IMG/VR virus record: IMGVR_UViG_3300032271_000411
Coordinates: 1 to 53,152 of that record
Length of the DNA: 53,152 bases
From: a virus
Direction: 5' to 3' (one strand)
The position numbers and the translations under genes were made by a program. This document shows positions 1 through 53,152 of this stretch, piece by piece (the first letter of the stretch is position 1; every line of letters starts with the position of its first letter). The notes under the pieces are model-generated. The model was not told the origin of the DNA and ran no database searches. It was given only the letters and a program-made list of their open reading frames with translations.

Positions 1-1
1 A

Positions 2-3000
2 AATCCTTGGTCACAGACAGTCAATGATATCTACCAGCAAGAGCTTGGTAGGCAGGCTGATGCAAGCGGGATGGCCAACTACACAGCTTTTCTCAATCAG
101 GGCATGACTGGTGAGCAAATAAGGGATCAACTCAGGTCAAGTACTGAGGGTCAGTCTTATGGTGGTGCCTTGCAACCAGTAGTAGATGCGGGTTTTTATC
201 AGCAAGCGCCGTTGACGCCTGACGCGCAATGGGAGTATCAGCCGGGTTTTACTGACGATAGCGCGGGTTACTCTAATTACACCGCGCCATATTATTTAGA
301 TGTTAATTCGGGCGCAAGAAGGGAAACAACCCCAGTTGACGCCCCACGGTCAGACGTTGTTGACCCGAACAATTTGGCGCAGCACTTAGCGCCAAACTAT
401 GAAGGAACGCCGACGCAGTTTTATGATGAACAAGGCAACTTAAAAGGTGTCTTGATTGATACGGTTAAGGCGGGTTTAGGCGCAAAAGAAGGCAGTCTGA
501 TTCTTGACCCTGCATCGCTTGGGCTTGCCCTCAAGCCGGGCGAAAAACCAACTATCAATAGTGCAATTCAAGCGCGCAACGAGCAAGGTCAATTATTATT
601 TGTTGACCCGATTACAGGCGGGTCTACGATCTATAACACTGGCGTGCCCATGCCCACGGGCAGCACGTTGAAAGATAAGATGTACATCAATGACCCCGGC
701 AAGCGAGGCGGTCAAATCCCCACGGATATGTCGCAGGGTGCATTACTACTCGCCGCTACGATGGCCACAGGCGGTGTGGGCGGTGCGTTGTTAGACGCTG
801 CAGGGTTTGGTGCTGGTGCTGCAGGGGGATTAAGCGACGTTGGCGCTGCTAATTTAATGGGCGGGTCATTATCCGATGCGGGTGCCGCTGCAACAATGGG
901 CGGCACGGTTGCGGATACTGGCATCAACTGGGGAGCTGCCGCTACGACTGCTGCAAAGACTGCCGCAATTAACGCGGCCGTGACAGCGGCACAGGGCGGC
1001 AAACTTAATGACATTTTGAAAGCAGGTGCATTAGGCGCTGTGGCAGGTGGCGCAGGTGTCGCAGGTGCTGACTTCTTAGGCGGTGGCACACTCGCTCAGA
1101 TTGGCACACAGACAGCCGTGGCAACAGCAATTGCCGCGGCGTCGGGCAAAGACCCTGTGCAAGCAGCAATTAGCGGTGCTTTAAGCGCCACGGTTGCCAA
1201 CCTAATCCCTTCTGGTACGGCAGACATCCTAAACGGCGCAGGCATTACGGATCCGAGCATTCAAAAGGCTGTTAACTCGGCCATCTCTAGCTCTGTCATC
1301 ACGGCTATCAGGGGCGGTGACATCGGTACGGCTGCGCTCATGGGCGCAGTCAACTCAGGGCTTGCGAGTGTTGCGGGCATGATCGGCAACAGCCAGGTCG
1401 TGCAAGATATCAAAGCTAATATTACAAACGCACTTACATCAACTGTTGATGATATCAAGTACGGGATAGGGGCGACAAACGCTCAGGCGCTACCAGTTGA
1501 GGGCTCGAACAGAGCAAACGTTGGCACAGAATTAGACACCCAGACGCAGCCTGACGTACTAAACAGTATTTTTCAGCAGGACGCGCAAGACGCGATGAAC
1601 CGCAATATGCCTGCGGCACCGCCTTTGGTGCAGGCTGCAATTAACCAGAACACAAGCAACCCAGACGAATTAAATCAGTTCTTTTCTAACTACACGCCTA
1701 ACGTGGGTGCACCGTTAGGCACGGTTGCAAATGCCGCAACGAGCGACGTCAACCCACCTGCGTTGTCGTCTGGTGATGAGTACGTCTACTACAAAGATGC
1801 TCAGGGCAACGAGGTGTATGGGCCAAGAAGCATGGCACCCAACATTGTTGATACCTCACCTTCTCAAAGCGGTTTGGCAACATTTGGCCAGGGCGTGGCC
1901 TCTGCCTTGGATAACACGGTGGGCGCTATTTTGCCGACTGTCGCTCAGATGGCGTCCTATCTTGGCTTGCGAACGGGCGATCAAATCGCCGAGTTGACCG
2001 CGTCGCTTATTGGCAAAGACTACCAAGCTAACCCCGAGCTAATGCGCGAGATATCCAACAGGGTCGCTGAGGCAATTAGCAATCCGTTTGGTAAGGCGTT
2101 TGGCGTGACCAACACCCCAGGCTACGCGGGCGAGGCAAGTGGCCAAGTCTTGCGTTTTATTAGCGAGAACCTAGACAAGGGCGCTGATTACCTGTCTGAG
2201 AAGACAGGCTTGCCCGCGGGCGATATTCGGCTAATGACCGATGCAATCTTGATGCGCCCTGGCACTGCGCTGTCTACGGCTAGAGAGGCCGGTGCGGCCG
2301 TCAAGGACGTTGGCCGCGGCTACGCTGATGCAGCCACAGGGATCGTAAACGAAAGTCCAACAGGGGCTTACAACCTTGGCGCAAGCGTTGCTGATCTGAC
2401 TCGCGCACCAGACACTAGCCTGATGCGTGGCGAGAGCCCCACAAGGAACATTAACCTTGGCGAGATAATTGACGAAGCGCCGTCTTACGTGAGCCCTGAG
2501 AGGCTCTCAGCGCCCGCGCCTGCTTTGGGTTACAGCCCGACAGAGGTGGCCGCCGCCCCTAGAGACGTTGCAAGCATCTTTAATGATGCGTTTGAAGCGG
2601 CTGATCGGATCCCAACCTATGACGTGAGGCCACAACCAACGGCAATGCCTGCCACGCAGCTCGCGCCTGAGTCTCGCGGTGCGCTGCCTACAACCTTTGC
2701 AGAGCCTGCTATTAGGCCGATTGACTTGGGTCCTAATATCAACTCAGACACTGCCCTTAGTATTGTTGCAGAAGGAAGAACCTTAGACCAAGCAATATCT
2801 AAAGGCTTGACCCCTGAGCTTCAAACTCAAGCAAAGTCGTACATTGACAACACTTATACTCAGGTCGCAGATAAGCCGCCATCGTCAATTTCCTCTGCAT
2901 TTTTTGATGACATATTTTTCAGTGGCGCAGGGTCAGAGAAGACGACTAAAGCAATCTCTGATGTGGTCAACAACCCTGCCGCCCCACCTGAAGTCATCTT

Positions 3001-4285
3001 AAAGCAGGTTGATGAGGCAACTAGCCAACTTCAAAACCTTGACGAGCAACTGCCCGCTAAGTTGGCAATGCTCAGCAACGCATCCAAGCTCGGAATCACG
3101 CCCGCTGAGGCAATTAAGCTCGGGTTGCTAAATAACAACGGTACGAAGACTGAGTTAGGTGAGAAAGTTTCACCAGAGCCTCAGCCTCAACCTCAGCCAC
3201 AGCCACGGCCGCAACCACAGCCTAAGCCTCAGCCATACCCTGAGCCTGTAGCGCCACTTACCCCTGTCAAGCCTGCCTTGCCGGTTAAGCCACCGCTGCC
3301 GCCCATCCCTACGCCACCTAGTGTCAACCCACCAGCGCCTGGTGTCAATCCAGTTAACCCCGTTGTCAACCCAACGGTTAACCCCGTCAACCCGCCTGCG
3401 GTTGATGTCAACCCGCCTATCCCAACACCGCCACCCTTGGTGCAGGCAGCGATCACGCCACCAAAAGCATCAGCGCCCGCTACTACAATGACGCCATCGT
3501 ATATGTATGGCACAGGCACTCAGGGCACAACGATCGGGGCGCTGCCCGGTAACTTACAAGCTACATTCCTGCAAGGTGCGAACGTGAAAGAATATAACCC
3601 CTTTGAGAATTACAACCAATATCAGCAGCTAGGCATGCCAGCCCCTATACATGCTGCACAGGGTGGGGGAGCCCTGCAGCTCGCGCAGATGCAGCAAAGC
3701 GTCGCGGGGATTGACCCTAGCCTCTACAGCGTGCTTCAAAAGCGCCAAGCACCCAATTACTTCACCTACGGCGCAGACACCTCTGGGGGCAGTCCTACGA
3801 CGTTTGCGGGTAGCCAATTGATGGGCAAACCCACACCCGGCATCCCCGTCATCCCAACGGGTCAAAAGGCAGGATCAGATTGGCTTTACCAAGGCTCGGG
3901 AACAAACCCATTAGCGATGGCGGGCACAGGTATACCAAGTCTGCCAGGCGGGATGATGGCCAAAGGTGGCCAGGCGCACGAAGGCGGCGAGGGTGAGCAC
4001 ATCCCCGAGTTTGTGACGGGCGCGACCGGACACTACGTCAGAGGCCGAGGCGACGGGCAGTCAGACGACATCCCCGCGATGTTGGCCGACGGCGAGTACG
4101 TCTTTGACGCATCAACCGTTTCAACGCTTGGTAACGGTTCGAGCGATGCAGGTGCCAAGCTTTTAGATGCGTTTCGTGAGTCGTTAAGAGAACATACAAG
4201 GTCAGCACCCGCTGATAAAATACCACCCAAGGCTTCGCCTCTTGAGTATATGAAAGAAGCGCTCCAACACGTAGGAAGGAAATAA
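2..4285 (+). CDS. Large virion protein, 5'-truncated by the window edge
   Basis: The frame is open from base 2, so the ATG at 71 is internal. Residues encoded from 2 to about 140 (QELGRQADASG, then FLNQGMTGEQI) resemble one DUF4214-type repeat, usual in adhesive or structural proteins. A long Ala/Gly-rich hydrophobic stretch follows (about 740-1400), then a Pro-rich linker of PQ and NPxVNP repeats (3170-3440). The C-terminus carries AKGGQAHEGGEGEH and SDDIPAMLADGEYVFD, a tail I associate with environmental phage virion proteins. It heads a run of co-directional structural genes and is followed after 2 bases by the next one. About 1427 residues are visible. The exact virion role, such as tail, internal or ejection protein, is inferred from position only. 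Confidence 0.75.
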   Translation, partial: NPWSQTVNDIYQQELGRQADASGMANYTAFLNQGMTGEQIRDQLRSSTEGQSYGGALQPVVDAGFYQQAPLTPDAQWEYQPGFTDDSAGYSNYTAPYYLDVNSGARRETTPVDAPRSDVVDPNNLAQHLAPNYEGTPTQFYDEQGNLKGVLIDTVKAGLGAKEGSLILDPASLGLALKPGEKPTINSAIQARNEQGQLLFVDPITGGSTIYNTGVPMPTGSTLKDKMYINDPGKRGGQIPTDMSQGALLLAATMATGGVGGALLDAAGFGAGAAGGLSDVGAANLMGGSLSDAGAAATMGGTVADTGINWGAAATTAAKTAAINAAVTAAQGGKLNDILKAGALGAVAGGAGVAGADFLGGGTLAQIGTQTAVATAIAAASGKDPVQAAISGALSATVANLIPSGTADILNGAGITDPSIQKAVNSAISSSVITAIRGGDIGTAALMGAVNSGLASVAGMIGNSQVVQDIKANITNALTSTVDDIKYGIGATNAQALPVEGSNRANVGTELDTQTQPDVLNSIFQQDAQDAMNRNMPAAPPLVQAAINQNTSNPDELNQFFSNYTPNVGAPLGTVANAATSDVNPPALSSGDEYVYYKDAQGNEVYGPRSMAPNIVDTSPSQSGLATFGQGVASALDNTVGAILPTVAQMASYLGLRTGDQIAELTASLIGKDYQANPELMREISNRVAEAISNPFGKAFGVTNTPGYAGEASGQVLRFISENLDKGADYLSEKTGLPAGDIRLMTDAILMRPGTALSTAREAGAAVKDVGRGYADAATGIVNESPTGAYNLGASVADLTRAPDTSLMRGESPTRNINLGEIIDEAPSYVSPERLSAPAPALGYSPTEVAAAPRDVASIFNDAFEAADRIPTYDVRPQPTAMPATQLAPESRGALPTTFAEPAIRPIDLGPNINSDTALSIVAEGRTLDQAISKGLTPELQTQAKSYIDNTYTQVADKPPSSISSAFFDDIFFSGAGSEKTTKAISDVVNNPAAPPEVILKQVDEATSQLQNLDEQLPAKLAMLSNASKLGITPAEAIKLGLLNNNGTKTELGEKVSPEPQPQPQPQPRPQPQPKPQPYPEPVAPLTPVKPALPVKPPLPPIPTPPSVNPPAPGVNPVNPVVNPTVNPVNPPAVDVNPPIPTPPPLVQAAITPPKASAPATTMTPSYMYGTGTQGTTIGALPGNLQATFLQGANVKEYNPFENYNQYQQLGMPAPIHAAQGGGALQLAQMQQSVAGIDPSLYSVLQKRQAPNYFTYGADTSGGSPTTFAGSQLMGKPTPGIPVIPTGQKAGSDWLYQGSGTNPLAMAGTGIPSLPGGMMAKGGQAHEGGEGEHIPEFVTGATGHYVRGRGDGQSDDIPAMLADGEYVFDASTVSTLGNGSSDAGAKLLDAFRESLREHTRSAPADKIPPKASPLEYMKEALQHVGRK

Positions 4286-4287
4286 TC

Positions 4288-5448
4288 ATGGCTGACCCAA
4301 CAACGCTTGATCCAACGACTGCGCCAGTCTCTCCATTGACTGCGGCAGCCGGCACACCTACAACTACGCCTGGGGCAACTTTCAACGCCGCGACGGGTCC
4401 AAACCTGACCGCTGCGCCATCTAACTATGTGACCCCGCCACAGTTGGGCACGCCGTCTTCACCTTCGAGTGGCACGTTCACGCAAGGTGCGGCGCTGCCT
4501 AACATCACCACCACGCAGCAACAGGCTACGGCCGCCCCTGCCTGGTACATGGACTACTTGAACAACTTGGCGAGCACGAGCACCCAAGCGGGTCAAAACG
4601 CTCAGTATGTCGGTGCGCAACCGTTGCAGCAGCAAGCGTTTAATCAGACGGCCGCAAACGTTGGCAACTATCAGCCAAACTTAGATGCCGCTAACGCGCT
4701 TACGATGAATGCCGCAACGACTGCTGCCCCGAGCTTAGCGGGTCAGTACATGAACCCGTACCTGAGCAATGTCGTAGACGAGGCAGGGCGCTTAGGTTTG
4801 CAGAACATTCGCAACACAATCTCACCCCAAGCGACTGCGGGTGCCGTGGGTAGTGGTCAGTTTGGCTCAACCCGTGGCGCTAACGTGCTCGGCCAGAACA
4901 TCACAAGCGCCCTGCAGAACTTAGGCGGGCAGCAACAAGGCCTGCTCGCAAGCGGTTACCAGAACGCAATCACTGCAGCTCAGGCTGACTTGCAACGCCA
5001 AATGGCGGGCGGCTCTCAAATGGGTGCTTTGGGCACTACAACGCAACAGCTCGGCATGGGCGACGTGAATGCGCTCTCTACGATGGGCGGCCAACAGCAG
5101 CAGATGGCTCAGAACGAGCAACTGTTCCCGTTACAGGTTGCAGCCCAACAGGCAGCGCTCATGAAAGGGTTCACAATTCCAACGTCTGTATCGTCTACGT
5201 ACACAGGGCCAATCCCTGGCGCGTACCAAGCCTCACCACTGCAGCAGATTGGCTCGTTAGGTGCAGGCATTACTGGGCTGTTCTCAAGTGGTGCTGGTGG
5301 CTCGCCTTCGCCATTTGCTAATTTGGTTAGCGGGATTAGTAATTTGTTTCCAAGTTCAAATACAACTACAACAAACGGAACGCCGGCAAATTCAACTTAC
5401 GACGCTGCTGCAGGCGTGAACTTTACAACTCCAGGCACTTACGGTTAA
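4288..5448 (+). CDS. Probable internal virion or tail protein
   Basis: 386 residues. The first 90 are Pro/Thr/Ala-rich low complexity; the rest is Gln/Ala-rich and probably helical. The segments YMNPYLSNVVDEAGRLG and GSGQFGSTRGANVLGQNI match a family I remember from many environmental podovirus-like genomes, next to DNA-ejection-type proteins. No enzymatic motif is seen. The start follows the previous stop by 2 bases, with AGGAAGGAAATAATC as ribosome-binding region. The role is inferred from gene order and composition. Confidence 0.65.
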   Translation: MADPTTLDPTTAPVSPLTAAAGTPTTTPGATFNAATGPNLTAAPSNYVTPPQLGTPSSPSSGTFTQGAALPNITTTQQQATAAPAWYMDYLNNLASTSTQAGQNAQYVGAQPLQQQAFNQTAANVGNYQPNLDAANALTMNAATTAAPSLAGQYMNPYLSNVVDEAGRLGLQNIRNTISPQATAGAVGSGQFGSTRGANVLGQNITSALQNLGGQQQGLLASGYQNAITAAQADLQRQMAGGSQMGALGTTTQQLGMGDVNALSTMGGQQQQMAQNEQLFPLQVAAQQAALMKGFTIPTSVSSTYTGPIPGAYQASPLQQIGSLGAGITGLFSSGAGGSPSPFANLVSGISNLFPSSNTTTTNGTPANSTYDAAAGVNFTTPGTYG

Positions 5449-5458
5449 GGAATAAATC

Positions 5459-7324
5459 ATGGCTCTCCCAACAGCAACAGCACTCCCACCGGTGCCAACA
5501 GGAATCGGTGCGGCTGAACCTGACATTCAGAAGCAATACTCTGAGTCGGTTAATAAAGTCCTTGCCGCGCTCGAGAACCGAGGCGGCACTAACTGGTTTC
5601 AAATTGCAGGCGCGTTAGCAAACCCCGGTCGCACAGGCAGCGCCTCTGAGGCGTTTGGTCGCGCTATGGATGTTGTAGGTCAGCAGCGCCAAGAAGAAGA
5701 GAAAAACGCTTTGCCAGTGGCTCAAATGCGTGCCCAGTTGGTTGGGCAGAAGTATCAGATGCAAAAAGAGCAAGAGTCTGAAAAAGCATTGCTTGGCGCA
5801 CTTGGCGGCGGTAATGCGGCTGACATTATGCAAACCATTTCATCACCCCAAGGCGCGTTCGGCAACCCCCAACTGTACCAATCCTTAGTGCGTGCGCAGA
5901 TGTTGGCAAAGCCAGGCACTGAAGCAGCGGCTAAAATTGACAAATTACTTAAAACGCAACAAGAAATGCTTGAATTAGGCATCAAACAAGGCACGTTAAG
6001 CACTCAACAGGTTGAGTCTGTTTATAAATACGGCGCACAGCCAGGCAATACGGGCAGCGCTTCAGGCGTCGCTACACCAACATCTCAGGCAACAACAGGG
6101 CAACCAAATGCTGCGGCTAATGGTTCACAACGCGCAGGAATGCCTGAATTTGAGGGTGAGCCAACGCCAAGAGATAGCGTAATCAATACAATTGCAAACA
6201 CATTTAAAATTGACCCTAAAAACATTTCTACAACGCGCACGCGCGAGGAGCAGCAAAACATTTTTGATCGATGGAAAAAAGGCGAAAAAGGTTTGTACAT
6301 GCCTGTTGATCCATCAAAATTCCCCAATCAAAAAGAGTTTCATTCAAATGCGATTGATGTACCCACGTCGGTTGATGAAAAATGGATGAATACAAACGGA
6401 TGGTATCGCCCATTTCCTAAAGACGATCCGGTGCATTATGAGCCGATCGTTAAGGGCACGGATACGTCCAATGCTGCGCCCGCGGCATCAACGAGCACGC
6501 CTACAACGGGCGGCTGGACTAAACTGTCTAATACTCAATATCAATTGCCAAGCGGCACAATCGTGCCATTCCCGCCAGGCACGCCGCAAGGAATCATCAA
6601 CGAACAAATGTCAAAAGCGGCGCTTGAAGAGCAAAAAACTTATCAGGAAAACTTGCGCAATATGGGCAAGGCTGAAATTGAATCATGGAGCAAAAAGAGA
6701 GCTTCTTTGATCGACGCCAATCCAAACCAACTTACCACTCAAATCGGTGATTTAACCAACACAATTAAAATCTTATCAAACCCAAAATTTGAAAGAGTGG
6801 TTGGTTTGCTACAAGAAAAAGACCCCACCACTGACGGCACTATTATGGGATCAATCATCAACGGCATCCGCAGTGCAGGCGCAGGCGCTCAAGAGGGGTT
6901 GAGAATTGGTAACTATGGCAGCATTTCGGCACCTGTTGAGGAAATGATGCGCACACAAAAATTTTCTAAAGAAGAGCGTGCCGCATTTAATGAAGTGCGT
7001 AGAACTATTGCCAGTGGGCTTATTGCAAGCATTCAAGGCGCAGGTCGCGCACTAGGCATTAACCCAACTGATTCTGACCGTATTTTGTATGAGTTGGCAT
7101 CTGCATCTACTAGTAATCTTGCTGCTAATACGATTTACTGGGCGCAACAAAGGCTTGTTCAAACGCAATTTGAATATTCTGCAGTAAAAGGGTTGAGTAC
7201 TTATATTGGCAAACATCCTGCTGAATATTTTACCAATCCAAAGTCTCCCTTTGCGCAAGCTCAAAAAGAATATGAAGAAAAAATTGCCAAAATTCAGTCA
7301 AGATCGCCCGGCGCTCAGGAGTAA
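5459..7324 (+). CDS. Virion protein with M15-like peptidase domain
   Basis: 621 residues. The N-terminal part (1-190) is helical and Gln/Ala-rich, like internal virion proteins. Residues about 240-335 look like a D-Ala-D-Ala carboxypeptidase (M15/VanY-like) domain: TRTREEQQNIF, then FHSNAIDV (H295, D300), then DPVHYE (H326), which could form the zinc site. The His-to-Asp spacing is shorter than in classic SxHxxGxAxD, so activity is not certain. The C-terminal half is helical with no recognised motif. Likely it travels in the particle and helps open peptidoglycan during DNA entry; this is inferred from domain and neighbours. AAGGAATAA precedes the ATG. Confidence 0.7.
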   Translation: MALPTATALPPVPTGIGAAEPDIQKQYSESVNKVLAALENRGGTNWFQIAGALANPGRTGSASEAFGRAMDVVGQQRQEEEKNALPVAQMRAQLVGQKYQMQKEQESEKALLGALGGGNAADIMQTISSPQGAFGNPQLYQSLVRAQMLAKPGTEAAAKIDKLLKTQQEMLELGIKQGTLSTQQVESVYKYGAQPGNTGSASGVATPTSQATTGQPNAAANGSQRAGMPEFEGEPTPRDSVINTIANTFKIDPKNISTTRTREEQQNIFDRWKKGEKGLYMPVDPSKFPNQKEFHSNAIDVPTSVDEKWMNTNGWYRPFPKDDPVHYEPIVKGTDTSNAAPAASTSTPTTGGWTKLSNTQYQLPSGTIVPFPPGTPQGIINEQMSKAALEEQKTYQENLRNMGKAEIESWSKKRASLIDANPNQLTTQIGDLTNTIKILSNPKFERVVGLLQEKDPTTDGTIMGSIINGIRSAGAGAQEGLRIGNYGSISAPVEEMMRTQKFSKEERAAFNEVRRTIASGLIASIQGAGRALGINPTDSDRILYELASASTSNLAANTIYWAQQRLVQTQFEYSAVKGLSTYIGKHPAEYFTNPKSPFAQAQKEYEEKIAKIQSRSPGAQE

Positions 7325-7329
7325 TAAAA

Positions 7330-8862
7330 ATGTCTGACAAATTTGATCCCTTGTCTATTAATCCCAATGATTTTTTAAAAGATCCATATAAGAACATACC
7401 CTCTGTCAATACGGGCGATTTTATTGCTGCCGATCAAGCGAATTTAGCAGAAACCACGCCGCGCGAACCGCCTAGTCAATTGGGGCGTGCGGCGGCTATT
7501 GGGGCAGGCGCTGCTGCGGGGGCGGCTAGTCAAGCGCGTAATATGTTGCATTTTTCAGATGTACCAAAAGAATATGACATCAAATCTTCTGCTGTTGACA
7601 CAGGAGGCATGGGCAAGCCGTTAACCAATTTTCAGCTCATGTCACAGCCGGGTCAACAAGCAGAGCTTGAGCGGCTCAAGATGCGTGATTTGCTTGACCA
7701 GTACCGTTCTGACGTGGGTGTGTCAGACGTCACTACGCAAAGCCTGCGCACTCGAGAGGAGGCCGCTCGTCGTGCCTTAGAGATGGCGCGCCAAGGCGAG
7801 CAAAATGCCCTGACACGGTTTGTTACGCTCGGCGGTGGAAAAACCGCGCCTGAGTCACGTTTAGATACTGCTACGAGGGCGATCACCGCGGCTAATCCAC
7901 CCGCGCCATCTCTTACAGTGCCTGGGGTAACGGTTAACTATGGCGACATGTACCCAAGCCCTACGGGGGGCTCGGCGGCGCGCGAGATATCACAGCACGA
8001 ATCAGCGCATTATCGCAGCTTGTCGCAAGGCGATCAGATGAAAATGGTTGATCGTCTTGCCCAAGAGTTGGGCGTTGGCAAGGGCTATGTGCAAATGATG
8101 CTTGAGGCGGGTGAGCATGAGCCAACAGTCACGGGGCGCGTGCTACTACCCGCCAAGGACATGAATGTTATTAACGCTAGTCAAACCCCTGAGCAGCAGG
8201 TCGCGGCGACCCTGACCCCTGCTGAAAGGGCGGCAAGAGAAGCTGAGGCGGCGCGGTTACTGCAACAGCAACAAGCCGAGGCGGCTCGCGCTGCACAACA
8301 ACAACTTATTGATGACCTTCGATTCAACGAGTCAGATCGCGTCCTGAGAGAGAACCAAGCGGCGCGCACTGGTGCGGCTAAAGGCGCAACAACTGCTGCA
8401 GACAAATTATTAGAAGACTTGAGTTTGCAAGGCATTGTGAGCGAAAAACACAGACCATTTATTGAGACACAGCAAGCACGCATGGTTGAAAAACGTGGTG
8501 CTTTACCACCCTTTGGCCCTGCAATTGAAAAGACTGCTCGAGCATTGCCAATTGTGAGTGGCGTAGTCAATGCGGCATCTGCAGCAGAGTTAATGCATGA
8601 CGCATACCGACGCAAAGAAAGTGGTGATCCGCTTGGGGCATTTATTGCAGGGGCAGGTGCTACCTTGCAATTGCCACCGCTTTTGAAAACCACTTTAGCG
8701 TCGGCTTTAATGGGGATTGGTATTGACATTGGTACCACCGCGGGGCTACATTATTATGATAAATACGCGCCAGAAATTCATCAATTCCTGCAAAAACAAA
8801 TCGGATTGCCAAAATCTTTTGATCCAAGCAATTACTCCGTTATGCCAGGCATGAAAAAATAA
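7330..8862 (+). CDS. Virion protein with HExxH metallopeptidase motif
   Basis: 510 residues, last gene of the left late operon. An Ala/Gly-rich hydrophobic stretch lies near residues 52-68 and a second hydrophobic region near 430-475 (GAFIAGAGATL, then ALMGIGIDIGTTAG), suggesting membrane contact. Residues 223-227 read HESAH, a perfect HExxH zinc-peptidase signature, with EAGEHEP about 40 residues later as a possible third ligand region. Residues about 290-340 are a charged Ala/Gln helix. It probably belongs to the internal or ejected protein set; the peptidase idea rests on the motif alone. A terminator follows the stop by 27 bases. Confidence 0.6.
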   Translation: MSDKFDPLSINPNDFLKDPYKNIPSVNTGDFIAADQANLAETTPREPPSQLGRAAAIGAGAAAGAASQARNMLHFSDVPKEYDIKSSAVDTGGMGKPLTNFQLMSQPGQQAELERLKMRDLLDQYRSDVGVSDVTTQSLRTREEAARRALEMARQGEQNALTRFVTLGGGKTAPESRLDTATRAITAANPPAPSLTVPGVTVNYGDMYPSPTGGSAAREISQHESAHYRSLSQGDQMKMVDRLAQELGVGKGYVQMMLEAGEHEPTVTGRVLLPAKDMNVINASQTPEQQVAATLTPAERAAREAEAARLLQQQQAEAARAAQQQLIDDLRFNESDRVLRENQAARTGAAKGATTAADKLLEDLSLQGIVSEKHRPFIETQQARMVEKRGALPPFGPAIEKTARALPIVSGVVNAASAAELMHDAYRRKESGDPLGAFIAGAGATLQLPPLLKTTLASALMGIGIDIGTTAGLHYYDKYAPEIHQFLQKQIGLPKSFDPSNYSVMPGMKK

Positions 8863-8888
8863 CCTCCACAACCGTTCAGGGTTGCTTT

Positions 8889-8916
8889 GCCCCGCCTAAA
8901 CAGCGGGGCTTTTTTT
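8889..8916 (+). terminator. Rho-independent terminator ending the left late operon
   Basis: The stem GCCCCGC (8889-8895) pairs with GCGGGGC (8903-8909) around a 7-base loop and is followed by seven T (8910-8916). It sits between the converging late (plus) and early (minus) gene blocks; the T-run slightly overlaps the 3' end of the minus gene at 8915. Confidence 0.9.
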
Positions 8917-9139
8917 ACTCAACTTTGTCAGACAGGCGGCGATAGTCAAGCAAGGCGCGAGCGACTTCGTGGTTAAGCGACTTAACCATGTTCACGCAAG
9001 CCCGGCGCTCGTCTTCTCGCACTGCACGTTCAACGGCGCGGCCGTACTCAAACACGTCTACGTCGTTGGCGTACATGCCCTCTGGGTCTTCGTTCTCGCA
9101 TTCTAAGAAGATGCCTTTGATCTCGATATTGCTCAACAT
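8915..9139 (-). CDS. Small early protein, unknown function
   Basis: 74 residues, most distal gene of the minus operon. Acidic N-terminus and a helical region with ERAVREDERRACVNMV that resembles, with changes, the EREACAxxC module of several operon neighbours. The start ATG overlaps the stop of the upstream gene (TAATG), supporting translational coupling. No function is recognised. Confidence 0.65.
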   Translation of the reverse strand: MLSNIEIKGIFLECENEDPEGMYANDVDVFEYGRAVERAVREDERRACVNMVKSLNHEVARALLDYRRLSDKVE

Positions 9140-9330
9140 TACTTTGGTTCCTTTGTGAATTGAAGGGCGGTCTCACTGCGCATAGCCAGAGACTTGTAGT
9201 AATCCCATTTGGCAATCGTTTCAGGGTCTTTTGAAGGTGGCACCCAGTTAGCGCAGCGCTTCCAAGTACGCTGCACGCTCGTTGCCGTGGCCGGTGAGTA
9301 AGCTTTATGGTGCATAATAGAATTATCCAT
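9139..9330 (-). CDS. Small early protein, unknown function
   Basis: 63 residues starting at the ATG at 9330, chosen because GGAGA lies 7 bases before it; an upstream in-frame ATG at 9354 lacks such a site. The protein is basic and Trp/Lys-rich (WKRCANWVPPSKD, then WDYYKSLAMRSE). No family is recognised. It is divergent from the plus-strand HTH gene, whose start is only 22 bases away. Confidence 0.55.
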   Translation of the reverse strand: MDNSIMHHKAYSPATATSVQRTWKRCANWVPPSKDPETIAKWDYYKSLAMRSETALQFTKEPK

Positions 9331-9352
9331 TTTACATTCTCCAATCGTTAAC

Positions 9353-9733
9353 ATGAAATTAAAAGATTACTTAAAAAAGCATGGTACTACGGGTAAATTG
9401 GCACAGGAAGTAGGGGTAACGCGCACCTGGCTGTCTTTGGTTGCCAACGACCACAGGTTAGCGAGCGCCATACTTGCGGTCAAAATTGAACGGGCAACCA
9501 AGGGCAAGGTCACCCGCAAGGATCTGCGAGCTGACCTGTACGACAAAAAGGTCGTCGTACCAGACGGCCTAAACGAGGTCGCACGCTCAATATTCGTCAA
9601 ACTCATTGAGCACCCAACCATTGATCGTACGGTCGTTGAGAGCATCAAGCACGACCCCGAGATGGTTGGGTTAGTGCTCGACGCATTCTTTGAAAAACGT
9701 GGCGAGTTTTACTTTGCACGTTCTTTGGCCTGA
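9353..9733 (+). CDS. YdaS/Cro-like HTH transcription regulator
   Basis: 126 residues. KLKDYLKKHGTTGKLAQEVG, followed by VTRTWLSLVA and by AVKIERATKGKVTRKDLRAD, is the layout of YdaS/Cro-type proteins, with a helix-turn-helix around residues 12-33 and the VTRKDLR end typical of the group. The C-terminal half (70-126) is an extra helical segment. It is the only plus-strand gene inside the minus early operon, so its transcript is antisense to the 3' end of the 47-residue gene at 9709-9852, overlapping it by 25 bases. Likely a DNA-binding switch protein; its target is unknown. No clear Shine-Dalgarno site precedes the ATG. Confidence 0.75.
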   Translation: MKLKDYLKKHGTTGKLAQEVGVTRTWLSLVANDHRLASAILAVKIERATKGKVTRKDLRADLYDKKVVVPDGLNEVARSIFVKLIEHPTIDRTVVESIKHDPEMVGLVLDAFFEKRGEFYFARSLA

Positions 9734-9852
9734 AGCATGGCGCGGGCGATGACGTAGCAGTCGTTAGCGTCCTTTTCTTCCTCGCCCTTATCCCAGTTCA
9801 TCTTGAGCATCGCAAAGAGCGCGTAAAGGTCTAGCAGGTCGTCTTCGGTCAT
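9709..9852 (-). CDS. Small acidic early protein (47 aa)
   Basis: MTEDDLLDLYALFAMLKMNW followed by a charged segment (DKGEEEKDAND) and CYVIARAMLQAKERAK. It is too short for usual ORF cutoffs, but its ATG overlaps the stop of the upstream gene (ATGA at 9849-9852) and its codon pattern continues the operon. The 3' end overlaps the opposing HTH gene. Function unknown. Confidence 0.65.
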   Translation of the reverse strand: MTEDDLLDLYALFAMLKMNWDKGEEEKDANDCYVIARAMLQAKERAK

Positions 9853-10223
9853 TTCTTTAACCTGTTGCGGATGGCTTGGGCACACTCAGTCACATACCCG
9901 ATATAGCCTGTTGGCCCTTCACCGCCATCTTCCATTCGTTGGGCTATGCCATCGGCAATCTTGGCGCACTCTTCGCGTTCAATAGCAATTGCAGTTTTGG
10001 TCGTGTCAATCGCCACCTGCATGATCTCGGCACGGGCGACCGCCAGGGCTTGGTCAAACTCTTCTTGCGTGAACAACGTAGCGCCTGTGCCGCGTGCAAA
10101 AAACTTCTTCTGAAAATCGGTTAGTTCTTTCATTTTTTTAAATATCCATAAGATGACAAAAATTACTAAGATAGCGCCATAAAACCAAAGCATCCATTCG
10201 CCTAGCTGGTGGGGGATGTTCAC
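9849..10223 (-). CDS. Small membrane-anchored protein with EREECAKIAD module
   Basis: 124 residues. One N-terminal membrane segment (about 11-29, MLWFYGAILVIFVILWIFKK) precedes a soluble helical part. Residues about 80-122 carry IEREECAKIAD, ending CAQAIRNRLKK, the Cys-containing module seen in several neighbours (12380-12634, 14022-14414). Stop and start overlaps (ATGA on both sides) place it firmly in the operon. Function unknown. Confidence 0.7.
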   Translation of the reverse strand: MNIPHQLGEWMLWFYGAILVIFVILWIFKKMKELTDFQKKFFARGTGATLFTQEEFDQALAVARAEIMQVAIDTTKTAIAIEREECAKIADGIAQRMEDGGEGPTGYIGYVTECAQAIRNRLKK

Positions 10224-10573
10224 TTCATTTCCCTACCAAGCTCTGCCGCTGCTCTAACGATTGCTCTGCGTGTGGCGGCATAGGGGTCGTTGCCCTTTAG
10301 TTGATTTAGCGTTTCCATTGACGAAGAATCCTTATCAACAACCCATCCCGCCATAACTTTTGTGTCGTAAATATCAATAAATAAACCCAACTTCACAGCC
10401 AGTCGCAGAGCCTCGCAATCATCAACCAACGGATTCCAGTAGTCTTCACCGTTCCAGATGGCTTCATCACGCCCGTAGCGAATGTCAAGCATCGAACCTT
10501 TCAGGTCGTTATATTCAATCTTTTCATACCCCGCAGCCTTTGCCGCGAGTTCTAACAGTTCACGGTCGTTCAT
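10220..10573 (-). CDS. Phage accessory protein with YWNPLxDDxxALRLAV motif
   Basis: 117 residues. MNDRELLELAAKAAGY at the start, and YWNPLVDDCEALRLAVKLGL near residues 46-65, are features of a small phage protein family common in enteric and environmental phages (DUF2591-like, from memory). The C-terminus (ATRRAIVRAAAELGREM) is helical. The role is not established. It overlaps both neighbours by 4 bases. Confidence 0.75.
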   Translation of the reverse strand: MNDRELLELAAKAAGYEKIEYNDLKGSMLDIRYGRDEAIWNGEDYWNPLVDDCEALRLAVKLGLFIDIYDTKVMAGWVVDKDSSSMETLNQLKGNDPYAATRRAIVRAAAELGREMK

Positions 10574-11061
10574 GTGTTTTTCTCTTCTAAAAATTCGCTG
10601 ATTTCAGTGATCAATTCCGCTCTTGTTAATTTGCTTTCAAAGAATTCACGACCCTCATTGACTGACAGACCGACCCATTCTTTGCGTGATGGTGCGTTGT
10701 TGGCACGATTAAATTGAAAATTTGCAAATGCAACTAACCCATCAATTGCAAAAACAGTTTCACGGTCTAAATCATCCCAAGGTTTTGCATTATTTCGCTG
10801 TCTTAATTTCTTAGCTGTATTTTCGGCTCGTTCAACCGATTCGCTTTTCAATATAGCCACAGGCTCTTGCTCAGGCTTGGCTAACTCAATCGGCTCACCA
10901 TTCAGCAGTTTTTTCATTTCTGCAAGCGTGGGAATTTTGCCTACTGGCTCAGGCTTGGCCAACTCAACTTCAAGTGCTTCGATAGCTTTAACTATTGAAT
11001 CACTTCTGTACAAGCCGCCATTTAACGCGTCCAACGCTTGTTGTAATAATTTATGGTTCAT
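10570..11061 (-). CDS. Modular accessory protein with ELAKPEQEPVA repeats
   Basis: 163 residues. The N-terminus (MNHKLLQQALDALNGGLY) is related to the two neighbouring genes. Two copies of an ELAKPE(QE)PV linker follow, then WVGLSVNEGREFF near residues 128-140, a variant of the WxGLTDEEI motif in the next gene. Such mosaics are typical of phage accessory genes whose role is unknown. It probably shares ancestry and recombination history with 11058-11576. Confidence 0.7.
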   Translation of the reverse strand: MNHKLLQQALDALNGGLYRSDSIVKAIEALEVELAKPEPVGKIPTLAEMKKLLNGEPIELAKPEQEPVAILKSESVERAENTAKKLRQRNNAKPWDDLDRETVFAIDGLVAFANFQFNRANNAPSRKEWVGLSVNEGREFFESKLTRAELITEISEFLEEKNT

Positions 11062-11576
11062 GTGTTGAGTTCCTTTAAACGGGCTTCAATGGCATGGGCA
11101 AAAGCATCTGTTGCGCCAGTATCTTTATGGTTAGCAACCCACAAATCAAGAATTTCTTCATCGGTCAGCCCGACCCACGGCCTGGTTGGCCGTGCAGTAG
11201 CCGCCTTGACCGCATCGACAAGCCACGTTGGCGGGGCTAGGTTAGCTTTCTCACGGTTACTAGCAAGGTAGGCAGACCAACGACCAATACACTCCCAAAG
11301 GTGCGATACAGGCTCTTGTTCGCAACATGGATTGTTTGTACACATTCCGACTGTTTCATCGTAGCCACACGCTGTAGGCTCTTGCTCAGGCTTTGCTAAC
11401 TCCTTAATGGAGTCGCACCAGCAAGGAATACCGTCTGTTATGTGTTCACGATTTAAAAGTGCCACGATTCGTCTAGTCAATTCCCTGCGGCTACGCTTTC
11501 CGCCATTTTCGTCCCATGCAACGATAGTTGTGTAGATTTGGTCATACGCTTGCTGTAATAGTTCACGATTATTCAT
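11058..11576 (-). CDS. Modular accessory protein with WVGLTDEEI motif
   Basis: 172 residues. MNNRELLQQAYDQIYTT start, ELAKPEQEPTACGYD linker, a small Cys-rich patch (VGMCTNNPCCEQEP), and RPWVGLTDEEILDLW near residues 132-146. The first and last modules recur in the downstream gene. Three tandem copies of an AAGGAATAAC unit lie directly before the ATG and supply its ribosome-binding site. Function unknown. Confidence 0.7.
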   Translation of the reverse strand: MNNRELLQQAYDQIYTTIVAWDENGGKRSRRELTRRIVALLNREHITDGIPCWCDSIKELAKPEQEPTACGYDETVGMCTNNPCCEQEPVSHLWECIGRWSAYLASNREKANLAPPTWLVDAVKAATARPTRPWVGLTDEEILDLWVANHKDTGATDAFAHAIEARLKELNT

Positions 11577-11580
11577 TGTT

Positions 11581-11609
11581 ATTCCTTGTTATTCCTTGTT
11601 ATTCCTTAA
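11581..11609. repeat. Tandem 10-bp repeat carrying ribosome-binding sites
   Basis: ATTCCTTGTT occurs at 11581-11590 and 11591-11600, followed by a partial third unit ATTCCTTAAA. On the minus strand this reads as repeated AAGGAATAAC, so a Shine-Dalgarno-like AAGGA is triplicated upstream of the ATG at 11576. It also forms the 3' end of the 33-residue gene. Replication slippage is the simple explanation. Confidence 0.8.
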
Positions 11610-11690
11610 AAAATCAATAACCGCATAAACAGTAAGACCAAGTAGTCCAATCATTAAGACAGAAAACAAAATCAAAATGGCTAGGTTCAT
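11589..11690 (-). CDS. 33-residue membrane microprotein
   Basis: MNLAILILFSVLMIGLLGLT followed by VYAVIDFLRNNKE: one clean membrane segment (about 3-25) with a short charged tail. The start overlaps the end of the upstream gene (stop at 11687-11689) by 4 bases, and AAGGAATAAAAA precedes the ATG. Short single-pass proteins of this kind are common in phage early operons; function unknown. Confidence 0.6.
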   Translation of the reverse strand: MNLAILILFSVLMIGLLGLTVYAVIDFLRNNKE

Positions 11691-11914
11691 TTTTTATTCC
11701 TTGCTAAGATGTTCCAACATTCTGTCAACGCATCAGAAGCATCTTCAATGTAATCAAAGTCTGCTTCAAGGTTTAAACTCATTGCACAATGCTCATCATT
11801 TGTTTGAGTGCAAGTCACGTACAGCGTTTGCCATGCGTGACCATACATTTCAGATGCTGCCGTTGAATCTATTTTGACGGGGCTATTGCAGACGGGACAT
11901 GGCAGTAGGCTCAT
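11687..11914 (-). CDS. Lar-like restriction-alleviation family protein
   Basis: 75 residues. MSLLPCPVCNSPVKID, then VTCTQTNDEHC and a C-terminal ALTECWNILARNK match the layout of small Lar-type zinc-ribbon proteins (CPxC, second Cys pair, Ala..WN). Family members include the Rac prophage Lar protein, which modulates type I restriction-modification. The second Cys pair is spaced unusually (C-x7-C), so zinc binding may be altered. Family call from motif pattern only. Confidence 0.55.
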   Translation of the reverse strand: MSLLPCPVCNSPVKIDSTAASEMYGHAWQTLYVTCTQTNDEHCAMSLNLEADFDYIEDASDALTECWNILARNKK

Positions 11915-12393
11915 TTTTCCACCTCTGCCTTAGCGATTGCTGCCAATGCTTTTTGTTTGTCATCCCAAGAAATCATTATTTCTTGGTCAAATATTTGATC
12001 AGTTAAACATTTCAACGCCTCAAGCAACTCAGGCGCAGCGGCAATTAGTTTGGCGTTAGCTTCACCTTTTTCGTTTTGCGGCCCATCAACCGTGGCAACT
12101 TGACGCTGAGAATATCCCTCACCCGCATAAATAAAAAAACATTCAAAACCATCTTCAGGTGTTGATGCTGTGGCAGTCCACGGTGCTGCTGTGTGCTTGC
12201 TCATTTTGTCACCTTTGTTCGTTTGAGATATTCTTTGCGGGTTAGACCACGCCACAGGTTTTAATTTCCGTAATTCATTAGCAGCTGCAAGGGCTTCGTT
12301 TACTTCCCTTAAAGTATGCGGATACTGTCCGTGTGCTTCAAATAAAAACTCAACTTTTCTAAGAGCCGCAATAATTAAATCAATCTTGTCCAT
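11911..12393 (-). CDS. Composite ORF: DLIIAAL-type protein fused to NAKLIAAAPELLEAL-type protein
   Basis: From the ATG at 12393 (AAGGGGC upstream) the frame gives 160 residues. The first 50 (MDKIDLIIAALRKVE) resemble the gene at 13771-14025. After LKPVAW the frame runs through a DNA patch duplicated from 13.6 kb, then continues as MSKHTAAPWTA ... NAKLIAAAPELLEAL, a well-known stand-alone phage protein family. An internal ATG at 12204 with AAAGGTGACAAA before it would give that 97-residue protein alone. Either the fused or the short product, or both, may be made. Functions unknown. Confidence 0.6.
   Translation of the reverse strand: MDKIDLIIAALRKVEFLFEAHGQYPHTLREVNEALAAANELRKLKPVAWSNPQRISQTNKGDKMSKHTAAPWTATASTPEDGFECFFIYAGEGYSQRQVATVDGPQNEKGEANAKLIAAAPELLEALKCLTDQIFDQEIMISWDDKQKALAAIAKAEVEK
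12202..12255. repeat. Copy A of a duplicated 54-bp coding patch
   Basis: This stretch is nearly identical to 13563-13616 (about 48-50 of 54 positions by eye). In the 13.6 kb copy, one frame encodes the end of a gene (WRGLTRKEYLKQTKVTK, stop) and the ATG of the next. Here the same tail sequence persists in a frame that is not otherwise used, which marks this copy as the transplanted one. Confidence 0.75.
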
Positions 12394-12634
12394 TATTGCC
12401 CCTTGCTCTAATTGCATCGGCACAATGAACATTTGCTTCATTAAAATCAGGAGCGTTATATCTACTTTCACATACCCGAGCACAAGCCTCACGCTCTGAA
12501 AAAATTGCCTGTCTGATTCCTGCTTCAATTGCTTGCATAGCTGCTGCTTCGCAATCCTTGAAGCCTTTGTCATACATCTCCATGAGCATTTTGTTCAAAT
12601 CTTGAGATAGCTCTGTTTTCATTTGCTCATTCAT
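12380..12634 (-). CDS. Small early protein with EREACARVC module
   Basis: 84 residues, largely helical. SEREACARVCESRYNAP near 47-63 and CADAIRARGNN near 72-82 form a module recurring in small phage proteins and in two other genes of this operon. The paired Cys residues could bind metal, but no function is known. It overlaps the downstream start (12393) by 14 bases. Confidence 0.7.
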   Translation of the reverse strand: MNEQMKTELSQDLNKMLMEMYDKGFKDCEAAAMQAIEAGIRQAIFSEREACARVCESRYNAPDFNEANVHCADAIRARGNNGQD

Positions 12635-12903
12635 TTTTCACCCTTAAAAATATTTTCAATGTCTTTTGCTAAAACTCCAACTTGCCAGGCAACTGATTTT
12701 GCACAGTCCATTTCATACTCATCGGCGGCAAACTGTTCTGCCTTACCAACAATCGCCATAGATTTATTTTTTGCAAGTTGAGCGCATTCATTAGCTACTA
12801 GCTCTGCAAAAAGCTCAAGTGAATGATCGCCACATTGCCAGAAACATCCTAGCGTGTTGGTTAGCCCTGCCCATTCAGCTAATTGTTTAATTTTTTTGTT
12901 CAC
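12631..12903 (-). CDS. Small early protein, unknown function
   Basis: 90 residues from a GTG start at 12903 that overlaps the upstream stop (GTGA). LAEWAGL and ELVANECAQLAKNKS suggest a divergent relative of the Cys-containing helical modules nearby. No catalytic motif seen. Confidence 0.65.
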   Translation of the reverse strand: MNKKIKQLAEWAGLTNTLGCFWQCGDHSLELFAELVANECAQLAKNKSMAIVGKAEQFAADEYEMDCAKSVAWQVGVLAKDIENIFKGEK

Positions 12904-13097
12904 TTTTCCACCTCCAGTGGTACGTCACGCCATTCCCCATCGGGCTGCAGCCATCCGTTATCTTCATAATCCCAAAATTGCTGAAGTATTTTTACTTTTT
13001 CGCGCCGTGCAAAATATGCATTTCCTTGAATATATTGACCTATAGGCACAATAATCTCGCGCTCAACAAGGCGCAGTTTGTTGGTAGGTAATATCAC
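12900..13097 (-). CDS. Small early protein, unknown function
   Basis: 65 residues from a GTG start at 13097 overlapping the upstream stop (GTGA). The C-terminal part (WDYEDNGWLQPDGEWRDVPL) looks like a short beta domain with tryptophans, of the kind seen in small phage proteins of unknown role. Confidence 0.6.
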   Translation of the reverse strand: MILPTNKLRLVEREIIVPIGQYIQGNAYFARREKVKILQQFWDYEDNGWLQPDGEWRDVPLEVEK

Positions 13098-13399
13098 AAT
13101 ACCTCCGCTGACTTTAATTGGCCTGTTACCCCATCAAATGCGCATCTGATACGATTTTTTCCTTTTGTATCAATGTTTACAAACGATTCTGAGAATCTCA
13201 ACCCTACCAAACTGTTTGACTCTAAATAAAAAACCTTAACGATGTCTGGTATTGGCTCAGGCTTGATGCGGTAGTTGTGATCGTCTAACCAACGTGGGCT
13301 ATCAACATCATCCCAACGGTCTTCAAACTGATGATGATGTTGAATCTTCGCCCCATCAGCCCAAGCGTGTATGAGGTCTGCGTGTTTATGCTTATTCAT
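13094..13399 (-). CDS. Phage accessory protein, HADLIHAWADGAKIQ family
   Basis: 101 residues beginning MNKHKHADLIHAWADGAKIQ, with WDDVDSPRWLDDHNYRIKPE near 28-47. This pairing is a recognisable family in many phages; function is unknown. The ATG at 13399 is preferred over the longer reading because it matches the family start and overlaps the upstream stop by 8 bases. The C-terminal half (about 50-101) is a beta-rich extension. Confidence 0.75.
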   Translation of the reverse strand: MNKHKHADLIHAWADGAKIQHHHQFEDRWDDVDSPRWLDDHNYRIKPEPIPDIVKVFYLESNSLVGLRFSESFVNIDTKGKNRIRCAFDGVTGQLKSAEVL

Positions 13400-13565
13400 T
13401 TTCAGCCTCTGCTTTAAGCCAATCAACGTAGTGAAACAACGCATCAACCACATCTGGCTCTAACGCCACCACACGATTTTCGTGATCGTTGACGGCCAGC
13501 CAAACGTGATAACCGTCAAAGCTCGCGTACACTCCGTCACCTAAATATTTATTTAATTCGCTCAT
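13392..13565 (-). CDS. Small early protein (57 aa)
   Basis: MSELNKYLGDGVYASFDGYH then VWLAVNDHENRVVALEPDVV and a helical end. The ATG overlaps the upstream stop (ATGA) and AAGGTGACGAA provides the ribosome-binding site. The upstream in-frame extension comes from reading the preceding gene in another frame and is not used. Function unknown. Confidence 0.65.
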   Translation of the reverse strand: MSELNKYLGDGVYASFDGYHVWLAVNDHENRVVALEPDVVDALFHYVDWLKAEAENE

Positions 13566-13774
13566 TTCGTCACCTTTGTTTGTTTGAGATATTCTTTGCG
13601 GGTCAGGCCACGCCACTTTATTACTCCTAATGGCATGTTAGAAATAAAACCTATGCCATCCCATTGCAACTTGGTTGTTGCTATAAAACTTCCTAGCACT
13701 ATGCAGTAGCATTCGTAAACACCGTTACGCACTGGGTGAATATCTCGGGGGTACCATCTTGTGCAACCTTTCAC
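13562..13774 (-). CDS. Small early protein ending WRGLTRKEYLK
   Basis: 70 residues from a GTG start at 13774 (GTGA overlap with the upstream stop). RWYPRDIHPVRNGVYECYCI is a small beta-type domain I have seen in phage accessory proteins; the basic tail GVIKWRGLTRKEYLKQTKVT is duplicated, out of frame, at 12202-12255. Function unknown. Confidence 0.65.
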   Translation of the reverse strand: MKGCTRWYPRDIHPVRNGVYECYCIVLGSFIATTKLQWDGIGFISNMPLGVIKWRGLTRKEYLKQTKVTK

Positions 13775-14025
13775 AAATCCACCCCACTTAATGTATGTTG
13801 CAACGCCAGATAGGCATATAAAATCTGTTGATGATGTTTGCTCCCTTCAAGTAACGATTGCGCTAAGTCCAACGATTCTTTTGCCTGCTCCATGACAGAC
13901 TTAAACTCACGGGCTGCAGCCAAGGCTTGTGCTATGTGCATGAAATAACCTGCTGGGTAAACAACACCTTTAATAGGGTGCTCTGCAGATAAAAGCGCAT
14001 CAATAATTAAATCAACTTGTTTCAT
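13771..14025 (-). CDS. Small helical early protein
   Basis: 84 residues, helical throughout, starting MKQVDLIIDALLSAE, similar to the start of the composite gene ending at 11911. Overlaps both neighbours by 4 bases. Function unknown. Confidence 0.65.
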   Translation of the reverse strand: MKQVDLIIDALLSAEHPIKGVVYPAGYFMHIAQALAAAREFKSVMEQAKESLDLAQSLLEGSKHHQQILYAYLALQHTLSGVDL

Positions 14026-14414
14026 ACAATCCCCGCCCAGTTATCGTCAATGTAATTTTTAAACGCAGGGCTAGGTTCATCCCTTGCTCTGATTAAATAG
14101 GCACACTCTTGTGCTGTTTTATCCCGCACATACTTGTTACCGCCGACAGTTGACTTGTTATTTTGAACCTGACCATAATGGATTGTCTCAAGGCACAGCG
14201 CTGCACAAGCCTCACGCTCGGCTAACACCGCCTCTTCAATCAGGTACTTTGGGTTGCCCCATTGTTGTGTTTTTTCAGGCCTGCTTAACTCTGCTTCTAT
14301 TCTTGAAATAATGTTTAGATAGTGCCCAGTTTGACCTACAGCAAACTCTCGGCCATTCATTAACGAACGCATTGCATCACGGGCAAGTTGTAATAAATCA
14401 TGTTCTAAAGTCAT
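14022..14414 (-). CDS. Early protein with AEREACAALC ... CAYLIRAR module
   Basis: 130 residues. AEREACAALCLETIH near 73-87 and TAQECAYLIRARDEP near 108-122 form the recurring Cys module, here split by a longer insert. The N-terminal half contains DAMRSLMNGREFAVGQTGHY. Function unknown; ATGA-type overlap downstream. Confidence 0.7.
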   Translation of the reverse strand: MTLEHDLLQLARDAMRSLMNGREFAVGQTGHYLNIISRIEAELSRPEKTQQWGNPKYLIEEAVLAEREACAALCLETIHYGQVQNNKSTVGGNKYVRDKTAQECAYLIRARDEPSPAFKNYIDDNWAGIV

Positions 14415-14599
14415 CTCTCACCCCCAAGTATCTCAACGGCCTTGCGACCCAGTTCAAGCGTTATCGCCTGGCGCAGCCTTAGGATCTCGTCTGAATAGTT
14501 AGAACACGTTTTCATCAACGACTTGATTTGCATATCTTGGTATTTGATATGGCTCTCAAGTTGATCAACCATTGTTTGATTCTCGCGTTGCTCTTTCAT
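14411..14599 (-). CDS. Small coiled-coil early protein
   Basis: 62 residues with heptad-like hydrophobic spacing (VDQLESHIKYQDMQIKSLMK, then IIxLRQAI-type helix). It begins immediately beside the upstream gene's stop. No recognised family. Confidence 0.6.
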   Translation of the reverse strand: MKEQRENQTMVDQLESHIKYQDMQIKSLMKTCSNYSDEILRLRQAITLELGRKAVEILGGER

Positions 14600-14854
14600 T
14601 CAAAATCCCCTCAAAATTTCAATAGCGGCCTTAACATCAAACTCGGTGCCAGATTGCAACGCGGCCAGAGCGGCACGACCCCGTGCTCGAAGTCGCACGA
14701 TGTCAGCGGCGTACTCGTGGATGTTGGTGTGCAGCGCCTCATTGGATTTTTGTAAATCTCGAATAAGTGTCGCGGCCTCCTCTTGTTCTCCGTGAGTCAT
14801 AAAAAACCCGTTCTCCAGGTTGCGCAATATTTTGTTAGGGCTCAATGGGTTCAT
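14600..14854 (-). CDS. Small coiled-coil early protein
   Basis: 84 residues; EEAATLIRDLQKSNEALH and ADIVRLRARGRAALAAL indicate a helical coiled coil. The arrangement of N-terminal helix, coil and a C-terminal AAIEILRGF repeats that of the preceding gene (AVEILGGER), so the two may be ancient duplicates. Function unknown. Confidence 0.6.
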   Translation of the reverse strand: MNPLSPNKILRNLENGFFMTHGEQEEAATLIRDLQKSNEALHTNIHEYAADIVRLRARGRAALAALQSGTEFDVKAAIEILRGF

Positions 14855-15126
14855 GGTTTCAATCCAAAGGGGTTGTGGGCATAAAAGTTATTTGTCTCTG
14901 TGCGTGGCACTTCAACTGGCTTAATAAAAATAAAAGATGGCTTTGTAAAAGTAACTGAACGGTTTTTAAGACTGCCATGCTTGATCAACTGTTTAGATAG
15001 AGTTAAGTTTTTAAGTATTGCGCCAGTCATTCTCTTGCTTAAATCTAGCATTTCAACAATTTCATTCAAAGTGCGCGGTATAGCGCAAAACTCAAGTATC
15101 TTTTTTTGTGACTCAATGATGTTCAT
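14851..15126 (-). CDS. Winged-helix-like small protein
   Basis: 91 residues. IPRTLNEIVEMLDLSKRMTG then AILKNLTLSKQLIKHGSLKN reads as a winged helix-turn-helix (about residues 16-52), followed by a beta hairpin and an unstructured tail. It may bind DNA and regulate early genes, by analogy only. Confidence 0.55.
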   Translation of the reverse strand: MNIIESQKKILEFCAIPRTLNEIVEMLDLSKRMTGAILKNLTLSKQLIKHGSLKNRSVTFTKPSFIFIKPVEVPRTETNNFYAHNPFGLKP

Positions 15127-15292
15127 TTTTCATACACCTATCAAACGTGTCGCACTTGACTGGGTGCAAGCACCGACAGGCGTGCTTAAACGGGTCTACA
15201 GGCGGCTTGTAACGGGTAACCCATACCCAAGCTAGGCATAGCACGATTAGCGCTACAAAACCCACCACAACCATTAAATCTATTTGTCCCAT
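15113..15292 (-). CDS. 59-residue membrane protein with Cys-rich tail
   Basis: MGQIDLMVVVGFVALIVLCL then AWVWVTRYKPP gives one membrane segment (about 6-25). The tail HACRCLHPVKCDTFDRC has four Cys that could bind metal. It overlaps the start of the downstream gene by 14 bases. Function unknown. Confidence 0.6.
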   Translation of the reverse strand: MGQIDLMVVVGFVALIVLCLAWVWVTRYKPPVDPFKHACRCLHPVKCDTFDRCMKNEHH

Positions 15293-15453
15293 ACGCGCCT
15301 CCCGTCGGGGTAGACGAGCGAGCTCGCAACCCGCGAGGGTTGGTCGAGAACCTTTAATGAGTCTGGCCGCATGGCAACCTGGGCGAGGGTGAGCCCCTTG
15401 TAGGGCGGGCGGTCAAACTTATCAATCTTTTGGACGTCCTTTGGTTTTTTCAT
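15280..15453 (-). CDS. Small early protein (57 aa)
   Basis: MKKPKDVQKIDKFDRPPYKG, then LTLAQVAMRPDSLKVLDQPS and YPDGRRVWDK. It overlaps the next start by 13 bases, and its ATG lies 2 bases beyond the upstream microprotein stop. No family recognised; coding status is supported by operon spacing. Confidence 0.55.
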   Translation of the reverse strand: MKKPKDVQKIDKFDRPPYKGLTLAQVAMRPDSLKVLDQPSRVASSLVYPDGRRVWDK

Positions 15454-15455
15454 GA

Positions 15456-15542
15456 TCAGTTTGTCCAGATCAAAAAAATCATTATGACAACAAAGCCCAG
15501 GAACCCGCAGGCCTCTTTGAGGATAAAGCGCCAGTTACGCAT
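15456..15542 (-). CDS. 28-residue membrane microprotein
   Basis: MRNWRFILKEACGFLGFVVI followed by MIFLIWTN: a short positive N-terminus and one membrane segment. A strong AGGAG site sits 6 bases before the ATG, which is the main reason to call it. Function unknown. Confidence 0.55.
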   Translation of the reverse strand: MRNWRFILKEACGFLGFVVIMIFLIWTN

Positions 15543-15546
15543 GTAA

Positions 15547-15580
15547 TCTCCTAGCCCCCCGAGGGGGGTAATTGGTTTAT
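15547..15580 (-). promoter_or_regulatory. Hairpin plus Shine-Dalgarno module, copy 1
   Basis: A GC stem (15555-15559 with 15564-15568) lies between the stop of 15590-15904 and the AGGAG site of the 28-residue gene. On the minus strand the order is AAACCAATTA, hairpin, CTAGGAGAT. There is no T-run after it, so it is unlikely to be a plain terminator. Related copies lie at 16047-16080 and 16372-16404. Confidence 0.7.
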
Positions 15581-15589
15581 GTTAAAAAT

Positions 15590-15904
15590 CTACGCACAAA
15601 TCCTGCAGGCGTAGCGCTCACAGTCATTCGTGTCATGGTGGTACTTGCGACCAAAAATAGGCACAGGGGTATCAAAATACTCAACGTCGTAACCCTCGTC
15701 GTCGATGTGGCAAACCTCATCCTTGCCAATCCAAGAATCCTTTGCCGCAACCACAAACATTGCCTCGCCGTTGCCAAAATTCAATGACTCTTCAACTTGG
15801 GCTGCGACTGCTAACACTTCCGCATCTGTAAAACTCTTTTGCTTATGCAGATCAGACAGGTGCATGCGGATTTCTTTTAAGCCTTGCTCATTTACTGTTT
15901 TCAT
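15590..15904 (-). CDS. Early protein with C-terminal Cys motif
   Basis: 104 residues. Helical N-terminal half (LKEIRMHLSDLHKQKSFTDA), a beta segment (AMFVVAAKDSWIGKDEVCHI), and a C-terminus HHDTNDCERYACRICA. That ending, C-x4-C-x2-C, is shared with two otherwise unrelated proteins at 16076 and 26430. Function unknown. Confidence 0.65.
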   Translation of the reverse strand: MKTVNEQGLKEIRMHLSDLHKQKSFTDAEVLAVAAQVEESLNFGNGEAMFVVAAKDSWIGKDEVCHIDDEGYDVEYFDTPVPIFGRKYHHDTNDCERYACRICA

Positions 15905-15913
15905 GTCGGATCC

Positions 15914-16042
15914 TTAGTTACTAGTGATCTTGGTGGCCAACAACTGGCGTGCCTTGATTGCCGCCTCGGACTTCGGGTCAGCGTCTCGCAAGAGCTCCAA
16001 GACAACTGAGAGAAGGGTCATACTCCATTCTTGTAATGCCAT
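15914..16042 (-). CDS. Small helical early protein (42 aa)
   Basis: MALQEWSMTLLSVVLELLRD then ADPKSEAAIKARQLLATKIT. An AGGAGA site is correctly spaced before the ATG, as part of hairpin module copy 2. Function unknown. Confidence 0.55.
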   Translation of the reverse strand: MALQEWSMTLLSVVLELLRDADPKSEAAIKARQLLATKITSN

Positions 16043-16046
16043 GTCG

Positions 16047-16080
16047 ATCTCCTAGCCCCCGCAGGGGCGTTTGTTTTAAT
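16047..16080 (-). promoter_or_regulatory. Hairpin plus Shine-Dalgarno module, copy 2
   Basis: The stem GCCCC (16055-16059) pairs with GGGGC (16064-16068), flanked on the minus strand by a stop codon and AAAACAAAC upstream and CTAGGAGAT downstream, as in copy 1. Confidence 0.7.
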
Positions 16081-16369
16081 GTTCAAAGGCAACGCAAACG
16101 GTGCAGCCGCTGCGTACGCAATCGTGGTTCTTTTTGTACTTGATGGCGTCTAAAGAAGTCGGTGGGTCTACTAGGTCGTAGTCTTCGTCTTTAATTTCAA
16201 AGTATTTGGCTCCAGTTCCGCAGCCAGTGTGCTCAAGGCCACGCTCAGTTTCGGCTGATGTTTTGCGGAATTTAGGCAAGCCTGTTACAGGTGACAAGCC
16301 TAATGGGCGTTTGCACTCTAGCCCTAGCTTGGTGTTGTCAAAGTGTTTGCAGTCAATACAAAGTTTCAT
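16076..16369 (-). CDS. Cys-rich small protein, putative zinc-binding
   Basis: 97 residues. CIDCKHF at residues 4-10, LECKRPLG, and HTGCGTGAKYF suggest one metal site. The C-terminus NHDCVRSGCTVCVAFEH carries the C-x4-C-x2-C tag shared with 15590-15904 and 26430-26657. Small phage proteins with CxxCKHF starts are common; role unknown. Confidence 0.65.
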   Translation of the reverse strand: MKLCIDCKHFDNTKLGLECKRPLGLSPVTGLPKFRKTSAETERGLEHTGCGTGAKYFEIKDEDYDLVDPPTSLDAIKYKKNHDCVRSGCTVCVAFEH

Positions 16370-16371
16370 GA

Positions 16372-16404
16372 TCTGTCCTAGCCCCCCGAAGGGGGCGGTT
16401 GGTT
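16372..16404 (-). promoter_or_regulatory. Hairpin plus Shine-Dalgarno module, copy 3
   Basis: The stem GCCCCC (16381-16386) pairs with GGGGGC (16391-16396); on the minus strand the loop context is CUUCGG, an extra-stable tetraloop. It follows the stop of 16404-16712 and precedes CTAGGACAG, the ribosome-binding region of 16076-16369. Confidence 0.7.
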
Positions 16405-16712
16405 TATTTCTTTGGGCTTACGCGGATGTCGGCACGGCCTTCTTTGCGGAAGGTATCCAAGACTGCGTCGCTGATGCCGTACTTCTCGCACACCGCGGCG
16501 TAGTCAACTGAGCCGGTTACGGGCACGAGTTTGACTTCAACGCTGTGCAGCTCGCCTGCGTGTTTGCCTTCGCCGTACTTGTTGGCGATGTCGCCTTTCA
16601 TTTGTTTGACTTGCTCGGCCAAGGCCTTAGCTTGCTGGTCGAGCACATAGAGTGCGTCGATGTCGCTTGCAAGGGTCAGTGCCAAATTCTCGGTGGTAGT
16701 AATTGCGTTCAT
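16404..16712 (-). CDS. Early protein, unknown function
   Basis: 102 residues. Helical N-terminal part (LASDIDALYVLDQQAKALAE, then QVKQMKGDIA), a beta hairpin (HSVEVKLVPVTGSVDY) and a C-terminal helix. The pattern resembles small phage proteins that follow recombination genes. It starts a transcription unit with its own leader (promoter features at 16713-16842). Confidence 0.65.
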   Translation of the reverse strand: MNAITTTENLALTLASDIDALYVLDQQAKALAEQVKQMKGDIANKYGEGKHAGELHSVEVKLVPVTGSVDYAAVCEKYGISDAVLDTFRKEGRADIRVSPKK

Positions 16713-16842
16713 GGTGTAGCTCCGGTCTGTGAATCAGGTTGAAGGTTTGGTTAATGCGTTTTTTACTGCTTACTGCTGAGACAAATATTAACACGATTAA
16801 CAACAAAAACACACAATGTTTATACTTTGTTGTAATAAAGAA
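16713..16842 (-). promoter_or_regulatory. Minus-strand promoter region with inverted repeats
   Basis: On the minus strand an extended -10 (TGT then TAATAT, 16793-16785) lies about 70 bases before the ATG at 16712. No good -35 is seen. An 8-bp inverted repeat ACAACAAA (16800-16807) / TTTGTTGT (16826-16833) just upstream could be an operator. The leader contains GACCGGAGC, also found in the leader at 26837-26845. Confidence 0.5.
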
Positions 16843-16992
16843 TCACTTCTTTATAACTAAACCTTTTTTAATGTAGTACAGGATCTGTGCGCTCATTGTG
16901 CGTGTTTCTAGTTCACAGGCCGCCTGCAACTGAGCCAGAATCGACTCTGGCAGGCGCACAGTAACGAATTTCTCTTTAAGTTCTTTCTTCAT
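16843..16992 (-). CDS. Arc-type ribbon-helix-helix DNA-binding protein (49 aa)
   Basis: MKKELKEKFVTVRLPESILA then QLQAACELETRTMSAQILYY: a beta strand (KFVTVRLP) followed by two helices is the Arc/MetJ ribbon-helix-helix fold, and Arc-type proteins are about this size. It would bind operators as a dimer of dimers. The inverted repeat just downstream (16800-16833) is an obvious candidate target, which would make it a local repressor; this is inference. It overlaps the VRR-NUC gene start by 17 bases. Confidence 0.7.
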   Translation of the reverse strand: MKKELKEKFVTVRLPESILAQLQAACELETRTMSAQILYYIKKGLVIKK

Positions 16993-17338
16993 TTAAAAAC
17001 TCCAGTATTTGTGCCTTGGCGTGTTCAGCACCTTTGCCCACAATAACATGGTATCCCACACTTTGTAAATAATCGATCATGCCAAACTGTTCGTCGCTTA
17101 CCGCGCCGCCCTTAGTTCGCTTCATCTCAACCCACAACTTCCACTCTGGCACAAACAAGTCGGGGATACCAGGCACCACACCCTCGACCTTTAACTTGCC
17201 GGCCGTGGCCTTGCTGCGAGCGCCACCATTGGGCACCGCAAAAATTAAGACGTTGGGGTAGCTGCGCCTGAACCATTGCACAAGCGTGGATTGTTCGACG
17301 TGCTCAGAGGGCACGGCAGTTTTTTTTAAAATGGGCAT
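16976..17338 (-). CDS. VRR-NUC domain nuclease
   Basis: 120 residues. VPNGGARSKATAGKLKVEGV, then PGIPDLFVPEWKLWVEMKRT and GGAVSDEQFGMIDYLQSVGY have the order of VRR-NUC (PD-(D/E)XK-like) nucleases: PNGG, G.PDL, (V/I)E.K, S..Q. The acidic residues D in PDL and E in VEMK are the expected metal ligands. In phages these are stand-alone nucleases thought to act on branched DNA or in packaging or recombination. It lies between the SF2 helicase and the Arc-type gene. Confidence 0.88.
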   Translation of the reverse strand: MPILKKTAVPSEHVEQSTLVQWFRRSYPNVLIFAVPNGGARSKATAGKLKVEGVVPGIPDLFVPEWKLWVEMKRTKGGAVSDEQFGMIDYLQSVGYHVIVGKGAEHAKAQILEFLNEERT

Positions 17339-17508
17339 TCAAACTCCCACTTGTCGCACGCGTCAACGGTGGCCGCAAACTCCTCGGGCGGTTCTGTCTT
17401 GTAAATCTCACATACACCGACGCGGCTATAGTGATGACAAGTGTGGCAGCACTTTGGTTCTTTTAACTTTTCGATCTCAAGCAAAAATATCGGTTTCTTG
17501 TGGCGCAC
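17326..17508 (-). CDS. Small Cys/His-rich protein
   Basis: 60 residues with CCHTCHHYSRVGVCEIYKTE and PPEEFAATVDACDKWEF. The spacing of Cys and His suggests a zinc knuckle. Similar small proteins occur beside phage nucleases; function unknown. It overlaps the helicase 3' end by about 30 bases and the nuclease start by 13. Confidence 0.65.
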   Translation of the reverse strand: MRHKKPIFLLEIEKLKEPKCCHTCHHYSRVGVCEIYKTEPPEEFAATVDACDKWEFECPF

Positions 17509-19117
17509 GTTTCCAGCTCCTCGTTAAGATTTGATAAAACTTACCATCGAGTTTAAATGTAATCAATGACGGCGGCCGCGCTTTGTTCATCCGGTCTGCA
17601 ATAAAAAACAACCCCTCATCTTGGCTCATACTTTCGATGCCCGCAAGAGACGCCCCCGAGGCCTGAGCCAAGGTGTAGAGCGTGCGCATAGCTTTTTCGC
17701 CCGCATAGCCCATGTAGCCAATCGTCAAGTACTCGGTGACCGGCTTATCGCTCAAGCTACCGTAATACGTCACAGAAAGCATTGATTTGCCTGACGTGCG
17801 ACTGATCTGCTTGCGCCAGACCCAAGTCAAGACAGCGAGCTCACCGTTAGGTTTGATCCCCATGATGTCGTCGTTGTGCAAAGTAAACTTGCGCTCTGGC
17901 GGGGCAGGGAACTGAAAGCCACAGTTAGGGCAAACCTTCACCGAGATATGGCAGATCTCATGGCACTCGCTGCAGACCTTGGTTGGTGGGTCACCCTCGC
18001 CCTCGCCTTTCTTTTTGCTTGGCTGCACGTTGGTGACTGGACCGTGCTGAGCAACCACCCCGGCAAAGTCGAGCACCAGGCAGTGATCGGTGTGGCTCTT
18101 TGGGCGCATCCCGCGGCCAGCCATCTGAACGTACAAACTCGCGCTCATGGTTGGACGCAACATTACGAGCAGGTCAATGTCAGGATGATCAAAGCCAGTG
18201 GTCAGCACATTGGCGTTGGTGATTGCTTGAATCTTGCCGGCCTTAAAGTCATCGAGAATCTTCTCACGGTCTTTTTTGTGCGTTTTGCCTGTCACGCACT
18301 CGCTCGTTATCCCATGCTCGTTGAGCAGGTGTGAGATATGATGCGCGTGGTCAACACCTGCGCAGAAAAATAGCCATGCTTTACGATCGCCTGCACGCTT
18401 AAGAACCTCTTCAACCACCTCGCGGTTGTTCTTTTCTGTGTCGATCGCCGCTTGCAACTCGGACTCGATAAACTCGCCGCCTCTCTTGTGCACCCCAGAG
18501 GTGTCTAGGCGCAGCGCTGTGCGCGTTGAGCGTAGCGTTGATAGATAACCACCCTCAACTAGCTCCTCGATGCTCACAGGCTCTATAAGCGCGTCAAAGA
18601 TGGCAGGCTTGTCGGTGATCAGGCCGTGGCCTAACCTGAAAGGGGTCGCGGTCAAGCCAATCACGCGCAGGTGCGGGTTGATGACGGTCAGGTCAGTAAT
18701 CAGTTTGCGATAACTGCCCTCGTCGTTGTGGCTCACCAGGTGACACTCATCAATAATAATGATGTCGATGTGACCGAGCTGCTCCGCACGCTTGCGAATA
18801 GACTGAATACCCGCGAACGTAATCTCTTTGCCAAGATCCTTTTTGCCTATGCTGGCGCTGAAGATCCCCAAGGGTGCATCAGGCCAGTGCTCGCGCATCT
18901 TGTTGGCGTTTTGTTGGATCAACTCCTTGACGTGGGTGAGCATTAAGACCTTCGTCTCAGGGAAGTCTTGCAAGGCGTTCTTGCAAAAAGCCGCGATCAT
19001 GTGGCTCTTGCCAGAGCCGGTAGGTGCAACAATGCACGGGTTGCCTTCCTTGTTCTGCTCAAACCATGCGTAGAGTTGATCTAGGGCGCGTTGCTGATAC
19101 GGGCGTAGGGTGCTCAT
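17477..19117 (-). CDS. SF2 DEAD/DEAH-type helicase
   Basis: 546 residues from the ATG at 19117, chosen because it overlaps the stop of the methyltransferase (ATGA) and begins STLRPYQQRAL, the Q-motif-like start of this group. Motif I APTGSGKS (K37), motif II DECH (about residue 127), motif III LTATPFR, and C-terminal motifs (TNANVLTTGFDHPDIDLL, QMAGRGMR) are intact. A C-x2-C ... C-x2-C zinc ribbon (CSECHEICHISVKVCPNCGF) follows, as in many phage and RadD-like helicases. The final 120 residues are a family-specific tail. Likely used in replication, recombination or repair with the neighbouring nucleases. Confidence 0.92.
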   Translation of the reverse strand: MSTLRPYQQRALDQLYAWFEQNKEGNPCIVAPTGSGKSHMIAAFCKNALQDFPETKVLMLTHVKELIQQNANKMREHWPDAPLGIFSASIGKKDLGKEITFAGIQSIRKRAEQLGHIDIIIIDECHLVSHNDEGSYRKLITDLTVINPHLRVIGLTATPFRLGHGLITDKPAIFDALIEPVSIEELVEGGYLSTLRSTRTALRLDTSGVHKRGGEFIESELQAAIDTEKNNREVVEEVLKRAGDRKAWLFFCAGVDHAHHISHLLNEHGITSECVTGKTHKKDREKILDDFKAGKIQAITNANVLTTGFDHPDIDLLVMLRPTMSASLYVQMAGRGMRPKSHTDHCLVLDFAGVVAQHGPVTNVQPSKKKGEGEGDPPTKVCSECHEICHISVKVCPNCGFQFPAPPERKFTLHNDDIMGIKPNGELAVLTWVWRKQISRTSGKSMLSVTYYGSLSDKPVTEYLTIGYMGYAGEKAMRTLYTLAQASGASLAGIESMSQDEGLFFIADRMNKARPPSLITFKLDGKFYQILTRSWKRAPQETDIFA

Positions 19118-19968
19118 TTTAAGAGTCTCCATGCTGTTGCTGCCACTGCAGGAACTTGTCCATTTCCAATCGCTTTAAGTCTGTCCACCCGAGCGGCCAT
19201 CCGATCAACCACTCGACCCACGTCGGGTTCAATTGACCACCATCCTTGCTTTGATTGTCCGTGTGTTGAACTGCGACGTCCAATGTATCCCAACTCACTT
19301 TCCCGTTGCGAATCCTGCCCCCTATGTAACCCCCCTTGTGATCCCTCGTTGATGGTGTCGGCCATCTTCCGATCGCTGACCAGTTGACCGCCGTCGCTAG
19401 CGCATTGCCCTGCTGAATTCCCCTCGGATTGTTCAGGTTCATGCCTGGTCCGTTTGTCGATGCTGTTGGCGTAGGCCATAATCCAGATTCTTTCTCTTTT
19501 ATGTGGTGCACCAACGTCGGCCGCAGATACAACTCCCCACCGACTGTCATACCCCATTGAGGTAAGGTCTGCAAGGACTCGTTCAAGTCCTCGAGTAACG
19601 AGCATTGGACTGTTCTCCACAAACGCATATCGTGGTCGAACCTCGCCAATAATCCGTGCCATCTCTCGCCACATGCTTGAGCGTTCTCCGTCAAGGCCTG
19701 CTCCGTTTCCTGCGACTGAGATGTCTTGGCATGGAAACCCGCCAGATATGACGTCAACAATGCCTCTCCACGGGCGTCCGTCAAAGGTTCTACAGTCATC
19801 CCAAATCGGGAAAGGCGGGAAAATCCCGTCGTTTTGCCGTGCGACAAGTACGCTTGCGGGGTAGGGCTCCCACTCGACTGCGCACACGGTTCGCCATCCA
19901 AGGAGGTGTCCACCGAGGATTCCTCCACCAACGCCTGCGAAAAGAGCCAACTCATGTAGCTTCTCCAT
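19114..19968 (-). CDS. DNA (cytosine-5) methyltransferase
   Basis: 284 residues. Motif I FAGVGGG (about 10-16), motif IV GGFPCQDIS with catalytic C80, motif VI VENS (E118), motif VIII HKRERIW (about 156-162) and motif X RVDRLKAIGNGQVP are all present, so the enzyme should be active. It is shorter than average, with a small target-recognition region (about 165-245). Methylation would protect phage DNA from host restriction. Its start overlaps the nuclease stop (TAATG) and its stop overlaps the helicase start. A second open frame covers almost the whole gene. Confidence 0.92.
   Translation of the reverse strand: MEKLHELALFAGVGGGILGGHLLGWRTVCAVEWEPYPASVLVARQNDGIFPPFPIWDDCRTFDGRPWRGIVDVISGGFPCQDISVAGNGAGLDGERSSMWREMARIIGEVRPRYAFVENSPMLVTRGLERVLADLTSMGYDSRWGVVSAADVGAPHKRERIWIMAYANSIDKRTRHEPEQSEGNSAGQCASDGGQLVSDRKMADTINEGSQGGLHRGQDSQRESELGYIGRRSSTHGQSKQGWWSIEPDVGRVVDRMAARVDRLKAIGNGQVPAVAATAWRLLK
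19119..19955 (-). CDS. Alternative-frame ORF inside the methyltransferase gene, possible overlapping gene
   Basis: 278 codons, same strand, different frame from the methyltransferase, with ATG 13 bases inside it. The product is not low complexity: MSWLFSQALVEE, then LTSYLAGFHAKTSQSQ, WPTPSTRDHKGG and LNPTWVEWLIGWPLGWTDLK. I recall environmental phage protein entries with these motifs (GEPxAQ, LWPTPTA, NPTWVEWLMGWPxGWT), which may be translations of the same DNA frame. An open frame this long would rarely arise by chance. It may be a genuine overlapping gene or a by-product of conserved DNA. No clear ribosome-binding site was confirmed. Confidence 0.4.
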   Translation of the reverse strand: MSWLFSQALVEESSVDTSLDGEPCAQSSGSPTPQAYLSHGKTTGFSRLSRFGMTVEPLTDARGEALLTSYLAGFHAKTSQSQETEQALTENAQACGERWHGLLARFDHDMRLWRTVQCSLLEDLNESLQTLPQWGMTVGGELYLRPTLVHHIKEKESGLWPTPTASTNGPGMNLNNPRGIQQGNALATAVNWSAIGRWPTPSTRDHKGGYIGGRIRNGKVSWDTLDVAVQHTDNQSKDGGQLNPTWVEWLIGWPLGWTDLKRLEMDKFLQWQQQHGDS

Positions 19969-20972
19969 TATTTGATTATCCGTGCGCCCATTGTTGACCG
20001 CAGGTCATCAACAAAGGCATCGTCGCTTACGCACGCCTCAACATTGGCCACAATCTCGCCCGAGTGATATCCAACCTGGCTATTCTCAATGTCACCATGC
20101 GGGGTGTGCCATATCACGCCGTACTCACTCGCGGTGTACTTCCAAGGCACCAAATCTGGGTGAATGACATGGGCAACACAACCAGTGCGTTGTTCATCAA
20201 CGCTTAGCGTGTGCTCGTATCTTTCGCAGAGCCATGTGCCGTCTTCTTTGGCCGTCGAATGTGCGCAGGTGCGGCAGTTGACCTCTTTGGTCATCTTACT
20301 TTTATGGCAAAAATCATGCGCCGCGCAAAACCGGCACTCGTACCAAGTGGGATCTGTACTGATAGGGGGCGGCAGCCTGGCGTCTTTGACCAAGCGATGG
20401 CCACGCTCGAGCGCCTTAGTGGCCACGGCCTTGTCAAACTGTACTCGCTCGGTGTAGATACGATCGTCATCTTTGCATACCGAGAAGTACAACGCTCGCT
20501 CTAGTTTTAGCCCCATCATGTAAAGTTGCATCTGAACGTAGTGCGTAAACTTAGATTTCTCAACGCCGTTCTTTTCAAGATCAGTGAATGACTTTAGCCC
20601 GTGGGTCTTGATCTCAAGCACATGAAGCTTGGTTGATTCAATCATGCCTGACATGATGACGCCGTCAACGCTGCCGCTAACGTGACAGCCAAAGTCAACG
20701 CGTGACTGGTTAGCACCCGTCTTTTGCACGTCCATGCCGATGGCGCGTAAGTCAGCCACGACGGTTGCCTCTTCGTTCTGCCCGCGGCGAAACAAGCGCA
20801 GGATTCTGCCTTTAAAGGGCTCGACCACCGCCCAATGAAAAGAAAGCCAAAGCCACCGGTCGCAAGGATGCCCCAAAGTACTACACCCCATATGCGGGCG
20901 GGGTGGCTCTTGAATTGATTCATGATGGGCGTCGATTGCGGCTACCGTGCGGTTTAGTTCTGGAAGTTTCAT
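19968..20972 (-). CDS. PD-(D/E)XK (RecB/Cas4-like) nuclease
   Basis: 334 residues. GSVDGVI (metal Asp) and HVLEIKTHGLKSF (ExK) around residues 97-135, then HYVQMQLYMMGL, form a RecB/Cas4-type nuclease core. WYECRFCAAHDFCHK and CRTCAHSTAKE add Cys clusters, which in Cas4-like enzymes hold an iron-sulfur cluster; a conserved Cys near residue 37 (GHPCDRW) fits the fourth ligand. It would act as an exonuclease in recombination with the Sak4-like ATPase encoded upstream in the operon. Its ATG directly follows a terminator-like hairpin and has no visible Shine-Dalgarno site. Confidence 0.85.
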   Translation of the reverse strand: MKLPELNRTVAAIDAHHESIQEPPRPHMGCSTLGHPCDRWLWLSFHWAVVEPFKGRILRLFRRGQNEEATVVADLRAIGMDVQKTGANQSRVDFGCHVSGSVDGVIMSGMIESTKLHVLEIKTHGLKSFTDLEKNGVEKSKFTHYVQMQLYMMGLKLERALYFSVCKDDDRIYTERVQFDKAVATKALERGHRLVKDARLPPPISTDPTWYECRFCAAHDFCHKSKMTKEVNCRTCAHSTAKEDGTWLCERYEHTLSVDEQRTGCVAHVIHPDLVPWKYTASEYGVIWHTPHGDIENSQVGYHSGEIVANVEACVSDDAFVDDLRSTMGARIIK

Positions 20973-20994
20973 AAAAAAAAGGGGCTCGCGCCCC
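20973..20994 (-). terminator. Terminator or attenuator abutting the nuclease start
   Basis: On the minus strand GGGGC (20994-20990) pairs with GCCCC (20985-20981) and eight T (20980-20973) follow, ending exactly at the nuclease ATG (20972). It can act as an intrinsic terminator inside the operon; read-through would be required for the nuclease, methyltransferase and helicase. Confidence 0.75.
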
Positions 20995-21001
20995 TCCCTG
21001 T

Positions 21002-21265
21002 TCAGGTTGATGTGTGAGTTCTAGAACTGTTAACAAAACGCGCCAAGCGTTCTGCTGCCCACACATCAGTCAGTTTGCGGTACTCGGGCGAGCCATCTAC
21101 CCAAAAATCATTAGGGTTTTTGGTTTTCATTTTCACAACCACTTCGTCAATCTTTTGTATAGCCTGTTGATGGCATTCCTCGTTCTCTTTATCAATTGAC
21201 CGGTCGGAGTTTCTAAAAGCGCGCGCGGCGCGTCCGGCATCAATTAGGTCTTGTGTGTAAGTCAT
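21002..21265 (-). CDS. Early protein, unknown function
   Basis: 87 residues from the ATG at 21265; the longer in-frame extension reads leader sequence. Helical and charged: YTQDLIDAGRAARAFRNSDR then CHQQAIQKIDEVVVKMKTKN and a tail rich in Ser/Thr. No family recognised. It lies between the DUF669-like gene and the attenuator. Confidence 0.6.
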   Translation of the reverse strand: MTYTQDLIDAGRAARAFRNSDRSIDKENEECHQQAIQKIDEVVVKMKTKNPNDFWVDGSPEYRKLTDVWAAERLARFVNSSRTHTST

Positions 21266-21321
21266 GGCAATCCTTTGTGTTAAGGGATGTGAGTTCAACT
21301 CACACCCTTGTGTTGATGGTT

Positions 21322-21798
21322 TTACTTCTTGACCCAAGGCGGTGTGGCTTTCGCCGCCGCTTTAGGTGCCGCAGCCGCAGCCATCGGCATCGCACCCCCC
21401 GAAAGCGACTTAAACCCCTTCACGTCATTACTATCGCCGTACTGCTCGCTCTTGCGAACATCCAACTTTACCTGTAACTGGCCGCCAATAAACTGGTCGG
21501 TGTCGTCTATGCGTGCCAAACCGATCGCGCGCATTAACTCGCCCATCTGTTGGTAACCGATCGCCTCGGCCGTTGGGTTGGCGTTCTTGATGTTCAGGTT
21601 GCCAAAGACGACACGCCCCTGGTGGCTTGGTCCTGTGATGTCGTAACGAATAGCGATGTACTCGCCTGTACCTGCCTTGGTAGCCTTCACTTCAGCGCCG
21701 CCAATGGTCGCGGTGTACCAGCCGGCCGGCAAAGGCTCGAAGTTGCGCTCGCTCTTTGGTAATTCTGATTCGACGAAGGGTTGATTTAGTTGTGCCAT
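21322..21798 (-). CDS. DUF669-like protein, probable ssDNA-binding role
   Basis: 158 residues. LPAGWYTATIGGAEVKATKA then GTGEYIAIRYDITGPSHQGR and LNIKNANPTAEAIGYQQMGE follow the DUF669 layout of a beta-barrel domain with a helix, common next to phage recombination genes. The C-terminus (AMPMAAAAAPKAAAKATPP) is a flexible Ala/Pro tail, although not the acidic tip of typical SSB proteins. The single-strand-binding role is known for the context, not proven here. AAGGAATAAATATC precedes the ATG, duplicated before 22041. Confidence 0.78.
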   Translation of the reverse strand: MAQLNQPFVESELPKSERNFEPLPAGWYTATIGGAEVKATKAGTGEYIAIRYDITGPSHQGRVVFGNLNIKNANPTAEAIGYQQMGELMRAIGLARIDDTDQFIGGQLQVKLDVRKSEQYGDSNDVKGFKSLSGGAMPMAAAAAPKAAAKATPPWVKK

Positions 21799-21816
21799 GA
21801 TATTTATTCCTTAAAA

Positions 21817-22041
21817 TTAAAAAGTGGTGGGTCTTGCAACAGCGCGGGTCAATGCCATCAAACCTTTTTGCAATTCGGTTTGACCAATACTGACCCACCG
21901 TTGGTCAATATCCTTTGTGTCTTGCAATTGTGAAATGATTACTTGGATTGCTTTGCCAGTACTTTTAATCATGTTCATCAATGCAATCTCCTCCTCGTTC
22001 AGTTCTCGATAGCCTTCTATTTTTCGATGTTGGTTTTCCAT
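21817..22041 (-). CDS. Acb2/Tad1-hairpin family protein (candidate cyclic-nucleotide sponge)
   Basis: 74 residues. Y11 in KIEGYRELNEEEIALMN, K26 and T28 in the first helix, and QRWVSIGQTELQKGLMALTR ending VARPTTF match the small two-helix family of Acb2. From memory, Acb2 is a phage protein that sequesters cyclic di- and trinucleotides to block CBASS (and some Thoeris) defence, and Y11 and K26 are key ligand contacts; both fall at the same residue numbers here. It is probably a hexameric sponge. Alternatively it is a relative with another ligand. It sits among early genes, when anti-defence would be needed. Confidence 0.72.
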   Translation of the reverse strand: MENQHRKIEGYRELNEEEIALMNMIKSTGKAIQVIISQLQDTKDIDQRWVSIGQTELQKGLMALTRAVARPTTF

Positions 22042-22046
22042 GATAT

Positions 22047-22424
22047 TTATTCCTTAACAATGATTTTGAATGTTGGGCGACCGGCCGTGGTGGTGATCGC
22101 ATCGAGCAGGGGCTCGGTGATGCTCGGGTCTGCAGACTCCCATTGATCACTTACGATCGTGGGTGTCCACTTGAAAAGACTAGCCAAGTGATCGCTAAGC
22201 CCATGCTCGGCGGCTAGTTCCTGCAGGCGCTCGGCGTTGACCTTGCGAGTCATGCGCCCAACGATCTTGACCAAGAACCCATCAGGTGTCGGGAAGTTCT
22301 TTGTGCCTTCCATTGTGGGGGCAACGTTGAATTCCTTGACCATCTGGTCCTCAAGGTCGCGACGAACCTTTATGGCCGTCTCTTCTGCTTGTTTGGCGTT
22401 TAGCCATGCTTGATATAGGCTCAT
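22047..22424 (-). CDS. Phage accessory protein, DUF7173-like
   Basis: 125 residues: helical start YQAWLNAKQAEETAIKVRRD, then a beta segment GFLVKIVGRMTRKVNAERLQ and a C-terminal KWTPTIVSDQWESADPSITE. I recall this family next to phage recombination and exonuclease genes (DUF7173, from memory). The position between the Sak4-like ATPase and DUF669-like genes suggests a supporting role in recombination. Confidence 0.65.
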   Translation of the reverse strand: MSLYQAWLNAKQAEETAIKVRRDLEDQMVKEFNVAPTMEGTKNFPTPDGFLVKIVGRMTRKVNAERLQELAAEHGLSDHLASLFKWTPTIVSDQWESADPSITEPLLDAITTTAGRPTFKIIVKE

Positions 22425-22609
22425 TTTTGTTCCCTTACTTTTAGCATTGCATCGGCAATTCGGTAAGCCTGCTCAGCAATTTCAACAGCGCTTGCGTAGC
22501 TGTCTTCATTCTCTGCAGATTCTGTGTAGATTGCGGGTAACACCTTAGCGGCTAAATAGTCGCGCATTGCAATCTTTGTTGGAAAAACAATTGGTCGTTC
22601 ATCGCTCAT
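22421..22609 (-). CDS. Small helical early protein
   Basis: 62 residues, helical: FPTKIAMRDYLAAKVLPAIY then VEIAEQAYRIADAMLKVREQ. The MRDY(F/L)AAKAM and AxxAYRxADAML pattern is frequent in phage early regions. Function unknown. Overlaps both neighbours by 4 bases. Confidence 0.65.
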   Translation of the reverse strand: MSDERPIVFPTKIAMRDYLAAKVLPAIYTESAENEDSYASAVEIAEQAYRIADAMLKVREQK

Positions 22610-23280
22610 ACCCCACCCCCCATCTTTTCAATAATCGCGCCAAAGTCAGCGGGCTCCCAAGCGTCGAGTTTTCCTGAACGATCCTTGGCCAACCAAAGCC
22701 CGTCTGAGTCGCATAACAGAGCCCTTTGACTCACGCCGTCGGCGTCCTTTTCAACGCGCAGGGCAAGAACCAAGTCAAAGTAGTAAGGCAGGGATTGCCC
22801 CGTTTGCTTGCCTGGCATGCTTGGTGCGTACAGGATCCTCCCCATCTCATCGGCCGTCTTCTCGACCTTAGCGGTCATGAGAACGTGGCGGCCTGACAAG
22901 TCGCGAAAGGCGCGGATGATATCGGCCATCTGCTCGGCCATCGCCCCGTAAGCAGCACGCGGATCCTTGCTGCTTTTCTTTTCAGTGTTAAGCACCACCT
23001 CGGCAATCTCACTGATTGAGTCCAACACCACCGAGTCAAACTCTTTGCCCGCTCCCTCGTTTAACCACTCGTAGGCCTCCCAAAGGTCAGCCATCGTGCT
23101 GATCTCCAAGAACGGCAGGTTTGCATCTTTAATTGACAACAGCCCGCCCTCTGCCGAAAGAATGACAGGGTTAGGCATGGTGGCCGCGAGCGTAGTCTTA
23201 CCCGCCCCCGCCTGCCCGTAGACCAGCGCCTTGACGCCGTTGCCCGATAAATCGGACGTCGATTTTAAGTTGATAGCCAA
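22606..23280 (-). CDS. Sak4-like RecA-fold ATPase (recombination)
   Basis: 224 residues, first gene of the long early operon. Walker A GQAGAGKTT (22-30), Walker B SVVLDSISE (about 83-91), and HVLMTAKVEKTADEMGRILY fit the AAA_24/Sak4 group of phage single-strand annealing ATPases, about half the size of RecA. It would pair homologous strands together with the DUF669-like protein and the nuclease. Expression should start from the minus promoter at 23339-23368. An AGGAG-type site precedes the ATG. Confidence 0.85.
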   Translation of the reverse strand: MAINLKSTSDLSGNGVKALVYGQAGAGKTTLAATMPNPVILSAEGGLLSIKDANLPFLEISTMADLWEAYEWLNEGAGKEFDSVVLDSISEIAEVVLNTEKKSSKDPRAAYGAMAEQMADIIRAFRDLSGRHVLMTAKVEKTADEMGRILYAPSMPGKQTGQSLPYYFDLVLALRVEKDADGVSQRALLCDSDGLWLAKDRSGKLDAWEPADFGAIIEKMGGGV

Positions 23281-23334
23281 GATGGCTCTCCTATGTTGTT
23301 ATCCCGCCGATCAGACAATCTGTTGGGCGATTGG

Positions 23335-23368
23335 TTGAATTATTCCACAAATAAAAGTATATTGTCAA
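23335..23368. promoter_or_regulatory. Two opposed, superimposed promoters
   Basis: Plus strand: TTGAAT (23335-23340), 17-bp spacer, TATATT (23358-23363). Minus strand: TTGACA (23368-23363), 18-bp spacer, AATAAT (23344-23339). Each promoter's -10 lies within or beside the other's -35, so both cannot be occupied at once. One serves the replication genes rightward, the other the early operon leftward. Confidence 0.6.
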
Positions 23369-23393
23369 CTGTATTATTTAATTGAGGTGCAAT

Positions 23394-23579
23394 ATGTTGA
23401 CTTTAGATGAAATCCGCAAGAAGTTGCAAGACAGAAGTATTCCCTATGTGGCCGCTCAAACTGGGCTAAGCTACAACACCATTCGAGACATTCGCAACAA
23501 ACCTGACGCTAACCCGACCTATAACGTGTTGGCCGCTTTAAATAGTTATTTCGAACAAGCCAAGGAGGCGGTCAAATGA
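23394..23579 (+). CDS. Small HTH (Cro-like) protein
   Basis: 61 residues from the ATG at 23394, with GAGGTG 6 bases upstream. LDEIRKKLQDRSIPYVAAQT then GLSYNTIRDIRNKPDANPTY is a helix-turn-helix with the recognition helix around residues 25-33, like many phage Cro-type regulators. Located at the promoter switch, it may repress one or both promoters. It overlaps the next gene (ATGA). Confidence 0.75.
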   Translation: MLTLDEIRKKLQDRSIPYVAAQTGLSYNTIRDIRNKPDANPTYNVLAALNSYFEQAKEAVK

Positions 23580-23791
23580 AAACAATGATTCGTAATAAAT
23601 TTTCATTTAGTTTTTTTAATGAAGAATCAGCGTTTTATTTTGACATTCATCAATTGAGTGAACACGCTACAGAGATGATTTTTAAAATTGAAAATGTAGA
23701 CGAAAAAGTATTTTTTGATGCGACTTTGACAGAGGAGGAAGCTATCGCGCTGCGTGACTTTTTGAACCATGCATTACCTATAACAAAATGA
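23576..23791 (+). CDS. Small early protein, unknown function
   Basis: 71 residues, beta-rich first half (KFSFSFFNEESAFYFDIHQL) and a C-terminal helix (TEEEAIALRDFLNHAL). It is A+T-richer than its neighbours. Overlaps both flanking genes by 4 bases. No family recognised. Confidence 0.65.
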   Translation: MKTMIRNKFSFSFFNEESAFYFDIHQLSEHATEMIFKIENVDEKVFFDATLTEEEAIALRDFLNHALPITK

Positions 23792-25752
23792 GGCACAGCG
23801 ACATGGCTGTTCAAAGCAAATTAGAGGCGGCACTCAGCTACGCCTCTTGGGGCTGGCACGTGTTGCCAGTTGTGCCCAATGAAAAAATCCCCGCAACTGC
23901 GCACGGCGTGCACGACGCAACGACTGACCCGGCACAGATTAAAGTATGGTGGACCCAAAACCCAGACTTCAACATCGGTATTGCCGCGGGTCACATCAGC
24001 AACATCGTCGTGTTTGACATCGACCCGCGCAACGGTGGCGACCTGTCTTGGGAGACGTGGCTTAGCGAGCACGGCGCGGCACCCGACGGCGCGTACCAGT
24101 TAACTGCGGGCGGCGGTCAGCACTACATCAGCGTATATCGCGACAGTATTAAGAGCTGCAAACTGCGCGAGGGCATCGACCTGCTTTCAAACGGTCGATA
24201 CTTCTTGGCGAGCCCTTCAACGATTAACGGGCGTACCTACGACTGGGAAGCGTCGAGCGATCCGTTCGAGGGCGTGGCACCGTTTCACATTCCTGAGCCG
24301 TGGCTCGCAGCGCTCTCTGTGCGCAAGGTCATCGTCAACGCGCAGAGCTCACTCATCGAGGGCAACCGCAACGCAGGGCTTACCGCAATCGCGGGGTCTC
24401 TCAGGCGCTTAGGCATGACCGAGCCAGAGATACTAGCCGCATTAAACGCCACGAACGAGAACCGGTGCTCGACCCCGCTGCCGGCCTCTGAGATCAGACA
24501 GATTAGTCGATCAGTTGCGCGTTACGAGCCTGAGTTTGACATGGCCGGCGACACCGCGCTTGGTGCCCAGGCGGCTCAGAACCTACTTAAAAAGCAAGAA
24601 GATTACGTTCACCCTTTAGCTCAATTCGTTAACTATGACTTAACGAACATGAAGCCCCGCGAGTACATCTTAGACGGCATCATCGGTATGGGGTTGACTC
24701 TCATCGCGGGTGCCGCGGCCGCCGGAAAGACCACGCAGTTAGTGCCCCTCGCGTGCAGGATTGCGCACCTGTGCGAGCCCGATGACCCGCTCAAGCCTTT
24801 ACTTAGGCGCAAGATCATCTACATCACAGAGGACAGCGCCCAGGTGATCAACATCCTGCGCTCGATGCGCGAGTCTGGGCATCTAGGGGGCGCAAGCCAG
24901 GAAGAGATGCATGAGTACTTTAAGATCGTTGACGCCAAGCGCCTGCCGGTCGCTGAGATCGTTAAGGTCGCCGAGACTTACCTCGCAATGCTCACCGAGA
25001 ACATAAGCCCCGTGACGGGCGAGGTGCACATGACCGTGCCGTGGCCGGTGTTTGACACTAGCAGCTCAACGATTGATTTAGAGAACGAGAGCGACAACTC
25101 AGTCGTTGGGCGTGCCCTAGCGGTGCTTAAACAGCGGTTTCAGGGCGTGCCGATGGGTATTGTGGGTCACATAGCCAAAGCGCTCAAACGCGCCGACGTG
25201 GCTGATTTTAGTGCCCGCGGGGCTGGTGCCTGGGAGGCCGATGCAAATCAGGTGATTTATCTGATCAAAGAGGACGATGGCACACGCTGGATGGAGATCA
25301 AAGACGCTAAGCATCGCTTTGTCGCTAAAGTTGACGGCATCAAGTTCGAAGCAGTTGTGAATAAGATTAAGACTTTTGACATGTTGGGCAACGAAGTTGA
25401 AGAGACTCTGATTCATGGTCACCCCGTAGCGATTGAGACGGGCGGCAAGAAAGCATTAAAAGAGCAGAAAGAGCAGGACAAAAAGCGCGGCGAGGCGGCT
25501 GCGAAGCATTTAGAAAAGGCAAAATATGAGGATTTGGTGGTCAATGAGTTAGCCTCTCTACAGCCACATGAGTACCGAACAATGAACGAATTGGTTGATT
25601 TATTGCCTATGGGCAAGGGCAATGCGCTTGATTTTATTAAAGGCATGGCGCGTCAAAAGTTGATCTCGATGATTGATTTGCCGTTTCCTGAAGAGATCAT
25701 AAAAAGAGCTAATTCTCATCGTACAATTTTCACAAAGTCTCACGAAGTATGA
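23788..25752 (+). CDS. Bifunctional primase-polymerase and helicase
   Basis: 654 residues. Residues about 10-175 form a Prim-Pol (AEP) domain: GWHVLPVVPNEKIP, catalytic VFDIDP (D77, D79), GGGQHYI (H112), then GIDLLSNGRYFLASPS. A primase C-terminal helical domain follows (EGNRNAGLTAIAGSLRRLGM, about 190-245). Residues about 285-510 are a RecA-like ATPase with Walker A GAAAAGKTT (K314), a HIAKALKRADV sensor-like segment and AWEADANQVIYLI. Such proteins prime and unwind at the origin. ATG 23788 overlaps the upstream gene; ATG 23803 is a possible alternative start. An iteron cluster lies directly downstream. Confidence 0.9.
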   Translation: MRHSDMAVQSKLEAALSYASWGWHVLPVVPNEKIPATAHGVHDATTDPAQIKVWWTQNPDFNIGIAAGHISNIVVFDIDPRNGGDLSWETWLSEHGAAPDGAYQLTAGGGQHYISVYRDSIKSCKLREGIDLLSNGRYFLASPSTINGRTYDWEASSDPFEGVAPFHIPEPWLAALSVRKVIVNAQSSLIEGNRNAGLTAIAGSLRRLGMTEPEILAALNATNENRCSTPLPASEIRQISRSVARYEPEFDMAGDTALGAQAAQNLLKKQEDYVHPLAQFVNYDLTNMKPREYILDGIIGMGLTLIAGAAAAGKTTQLVPLACRIAHLCEPDDPLKPLLRRKIIYITEDSAQVINILRSMRESGHLGGASQEEMHEYFKIVDAKRLPVAEIVKVAETYLAMLTENISPVTGEVHMTVPWPVFDTSSSTIDLENESDNSVVGRALAVLKQRFQGVPMGIVGHIAKALKRADVADFSARGAGAWEADANQVIYLIKEDDGTRWMEIKDAKHRFVAKVDGIKFEAVVNKIKTFDMLGNEVEETLIHGHPVAIETGGKKALKEQKEQDKKRGEAAAKHLEKAKYEDLVVNELASLQPHEYRTMNELVDLLPMGKGNALDFIKGMARQKLISMIDLPFPEEIIKRANSHRTIFTKSHEV

Positions 25753-25763
25753 GAATGTGCTGA

Positions 25764-25946
25764 ATACCACATGATACCACATGACACTCTTTTCACTAAA
25801 TAATTCTTTATTTCCATGTGGTATTTTGGATGTGGTATCCCTAAAGGGAAATACACGATACTACATGGGTCTGAAGCCCCCATGTAGTATTGTAAATCGA
25901 AGTCTGAATACTACATGAAAAAAGATGAATACCAGAATACTACATA
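25764..25946. repeat. Eight-copy ATACYACATG iteron cluster, candidate origin
   Basis: Plus-orientation copies: 25764-25773, 25774-25783 (adjacent, identical), 25858-25867, 25908-25917, 25937-25946 (last base differs). Minus-orientation copies: 25815-25824, 25829-25838 (one mismatch), 25881-25890. The pair at 25858/25881 extends to a 12-bp inverted repeat able to form a hairpin. The region is A+T-rich, non-coding, and follows the replication gene. It may be the replication origin or an operator array; the initiator is unknown. Confidence 0.7.
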
Positions 25947-25973
25947 GTTTTGCTTTACAAACGAAACGTATAC

Positions 25974-25997
25974 AAAAAACCCCCATTTCTGGGGGTT
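25974..25997 (-). terminator. Terminator of the short minus transcript
   Basis: On the minus strand AACCCCC (25997-25991) pairs with GGGGGTT (25984-25978) around a 6-base loop, with a T-run continuing to 25974. It ends the four-gene minus unit before it reaches the iterons. Confidence 0.82.
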
Positions 25998-26026
25998 AGC
26001 TTAGATTTAATTTAGGGTTGATTTAT

Positions 26027-26200
26027 TTACTTACGGGCCTCAATCACAATCGTTGGCAACAGACTCTTGGCGTATGCCACGGCCGCTGACTTACTGTGAA
26101 AGGTTTCGCTTTCATCGTATTGATGATTTTCCTCATTGTAGGTAGACACATTCCAATATTTATTATATTTATCAAACCACACCTCAATTTTCTTGATCAT
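26027..26200 (-). CDS. Small DUF2188-like protein
   Basis: 57 residues: KIEVWFDKYNKYWNVSTYNE then ETFHSKSAAVAYAKSLLPTI. A short beta hairpin followed by a helix with the SKxxAVxxAKxL pattern resembles DUF2188-type proteins, which are small and uncharacterised. AAAGGAGTTGATCAA provides a good ribosome-binding site. Last gene of the minus unit. Confidence 0.6.
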   Translation of the reverse strand: MIKKIEVWFDKYNKYWNVSTYNEENHQYDESETFHSKSAAVAYAKSLLPTIVIEARK

Positions 26201-26214
26201 TTGATCAACTCCTT

Positions 26215-26403
26215 TTAATAATCAGATTTCAAAACAAGTTTGCAAATTTCAGCTTCAGCAAGCAAGTCATCATGTTTTTGAAGTTGAACAGCAGCCTGTA
26301 CAGGCTCATCAAAAATGTGTTTCCGCAAAACGTACTCATCGTAGTGTTTCTTGGCTTGAACTTTGCAATTTACTAAGCGGGTAAATAATTGAGCTTTTGT
26401 CAT
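26215..26403 (-). CDS. Small helical protein, unknown function
   Basis: 62 residues, helical and Lys/Ala-rich: AQLFTRLVNCKVQAKKHYDE then AAVQLQKHDDLLAEAEICKL. AAAGGAAATGAC precedes the ATG. No family recognised. Confidence 0.6.
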   Translation of the reverse strand: MTKAQLFTRLVNCKVQAKKHYDEYVLRKHIFDEPVQAAVQLQKHDDLLAEAEICKLVLKSDY

Positions 26404-26429
26404 GTCATTTCCTTTGGTTCGTTATGGGA

Positions 26430-26657
26430 TTAATTATCAAAAGCTACGCAAATCACGGCGCAACCATGCGACTTGCAGTTGTGAGACTTCAGGGCACGCA
26501 GAAAAGCATCCTCACGCTCGCGGGCGATCGTTGAGCCCCACTTGGCAGGTGTAGCACCTGCAAGCAACTCGTCGCAGCGTGGGCAGCCCTTTGTCTTCTT
26601 GCCAAAGACCACGCCGCCGCAGGAATGTTTAGTTGTTGTGCTTTTTGCCCATGCCAT
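26430..26657 (-). CDS. Cys-rich small protein with zinc-ribbon-like motif
   Basis: 75 residues. HSCGGVVFGKKTKGCPRCDE is a zinc-ribbon-like C-x-n-C-x2-C segment. The C-terminus HNCKSHGCAVICVAFDN repeats the tag of 16076-16369 (HDCVRSGCTVCVAFEH). GGAGAATAATC precedes the ATG. Function unknown; the shared ending suggests a common partner or processing. Confidence 0.65.
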   Translation of the reverse strand: MAWAKSTTTKHSCGGVVFGKKTKGCPRCDELLAGATPAKWGSTIAREREDAFLRALKSHNCKSHGCAVICVAFDN

Positions 26658-26659
26658 GA

Positions 26660-26830
26660 TTATTCTCCAAACAGTGATGAGATGACGCGCTTGGCTTCAG
26701 CTTTAAGCTCTTTGTTGCTGACCTCTGAGAAGTCAACGCCGTCACACATCAACTGCATGTGCACGTCAAAGGCCTTGCCCTCGTCTAACTCGGGGAACAT
26801 CTTCATCAAGTCTTTGGTTACTTTGTTCAT
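26660..26830 (-). CDS. Small early protein (56 aa)
   Basis: MNKVTKDLMKMFPELDEGKA then FDVHMQLMCDGVDFSEVSNK and a helical end. First gene of the minus unit beside the terminase genes; GACCGGAGC lies 6 to 14 bases upstream and contains the Shine-Dalgarno GGAG. Function unknown. Confidence 0.6.
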   Translation of the reverse strand: MNKVTKDLMKMFPELDEGKAFDVHMQLMCDGVDFSEVSNKELKAEAKRVISSLFGE

Positions 26831-26991
26831 CGTCTTGCTCCGGTCAGTTTATCTGGTTGGTGTGGTTCGCCCACAAACAAATAGTAACACGAAAAAACAC
26901 ATTGTGTTAAATATTTACAATTATTTTCTAGGTGTTTTCCCTAGTTTTGATAAAAATGTTGTTTTTAGTGTGATTTTGATACAATTTGAAA
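26831..26991. promoter_or_regulatory. Divergent promoter region before the terminase genes
   Basis: Minus: extended -10 TGT then TACTAT (26889-26881), leader with GACCGGAGC (26845-26837), and a 13-bp palindrome AACACA-T-TGTGTT at 26896-26908, close upstream and operator-like. Plus: extended -10 TGA then TACAAT (26977-26985) places the expected transcription start at about 26992, the terminase ATG. No strong -35 is seen for either. Confidence 0.5.
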
Positions 26992-27327
26992 ATGGAAATT
27001 GAAAAACAACCTAAGAAAACCAAGGGCGGTGTCCGTGAAGGCGGCGGTCGTCCTAAGGGCGTGCCTAATAAGGCCACAACGCTCGCCAGAGAGGCCTTCG
27101 CGGCCTTCGTGGATGGGAATGCCCACCGCATGCAGGAGTGGCTTGAGCAGGTCGCTGTCGATCCTAAGCATGGTCCGAAGGTTGCCATTGAATTAGTGCT
27201 GCAGGTCAGCGAGTACCACATCCCTAAGTTGGCTCGCACTGAACACGTTGGCGACGGGGGCGGCCCTGTTGAGATGCGCGTGTCTCTAATTGAGAAGATT
27301 GCAGCCCGACGGCTCAAAGATGGCTGA
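26992..27327 (+). CDS. terS: Terminase small subunit-like protein
   Basis: 111 residues from the ATG at 26992. The Lys/Gly-rich start (KKTKGGVREGGGRPKGVPNK) then ATTLAREAFAAFVDGNAHRM resembles phage DNA-binding terminase small subunits with a GRPKG-type N-terminus. It would recognise the packaging site and recruit the large subunit. Its stop overlaps the large-subunit start by 8 bases. No Shine-Dalgarno site is visible, so it may be translated from a leaderless transcript. Confidence 0.78.
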   Translation: MEIEKQPKKTKGGVREGGGRPKGVPNKATTLAREAFAAFVDGNAHRMQEWLEQVAVDPKHGPKVAIELVLQVSEYHIPKLARTEHVGDGGGPVEMRVSLIEKIAARRLKDG

Positions 27328-28714
27328 AGAGCTGGTCGAGCTCAGCATTGAAGAGCTCGTCATGCTCGACTGGCGTGAGTCTTGGTTTGATACCGCACGC
27401 CCCAAACAGATCATGCCCGACGGCGATTGGTGGACGACCTGGTTGATCTTGGCCGGCCGCGGTTGGGGTAAGACAAAGACCGGTGCCCAGGCGCTCGGTT
27501 GGTACGCGGCCACAAACCCCAACACCCGCTGCGGCATCATCGCCCCCACGACCAACGACGTCCGCGCCGTTTGCCTCGAGGGCGAGTCTGGCTTGATGGC
27601 GGTGCTTCCGCCTTCAATCATATCCGGATACAACAAATCATTGCTTGAGGTCACGCTCAAGAACGGCTCTATCATCCGCGGGTTCTCGGCCGAAGAGCCG
27701 TCGCGTCTACGTGGTCCACAGCATCACATCGTTTGGTGTGACGAGGCGGCCGCCTGGCAGTACCCCGACGAGGCGTGGTCGATGATGAAGTTTGGCTTGC
27801 GGCTTGGCCAGAGCCCGAAGGTAATCGTGACCACGACCCCCAAGCCCATCGACTTGGTTCGCCAGTTGGTGGACGAGGCCGAAGACGAGGACAGCTCAAC
27901 GATCATGACCACGGGCTCGACCTTCGAGAACGCCGATAACCTCGCCAAGTCATTCATCGATGAGCTCGCGCAGTTTGACGGCACCACGCTCGGCCGCCAA
28001 GAGCTGTACGCCGAGCTGATCTCTGAGCTCGAGGGCGGTATCGTCAGCGAGAGCTGGTTCAAGCTCTGGCCGGCCGCCAAGCCCCTGCCTCAGTTCGAGT
28101 ACGTCGTACAGTCGTACGACTGCGCGACCTCGGACAAGACCTCCAACGACCCGACCGCCTGCGTGGTGCTCGGGATCTTTCGCCCGTCGCCCGACAAGGC
28201 CATGTCCGCGATGGTGATCGACGCCTGGTCGGAGCACATGCTCTACCCTGACCTGCGCCCTAAGGTCATCGAAGAGGCCACCTCTATATATGGTGACGAG
28301 AACGAGTTCGGGAACGGCAAGAAAGTTGACTTGATCCTAATCGAGGACAAGTCCGCGGGCATCTCGCTCATCCAAGACCTGCAACGCGCCAACCTACCCG
28401 TGCGATCCTACAACCCAGGGCGTGCCGACAAGACCATGCGCCTGAACTTAGTCGCCCCGCTCATCATGCGCGGGCGCGTCTACCTGCCCGAGTCTGAGGA
28501 TCGACCAGGCAAGCCCCGCAAGTGGCTCAACCCCTTTGTCACCCAGGTCTGCTCCTTCCCCAACGCCAAGCACGACGACTACTGCGACGCGCTTAGCCAA
28601 GCCCTGCGCGTGCTGCGCGACATGAACTTCATTGAAATTGACCCGGTTGTGCATTATGATGACGAGTATGACGAGGATCGACGGATCCGGCGTGAGAATC
28701 CCTATGCGATGTGA
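27320..28714 (+). CDS. terL: Terminase large subunit
   Basis: 464 residues from the ATG at 27320. The ATPase domain has Walker A GRGWGKTKT (about 46-54), RGFSAEEPSRLRGPQ, and Walker B IVWCDEAAAW (D/E about 139-140), plus TTTPKP coupling motif. The nuclease domain has SYDCATSDKTSNDPTACVV, LILIEDKSAGISLIQDL and the terminal KHDDYCDALSQAL. Length and motifs are typical. It powers DNA entry through the portal and cuts the concatemer. Confidence 0.95.
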   Translation: MAEELVELSIEELVMLDWRESWFDTARPKQIMPDGDWWTTWLILAGRGWGKTKTGAQALGWYAATNPNTRCGIIAPTTNDVRAVCLEGESGLMAVLPPSIISGYNKSLLEVTLKNGSIIRGFSAEEPSRLRGPQHHIVWCDEAAAWQYPDEAWSMMKFGLRLGQSPKVIVTTTPKPIDLVRQLVDEAEDEDSSTIMTTGSTFENADNLAKSFIDELAQFDGTTLGRQELYAELISELEGGIVSESWFKLWPAAKPLPQFEYVVQSYDCATSDKTSNDPTACVVLGIFRPSPDKAMSAMVIDAWSEHMLYPDLRPKVIEEATSIYGDENEFGNGKKVDLILIEDKSAGISLIQDLQRANLPVRSYNPGRADKTMRLNLVAPLIMRGRVYLPESEDRPGKPRKWLNPFVTQVCSFPNAKHDDYCDALSQALRVLRDMNFIEIDPVVHYDDEYDEDRRIRRENPYAM

Positions 28715-28717
28715 TCT

Positions 28718-30508
28718 ATGACAAATCCACTCGATTACACGATCCAAGACCCCGAGGCTATGCGCTACGCGCTTATGCAAGACTCGAGCTACCGCGGGGG
28801 CGGCGCTGTGCGCATGGCCGACGGCGGTATCCTTGACGGCCACCCCGTTTTTCAGACAGCGCAGACGCCCTTCGCCGAGTACCGGCACAGCATCGGCATG
28901 AACCACGGCGGCATGCACTTCGATGAGGGCGGCCAAGTAACGGGCTACGGTTCAGACGTGCCACAATTAGATGATCGTGGGCACTTAATCCGTGCACAGC
29001 CAACGGCTGAGCAGCGACTGCTTGACCGCGGCATTGCCCCTGAAGGTATGTCTGACTCTCAGTATGCGCAGGCGCAAATTGATCGAGGCAATACAAAGCC
29101 TGGGCACATCGCCAATGCGCTAACGCGCATTTTATCTATTCCCGAACATCTGATTGGCTCTAGTATGGGGCTTGACCCAATGATGGGTCTGATCGGCAAG
29201 ACAGGCGAACTGCATAGCATACCTAAGGCTGGGCAGTACGCAGCGAGCCGAGTTGCGCCATTTGCTAAAGACACCGCCCAGATGGCTGCTGAGTTGTATG
29301 AGCGTGGACAGATGCCCGGCATGGTTGCGCCTGCGTCATATGCAATATCTCCAGAAAAAGCTGCGACGCGCATGCAAGCAAAGTCAATCATTGACCCGCA
29401 ACGCATGGCGTTCCCTGGTATTTACAGCCACCCATCCGAGATCGCCGCCGAGGCTGCCTCACGGGTCGCCCCCGAAAGCCCCAACCTCAAACGCGTCTTT
29501 GGCGTGAGCCGCGACGATTTATATGAGATCGGCAAGGACTTGCGCGGTAACTTGCCTGGCACGCTGCCTGGTGCTGCGGCCAAACCTAAGGGCTCAACGG
29601 CAGCAGAGAGGGTCATGTCAGACAAGAACGTTCAGCGCATCTTGGACGTCAACGCCGAGGCCGAGAAGTATCCCGAGCTCGTGCGTGGTATGGATCCTTG
29701 GTATGTCATGACACCGTACTACAAGCGCATGGTTGAGTTGCTCGGTCCAGAAAAAGCGGCGATCGAGTACCGATTACAAAATACCCTCATGGGCATGGCC
29801 TCGCCTGGCTCTGAGGTTACCACCGAGATCCCGCGTGGCTCGGCTGCCTACTTCCTGCAAAAGCAGGGCAGGTGGCCTGAGTTTATGAAAGACATAGGAA
29901 TTGCCCAAGATAAAAGAGAGGCCGCGGGTGTGGCCTCAGATATCATCGGGGTGCCAGGCCACGTCTATCATCGGACGGCGCAGGCCGGTCCAATGGACAA
30001 GTTCTTGAGCACTGGTGATTTCACCATGACCACGCCAAAGGTGCCGATGTATATCGAGGCGAGTGGCGTGCCAGAGACTGGCTTTCAGACACGGACACCT
30101 GTTGGCGACGCGCACTGGTCGCGTGCTGTTGGCTTGGCCGACACTCGAGGTGCAAAGACCAGCAAGGGCAAAGAGGTTGTGCCAGGCGGTAGCGTGAGCA
30201 ACCCCGAGATGGCCCAACTCGCGCCTTGGTGGCGCGACAAGATTGCTGCCCAACTAGGTATTGAGTCTGTGCCCGCACAGGCGCGAACATGGGGGGCGTT
30301 CTCTGGCCAAACCGGTGTGACCACGCCAATCGGTTCGCCTAAGCTCGAGATGATTGCTGACCAAATTGCTATGACAGCAAAGCGTTTAGGCGTAAGCATT
30401 GAAACCGCCCGCGATATGGTTATGACAGGACAGGCACGAATGGGTAAAAAAGACGGCGGCGAAGTATCCCTCGATCAAATGCGCCACGAACTAACAAAGG
30501 CTAAATAA
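28718..30508 (+). CDS. Large protein between terminase and portal, unknown function
   Basis: 596 residues. The N-terminus holds several Gly-Gly tags (MADGGILDGH, NHGGMHFDEGGQ). The C-terminal 250 residues include TPVGDAHWSRAVGLADTR and a WGAFSGQTGVTTPIGSPKLE segment, similar to a family of unknown role that I associate with the terminase-portal gap of environmental phages (possibly DUF7178). It ends KKDGGEVSLDQMRHELTKAK. Perhaps a virion-associated or packaging-accessory protein; this rests on position. Confidence 0.6.
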   Translation: MTNPLDYTIQDPEAMRYALMQDSSYRGGGAVRMADGGILDGHPVFQTAQTPFAEYRHSIGMNHGGMHFDEGGQVTGYGSDVPQLDDRGHLIRAQPTAEQRLLDRGIAPEGMSDSQYAQAQIDRGNTKPGHIANALTRILSIPEHLIGSSMGLDPMMGLIGKTGELHSIPKAGQYAASRVAPFAKDTAQMAAELYERGQMPGMVAPASYAISPEKAATRMQAKSIIDPQRMAFPGIYSHPSEIAAEAASRVAPESPNLKRVFGVSRDDLYEIGKDLRGNLPGTLPGAAAKPKGSTAAERVMSDKNVQRILDVNAEAEKYPELVRGMDPWYVMTPYYKRMVELLGPEKAAIEYRLQNTLMGMASPGSEVTTEIPRGSAAYFLQKQGRWPEFMKDIGIAQDKREAAGVASDIIGVPGHVYHRTAQAGPMDKFLSTGDFTMTTPKVPMYIEASGVPETGFQTRTPVGDAHWSRAVGLADTRGAKTSKGKEVVPGGSVSNPEMAQLAPWWRDKIAAQLGIESVPAQARTWGAFSGQTGVTTPIGSPKLEMIADQIAMTAKRLGVSIETARDMVMTGQARMGKKDGGEVSLDQMRHELTKAK

Positions 30509-30510
30509 TT

Positions 30511-33054
30511 ATGGCAACCCAGATGCCCATCCCGCAGGACTATGGCCGTTTTGTGCCCCCGATATCAGAGGGATCAGAAGAGTTTGCCAACACCGCCGAG
30601 GTCGATCTGTTTGACCAGGCCGACGTTCAAGAGCAGGACGACGGCTCAGCGATCGTGCGCCTAGAGGACGATGATCTATTAGGTCCTGATGACTCGCCTG
30701 ACTTCTACGAGAACTTGGCTGATGTCATTGACTCGTATGACTTAACAGGTGTAGCGCTCAAGTACCTTGAGCTCGTTGAGAAAGACAAGTCAGCCCGCGA
30801 GGGGCGAGATAAGCAGTATGAGGAAGGGTTGCGTCGCACGGGGCTTGGCCAAGACGCGCCAGGCGGTGCCTCGTTTATGGGGGCAAGTAAGGTCGTGCAC
30901 CCCATCATGGCCGAGGGCTGCGTAGACTTCGCCGCCCGCGCCATCAAAGAGCTCTTCCCGCCTGACGGTCCAGTGCGCTCAAAGATTCTGGGCGAGGTGA
31001 CTGAGCAAAAGACTGCGATCGCCGAGCGCAAGCGCGATTACATGAACTACCAGTTGACCGAGAAGATCGAAGAGTACCGCGACGAGGAGGAGCAGTTGCT
31101 CACCCAGTTGCCGCTTGGTGGCTCGCAGTACATGAAGATCTGGTACGACGAGTCTAAGCGCCGCCCCTGCGCTGAGTTCTTGCCGATTGATAACGTGTAC
31201 CTGCCATTTGCCGCGGCCAACTTCTACACCGCAAGTCGCGTGACCGAGGTCAACGACATCACCCAGGACGACTTTGAGGCTCGCGTCTCGAGCGGGCTCT
31301 ACATTGACTTGGACATCTATCGCGCCTCGCAAGAGCCAGAAGAGTCAAAGCCAGAAAAAGCCAACAACAAGATTGAAGGCCGCAACAGCGAGGCCGATAA
31401 CATTGACGGCGTGCGCCGCGTGTTTCACATCTACACTTGGATGGAACTCGAGGACGACAAGAAGAGCAAGGGCGAGCGTGCCCCTTACATCTTGATGATT
31501 GATGAGTTGTCGTCCGAGGTCGTGGGGCTTTACCGCAACTGGGAAGACGGCGACGAGTTGATGTCAAAGCTCGACTGGATCGTTGAGTTTAAATTCATCC
31601 CTTGGCGAGGTGCTTATGCTGTCGGTCTGCCTCATCTTATTGGCGGCCTATCTGCCGCTCTTACTGGTGCTTTGCGTGCTTTACTTGACTCTGCGCACAT
31701 CAACAACGCCCCCACGATGCTCAAGCTCAAGGGCGGCAAAGTCTCGGGGCAAAGCATCGTCGTTGAGCCCACCCAAGTCACGGAAATCGAAGGTGCGCCA
31801 GGCGTAGACGACGTACGCAAGATTGCCATGCCGATGCCGTTCAATCAGCCCTCGGCCGTGCTGTTTCAGTTGCTTGGTTGGTTGACGGACGCCGCTAAAG
31901 GCGTGGTCACAACCGCCGAAGAGAAGATCGCCAACGTCACCTCCAACGCCCCCGTTGGCACCACGCAAGCGCTCATCGAGCAGGGCGCTGCCGTATTCTC
32001 GGCCATCCATGCACGGCTTCACACAAGCCAGGCGCGGGTGCTCAAGATCATCGGGCGCTTGAACCGTTGGTATCTGGACGACAACCCAGACGAGATGAGC
32101 CGCGAACTTGGCGTCACCTCAAAAGACTTTGAGAAGAACTCGGACGTGGTGCCGGTCTCTGACCCGCATATTTTTGCCGAGTCGCAGCGCTACGCCCAGG
32201 TGCAAGCGCTGGCCGCACGCGCCCAGGCTAACCCTGACCTCTACAACCGGTTGGCTGTTGAGAAGCGGATCCTTAAACAGATCAAGCTGCCCGACATCAA
32301 CGAGGTTTTACCTGACCCGCAGGACGTAAAAGAAATGAACCCGGCGCTTGAGAACGTCGCCATGACACTTGGCAAGCCTGTCGGTGCGTTCCCGAACCAA
32401 GACCACCTCGCCCACCTGCAAGTCCACCTTGACTACGCCAAAGACCCGATGTACGGGGCAAGCCCAATTATCGCGCCGGTGTTTACCCCACAAATGCTCG
32501 AGCATCTCAAGCAGCACTTGACGCTCTGGTACCTGAACACGATGGACAAGTATGCGTCTGACGCGTTGGGCGAGTCGTTTGATATCCTGAAGGTTCAGCC
32601 AATAATGCGGGAAGCCCAACAGCTACTTGCGGCGAGCTCGCAACATGTGCACCAGGACACGCAGCAGCAGTTTGCAGGCGTAGTGCCTGTCATGCAGCAG
32701 ATGATCCAGACCCTTCAACAACTCAAGTCGCAGCAGGCACCGACTGACCCAAGCGTGCAAGCCTTGGTTCAGACTCAGATGGCTGAAACGAACCGTAAAA
32801 CGCAAGCCGATCAAGCCAAAATTCAACTTGACCAGGCCAAGCTGGCTGCGGACGTCAAGGCCAAGCAGGAAAAGAACGTCGCTGACGAGCAAATCAAGGC
32901 GGCCGAGCTCACCCACGACATCAACTTGCTGACGCTTGAGCAGCAACATGAGCAGCAACGTCAACAACTTCAAGCGCAACAGCAGCAACAAATTGCAGCA
33001 CAGCAAGCAGCACAACAATCTCAACCTCAAGAAGTACCACCGCAAGGAGTTTAA
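30511..33054 (+). CDS. Portal protein
   Basis: 847 residues. FLPIDNVYLPFAAANFYTAS, then VTEVNDITQDDFEARVSSGL, NAPVGTTQALIEQGAAVFSA and QHLTLWYLNTMDKY are features of the large podovirus-type portal family. The C-terminal 130 residues are a Gln/Ala-rich helix, the likely barrel or crown extension. Twelve copies would form the DNA channel, binding terminase outside and adaptors below. The N-terminal EQDDGSAIVRLEDDD peptide is echoed in the scaffold protein. The start follows the preceding stop by 2 bases. Confidence 0.88.
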   Translation: MATQMPIPQDYGRFVPPISEGSEEFANTAEVDLFDQADVQEQDDGSAIVRLEDDDLLGPDDSPDFYENLADVIDSYDLTGVALKYLELVEKDKSAREGRDKQYEEGLRRTGLGQDAPGGASFMGASKVVHPIMAEGCVDFAARAIKELFPPDGPVRSKILGEVTEQKTAIAERKRDYMNYQLTEKIEEYRDEEEQLLTQLPLGGSQYMKIWYDESKRRPCAEFLPIDNVYLPFAAANFYTASRVTEVNDITQDDFEARVSSGLYIDLDIYRASQEPEESKPEKANNKIEGRNSEADNIDGVRRVFHIYTWMELEDDKKSKGERAPYILMIDELSSEVVGLYRNWEDGDELMSKLDWIVEFKFIPWRGAYAVGLPHLIGGLSAALTGALRALLDSAHINNAPTMLKLKGGKVSGQSIVVEPTQVTEIEGAPGVDDVRKIAMPMPFNQPSAVLFQLLGWLTDAAKGVVTTAEEKIANVTSNAPVGTTQALIEQGAAVFSAIHARLHTSQARVLKIIGRLNRWYLDDNPDEMSRELGVTSKDFEKNSDVVPVSDPHIFAESQRYAQVQALAARAQANPDLYNRLAVEKRILKQIKLPDINEVLPDPQDVKEMNPALENVAMTLGKPVGAFPNQDHLAHLQVHLDYAKDPMYGASPIIAPVFTPQMLEHLKQHLTLWYLNTMDKYASDALGESFDILKVQPIMREAQQLLAASSQHVHQDTQQQFAGVVPVMQQMIQTLQQLKSQQAPTDPSVQALVQTQMAETNRKTQADQAKIQLDQAKLAADVKAKQEKNVADEQIKAAELTHDINLLTLEQQHEQQRQQLQAQQQQQIAAQQAAQQSQPQEVPPQGV

Positions 33055-33056
33055 TC

Positions 33057-33338
33057 ATGTCTGACGCAATTTCGCAGCACAAACGTATGGCAATGGGCGA
33101 GTCCGTGCCCTTGGCAGGCGGCAAATCAGTGATCCAAAAGTATGCCAAGGGCGGCGCAGTGATGGCCGAGAGCAAGGCAGCTAACTTACCGGCCAAGGGT
33201 GGCGCATTGCAACCCGTCAAGGCGACTGGCGAGAAGATCGCAACCTTCAAAAAGGGTGGCGTTGTGCCTAAGAACGGCATGGGCTTGAAGATAATCATCG
33301 GTGTTCCTGCGCGTAAAGCCGCCGGCCGTGGTCGTTAA
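33057..33338 (+). CDS. Small basic protein with KGG repeats
   Basis: 93 residues, rich in Lys, Gly and Ala. VIQKYAKGGAVMAES and TFKKGGVVPKNGMG carry the same K-Y/F-x-KGG unit repeated in 38934-39557. No domain is recognised. Probably a small virion or assembly protein; inferred from place between portal and scaffold. Confidence 0.65.
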   Translation: MSDAISQHKRMAMGESVPLAGGKSVIQKYAKGGAVMAESKAANLPAKGGALQPVKATGEKIATFKKGGVVPKNGMGLKIIIGVPARKAAGRGR

Positions 33339-33519
33339 CCCAGTCAGCGAGCTAATCGGCAAGATAAAGGAGCGGCGCTTAGAGCTAGCGCTCTCCCTTG
33401 CTGACGGCTACGCGATCAACATTGAGTCTTACCACCGGATGGTTGGCACGTATCAAGGGCTTGGTGAAGCCCTGGACATACTTGACAGTATCTTGAATGA
33501 TGAGGACGAGGATTTGTAA
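33328..33519 (+). CDS. Small helical protein next to portal, start uncertain
   Basis: From the GTG at 33328 about 63 residues: VVNPVSELIGKIKERRLELA then SLADGYAINIESYHRMVGTY and an acidic tail LDSILNDEDEDL. Short helical proteins of this layout often follow portal genes in environmental phages. A GTG at 33301 would add 9 residues; neither start has a clear ribosome-binding site. Confidence 0.6.
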   Translation: MVVNPVSELIGKIKERRLELALSLADGYAINIESYHRMVGTYQGLGEALDILDSILNDEDEDL

Positions 33520-33520
33520 A

Positions 33521-33983
33521 CGCCTTTAGCAAGCGGGGGTGTCTACTGGTAAGGGTCGTTACCTCAAACGCCTAGCTTTAGGGCTGACGCTTCGGAATAG
33601 ACGAGGGTCAACACGCATAGGGGTTGCTGGCTGACGAGCAGCATCAGACTGAGTCCAAAGGGCTGTGACAAGGCCAGCCACGGTTTGATGTACAAAAGGC
33701 AGTCCCTAGCCGTGTTGGTATGTGAAAGCAGATGCTGTTGGATTGCTAAAAAACCTTAACCGATATTCTAATGTCGGTGGCTACAGCACCCGCCATCTAA
33801 GCGCCTGCTGATCACAGGGGCAGTGCAGCGAGTAATTTACCAACACGGGATTGTCCATCGTAAATGACAATGTAGCGGCTTGCGGGCGAAATCTGAACAG
33901 AACAATGAGAGCTGTGTATCTCAGGCAAGGAACGACAGTGACACCTCGGAAAGACGAGGATAACCGCGCCGAATGGCGCTTTT
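33521..33983 (+). ncRNA. Candidate large structured RNA in the late operon
   Basis: No convincing ORF spans this segment, but it holds many complementary stems: 33548-33552/33559-33563, 33571-33574/33579-33582, 33609-33612/33623-33626, 33628-33633/33675-33680, an 11-bp perfect long-range helix 33710-33720/33838-33848 closing a multibranched domain (33733-33738/33783-33788, 33760-33766/33771-33777), then 33850-33855/33866-33871, 33906-33910/33919-33923 and 33944-33948/33955-33959. It ends with GCGCC-GAAT-GGCGC and T4, a terminator-like 3' end. It lacks tRNA, tmRNA, RNase P or intron hallmarks. Size and phage context recall ROOL and GOLLD RNAs, but the identity is unknown. Confidence 0.65.
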
Positions 33984-34006
33984 AACCAAGTGCCGAATGG
34001 CGCTTT
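33966..34006 (+). repeat. Two tandem GAAT-loop hairpins before the GroES-like gene
   Basis: GCGCC-GAAT-GGCGC-TTTT (33966-33983) and GTGCC-GAAT-GGCGC-TTT (33990-34006) are near-identical units. The first could terminate the upstream RNA. The second stands directly before AAGGAG and the ATG at 34018, where it could influence translation or act as an RNA-processing boundary. Confidence 0.75.
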
Positions 34007-34017
34007 AAGGAGTAGGT

Positions 34018-34428
34018 ATGAAGGACTTTGAAACCCTCGATGAGGCGTTCCCGCAGTGCGTACATGGCATCACACCACTAGGTGCCCGAGTGTTGTTACA
34101 ACTCAAAAGCGTCAAAAAAGCCAGTAAAGGCGGCATCATCCTAGTAGAAGAAACACGCGAAACTGAGCGTGCGCAGTCAATGATTGGCAAGGTCTTAGCG
34201 CTTGGTCCAATCGCATTCAAAAACCGTGACACTTTATCTGAATGGGGCGAAGGCATCTGGTGCCAGGTCGGCGACTACGTGCGCGTACCCCGTTGGTCAG
34301 GCGATCGGTTCACAGTGCCCAACCCAAACGACGCAGAAGACCAAGTTTCACTGCAAATCCTGAACGATTTTGAGTTATGGGCGAAGGTTGACCCTGACCA
34401 AGTCTTAACAATGAGGCAATTTGTATGA
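34018..34428 (+). CDS. GroES-like co-chaperonin
   Basis: 136 residues. ITPLGARVLLQLKSVKKASK then GGIILVEETRETERAQSMIG and KVLALGPIAFKN follow the Cpn10 fold: N-terminal strand, mobile loop with GGI, and the GKVLALGP strand; WCQVGDYVRVPRW matches the later VGDxV core. The C-terminal extension (about 100-136) is phage-specific. Phage co-chaperonins such as T4 gp31 help host GroEL fold the capsid protein; the position before scaffold and capsid fits. An AAGGAG site precedes the ATG, and it overlaps the scaffold gene by 4 bases. Confidence 0.82.
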   Translation: MKDFETLDEAFPQCVHGITPLGARVLLQLKSVKKASKGGIILVEETRETERAQSMIGKVLALGPIAFKNRDTLSEWGEGIWCQVGDYVRVPRWSGDRFTVPNPNDAEDQVSLQILNDFELWAKVDPDQVLTMRQFV

Positions 34429-35381
34429 CACCCACTGATAAAGCAGAGATGCAAGTCGCCGAAGAGCAGGATGGCTCGGCCGTTGTGCACCTGGAGGACG
34501 GCGAAGCGCCCGAGGCCGAAGAAAAACCCGAACTTGCCGAGGGTGGCGAGGTTGAAACCAACGACGGGCTTGATTCTGACCCCGATCGGGAGCAAATTCG
34601 CGCCGCTCGACGCGAAGAAAGACGGTTAAAAAAGCAAATTCATCGCGAAAAGACTAAAGAATCTAGTCACCTTATCAACAATTTGCGCACACAAAACCAG
34701 CAACTCTCGGAGCGCCTCGCGCACCTTGAGAAACGCACCTCTGGGGCTGAATTAGCCCGTGTTGACAAGGCGATTGACGATACCGAAGTCCAGATTGAGT
34801 ACGCAAAGATGAAAATGCGTGAGGCCGTCGCCAATCAGGACGGTGACGCAGTCGTCAAGGCTCAAGAGCTAATGTACGAGTCGCAACGCAAGGTCGAGTC
34901 GCTTAAATCTATCAAAGATCAGGCAACCCGGCAGATGTCGCAGCCACCCAAGCCCACAATGAACGTGCCAGACCCGGCTGTTCAGCGTAACGCCGCGGAT
35001 TGGATGGAGCGCAACCCGTGGTATGACCCACAGGCCAAGGACATGGACTCGGAAATCGCGCAGCGCTTGGACAAAAAGCTCACCGACGAGGGTTATGACC
35101 CCTCTTCGCCCGATTACTGGGATGAGCTCGATGAACGTGTCTCAAAGTACTTGCCGCATCGCATGAGTGGTGCTGCGCCGCAACGCGCCGCAACGCAGCG
35201 CCCCCGCGTGACAGGCTCAGGGCGCGAGTCCGCACCAACCGGCCGCGCTAACGAGTTCCGTCTTTCGGCTGACCGCGTGCAGGCCATCAAAGACATGGGC
35301 GCTTGGGATAACCCCGATCAACGCGCAAAGATGATCAAATCCTACGCAAAATATGACCGTGAAAACAAAGGAAGGAACTAA
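34425..35381 (+). CDS. Probable scaffolding protein
   Basis: 318 residues. Acidic N-terminus (EEQDGSAVVHLEDGEAPEAE), then a long charged coiled-coil (about 60-170, REERRLKKQIHREKTKESSH), then a domain with WMERNPWYDPQAKDMDSEIA and a basic C-terminus (FRLSADRVQAIKDMGAWDNP ... KSYAKYDRENK). The acidic/coiled/basic layout and place just before the capsid genes fit a scaffold that guides procapsid assembly. LAEGGEV carries the Gly-Gly tag seen elsewhere. Confidence 0.8.
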   Translation: MTPTDKAEMQVAEEQDGSAVVHLEDGEAPEAEEKPELAEGGEVETNDGLDSDPDREQIRAARREERRLKKQIHREKTKESSHLINNLRTQNQQLSERLAHLEKRTSGAELARVDKAIDDTEVQIEYAKMKMREAVANQDGDAVVKAQELMYESQRKVESLKSIKDQATRQMSQPPKPTMNVPDPAVQRNAADWMERNPWYDPQAKDMDSEIAQRLDKKLTDEGYDPSSPDYWDELDERVSKYLPHRMSGAAPQRAATQRPRVTGSGRESAPTGRANEFRLSADRVQAIKDMGAWDNPDQRAKMIKSYAKYDRENKGRN

Positions 35382-35383
35382 TC

Positions 35384-35911
35384 ATGGATAACCGTTTAAA
35401 ACGCAGCCCAGGCGAGAGCCGCAGCAACCGTACCGAGCAAGACGCATCACGCGCAGCGCCTGAGGAGAACTTTCCGATCGTGCGTGAGCGTCGCCGTGCG
35501 CGTAACGAGTTTCAGCAAACCGTGTTGCCAAATATCCCAGAGATCCCAGGCTTTCACCTCTGTTGGCTTGCGACAAACAGCCAGTATGACCCGATCCATC
35601 GCCGGTTCTCGCTAGGTTACGCGCCTGTGCGAGCAGACGAGATGCCGGGCTACGACATGTACAAGGTCAAAGAGGGCGATCAGTCTGGCCACATCATGTG
35701 CAACGAGATGCTGCTTTGCAAGATGCCGATGGACATTTACCAAGACATCATGCTCGAGCATCACCACTTCCAACCGATGGATGAGGCCGATAAGATCCGC
35801 ATCGATCAGGAGCAGCTTGTCAGCCAACGCGACCGCTCAGGCAAGGCAATGGGCAGCGTTGAGGGTGGCTTGCCAGATGACAGTAACGTGAAATTGCCAC
35901 ACTTTAGTTAA
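35384..35911 (+). CDS. Conserved protein between scaffold and capsid
   Basis: 175 residues: arginine-rich start (RSPGESRSNRTEQDASRAAP), then FHLCWLATNSQYDPIHRRFS and GYAPVRADEMPGYD, and a helical His-rich stretch LEHHHFQPMDEADKIRIDQE. I recall similar proteins in this place in environmental phages. The role is probably structural or assembly-related. AAAGGAAGGAACTAATC precedes the ATG. Confidence 0.65.
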   Translation: MDNRLKRSPGESRSNRTEQDASRAAPEENFPIVRERRRARNEFQQTVLPNIPEIPGFHLCWLATNSQYDPIHRRFSLGYAPVRADEMPGYDMYKVKEGDQSGHIMCNEMLLCKMPMDIYQDIMLEHHHFQPMDEADKIRIDQEQLVSQRDRSGKAMGSVEGGLPDDSNVKLPHFS

Positions 35912-36086
35912 CTTGCTTTACTTTTAAAAAATTAGTATTAAAATATGCTGCATATGGATACCCGCTTTGTAAAAAGCAGGTATCCACACCAAATTTAGTC
36001 CTAAAAATCATGTTCTAGATGATTTTGCCTGTAGCTTTGAAGAAAGCGAAAACATTATCCCTTTAACTGTTTTTTAGGAGCATCCT
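35912..36086 (+). promoter_or_regulatory. Capsid-gene leader with promoter and three hairpins
   Basis: A promoter-like pair TTTACT (35917-35922) and TAAAAT (35939-35944), 16 bp apart, is followed by a 13-bp stem with one mismatch (35956-35968/35973-35985), an 8-bp stem (36004-36011/36019-36026) and GCTTT-GAAG-AAAGC (36033-36046). AGGAGCATCCT is the ribosome-binding site. It likely gives separate, stable transcripts for capsid proteins. Confidence 0.6.
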
Positions 36087-36674
36087 ATGAGTGCAACTAA
36101 CGCACCTTTTGGCCTGCGACCTGCGTATTTCCCAACTGGATTGGAACGCGCACAAGCCTTGGCTAATGGTATTACATCGGGCTACGCTAGCAACATCCTG
36201 AAAGGTCAGGCTGTTCAGTATTCGCCTAACGCTGGCGTCATCTTGCCGGTTCTCGACACCACAACCAACAGCGGTTTAGTCTCTGGTGCCTTCGCAGGCG
36301 TCGAGTGGACTGACACAACTGGCCGTCGTCGTGTATCTAACTACTGGCCTGCAAACACTGCGTATATCGCAGGTAGCTGCATCGCCTATTTCTACAACGA
36401 TCAACAGATCGTGTACGAAATCCAGACTGACGGCACTATGGCTCAAACTTCGGTCGGTAACGAAGCGAACTTGAGCAACTTTGCTGCCGGCTCTAACACA
36501 ACTGGTCTGTCACAGATGACTCTGTCGGCATCGCTCGTTGGTTCAGGAAGCACTGGTCAGTTCCGTATTGTTGATATTGCACCTTACCCAGATAACAACT
36601 GGGGCGACGCTTATGTGATCGTTCGTGTACAGGTCAGCAACCCTCAATTTGTGGCTGCTAAAGCCGCTATCTAA
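36087..36674 (+). CDS. Capsid decoration or structural protein
   Basis: 195 residues, beta-rich: NAPFGLRPAYFPTGLERAQA then NILKGQAVQYSPNAGVILPV and GVEWTDTTGRRRVSNYW. Proteins starting SATNAPFGxRPxY precede the major capsid gene in many environmental phages and are taken to stabilise the head. A strong AGGAG and the hairpin leader suggest high expression. Exact role inferred. Confidence 0.7.
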   Translation: MSATNAPFGLRPAYFPTGLERAQALANGITSGYASNILKGQAVQYSPNAGVILPVLDTTTNSGLVSGAFAGVEWTDTTGRRRVSNYWPANTAYIAGSCIAYFYNDQQIVYEIQTDGTMAQTSVGNEANLSNFAAGSNTTGLSQMTLSASLVGSGSTGQFRIVDIAPYPDNNWGDAYVIVRVQVSNPQFVAAKAAI

Positions 36675-36685
36675 GGAGAACTGAT

Positions 36686-37600
36686 ATGGCAGCTCCAATG
36701 CGCAGTACCGACTTTCGAAGTATCGTTGAGCCAATCCTCAACGAGTGCTTCGATGGCATCTATGACCAACGTGCCGATGAGTGGAGCACAGTGTTCCGCG
36801 AGCAAATGGGCATCCCACGCAACTACCACGAAGAGCCCGTCTTGTACGGCTTCGGCGCGGCTCCTCAGTTACCTGACGGCAGCCCCGTCTCGTATCAGCA
36901 GGGCGGCGTGCTGTTCCTCCAGCGCTATGTGTACAACGTCTATGGCTTATCCTTCGCGTTGACCTAAGTGTTGGTTGAGGACGGCGATCACATCCGTATC
37001 GGTCAGGTCTACGCCAAGCACTTGGCGCAGTCGTTGATTGAAACTAAAGAACTGCTCGCAGCTAACGTATTGAACCGTGCGTTCAATAGCAGCTACGTCG
37101 GCGGCGATGGCGTCTCACTCACCAACACCTCGCACCCAATCGTAAACGGCGTGTTCAGCAACCAATTGGCTACTGCAGCCAACTTGTCGCAAACCTCGCT
37201 TGAGCAGATGCTCATTCAAGTGCGCCAGGCCGTGGACAACAACGGTAAGAAGATTCGTCTTCAGCCGTTCAAGTTGATCGTTGCCCCAGGTAACGTGTTC
37301 CAAGCCGAAGTTCTGTTGAAGTCTGTGCTTCGTACCGGCACCGCCAACAACGACATCAACCCAGTCAAGTCGATTGGTCTGATGCCTGAGGGCGCTTCGG
37401 TACTGAGCCGTTTGACTTCAGCCACCAACTGGTGGGTGCAGACTGACGCGCCAGAAGGCCTGAAGTTGATGATGCGCCGTGGTCTTGAAAAGACTATGGA
37501 AGGCGACTTTGAGACTGACTCAATGCGCTACAAAGCAACAGAGCGGTACACGATTTCGTGGACTGATCCTCGCGCAGTGTACGGCACGCCAGGCGTGTAA
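36686..37600 (+). CDS. Major capsid protein, interrupted by one in-frame TAA
   Basis: The first 93 residues (MAAPMRSTDFRSIVEPILNE ... VYGLSFALT) and the following 211 (VLVEDGDHIRIGQVYAKHLA ... AVYGTPGV) are in the same frame, separated only by TAA at 36965-36967. The junction is smooth, and the second part contains the expected late-capsid ending (MEGDFETDSMRYKATERYTI, then SWTDPRAVYG). A lysine codon changed at one base (AAA to TAA) would explain it. A GTG at 36968 could restart translation. With read-through the protein is about 305 residues, normal for this small HK97-fold-like group. Sequencing error, read-through or a split product are all possible. Confidence 0.85.
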
Positions 37601-37606
37601 AGTAAC

Positions 37607-37638
37607 GGGGGCTAGTCCAAAAGATTAGCCCCTTTTTT
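37607..37638 (+). terminator. Terminator after the major capsid gene
   Basis: GGGGCTA (37608-37614) pairs with TAGCCCC (37626-37632), 11-base loop, then TTTTTT (37633-37638). It would lower expression of downstream genes relative to capsid. Confidence 0.9.
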
Positions 37639-37675
37639 CTATCAACCGAGTGGTTCAAGCCACAGGAGATTTAAA

Positions 37676-38923
37676 ATGCCCCAATATTCAGACGACCTAT
37701 TCTTAGGTCCTGCACCGACTTTTATGGGTACTGGCATTCGCCCGTACACCACTACTGCTACCGGCGGCACAGGCGGCACCTCGTCAACAACGCTTACAGT
37801 GACAGCCGTGGGCTTTGGCTCACCAATCGTTTTAGGCATGTTTGTTGACGGCACAAGCGTCACAGACGGCACTTACATCACAGCGTTTGGCACAGGCACC
37901 GGCGGCGTCGGCACCTACACGCTGAACCAAGCCATTAACGTGGCCAACACAACCGCTTTGACGTTGCACAACAACACGGCCTTTGATAACCCATCGCCGA
38001 TGAGCCTGGGCGTTGGCCCACTTGGCCGCATCTACGTTTGGGATGTTACCCCCCAGGCGTTGGTTGCAAACAACATCGCAGCATCACAAACTCCGGTTGC
38101 CGCAGCGTCTTTGACTTTGACTGCAGGCACCTCTGTTCGCTCGGTGACAACCACCGGCGGCGCAACTGTTTTACAACTTGACCTGCCACGCGCTGTAAAA
38201 GTAACCACCGGCACTGCCACTGGCTCTGCTTTGGCAAGCGTTGCAACAACTGGTACAGGCGGTCAAATCTCTTACACCTCGAACGCAAGCGTGTTCACAG
38301 GTCAACGAGTGACTGTGTCTGGCACAGCAGGCGGCACAGGTTCAATTACCGGCTACACAAACCCAACGACCTACATCCTGACCGCTGTCACCGCGACAAC
38401 CGCGACCTTGACCACCACCGCAGGCGCTGCTGTTGCCTCAGTAGCAGGCACGATCACGGGATTGACTTTCACCCTCGGCGCTGCACCGCAGACCGTTACG
38501 GTGTCTGGCTTTGACTACTACGGCCAGGCCATGAGCGAGGCGATCACTTCTAGCGCCGCGGTCAGCACAGCCGTTAACGGTAAGAAAGCCTTTTACCTGG
38601 TGAGCTCAATCACAACCTCTGGCGCTACTGGCACCGCTTTGACTGTCGGCACAACTGACATTCTCGGCCTTCCAGTTCGTGTCACAAACGTGGCCTATGT
38701 CGCAAGCGTTAAGAGCAACAACGCTTTGGCGCAAGATGGCGGTCAATTCACTGCCGCTGACACTGCAACCGCAACAACCACCACTGGCGATGTGCGCGGC
38801 ACTTACGTACCCGCCACAGCCTCTGACGGTATCGTTCGCACTGTCATGGGTGTCTTGCTGCCAGCAATCGCTGTTGGTCCAAACGCAACCCGTGTTGGCG
38901 CACTCGGCGTCACACAAGCCTAA
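37676..38923 (+). CDS. Thr/Ala-rich virion protein with repeated beta insertions
   Basis: 415 residues. The N- and C-terminal parts frame a structural protein (YSDDLFLGPAPTFMGTGIRP; VTVSGFDYYGQAMSEAITSS; VNGKKAFYLVSSITTSGATG). Two low-complexity beta segments are inserted: VGFGSPIVLGMFVDGTSVTD ... VGTYTLNQ, and VASVATTGTGGQISYTSNAS ... ATLTT. Such modules are common, exchangeable parts of environmental phage virion proteins. Likely head or tail-associated. Confidence 0.65.
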   Translation: MPQYSDDLFLGPAPTFMGTGIRPYTTTATGGTGGTSSTTLTVTAVGFGSPIVLGMFVDGTSVTDGTYITAFGTGTGGVGTYTLNQAINVANTTALTLHNNTAFDNPSPMSLGVGPLGRIYVWDVTPQALVANNIAASQTPVAAASLTLTAGTSVRSVTTTGGATVLQLDLPRAVKVTTGTATGSALASVATTGTGGQISYTSNASVFTGQRVTVSGTAGGTGSITGYTNPTTYILTAVTATTATLTTTAGAAVASVAGTITGLTFTLGAAPQTVTVSGFDYYGQAMSEAITSSAAVSTAVNGKKAFYLVSSITTSGATGTALTVGTTDILGLPVRVTNVAYVASVKSNNALAQDGGQFTAADTATATTTTGDVRGTYVPATASDGIVRTVMGVLLPAIAVGPNATRVGALGVTQA

Positions 38924-38933
38924 GGGGTAGATC

Positions 38934-39557
38934 ATGGGTTTCAAAGAAATGAAAATGATGAAATCAACTGAGCCCTCCGTTGATGAAGCCGGTAAAGGCA
39001 TGAAGAAAGGCGGTATGCCGATGGTCATGAAAGACGGCAAAAAAGTACCTGCTTTTGCTGCCAAAAAAGGCGGCATGTCTAAGATGGCTATGGGCGGCGG
39101 TATGCCTATGGGCGCTCTGTCGGCCGCCGCAGCCCCTGCGATGGGCGCACGCCCACCAATGGGTCGTGCAATGCCTATGCGCAAGCCTGACCCACGTCAG
39201 GCCATGATGGAAGCTGCAATGGCTCAAAAGGCCGCTCAGTCTCCAATGATGCGCAAGAAAGGCGGTATGGCCGAAGGCGGCGCTGAGACCAAGTCTGAGA
39301 TGAAGATGGACAAAGCTCAAGACAAGGCCATGATCAAGAAAGCCTTTAAAGAGCATGACATGCAAGAGCACAAGGGCGGCAAGGGCACGAAGCTAAAACT
39401 TCAGGCCGGCGGCGTTCCTAAGTACGCAACTGGTGGTGTCGTTCAAAAGTATGCGACCGGTGGCGTTGTGCAAAAGTACAAAGACGGCGGTCATGTGGCA
39501 ATGGCTTGCAAAGACGGCGGTGGCTTCAAAGCCAATAAAAAAGGCGGCTGCTTCTAA
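38934..39557 (+). CDS. Met/Lys/Gly-rich repeat protein
   Basis: 207 residues with strongly biased composition: runs of MKKGGMPMVMKDGKKVPAFA type in the first half, an acidic-basic helix (KMDKAQDKAMIKKAFKEHDM), then tandem KYATGGVVQ units and KYKDGGHVAMACKDGGGFK, ending KKGGCF. The K-GG units match those of 33057-33338. No enzyme motif. Probably a disordered virion or assembly component; unknown. Confidence 0.65.
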   Translation: MGFKEMKMMKSTEPSVDEAGKGMKKGGMPMVMKDGKKVPAFAAKKGGMSKMAMGGGMPMGALSAAAAPAMGARPPMGRAMPMRKPDPRQAMMEAAMAQKAAQSPMMRKKGGMAEGGAETKSEMKMDKAQDKAMIKKAFKEHDMQEHKGGKGTKLKLQAGGVPKYATGGVVQKYATGGVVQKYKDGGHVAMACKDGGGFKANKKGGCF

Positions 39558-39565
39558 AGTCAAAT

Positions 39566-39592
39566 ATGGGGGCTTAATCGCCCCCATGTTTT
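39566..39592 (+). terminator. Terminator after the repeat protein
   Basis: ATGGGGGC (39566-39573) pairs with GCCCCCAT (39580-39587) around six bases, followed by GTTTT. Confidence 0.82.
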
Positions 39593-39621
39593 GCAAAAAT
39601 CTTGAATTTAATAGGTGAGTC

Positions 39622-42285
39622 ATGTCACAAATCGTTTCGTACACTGCCCCGTCCAGTCAAACGGACAACCAATTACGCACGCAAATCTCCTCACGTTCTG
39701 CGGCATACGATCCGGTAGACAAACTGCGCGTGTCTCAGCCCCAGGCTTTGATTGACACCGACTTTGAGTACGGCACGCAGCCAACCAAGTGGGAATCTAT
39801 CAACCTTCAAAACAACCGTCAGGGCGCGTACATCATCCCTCAGGTTTACACCACGGTTGACAATAGTGCCTCGAATAAGGGCGTCCAAACGACAAGTGGA
39901 AGTCGCACTGTTTCCGTATTTATGGCAAACACTGGCGCTTATGTGGTCGGCACGCCTATCTTTATTTTAGGTGCCACAAACCCTAACATTAACGGCTGGT
40001 GGTTGGTCACAACGGTCAGCACCAACGTATCGGTATCGTTCCTGATTGACGCAAACGCGACAGCCACGACCAACGTGTTTAACCCCGGCAAGTCGTACGT
40101 TTATCCCGGCAACTTCTACAGCAACTGCGGCTTTCAAGTCGGTTCAAACTGTATCACCGCAAGCGCGACCACAACCCCCCTTTGCACAACCACTTACCCT
40201 CACGGGTTGAACGTAGGCGACTACGTCTACATGAGAGGTTTTGCGGGTGACTTAAACGTCAACGGCGCATGGATTGTTGCTACAACGCCAACTGCGAGCA
40301 CCTTTACCTTTACCACTGCGACAGCGGTCACAAGCCCAACAAACAGCGCAGGACAGGCCAACGTATTTATGCGCCCCGCGGGTTGGGTTGAGTCACGCCC
40401 CTACGATGGCGGCGTTGCGTTCTCGGCCGGCGGCACGATCACCAACCAACAACTGATTCGCCAGACCCGTCGTTATTTCCGCTACCAGTCAGGCAAGGGT
40501 ATCCAGTTCTCAACTGGCTCTGCGCTGCAGCCAACGTTGTTTCAACCGGTCTTAACGGCCTCGGGCACCACGGTAACCGTGACGACCTCTGCGCCGCATA
40601 ACCTTGCTGCAGGCACAACAATCCAAGTGTCGGGTGCTACTCCAAGCGGGTACAACGGTATTTTTGTCATCGGCACTGCAGGTTTTTCAAAGACCACTTT
40701 TCAGTACACGACAACCTTTGCTAACACACCAACGTCAACACCTGCGATCGGCAACTCGATTCGAGTTAACCCAACGCTGTGGTATGGCGCTCAGAACTCT
40801 GTGGGTATCTTCGACCAACAAAACGGGATCTTCTTCCAGTTTGATGGCCAACAGTTAAACGCGGTTGTTCGTAACTCGACCATTCAAACCGCAGGGTATT
40901 GCCAGGTGACGCAGGGTAATGCGACCGTCACGGGCGTGGGTACAAACTTCACCACCGCGCTCACGCCTGGTCAGTTTTGCGTCATCCGCGGTCAGTCTTA
41001 CCGAGTCATTGCGATTGCAAGTGACACCTCATTGACGATTGCCCCTGAATACCGTGGCAACTCATACGATTCGACCAACTCGCCCAACGGCGGCTACATC
41101 ATGTCGGTAACCACTGACACGAAGTACCCACGCTCGACTTGGTTTGATCCAATGGACGGCACAGGCCCATCGGGCTACAGCATTGACCTGACCCGCATGC
41201 AGATGTGGTACGTCGATTACTCTTGGTACGGCGCAGGATCAATTCGTTGGGGCTTGCGCGGCAAAGATGGTGCGGTGACCTATTGCCATCAGGTGCAGAA
41301 CAATAACGTGCAATACGAGGCTTATATGCGCTCGGGCAACCTGCCTGCGCACTATGAGTCAAGCGGACTGACTCCTACGTCTTTCTTGACCGCCTCAATC
41401 GGCACTGGCGACACCACAATCCCCGTGGCTGATACAAGCCTGTTTAACTCAAGCGGCATCGCTAAGATTACGGCGAGTGGCACGTCAGGTGCGATTGAAT
41501 ACGTCACCTACACAGGCAAAACGTCAACATCATTGACGGGCGTGACTCGAGGCGCGACAGGCGGTGCAGCGGCGACAGCATTTACTGTCACCAACCCACA
41601 GACCGCCTATGTGACTATTGAATACGCAACCGCTGACTCTGTGCCTTCAATCTCGCATTGGGGCTCATCGGTCATCATGGACGGCCAGTTCAACGACGAT
41701 AAATCGCTGATCTTTAACTACGGCATGACAACACCTTTGGCTGTCTCGGCCGCGGGTTCGTATGCCTTGATGGCCATCCGGATTGCCCCCTCGGTTGATA
41801 ACGGCACAACGGACGTTCTTGGCTTAAAAGAAAACATCAACCGCATGCAGTTGCAGCTTGACTCTGTGTCAATTATTGCGTCAACGCAACAGGTGCTGAT
41901 TAACTTGGTGCTGAACGGTCGCCTTGCGGCAGCGTTCTCTGGCACTGGTGCCGTGACGTCATTCGTTTCACCACAACAGCTCGCAGGCGGGTTCACCTCT
42001 TCGCTAGCTCAGATTGCGGTGAACGGGGCAACTGGAACAACAGCGACCATCACAGGCGGTGAGTCTTTGGCGGCGTCTTATGTGCCGATCGGCATCAATA
42101 CCTTGGACTTGTCTCAGGTTCGTGACTTGGGTAATTCGATCTTGGGCGGCGGGGTGAATAACACCGTACCGACAACCCAGGCGGGTCTGTACCCAGATGG
42201 CCCAGACATCTTGTATGTTGTGGCCACCACCACGGGTGCCGCAAACATCCAAGCGCGTCTGTCTTGGAAAGAGGCTCAGGCTTAA
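39622..42285 (+). CDS. Large structural protein (DTDFEYGTQPTKWE family)
   Basis: 887 residues. DKLRVSQPQALIDTDFEYGT followed by QPTKWESINLQNN near residues 34-65 identifies a virion protein family of environmental and cyanobacterial phages. Several copies of a beta module (TTYPHGLNVGDYVYMRGFAG; TSAPHNLAAGTTIQVSGATP) are inserted. The C-terminus binds the conserved pattern LGLKENINRMQLQLDSVSII. Probably a neck, baseplate or tail-associated protein; exact role unproven. Confidence 0.75.
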   Translation: MSQIVSYTAPSSQTDNQLRTQISSRSAAYDPVDKLRVSQPQALIDTDFEYGTQPTKWESINLQNNRQGAYIIPQVYTTVDNSASNKGVQTTSGSRTVSVFMANTGAYVVGTPIFILGATNPNINGWWLVTTVSTNVSVSFLIDANATATTNVFNPGKSYVYPGNFYSNCGFQVGSNCITASATTTPLCTTTYPHGLNVGDYVYMRGFAGDLNVNGAWIVATTPTASTFTFTTATAVTSPTNSAGQANVFMRPAGWVESRPYDGGVAFSAGGTITNQQLIRQTRRYFRYQSGKGIQFSTGSALQPTLFQPVLTASGTTVTVTTSAPHNLAAGTTIQVSGATPSGYNGIFVIGTAGFSKTTFQYTTTFANTPTSTPAIGNSIRVNPTLWYGAQNSVGIFDQQNGIFFQFDGQQLNAVVRNSTIQTAGYCQVTQGNATVTGVGTNFTTALTPGQFCVIRGQSYRVIAIASDTSLTIAPEYRGNSYDSTNSPNGGYIMSVTTDTKYPRSTWFDPMDGTGPSGYSIDLTRMQMWYVDYSWYGAGSIRWGLRGKDGAVTYCHQVQNNNVQYEAYMRSGNLPAHYESSGLTPTSFLTASIGTGDTTIPVADTSLFNSSGIAKITASGTSGAIEYVTYTGKTSTSLTGVTRGATGGAAATAFTVTNPQTAYVTIEYATADSVPSISHWGSSVIMDGQFNDDKSLIFNYGMTTPLAVSAAGSYALMAIRIAPSVDNGTTDVLGLKENINRMQLQLDSVSIIASTQQVLINLVLNGRLAAAFSGTGAVTSFVSPQQLAGGFTSSLAQIAVNGATGTTATITGGESLAASYVPIGINTLDLSQVRDLGNSILGGGVNNTVPTTQAGLYPDGPDILYVVATTTGAANIQARLSWKEAQA

Positions 42286-42287
42286 TC

Positions 42288-42803
42288 ATGCCAAGCAAAT
42301 CACCTGCTCAACACAGGCTGATGGAGGCCGCCGCCCACACTAAAGGTGGGTTTGGCGGGGTTCCTCAGAAAGTCGGCAAAGAGTTTGTTAAGGCCGACAA
42401 GATGAAAGACGGTGGCGGCTTGTACGCCAACATCCACGCCAAGCAAGAGCGCATTGCTCACGGCTCGGGCGAGAAGATGCGCAAGCCTGGCAGCGCCGGT
42501 GCACCTACGGCCGATGCCTTTAAAGAGTCTGCAAAGACTGTGAAAAAGGCTAAGGGTGGCGGTGTATCATTGGCCGTTGGGCGTGGCGAGAAGCTACCCA
42601 CCAAGCAAGGCGCAGGTTTAACCGCCAAGGGTCGTGCAAAGTACAATAGCGAGACAGGTAGCCACTTGAAAGCACCGCAGCCACAAGGCGGTAGCCGCAA
42701 GGATTCATTTTGTGCCCGCATGAGCGGTGTAGTTAAGCACGCAAGCGGTGATGCGCCACGCGCAAAAGCCTCACTCAAACGCTGGAAATGTCCGGGGTGG
42801 TAG
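42288..42803 (+). CDS. Basic protein, DUF6321-like
   Basis: 171 residues from the ATG at 42288; a TTG at 42264 is ignored because MPSKSPAQHRLMEAAAHTKG matches family starts. GGGLYANIHAKQERIAHGSG, KMRKPGSAGAPTADAFKESA, then AGLTAKGRAKYNSETGS and KDSFCARMSGVVKH with KASLKRWKCPGW are typical of a Lys-rich family (DUF6321-like, from memory) found in phages of aquatic bacteria. Function unknown; probably DNA- or particle-associated given its charge. Confidence 0.7.
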   Translation: MPSKSPAQHRLMEAAAHTKGGFGGVPQKVGKEFVKADKMKDGGGLYANIHAKQERIAHGSGEKMRKPGSAGAPTADAFKESAKTVKKAKGGGVSLAVGRGEKLPTKQGAGLTAKGRAKYNSETGSHLKAPQPQGGSRKDSFCARMSGVVKHASGDAPRAKASLKRWKCPGW

Positions 42804-43862
42804 ATGTCAACTAGCGGCACAGTCTCTCAGACCACGATCTCTGTACAGCAACTCATTGATCACGGGGCTCGTCGCGCAGGCAAGCTCTCTGAAGAGTTGA
42901 CTGTTGAGCAGGTACAAGCGTCTAAGCAGAGCTTGTACTACCTGCTCTCAAGCCTAAGCAATTACGGCGTCAATTACTGGGCGATCAACAAAGTTATCGT
43001 TGGTCTGCAGCCCGACAAGTACGAGTATTTCTTGCCGCTCGGCACGGTTGACGTGCTCAACGCCAACTACCGCACGCTCACCAACGTCAACACGGGTGCC
43101 TACAGCACGTCAGGCGTGACCCTGAACGCCTTTAACGGCGTGGGCGACCTGATATGCCAACTGAGCAGCAACACGGGCGCTATCGGTATCGCAAACGGTA
43201 CGAGCAGCCCTGTCTACATCAGCACGATCGGCATCTTGCCCGCGGTATCAGGCTCGGTGACCGTAAACCTGCAGTATTCGATGGACGGCACGACTTGGGT
43301 GACGGTTTACGCCCCCGGTGCGGTCACATGGACTGCAGGCACTTGGATTTATTATGACCTTGACCCCTCTGCAACCGCCCCTTTTTGGCGTATTCAGCAG
43401 GTTTCTGGTGTCAATATGGGGTTCTACCAAGTAGTATTTGGCACAAACCCCACGGCAATCAACATGTCACGCATGAACCGTGACGACTACTCAAGCCTGC
43501 CTAATCGTTCGTTTACGGCGCTCAGACCCTTGCAGTACTGGTTTAACCGCACGATCCCACAGCCAAACATGGAAGTCTGGCCGGTGCCTAACAACATTGG
43601 CCCTCAGATCGAGCTCTGGCTGAACCGTTATGTCCAAGACGTGGGCGACCTAAGCGGCCAGATTGAGATTCCACAGTATTTTTATATGGCTATTCAATGG
43701 GGCTTGGCGCACCAAATGGCGTGCGAGCTGCCCCAGGTTGACCCTGCGCGTATCCAGTACTGTGAGGCACAGTACGAGAAGCACTTCATGCTGGCACAGA
43801 ACGAGAACCGCGACAAGTCGCCCATTATGATCTCGCCTAATATCAGCATGTACACAAGATAG
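42804..43862 (+). CDS. Head-tail adaptor-like structural protein with beta insertion
   Basis: 352 residues. A helical N-terminal part (VQQLIDHGARRAGKLSEELT, then LYYLLSSLSNYGVNYW) and C-terminal part (PQYFYMAIQWGLAHQMACEL) resemble gp11/gp4-type connectors. Between them lies a beta-sandwich insert (about 95-210) similar to carbohydrate-binding or discoidin-like folds (VTVNLQYSMDGTTWVTVYAP). It starts directly after the preceding stop. Likely part of the connector or tail tube. Confidence 0.65.
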   Translation: MSTSGTVSQTTISVQQLIDHGARRAGKLSEELTVEQVQASKQSLYYLLSSLSNYGVNYWAINKVIVGLQPDKYEYFLPLGTVDVLNANYRTLTNVNTGAYSTSGVTLNAFNGVGDLICQLSSNTGAIGIANGTSSPVYISTIGILPAVSGSVTVNLQYSMDGTTWVTVYAPGAVTWTAGTWIYYDLDPSATAPFWRIQQVSGVNMGFYQVVFGTNPTAINMSRMNRDDYSSLPNRSFTALRPLQYWFNRTIPQPNMEVWPVPNNIGPQIELWLNRYVQDVGDLSGQIEIPQYFYMAIQWGLAHQMACELPQVDPARIQYCEAQYEKHFMLAQNENRDKSPIMISPNISMYTR

Positions 43863-43871
43863 GGGTATGAA

Positions 43872-44213
43872 ATGCCTCGCTTTTTGAATACAATTGGTAA
43901 CAGTAGTTTGAGTGTTTTCATATGCGACCGTTGCAAGATGAAAAGACCCTATAGCGATATGCGTGCAGACGGAAACATACCCGCTATAAAGGTTTGCTCT
44001 GAGTCGTGTAGCGACCAGTTTGACCCATATAGGTTGCCGGCTAGGCAGTCTGAAAAGATTACGATACGTTTTCCTCGCCCAGATGAGGATGTTGCAGAGA
44101 CGCATAACAACATAATCCTTGACCCTGATATTCAGAACAAAGATGATGTTGGGATTGCAACTGAGCAAGCGAATACGCCGAATGACGGCAATCTTGATAT
44201 TTTGAGTCCTTAA
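43872..44213 (+). CDS. Small virion-associated protein with Cys motif
   Basis: 113 residues. FICDRCKMKRPYSDMRADGN then KVCSESCSDQFDPYRLPARQ form a C-x2-C ... C-x3-C zinc-ribbon-like unit, a signature I recall in a widespread environmental phage protein (MPRFLNTxG ... CDRC). The C-terminus is acidic and disordered. Located among structural genes; role unknown. Confidence 0.7.
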   Translation: MPRFLNTIGNSSLSVFICDRCKMKRPYSDMRADGNIPAIKVCSESCSDQFDPYRLPARQSEKITIRFPRPDEDVAETHNNIILDPDIQNKDDVGIATEQANTPNDGNLDILSP

Positions 44214-44214
44214 T

Positions 44215-46152
44215 ATGGCAGACGTTCGGATAAGCGCACTACCAGCAGCTCAGGCCATCACGGGCACTGAGCTCGTGCCTGTTGTGCAGAACGGCTTGAC
44301 GGTTCAGACTACTGTCGCAGCGATCACCGCAAGCCCGTCGCTCACGCAGCCATTCTTGACTGTAAGTCAGCAATCAACACTGCCCAACAGCCGGTACTTT
44401 TCAACGGGTGCCGGTATCGGCATCACAGACGGTGGCGCGCAGGGCGCGTACACGATCAGCTTGAACGGCACGAGCGGCTCATTAGAGGGCGCAGGCACGG
44501 GCATCGTTGTAAAGACTGCTGCTAGTACCATCACGGCGCGATCGTTCGCTGTGAGCGGTTCTGGGCTATCCCTCGCCAACGGTAGCGGGGTAAGCGGAGA
44601 TCCAACGCTATCTTTGACCGGCTTGGCGCTCGCCTTGGCCAACACAGTCGGCACAGGGCTGTTGGCCGTTAACGGCTCGGCGCTCACGCCGCTTACGATT
44701 ACAGGCACGTCCAATCAGATTACGGTCACGAACGGCAACGGCGCGAGTGGCAACCCAATTATTAGCATTACCTCAAACCCGGTGCTGCCTGGTACGGCCG
44801 CTGTGCAAGTGCCCTCGGGCACGACCGCGCAACGCGCAGGCGCTATCGGCTCGTTCAGGCTTAACCTAGACACAGGATTATTTGAGGGCTATAACGGCTC
44901 TTGGAATTCCTTTGCGGCGGGCTCGGGCGTTACCTCGGTAGCGACAGGCACGGGGCTCACGGGTGGTCCAATCACGTCTACGGGTACCATTTCGATTGAC
45001 TCGACGGTGGTTACGCTTACTGGCACCCAGACGCTCACCAACAAAACTATTAGCGGCGCGAGCAACACGCTTAGCAACATCGCTAACGGATCGCTGACCA
45101 ACTCGTCAATCACGATTAACGGGAACGCGGTAAGCCTTGGCGGCTCGACCACGGTGACCGCGGCAGCGCCCTTTGCGCTTACAATCGGTACAGGGCTCTC
45201 GGGCTCAAGCTACAACGGCTCAGCGGCTGTGACTGTGGCGATCGCTAGTACAACGGTCACGGCTGCGGCTTACGGCTCTGCGTCGAGCGTGGCGACCTTT
45301 ACGGTCAATGCTCAGGGTCAGTTAACTGCGGCTGCAACAACAGCGATTGCGATTACAAATTCGCAGGTGTCGGGCTTGGGCACCATGTCCACGCAAAACG
45401 CCAACGCCGTGGCGATTACGGGTGGCACGATTAACGGCACGTCTGTAGGGGCGACAACTCGCTCGACGGGCGATTTTACAATCCTTAGTGGCAACACGGT
45501 TACTAGCACCACGCCAGTGCTGAGCTTTAACGCCACAAACACCATTGCGTCTTTTGGTACATCAACTGCGAGCTCGTACAACCAGTTGATTATTCAGAAC
45601 CAAAGCAACAGCGCGGGCGCTTCAACCAATTACGTTGTTTCAAACAACATAGGCACAGATTCAACGTATTACGGCGAATTTGGCATGAACTCCTCGACGT
45701 TTAGCGCGTCTACGCCGGTTGATTTTTATAGCCTGAACAACGGCATTTATTACTCAGGCCATGACGGCGACGTGTCGGTTGGTTCAGGCAACGGGTTCAA
45801 GACCTATTTAACGTACGGCACAGTCGGTCAGTCATCGCACGTTATTAACGCAACGGGCGCAATCGGGTTCACGACGAACCTTGGCACGACCCCTGCGCTG
45901 TCGGGCACGACTGGCTACGGCACAGCCGGCCAGCCCATGCTCTCAGGCGGTTCGGGCGCACCCCCAACGTACGGCACCTTAGGGATTAGCGGCGGCGGCA
46001 CAAACTCAACGGCGACTGCGACCGCGGGTGGGGCTGCTTATGGAACAGGCACGGCTTATGCGGTTACGGCGGCAGGTACTGCAGGTCAGGTTTTAACATC
46101 TACGGGTGCGACAGCGCCGACTTGGTCAGGTATCTCTGGCGGCACATTCTAG
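44215..46152 (+). CDS. Tail fibre protein with Gly/Thr/Ser-rich repeats
   Basis: 645 residues. ADVRISALPAAQAITGTELV, then PVVQNGLTVQTTVAAI is a frequent fibre N-terminus. The shaft has short repeats (TGLTGGPITSTGTISID; LTGTQTLTNKTISGASNTLS). A more globular part follows (YYGEFGMNSSTFSASTPVDF), and the end GTAGQVLTSTGATAPTW with GISGGTF is a fibre-like tip. Likely trimeric and host-binding. Confidence 0.8.
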   Translation: MADVRISALPAAQAITGTELVPVVQNGLTVQTTVAAITASPSLTQPFLTVSQQSTLPNSRYFSTGAGIGITDGGAQGAYTISLNGTSGSLEGAGTGIVVKTAASTITARSFAVSGSGLSLANGSGVSGDPTLSLTGLALALANTVGTGLLAVNGSALTPLTITGTSNQITVTNGNGASGNPIISITSNPVLPGTAAVQVPSGTTAQRAGAIGSFRLNLDTGLFEGYNGSWNSFAAGSGVTSVATGTGLTGGPITSTGTISIDSTVVTLTGTQTLTNKTISGASNTLSNIANGSLTNSSITINGNAVSLGGSTTVTAAAPFALTIGTGLSGSSYNGSAAVTVAIASTTVTAAAYGSASSVATFTVNAQGQLTAAATTAIAITNSQVSGLGTMSTQNANAVAITGGTINGTSVGATTRSTGDFTILSGNTVTSTTPVLSFNATNTIASFGTSTASSYNQLIIQNQSNSAGASTNYVVSNNIGTDSTYYGEFGMNSSTFSASTPVDFYSLNNGIYYSGHDGDVSVGSGNGFKTYLTYGTVGQSSHVINATGAIGFTTNLGTTPALSGTTGYGTAGQPMLSGGSGAPPTYGTLGISGGGTNSTATATAGGAAYGTGTAYAVTAAGTAGQVLTSTGATAPTWSGISGGTF

Positions 46153-46161
46153 GAATAAATC

Positions 46162-47055
46162 ATGGCACAGACAGGTTTCACCCCGATTCAGCTCTACGTT
46201 TCAACGACCGCAGCGGCCGTGCCTTTGGCTGCCAACTTGGCGGCCGGTGAGTTAGCGCTTAACAACAACGACGGCAAGCTCTTCTACAAAGACAGCGGCG
46301 GTGTTGTTCAGGTCATTGCCACGAAGGCTACCGCTGCGGGTGTGACATCATTCACCGCCGGTACAACCGGCCTCACACCTAGCACCGCAACGTCTGGCGC
46401 TGTCACCCTCGCAGGTACGCTTGCCATCGCTAACGGCGGCACAGGGCTCACCGCGCTTGGCACAGGCGTGCAGACTGCTATCGGTATCAACGTCGGCACT
46501 GCAGGCGCTGTGTTGGTCAACGGCGGGGTCTTAGGCACACCGTCAAGCGGTACGGTTACGAACCTAACGGGTACGGCCTCGATCAACATCAACGGCACGG
46601 TCGGTGCTACGACCGCATCTACGGGCGCGTTCACAACCCTTGCCGCGTCGTCAACGGTGTCAGGCACAGGCTTTACGACTTACTTCGCCTCGCCACCAGC
46701 GTTGGGCACGACTGCACCTGCTGAAGTTAAAGTTACAGTTGGTTGGGCGGCTAATACCGCGCTGACTGATGCCGCTACGATTGCTTGGGATACCAACAAC
46801 CAAGTTGCGACCTTCACCTTCGTATCGACCAACCGCACCTTTGGCGCACCAACTAACTTGAAGAACGGTGCTTTCTACGCTTTGGCGGTTATTCAAAACG
46901 GTGGGTCAAACACGTTGACATGGAACGCTGTGTTCAAGTGGGCTGCGGGCGTTGCACCTACGCTCTCGACTGCTGCGGGCGCAAAGGACTACTTCACCTT
47001 CCGCTCTGATGGCACAAACCTGTATCAACAAGGTATCTCACAGGCGGTGGCGTAA
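46162..47055 (+). CDS. Tail fibre protein
   Basis: 297 residues: FTPIQLYVSTTAAAVPLAAN then LAAGELALNNNDGKLFYKDS, the common fibre beginning, with TSFTAGTTGLTPSTATSGAV and LAIANGGTGLTALGTG shaft motifs and a C-terminal domain KNGAFYALAVIQNGGSNTLT ... FRSDGTNLYQQGISQAVA. The stop overlaps the next start by one base (TAATG). Confidence 0.78.
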   Translation: MAQTGFTPIQLYVSTTAAAVPLAANLAAGELALNNNDGKLFYKDSGGVVQVIATKATAAGVTSFTAGTTGLTPSTATSGAVTLAGTLAIANGGTGLTALGTGVQTAIGINVGTAGAVLVNGGVLGTPSSGTVTNLTGTASININGTVGATTASTGAFTTLAASSTVSGTGFTTYFASPPALGTTAPAEVKVTVGWAANTALTDAATIAWDTNNQVATFTFVSTNRTFGAPTNLKNGAFYALAVIQNGGSNTLTWNAVFKWAAGVAPTLSTAAGAKDYFTFRSDGTNLYQQGISQAVA

Positions 47056-49496
47056 TGTTTCCGATATTTGCGGGTAACTCTGCGGTTACTGGCTACAACC
47101 TCACACGCTCGCTGCGGTTTCGTAGCGCAGCTACGGCGTATTTAGCTCGTACACCTGCTACAACCACTAATCAACAAACATGGACATGGAGTGGTTGGGT
47201 TAAGCGCGGTGTATTGTCAAGTGGAACAAGTCAAACATTATTTAATGCTTCGGTTGACGCAAGCAATTTTACTGAACTGCGTTTTACAGACACAAGTAAT
47301 GGAGTTTTTGAGTTTACTTATGTTGTGGGTGGAGCCGATACCGCACGGTTAACTACTACGCAAGTATTTCGTGATCCATCGGCTTACTATCACGTTGTTT
47401 TTGTGGCTGACACAACGCAAGCTACAGCCGCAAATCGCTTAAAACTTTACATAAACGGTGCACAAGTTACAGCGTTTAGCACAGCAACTTATCCAGCGTT
47501 AAATGCAAATTTATATGTAAATTCAGCCAACACGCATGGTATCGGCGTCACCCGTGCTGTAGGTAGGTATTACGACGGCTACCTGACCGAAATCAATCTT
47601 ATCGACGGTCAAGCCCTAACCCCATCATCATTTGGCTCAACCAACGCTACAACGGGCGTATGGCAACCCGCTAAGTATTCAGGCACATACGGCACAAACG
47701 GTTTTTATCTCCCTTTCACAGACAACTCTGCGCTGACCACAAGCAGCAACGTAGGCTTGGGTAAAGACTTTTCAGGTAATGCTAATTACTGGACTACGAA
47801 CAATATCAGCTTAACTAGCGGTGTGACGTATGACAGTATGCTTGATGTGCCTACGTTGACGAGTGCTACGGCGGCTAACTTTGCTGTGTTGAATCCATTG
47901 GATAAGGAGGGAGCGCCAACTTTTAGTAACGGCAATTTGTATGCGGCAGGGGTGTTTAAAACACGTTCAACAATGGCGTTGCCTACCGGCGTAAAAACGT
48001 ACGTTGAGATTTATCAAACCGGCACAGCATCAACAGTAGATGTATTTTGTGGTTTGATATTGTCTGCTGCTGTGTTCTCCGGCGCACACGCAAACCCCGG
48101 TGTTAACTGGTACGCCAGCGACACAATATACGGTCAATTAAATGGTTCAACCGCATTTTCTTTTGCCGGTACTTTGGCAGGCGGCGCAATTCTTCAATTA
48201 GCTTATGACGGGTCAACCGGAAAAGTTTGGCTCGGCATTAACAATACTTGGTACACCTCTGCGGGCGCAACGTCAGGAAATCCTAGCGCGGGTACAGGCG
48301 AATTTGCTACGTTAAGCACTAGCGCATCATGGTCTGTGTATTGCGGCAGCAGTACAGGCTCACAAACTATTACTGCTAAGTTTGGGCAAAACGGTCAATC
48401 ATACACACCCCCCACAGGCTTTGTAGCCCTGAACACATACAACTTGCCGACAAGCACCATCTTGGCGGGTAACAAGGTGATGGATGCTACGTTGTACAGC
48501 GGTAACTTGATTGGTCAAACAATTACTAACGCTGCTGGGTTTAAACCTGATTTAGTATGGGTTAAGTCACGCTCGGCTGCTACAGATAACAAGTTAACCG
48601 ACTCTGTACGTGGGGCAACACTTGCATTGGTATCTAACTCTACTGCTGCTGAAACAACTGATGTAACAGGCGTTGTATCGTTTAACTCAAATGGTTTTAC
48701 GCTTGGTACAAGCACAACGTATAACAATACGGGTGCTACTTATGTCGGCTGGCAATGGCAAGCAGGGCAAGGCTCAACATCAAGCAACACCAACGGCTCA
48801 ATCACATCGACTGTGAGCGTTAATGCGTCTGCTGGGTTTAGCGTGGTGACGTACATGGGTACGGGTGCTAATGCGACTATTGGACATGGGCTAGGTGTTG
48901 CGCCAGCAATGGTCATTACAAAATCAAGAAGTGCGGTATCTGATTGGGGTGTCTATCATTCTTCTTTAACATCAGCTTCTTATTATTTAAGGTTAAACAA
49001 TAATTTAGGTCAAACGCTCGACACAACATATTGGAATGGCACAGCCCCAACATCGTCAGTATTTAGCGTAGGCGGTGCTGTTGCGGTTAATTCTAGCGCA
49101 GCAACTTATGTTGCTTATTGCTGGACGCCTATTGCGGGATATTCAGCGTTTGGTTTATGGACAAATAATAATTCAACAGATGGAACATTTACATATACAG
49201 GATTTAGACCAAAACTAATAATGTTGAAAGAAACGGCTGCGGGTGAAAGATGGTTTATGTATGACAGCGCAAGACAAACCTATAACGTAACGCCCCCATC
49301 TAGCACTAATCTTGTACCAAGTGATTCTAGTGCTGAAGGCACAAATGCAGCTACTACTGCAACAATTGATTTGTTGTCTAACGGCTTTAAAATTCGCACA
49401 ACAAACCCAGCAAGCGGTGAAATTTCGTTTGGCACAAGAAGTTATATCTACGCCGCATGGGCAGAAAACCCATTCAAAAATTCTTTAGCGAGGTAG
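47055..49496 (+). CDS. Large fibre/adhesin protein with LamG-like domain
   Basis: 813 residues. Residues about 20-220 resemble a concanavalin/LamG fold (WTWSGWVKRGVLSSGTSQTL, LKLYINGAQVTAF, RYYDGYLTEINLIDGQALTP). A second beta domain (about 255-470, SPRY-like: VGLGKDFSGNANYWT, VFKTRSTMALPTG) and a C-terminal repeat with two copies of W-x-KS-R (LVWVKSRSAATDNKLTDSVR; MVITKSRSAVSDWGVYHSSL), DUF7483-like, follow. Likely the distal receptor-binding protein; codon use is A+T-richer than its neighbours, suggesting exchange. Confidence 0.75.
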   Translation: MFPIFAGNSAVTGYNLTRSLRFRSAATAYLARTPATTTNQQTWTWSGWVKRGVLSSGTSQTLFNASVDASNFTELRFTDTSNGVFEFTYVVGGADTARLTTTQVFRDPSAYYHVVFVADTTQATAANRLKLYINGAQVTAFSTATYPALNANLYVNSANTHGIGVTRAVGRYYDGYLTEINLIDGQALTPSSFGSTNATTGVWQPAKYSGTYGTNGFYLPFTDNSALTTSSNVGLGKDFSGNANYWTTNNISLTSGVTYDSMLDVPTLTSATAANFAVLNPLDKEGAPTFSNGNLYAAGVFKTRSTMALPTGVKTYVEIYQTGTASTVDVFCGLILSAAVFSGAHANPGVNWYASDTIYGQLNGSTAFSFAGTLAGGAILQLAYDGSTGKVWLGINNTWYTSAGATSGNPSAGTGEFATLSTSASWSVYCGSSTGSQTITAKFGQNGQSYTPPTGFVALNTYNLPTSTILAGNKVMDATLYSGNLIGQTITNAAGFKPDLVWVKSRSAATDNKLTDSVRGATLALVSNSTAAETTDVTGVVSFNSNGFTLGTSTTYNNTGATYVGWQWQAGQGSTSSNTNGSITSTVSVNASAGFSVVTYMGTGANATIGHGLGVAPAMVITKSRSAVSDWGVYHSSLTSASYYLRLNNNLGQTLDTTYWNGTAPTSSVFSVGGAVAVNSSAATYVAYCWTPIAGYSAFGLWTNNNSTDGTFTYTGFRPKLIMLKETAAGERWFMYDSARQTYNVTPPSSTNLVPSDSSAEGTNAATTATIDLLSNGFKIRTTNPASGEISFGTRSYIYAAWAENPFKNSLAR

Positions 49497-49498
49497 TT

Positions 49499-49996
49499 AT
49501 GTTTGCAATCATCTCCAACGGCGTTATCGCCCTCCTAGTACCCGCTGGCACAGCCTTTGAGTGGGATGACATTCAATACCCTGCCAACTGGTGCAACCTG
49601 TCTAGCCCCGAAGAAAAAGCGGCTATCGGCATGGTCGATGTAATCCATGAAGCACGCCCAAGCGACACCTATTACTGGGTCACAGAAGCTCCCCCAGTCA
49701 TCGCAAACGGTATTGTCAAGATTGGGTACACCAAGACACCCAAAGACCTTGTAGCCCTCAAAGCGCAAGCCACAGAGCAAGTCAATCAAGCTGCCGGTTC
49801 AATCCTCGCACCAAGCGACTACATGGTGATTAAAGCAACGGAAACCGCAAAGCCAATGGATGCGACTTGGAGTGCATGGCGCGAGACGATTCGTGAGCAA
49901 GCGCGTAGTCAGAAGGCTGCGATTGCTGCTTGTGCGAGTGTGGAGGCGCTGGCTGCGTTGAGTCAGGTGGTTTGGGCTGGTGAGCCAAATGCTTAG
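49499..49996 (+). CDS. Tail fibre assembly-like protein
   Basis: 165 residues from the ATG at 49499, which follows the fibre stop; the upstream extension is not used. FAIISNGVIALLVPAGTAFE then EWDDIQYPANWCNLSSPEEK is a fibre-chaperone type start, and the C-terminal helix (ATWSAWRETIREQARSQKAA) fits DUF4376-like assembly proteins. Placement directly after fibre genes supports it. Confidence 0.7.
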   Translation: MFAIISNGVIALLVPAGTAFEWDDIQYPANWCNLSSPEEKAAIGMVDVIHEARPSDTYYWVTEAPPVIANGIVKIGYTKTPKDLVALKAQATEQVNQAAGSILAPSDYMVIKATETAKPMDATWSAWRETIREQARSQKAAIAACASVEALAALSQVVWAGEPNA

Positions 49997-50600
49997 GTCT
50001 GTCGCACTTTGGTTTGTCAAGTCAATCGGTCTGATCTTTCTGACTCTTTTGGCTTATCCACTTGCGCCATTTTTAGCTTTATTTGTCACGCATGAAGAAG
50101 AATCAGAGGTTACGGGATTTCTCTCTCTCTACCCCAACAAGCCCCGTGAGTTTCTAATCCCGTCATTACGTATTTGGCAAAGCCCAGACGCACCCCTTGA
50201 TGAGTGGTGGTACGGCGACTACCCAAGCCCCCTGAAGGCTAAATACAATCAGTCCTACTACGACTCTCACTTTTGGCTGCGCTACGTTAGCCGCATCTTT
50301 TGGCTATGGCGCAACGCTGCTTATGGCTTTGGCGCACGTTGGGGTTATTCGACGCAAGGTATGTTTGCCCTCTACACAAAAGACAACGATAAAGACTGGA
50401 AGTCAGGCAAGAACGTTTACAGTTTCTGGAAAGTTTGCAACACGGACGGTGACATAGGTTGGCTGCTACGCGCCCAGGTATATTTTTACAAAGACCGATG
50501 CGTTGAGATTATTTTTGGCTATAAGTTACTCGGCGACACAGTCGGTGGTAAAAAGCTAGTTGCAATTCAATTCTCACCATTCAAAAAATACCCGGAGTAG
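49989..50600 (+). CDS. Membrane-anchored protein, DUF7338-like
   Basis: 203 residues from the ATG at 49989, overlapping the previous stop by 8 bases; a GTG at 49980 would add 3 residues. One or two membrane segments near 8-33 (KSIGLIFLTLLAYPLAPFLA), then APLDEWWYGDYPS and a WRNAAYGFGARWGYS domain. I recall this family (DUF7338) near lysis genes of environmental phages. Function unknown. Confidence 0.7.
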   Translation: MLRSVALWFVKSIGLIFLTLLAYPLAPFLALFVTHEEESEVTGFLSLYPNKPREFLIPSLRIWQSPDAPLDEWWYGDYPSPLKAKYNQSYYDSHFWLRYVSRIFWLWRNAAYGFGARWGYSTQGMFALYTKDNDKDWKSGKNVYSFWKVCNTDGDIGWLLRAQVYFYKDRCVEIIFGYKLLGDTVGGKKLVAIQFSPFKKYPE

Positions 50601-50602
50601 TT

Positions 50603-50752
50603 ATGAACATCTCGACCGATCTGATTAACGCAGTCTTGAATTACCTTGGTAACCGGCCTTACGTTGAGGTCGCGAACCTGATCACAGCCATTCAGGCTGA
50701 AGCTGCAAAGGTGCCCGCGCCTGAGCAAATCGAACAACCCATTCAAGACTAA
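50603..50752 (+). CDS. Small protein (49 aa) in the lysis region
   Basis: MNISTDLINAVLNYLGNRPY then VEVANLITAIQAEAAKV and a Pro/Gln tail. It starts 2 bases after the preceding stop. Similar short proteins sit at this place in related phages, from memory; no known function. Confidence 0.65.
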   Translation: MNISTDLINAVLNYLGNRPYVEVANLITAIQAEAAKVPAPEQIEQPIQD

Positions 50753-50769
50753 TACTTCAGAGGCAAGCC

Positions 50770-51024
50770 ATGACGTTGCAAGAGATTATCAATACAGGGA
50801 TCGGCGCGGCATTGGCTGCTATCGGTTGGTTCGCTCGCACGATCTATGACTCGTTAAATGAGCTCAAGCAAAACATTGACGATCATAAGCTGCACATCAG
50901 TGAGCAGTACGTCAAAAAATCTGAAGTTGACAATCTTCGTACGGAAATGGACAAGCGATTTGATCGTTTAGAACAAATGATTGCTCGCTTGTCCGACAAG
51001 ATTGATCACAAGGCCGACAAGTGA
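50770..51024 (+). CDS. Membrane and coiled-coil protein of the lysis region
   Basis: 84 residues: one membrane segment (about 8-24, GIGAALAAIGWFART), then a coiled coil (LNELKQNIDDHKLHI, DNLRTEMDKRFDRLEQMIAR). This layout is common beside phage holins and could be an accessory membrane protein. Its TGA overlaps the GTG start of the next gene. Confidence 0.65.
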   Translation: MTLQEIINTGIGAALAAIGWFARTIYDSLNELKQNIDDHKLHISEQYVKKSEVDNLRTEMDKRFDRLEQMIARLSDKIDHKADK

Positions 51025-51242
51025 ACATTTTTACCCACCTCCTCACTGGCAAAGATAATGTTACGTATGACATTGCCCGTGTGGCGTGGTTAATCAGCCT
51101 TGTGGCGGTGTTATTGGTTGCGGGCTATCAAGTGGTCATGCATGGCGCTGTGAGCTTGAGAGAGCTTGCTGAGTCGCTCGGTATTGTGTCGGCCTCGGGT
51201 GGTGCGTCGGTCTGGGCTAAAAAAGATGCGGAGCCAACGTAA
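51021..51242 (+). CDS. Putative holin
   Basis: 73 residues from a GTG start. A central membrane segment (VAWLISLVAVLLVAGYQVVM), a short amphipathic stretch and a second weakly hydrophobic segment (SLGIVSASGGASVWA) fit a small holin that opens the inner membrane for the endolysin. Position between the coiled-coil gene and Rz supports this; no experimental class can be given. Confidence 0.55.
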   Translation: MNIFTHLLTGKDNVTYDIARVAWLISLVAVLLVAGYQVVMHGAVSLRELAESLGIVSASGGASVWAKKDAEPT

Positions 51243-51652
51243 TGTTTCCTATCCCTAGTCTTTTATGGATGAAGATTGGCATAGCCCTAGCGCTATGCGC
51301 AGCCATGTATTTTTTAGGCTGGAACCACGAGCATAAAAAGCTAGTGGCCTACCAGGCAGAAGTTGCCGCCGTGGGCAAGGCGCAGGAAATTGTCAATCAA
51401 GCAAAGGCCAAGGAACATGAAACTATATCAACTTCAATCGCAAATCAATATGAAGCTCGCCTTAGTGCTGTTCATAGTTATTATGCTGAGCGGGTGCTCG
51501 ACACCGGTGCCAGTCGCGGTAGTGTGCCCCCCGTACCCAAGCCCACCTCTTGCCCTGTTAGCCCCGCCCCCGACGCAGGACTTGTTAGACGCTGTGCTGA
51601 AACCACGCTCCAACTGACCGAGTTGCAGAACTGGGTACGGAGTATCAAATGA
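51242..51652 (+). CDS. Inner-membrane spanin (Rz-like)
   Basis: 136 residues: N-terminal membrane anchor (about 10-25, MKIGIALALCAAMYFLGW), then a periplasmic helical region (YQAEVAAVGKAQEIVNQAKA). The o-spanin gene is nested within it in another frame, the standard Rz/Rz1 layout. i- and o-spanin complexes fuse inner and outer membranes in the final lysis step of Gram-negative hosts. Confidence 0.82.
   Translation: MFPIPSLLWMKIGIALALCAAMYFLGWNHEHKKLVAYQAEVAAVGKAQEIVNQAKAKEHETISTSIANQYEARLSAVHSYYAERVLDTGASRGSVPPVPKPTSCPVSPAPDAGLVRRCAETTLQLTELQNWVRSIK
51450..51617 (+). CDS. Outer-membrane spanin lipoprotein (Rz1-like), nested in Rz
   Basis: 55 residues from the ATG at 51450: MKLALVLFIVIMLSGC is a lipoprotein signal with lipobox LSGC and Cys16 for lipidation. 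The mature part is Pro-rich (STPVPVAVVCPPYPSPP). It lies fully inside the Rz gene in a different frame. Confidence 0.85.
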   Translation: MKLALVLFIVIMLSGCSTPVPVAVVCPPYPSPPLALLAPPPTQDLLDAVLKPRSN

Positions 51653-51861
51653 GCGTTGCTGACCGCATTACTGTGATCTGCTGCGTCAGCCTAGCCATTG
51701 TATTGATGAGTACAGTTTGCGTAGTTTTAGTCGGGCTTTTTGACGAACGCGTAGATAATGCAGAGGTTTTTAAACTGATTAACCCCGCTTTCAATATGAT
51801 CGTCGGGGCATTTGTTGGCACTATAGCCGGTATAAAAATAGGAAAAGATGATGCTAAGTAA
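51649..51861 (+). CDS. Small two-segment membrane protein, holin-like
   Basis: 70 residues with membrane segments about 7-30 (VICCVSLAIVLMSTVCVVLV) and 45-62 (NMIVGAFVGTIAGIKIG), and a charged connecting loop. Its ATG overlaps the Rz stop (ATGA). Could be a second holin or antiholin; unproven. Confidence 0.6.
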   Translation: MSVADRITVICCVSLAIVLMSTVCVVLVGLFDERVDNAEVFKLINPAFNMIVGAFVGTIAGIKIGKDDAK

Positions 51862-52387
51862 CTGGGATAATGCTTTTAATTTAATGCTAAAAAGCGAGGG
51901 CGGCTTTACTGATGACCCACGCGACCCCGGCAATCACCTACCAGACGGCCGCCCAGGTTGCACTAATTTTGGAGTGACTCAGACCGCTTGGGAAGAATAC
52001 GTTGGCCACAAGGTCAGCGTTCAAGACATGCGTGACTTAACGCACGAGATAATTAGCCCGTTTTATAAGCGCAAGTACTGGGATATGTGTCGTTGCGACG
52101 ACTTGCCCTCAGGCATTGATTATTTGGTTTTTGACTTTGCCGTGAACGCAGGGCCAGGGCGTAGCGCCAAGATTTTACAAACTGCTTTGGGTGTAACGCC
52201 TGATGGTGGTATTGGTTCAATGACGCTCGCTGCTGTGGCACAACATAGCCCGGAAGATCTGATTGCAAAGTTCAGCCAGGCTAAAGAGGACTTTTACCGC
52301 AGCTTGAGCACTTTCTCAACATATGGTCAGGGATGGCTTAACCGGGTGGCAGACGTAAAGATCAAGGCAAGCTCGATGCTCGGGTAA
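51848..52387 (+). CDS. Endolysin, GH108 family
   Basis: 179 residues. LKSEGGFTDDPRDPGN with the catalytic Glu in EGG (E17), then TNFGVTQTAWEEYVG, WDMCRCDDLPSGIDYLVFDF and VNAGPGRSAKILQ, match the glycoside hydrolase 108 (N-acetylmuramidase) family with its C-terminal peptidoglycan-binding part. It degrades the cell wall after holin action. No signal peptide is seen. Start at 51848 or 51851; AGGAAAAG is upstream. Confidence 0.9.
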   Translation: MMLSNWDNAFNLMLKSEGGFTDDPRDPGNHLPDGRPGCTNFGVTQTAWEEYVGHKVSVQDMRDLTHEIISPFYKRKYWDMCRCDDLPSGIDYLVFDFAVNAGPGRSAKILQTALGVTPDGGIGSMTLAAVAQHSPEDLIAKFSQAKEDFYRSLSTFSTYGQGWLNRVADVKIKASSMLG

Positions 52388-52421
52388 ATTGTGGTTTTAA
52401 ATTAGCAGGATAAAGGCTAAA

Positions 52422-52484
52422 ATGTCAATTCAAGCGCTTTGGGATAAAACGCACTCAAATTCACTTTTGTGGGTGGCGCTATGA
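52422..52484 (+). CDS. Possible 20-codon leader ORF
   Basis: MSIQALWDKTHSNSLLWVAL, stop TGA overlapping the next ATG (ATGA at 52481-52484). AGGATAAAGG lies upstream. It could be a translation-coupling leader; evidence is limited to the overlap and ribosome-binding site. Confidence 0.35.
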   Translation: MSIQALWDKTHSNSLLWVAL

Positions 52485-53110
52485 CCGCGAGCTTCGTTTT
52501 AACCTATGACAACTTAGTCACAACGATCGAGCAGTATCTCGAGCGTAACGACGCCGCCGTCGTCTCTCAAATCCCCGTCTTTATTACCCTGGCTGAGTTT
52601 GAAATCGCTCAGCAGATCAAAACGCTTGGCCAGATCGAGGTTGCGCAAGGCGTGATGTCGGTGGGTAACCCGATCATTCAAAAGCCCGCCCGGTGGCGCA
52701 AGACCGTGTCAATGTCGGTCACCTCGAACGGCGAGAAGACGCCAGTATTCCTACGCAAGTATGAGTATTTGACCAACTATAGCGCAGAAAGCACGGCCGG
52801 CCTGCCCCTGTATTACGCGGATTACGACTACGACAACTGGTTTGTGTCGCCGGTTCCTGACCAGGCGTATACCTTTGAGGTGCTCATTTATCAGCGCCTG
52901 CAGCCCTTGTCCTCAGCAAATCAAACGAACTGGATCACAAACAACGCCCCCAACGCGATGCTCTTTGGAGCACTCTTGCAGGCGGTGATCTACCTAAAAG
53001 ACGATGCACGTCAAATATTCCAACAAAAGTACGACATGGCAATGCAGGCGCTTAAAGCCGAGGACGTGACTCGCGTGGGTGACCGCTCAGCAATCGCTGT
53101 GGACTCTTAG
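52481..53110 (+). CDS. Head-tail adaptor-like structural protein
   Basis: 209 residues from the ATG at 52481. LVTTIEQYLERNDAAVVSQI then PVFITLAEFEIAQQIKTLGQ, ARWRKTVSMSVTSNGEKTPV and TGLPLYYADYDYDNWFVSP, near those of a widespread phage connector family. The C-terminal YDMAMQALKAEDVTRVGDRS is helical. Likely part of the head-tail interface. Confidence 0.75.
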   Translation: MTASFVLTYDNLVTTIEQYLERNDAAVVSQIPVFITLAEFEIAQQIKTLGQIEVAQGVMSVGNPIIQKPARWRKTVSMSVTSNGEKTPVFLRKYEYLTNYSAESTAGLPLYYADYDYDNWFVSPVPDQAYTFEVLIYQRLQPLSSANQTNWITNNAPNAMLFGALLQAVIYLKDDARQIFQQKYDMAMQALKAEDVTRVGDRSAIAVDS

Positions 53111-53118
53111 AGGTAACT

Positions 53119-53152
53119 ATGACCAACACCTACGTCAACCCGATCACGGGTC
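53119..53152 (+). CDS. Start of a further virion gene, cut by the window edge
   Basis: MTNTYVNPITG, preceded by AGAGGTAACT, is the usual start of an environmental phage structural protein that often follows the adaptor gene. Only 11 codons are visible. It is not in frame with the gene open at the left edge if the ends are joined directly. Confidence 0.55.
   Translation, partial: MTNTYVNPITG

Follow-up and report, generated by a model that had tools for sequence, protein, structure and literature searches.

Structured RNAs are already known from the operon leaders and gaps of phages. A lambdoid nut site consists of boxA (YGCUCUUUAACA-like) followed by the boxB hairpin, and lambda nut acts through protein, whereas the put RNA of HK022 brings about antitermination by binding the zinc-binding domain of the RNA polymerase beta' subunit without proteins; a second put copy, putL, is located near PL in HK022. 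The put sites occupy the place of nut, the PR start is about 270 nt away from putR, and put RNAs are about 70 nt long with two stem-loops (PMC9378689). In lambda, nutR is found 24 nt behind cro and is annotated as 17 bp in the lambda record.

Here, we describe an intergenic element at positions 33520–33961 of the 53-kb virus record IMGVR_UViG_3300032271_000411 (the whole of this stretch is called the window), which is a sense-strand chain of RNA modules (alpha, beta1, beta2 and delta) punctuated by a recurring hairpin, hp. Many freshwater phages carry these modules, whose RNA structure is conserved; they are swapped as whole units and lie directly 3' of the stop codon of the preceding gene. 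Copies linked to cro share with HK022 put the place behind this gene, a length of approximately 65–75 nt, two main stem-loops, the nut slot and the sense strand of the operon; this likeness of place does not hold for the window copy, which sits in a late operon. Unlike HK022, each phage carries one copy, extension occurs by swappable modules, and antitermination is here a putative activity. With nutR of lambda and P22, the family shares the location directly behind cro and a purine-rich-loop hairpin following a CUUUA-type sequence, whereas nut is short with one hairpin and alpha forms three hairpins before hp. The boxA match is imperfect, and the resemblance to boxA/boxB is partial: UGC-CUUUAGCAA is one U short, and the hp loop is 6–7 nt, of the GAAAGA type. 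As for GOLLD and ROOL, the element is likewise phage-borne, ornate, non-protein and hundreds of nucleotides long, but it has no Rfam match, its modules are separable and interchangeable, and it occurs in both early and late operons.

Organization of the element in the window

The terminase, portal and GroES-like genes of the window form a single rightward late block, within which the element follows a 72-aa small gene (Table 1). A preliminary description of this DNA had proposed a large structured RNA in a gap free of protein-like reading frames, with a perfect 11-bp long-range helix and a terminator-like 3' end. The region 33519–34018 indeed holds no ORF longer than 44 aa on either strand, and the helix 33710–33720/33838–33848 is exact; a perfect inverted repeat of at least 11 bp was obtained in just 34 of 2000 dinucleotide shuffles of 33520–33961. 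The duplicated GAAT hairpins, which had been taken as the end of the RNA, are real, but they are kept in all 27 of 27 GroES-locus relatives, element-free ones included, and are thus not part of it; only 3–4 T follow each stem, and a plain terminator scan called no terminator there. In the window, no clear terminator was found behind the element, and no promoter or terminator convincingly belongs to it. Alignment of the window to empty and short relatives delimited the element proper to approximately 33520–33961.

Table 1. Features of the RNA element and its neighborhood in the window.
Feature	Position	Strand	Description
72-aa small gene	33301..33519	+	adjoins the element 5'; stop codon 2 nt ahead of the GCC of alpha
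alpha	33520..33585	+	hairpins P1–P3; covariance model R1, 71.2 bits
alpha P1	33521-33523/33533-33535	+	loop CUUUAGCAA
alpha P2	33536-33541/33560-33565	+	UAAGGGUC within loop
alpha P3	33570-33573/33581-33584	+	loop AGCUUUA
punctuation hairpin hp1	33587..33606	+	GACG + CUUCG-GAAUAGA-CGAGG (33590-33606); MAFFT alignment
beta1	33609..33717	+	outer strand pair 33609-33615/33711-33717; inner stem 33618-33626/33700-33708; these enclose a variable payload
beta2	33710..33848	+	frame helix 33710-33720/33838-33848; conserved internal loop GAAAGCRRAUG / GCAGCGAGUA; variable payload 33735-33822
delta	33849..33938	+	stems 33850-33855/33866-33871 and 33907-33910/33919-33922
second punctuation hairpin hp2	33939..33960	+	UGACA-CCUCG-GAAAGA-CGAGG-A; motif as hp1
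duplicated GCGCCGAAUGGCGC-type hairpins	33966..34009	+	5' of the GroES-like gene; a feature of the locus and not of the RNA element
GroES-like co-chaperonin gene	34018..34428	+	3' of the element; Pfam Cpn10 1.3e-7, PHROG 3188

Covariation in the alpha module

Folding of the single sequence was only mildly better than chance (z −1.85, with 4 of 100 shuffles equally good). Folding energy alone was unimpressive; what decides in favor of the structure is the covariation in homologs. The alpha family was collected with a gapped pattern over the viral collection, which yielded 93 stretches, mostly true copies; about a dozen were chance matches in coding sequence and were discarded, as were the other genome matches that were read. 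The covariance model R1 recovers alpha copies at 48–110 bits, and about 55 distinct copies are present in public viral contigs.

Across 69 distinct aligned rows, including some weak hp-only matches, 94.7% of cells were paired, compared with 22.7–46.7% when the partners were slid by 1–3 columns. Both sides had changed in 17 of the 18 pairs, and none of 500 shuffles reached the observed values; the slid-partner control is more telling, since shuffles ignore kinship. A set fetched through the Cro protein, with no RNA pattern, gave 94.9% against 27–48%. Both alignments were made using R1 and are biased towards the structure of this model; the same swaps are visible by eye in plain MAFFT rows, where P2 appears as GAAAC/GUUUC, GGUCGG/CCGACC or GGUGG/CCACC. 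A first RNAalifold consensus from the MAFFT alignment misplaced P1 and P2, because P2 was misaligned, and was replaced by a hand-set structure with a covariance-model alignment. The P2 loop (UAAGG) and the P3 loop (CUUUA) may form a kissing contact, which fits most copies and is broken in L016 and L135. Each record holds one full alpha copy, including the complete MW202520, and no second copy resembling nutL or putL was found in the left arm.

The hp hairpin and the beta and delta modules

The hp helix is paired in 99.7% of cells, with changes on both sides. In beta1 (12 copies, the window and 11 others), 98.4% of cells are paired, and two-sided changes occur in six of its 16 pairs; an exact scan with a piece of the window's beta1 gave no match. 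The beta2 module consists of a constant frame, GUUGGUAUGU-GAAAGCRRAUG ... GCAGCGAGUA-ACAUACCAAC, enclosing payloads that differ completely between phages. Among its 16 copies, 97.5% of cells are paired and each of the five payload-stem pairs shows two-sided changes, while the frame helix shows one-sided changes only, its 5' strand being fixed by the search pattern. Two-sided changes in this helix are present in the short beta2 of L080 (GUUGAUAG/CUAUCAAC). For these pairing counts, the payloads were cut out by hand. Compensatory changes in homologs, which the preliminary description had named as a check, are thus found in the helices of alpha, beta1 and beta2.

The two beta modules occur together in many copies. 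The outer beta1 helix and the beta2 frame helix are mutually exclusive, as both use 33711–33717, and beta is therefore probably a two-state fold. The delta module is common to three sequences only, those of the window, L080 and L141; in L141 both stems are kept with changed sequence (AUUGUC/GACAAU to CUGCA/UGCAG), and an exact scan with a piece of the window's delta matched one locus.

Two further structures were noticed at the beta modules of individual loci. At L131 (3818–3860) and, in L130, just past beta2, a hammerhead-like core was observed (stem I - CUGAUGA - A.stem II.A - GAAA - CC..GG - UC), whose matching stems differ between the two copies and which is set inside a pseudoknot-like frame (GUCAGAC/GUCUGAC, UCGUGUC/GACACGA). 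In 2.9 Mb, a simple descriptor matched the L131 core alone, which scores only 16.7 bits with Rfam Hammerhead_3. The beta2 payload of L131 (3683–3745) looks tRNA-like by eye, with D-loop UUGGUAGAGCA and T-arm GAUGG-UUCGAUU-CCAUC, though ARAGORN did not call it; it is possibly a degraded tRNA that was reused as payload.

Genomic position of the modules

Alpha was located behind a P22-Cro-like gene (about 71 aa, Pfam PF14549) in 46 of the 55 distinct copies. In nearly all of these it starts 8–9 nt past the cro stop codon, about 225 nt from the cro ATG, and measures about 65 nt; the erf and ssb genes lie opposite and are read in the other direction. A long-stem terminator is found about 200 nt from the alpha start in most copies with enough sequence. 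In the window, alpha begins 2 nt past a stop codon in the late operon, and L039 and L126 carry it upstream of terminase genes; L080 shows the same arrangement. By our reading of the sequence, these three loci place a UAG stop in alpha's own CUUUAG, inside GCCUUUAGC; it ends a conserved 28–29-aa membrane-like ORF (MKYTFWSE...MMILL...) just 5' of alpha. The sense strand and a stop codon directly 5' are therefore common to all contexts examined, being seen behind cro, in L039, L080 and L126, and in the window.

Other arrangements were recorded alongside these. In L127, L130, L134 and L137, beta1–beta2 lies between SSB-like and DNA-polymerase-like genes, with hp swapped for a GCCGGGC...GCCCGGC hairpin. 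In cro-linked copies, e.g., L103 4132–4160, hp falls within a promoter spacer, between a −35 (TTGAC) and a −10 (CAGAAT, CATAAT and similar) at 17–18 nt spacing; this promoter precedes a small RNA that starts near GAATTGTTGTCGTG and ends in a terminator. The cro loci of L255 and L256, without alpha or beta2, contain a small RNA similar to the one in MW202520 (CCCUUGG..CGGGG, with terminator GUGAAGCCUUUUUU).

Gain, loss and exchange of modules

The same GroES-like gene was found in 27 viral contigs. Its locus is element-free in 18 of them, the stop codon being followed almost immediately by the GCGCCGAATGGCGC hairpins, while a short form of about 100 nt (alpha and one hp) is present in the other nine; the window form measures about 440 nt. 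All short relatives (L006 etc.) keep hp once, at the place of hp2. Among the element-free contigs, L018–L021 have another gene end at this position. A long form with a different beta1 and a shorter beta2 is carried by L141, and there is no room for the element in MW202545 and Caulobacter phage RW, which are named relatives. This comparison identifies the element as an optional insertion at approximately 33520–33961, and the duplicated hairpins as part of the locus.

A census of 79 usable cro loci gave alpha in 53, alpha–beta1–beta2 in nine, beta2 alone in eight and none in nine; alpha and beta2 therefore occupy the same slot. Blocks that start or end at hp separate the long from the short forms (the window versus L006 and L141, L061 versus L042, and L080), and L080 carries three hp in a row. 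To our knowledge, based on a brief literature search, no hp-bounded exchange of RNA modules has been described. The earlier proposal of a large structured RNA is thus borne out for 33520–33961, but as interchangeable modules and not as one monolithic molecule. Its suggested likeness to a single ornate RNA of the ROOL or GOLLD kind is not supported, as the modules are separable, occur alone or reordered, and take up other operon positions, both early (behind cro) and late.

Relation to known RNA families and host range

Searched against Rfam, the window gave no match at the gathering threshold, and nothing relevant was found at E ≤ 10 in 33300–34200 for GOLLD, ROOL, HEARO or group I/II introns. 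Twelve related loci returned just two unrelated families, both outside the modules. ARAGORN detected no tRNA or tmRNA in the window or in 20 related loci. A hammerhead candidate in the window, CUGACGA near 33630 without a GAAA core partner, was rejected. The Betaproteobacteria-1 RNA (RF02932) lies in the same region of L080, about 1 kb 3' of the modules, but is a separate RNA, and no module matches RF02932; its hit (1743–1859, minus strand, 91 bits) is 3' of the module array, and a similar sequence is found downstream in L050. The surmise that the segment might be a new class holds: it is phage-borne, structured and absent from Rfam 15, with compensatory changes in its helices.

R1, the only model used for this comparison, gave no match in HK022 24000–33000 (9.0 kb, which may not hold both put sites) or in 4.5 kb of lambda, and no N-like protein was identified. 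The alpha family may work like put; it is not classifiable as put, since a second copy near PL was searched for without success.

The only complete phage record with a copy is MW202520 (Manatee Spring); the other phage records and plasmids had none. The only bacterial match is contig L141, which was binned with a beta-proteobacterium, and in its order one of 399 genomes, L141's own, carries a copy under strict filters. The family is therefore phage-borne rather than common in prophages. The hosts seem to be freshwater bacteria, probably betaproteobacteria, as suggested by the binning of L141 and by RF02932 in L080.

Discussion

By analogy with the place and size of put and nut, we propose that the element is a nascent RNA that acts in cis on RNA polymerase during elongation; it resembles put in these two respects, with no detected homology. 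Once RNA polymerase moves out of the upstream gene, the fold of alpha (or beta2) would form in the nascent operon transcript and would act on the polymerase, either without a protein partner, like HK022 put RNA, or through one, like lambda nut, and transcription could then get past downstream terminators and pauses. The window copy would keep late transcription going into the GroES-like gene and the capsid genes, and the hp hairpins may serve as joints for module gain and loss by recombination. The proposal is consistent with the covariation in alpha, beta1 and beta2, repeated on the Cro-fetched set free of RNA-pattern bias; with the nutR/putR-like position behind cro, the put-like size and, in most copies, the long-stem terminator further on; and with the exchange of alpha and beta2 in one slot, always on the sense strand in the copies examined in context. 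Against it stand the single alpha per record with no left-arm counterpart, the lack of R1 matches in the searched stretches of HK022 and lambda, the partial boxA/boxB likeness, and the absence of the element from nine of the 79 cro loci, most GroES-locus relatives, MW202545 and Caulobacter phage RW. Given the single copy, the missing HK022 and lambda matches, the nine empty cro loci and the absence of a clear terminator behind the window copy, we hold this reading with modest confidence, at somewhat less than an even chance.

It is also possible, and we suggest it tentatively, that the modules are RNA cassettes in which conserved alpha, beta1 and beta2 frames carry variable payloads, are joined by hp and are traded among phages and among operon positions; such cassettes would either target the host polymerase or serve as switchable scaffolds, through strand exchange between beta1 and beta2.

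The optional presence at every locus, the mosaic order and the hp-bounded gain and loss would also fit a selfish or neutral RNA cargo, spread by recombination at hp and tolerated behind stop codons, whose structure aids insertion or avoids harm; hp resembles the gene end joined at the GroES locus (GAAAGACGAAGAT / GAAAGACGAGGAT). However, no gene for a recombinase or transposase was observed to accompany the element, and the frequency of 78% with which alpha is present behind cro, the near-fixed 8–9 nt spacing and the single copy per genome suggest selection for a role, which makes mere cargo unlikely. We likewise consider it improbable that the segment is processed into stable trans-acting RNA, be it an sRNA, a decoy or an ornate RNA of the ROOL/GOLLD type. 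Its size and high degree of structure, the terminator-ended small RNA directly adjacent at the cro locus with hp between its −35 and −10, and the hammerhead-like module of L131/L130, which could release ends, would suit such processing. Yet the modules occur singly or reordered, the wholly different beta2 payloads are unlike a trans RNA of fixed shape, and the window has no convincing promoter or terminator for it.

A 3'-UTR or intercistronic element that stabilizes or processes mRNA, and so sets the expression ratio of the flanking genes, seems quite unlikely: the many hairpins and the constant position just past a stop codon (1–2 or 8–9 nt), or supplying it in L039, L080 and L126, agree with this function, but it would not need the invariant loops (AGCUUUA, UAAGGGUC, GAAAGC/GCAGCGAGUA), and the neighboring genes vary by site. 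Chance structure in ordinary intergenic DNA, to which the weak window-only folding score would point, is refuted by the covariation that several modules show in dozens of phages and is practically untenable.

Together, our results indicate that dozens of uncultivated freshwater phages carry an uncatalogued family of structured RNAs, for which covariation is strong. The location behind cro points to a further phage lineage that controls early transcription by RNA, in the manner of HK022 put, and the competition of beta1 and beta2 for one strand, along with the alpha slot, makes this idea directly testable by reporter. Frames that are bounded by hp and whose payloads can be exchanged would clearly exemplify domain shuffling at the level of RNA instead of protein.
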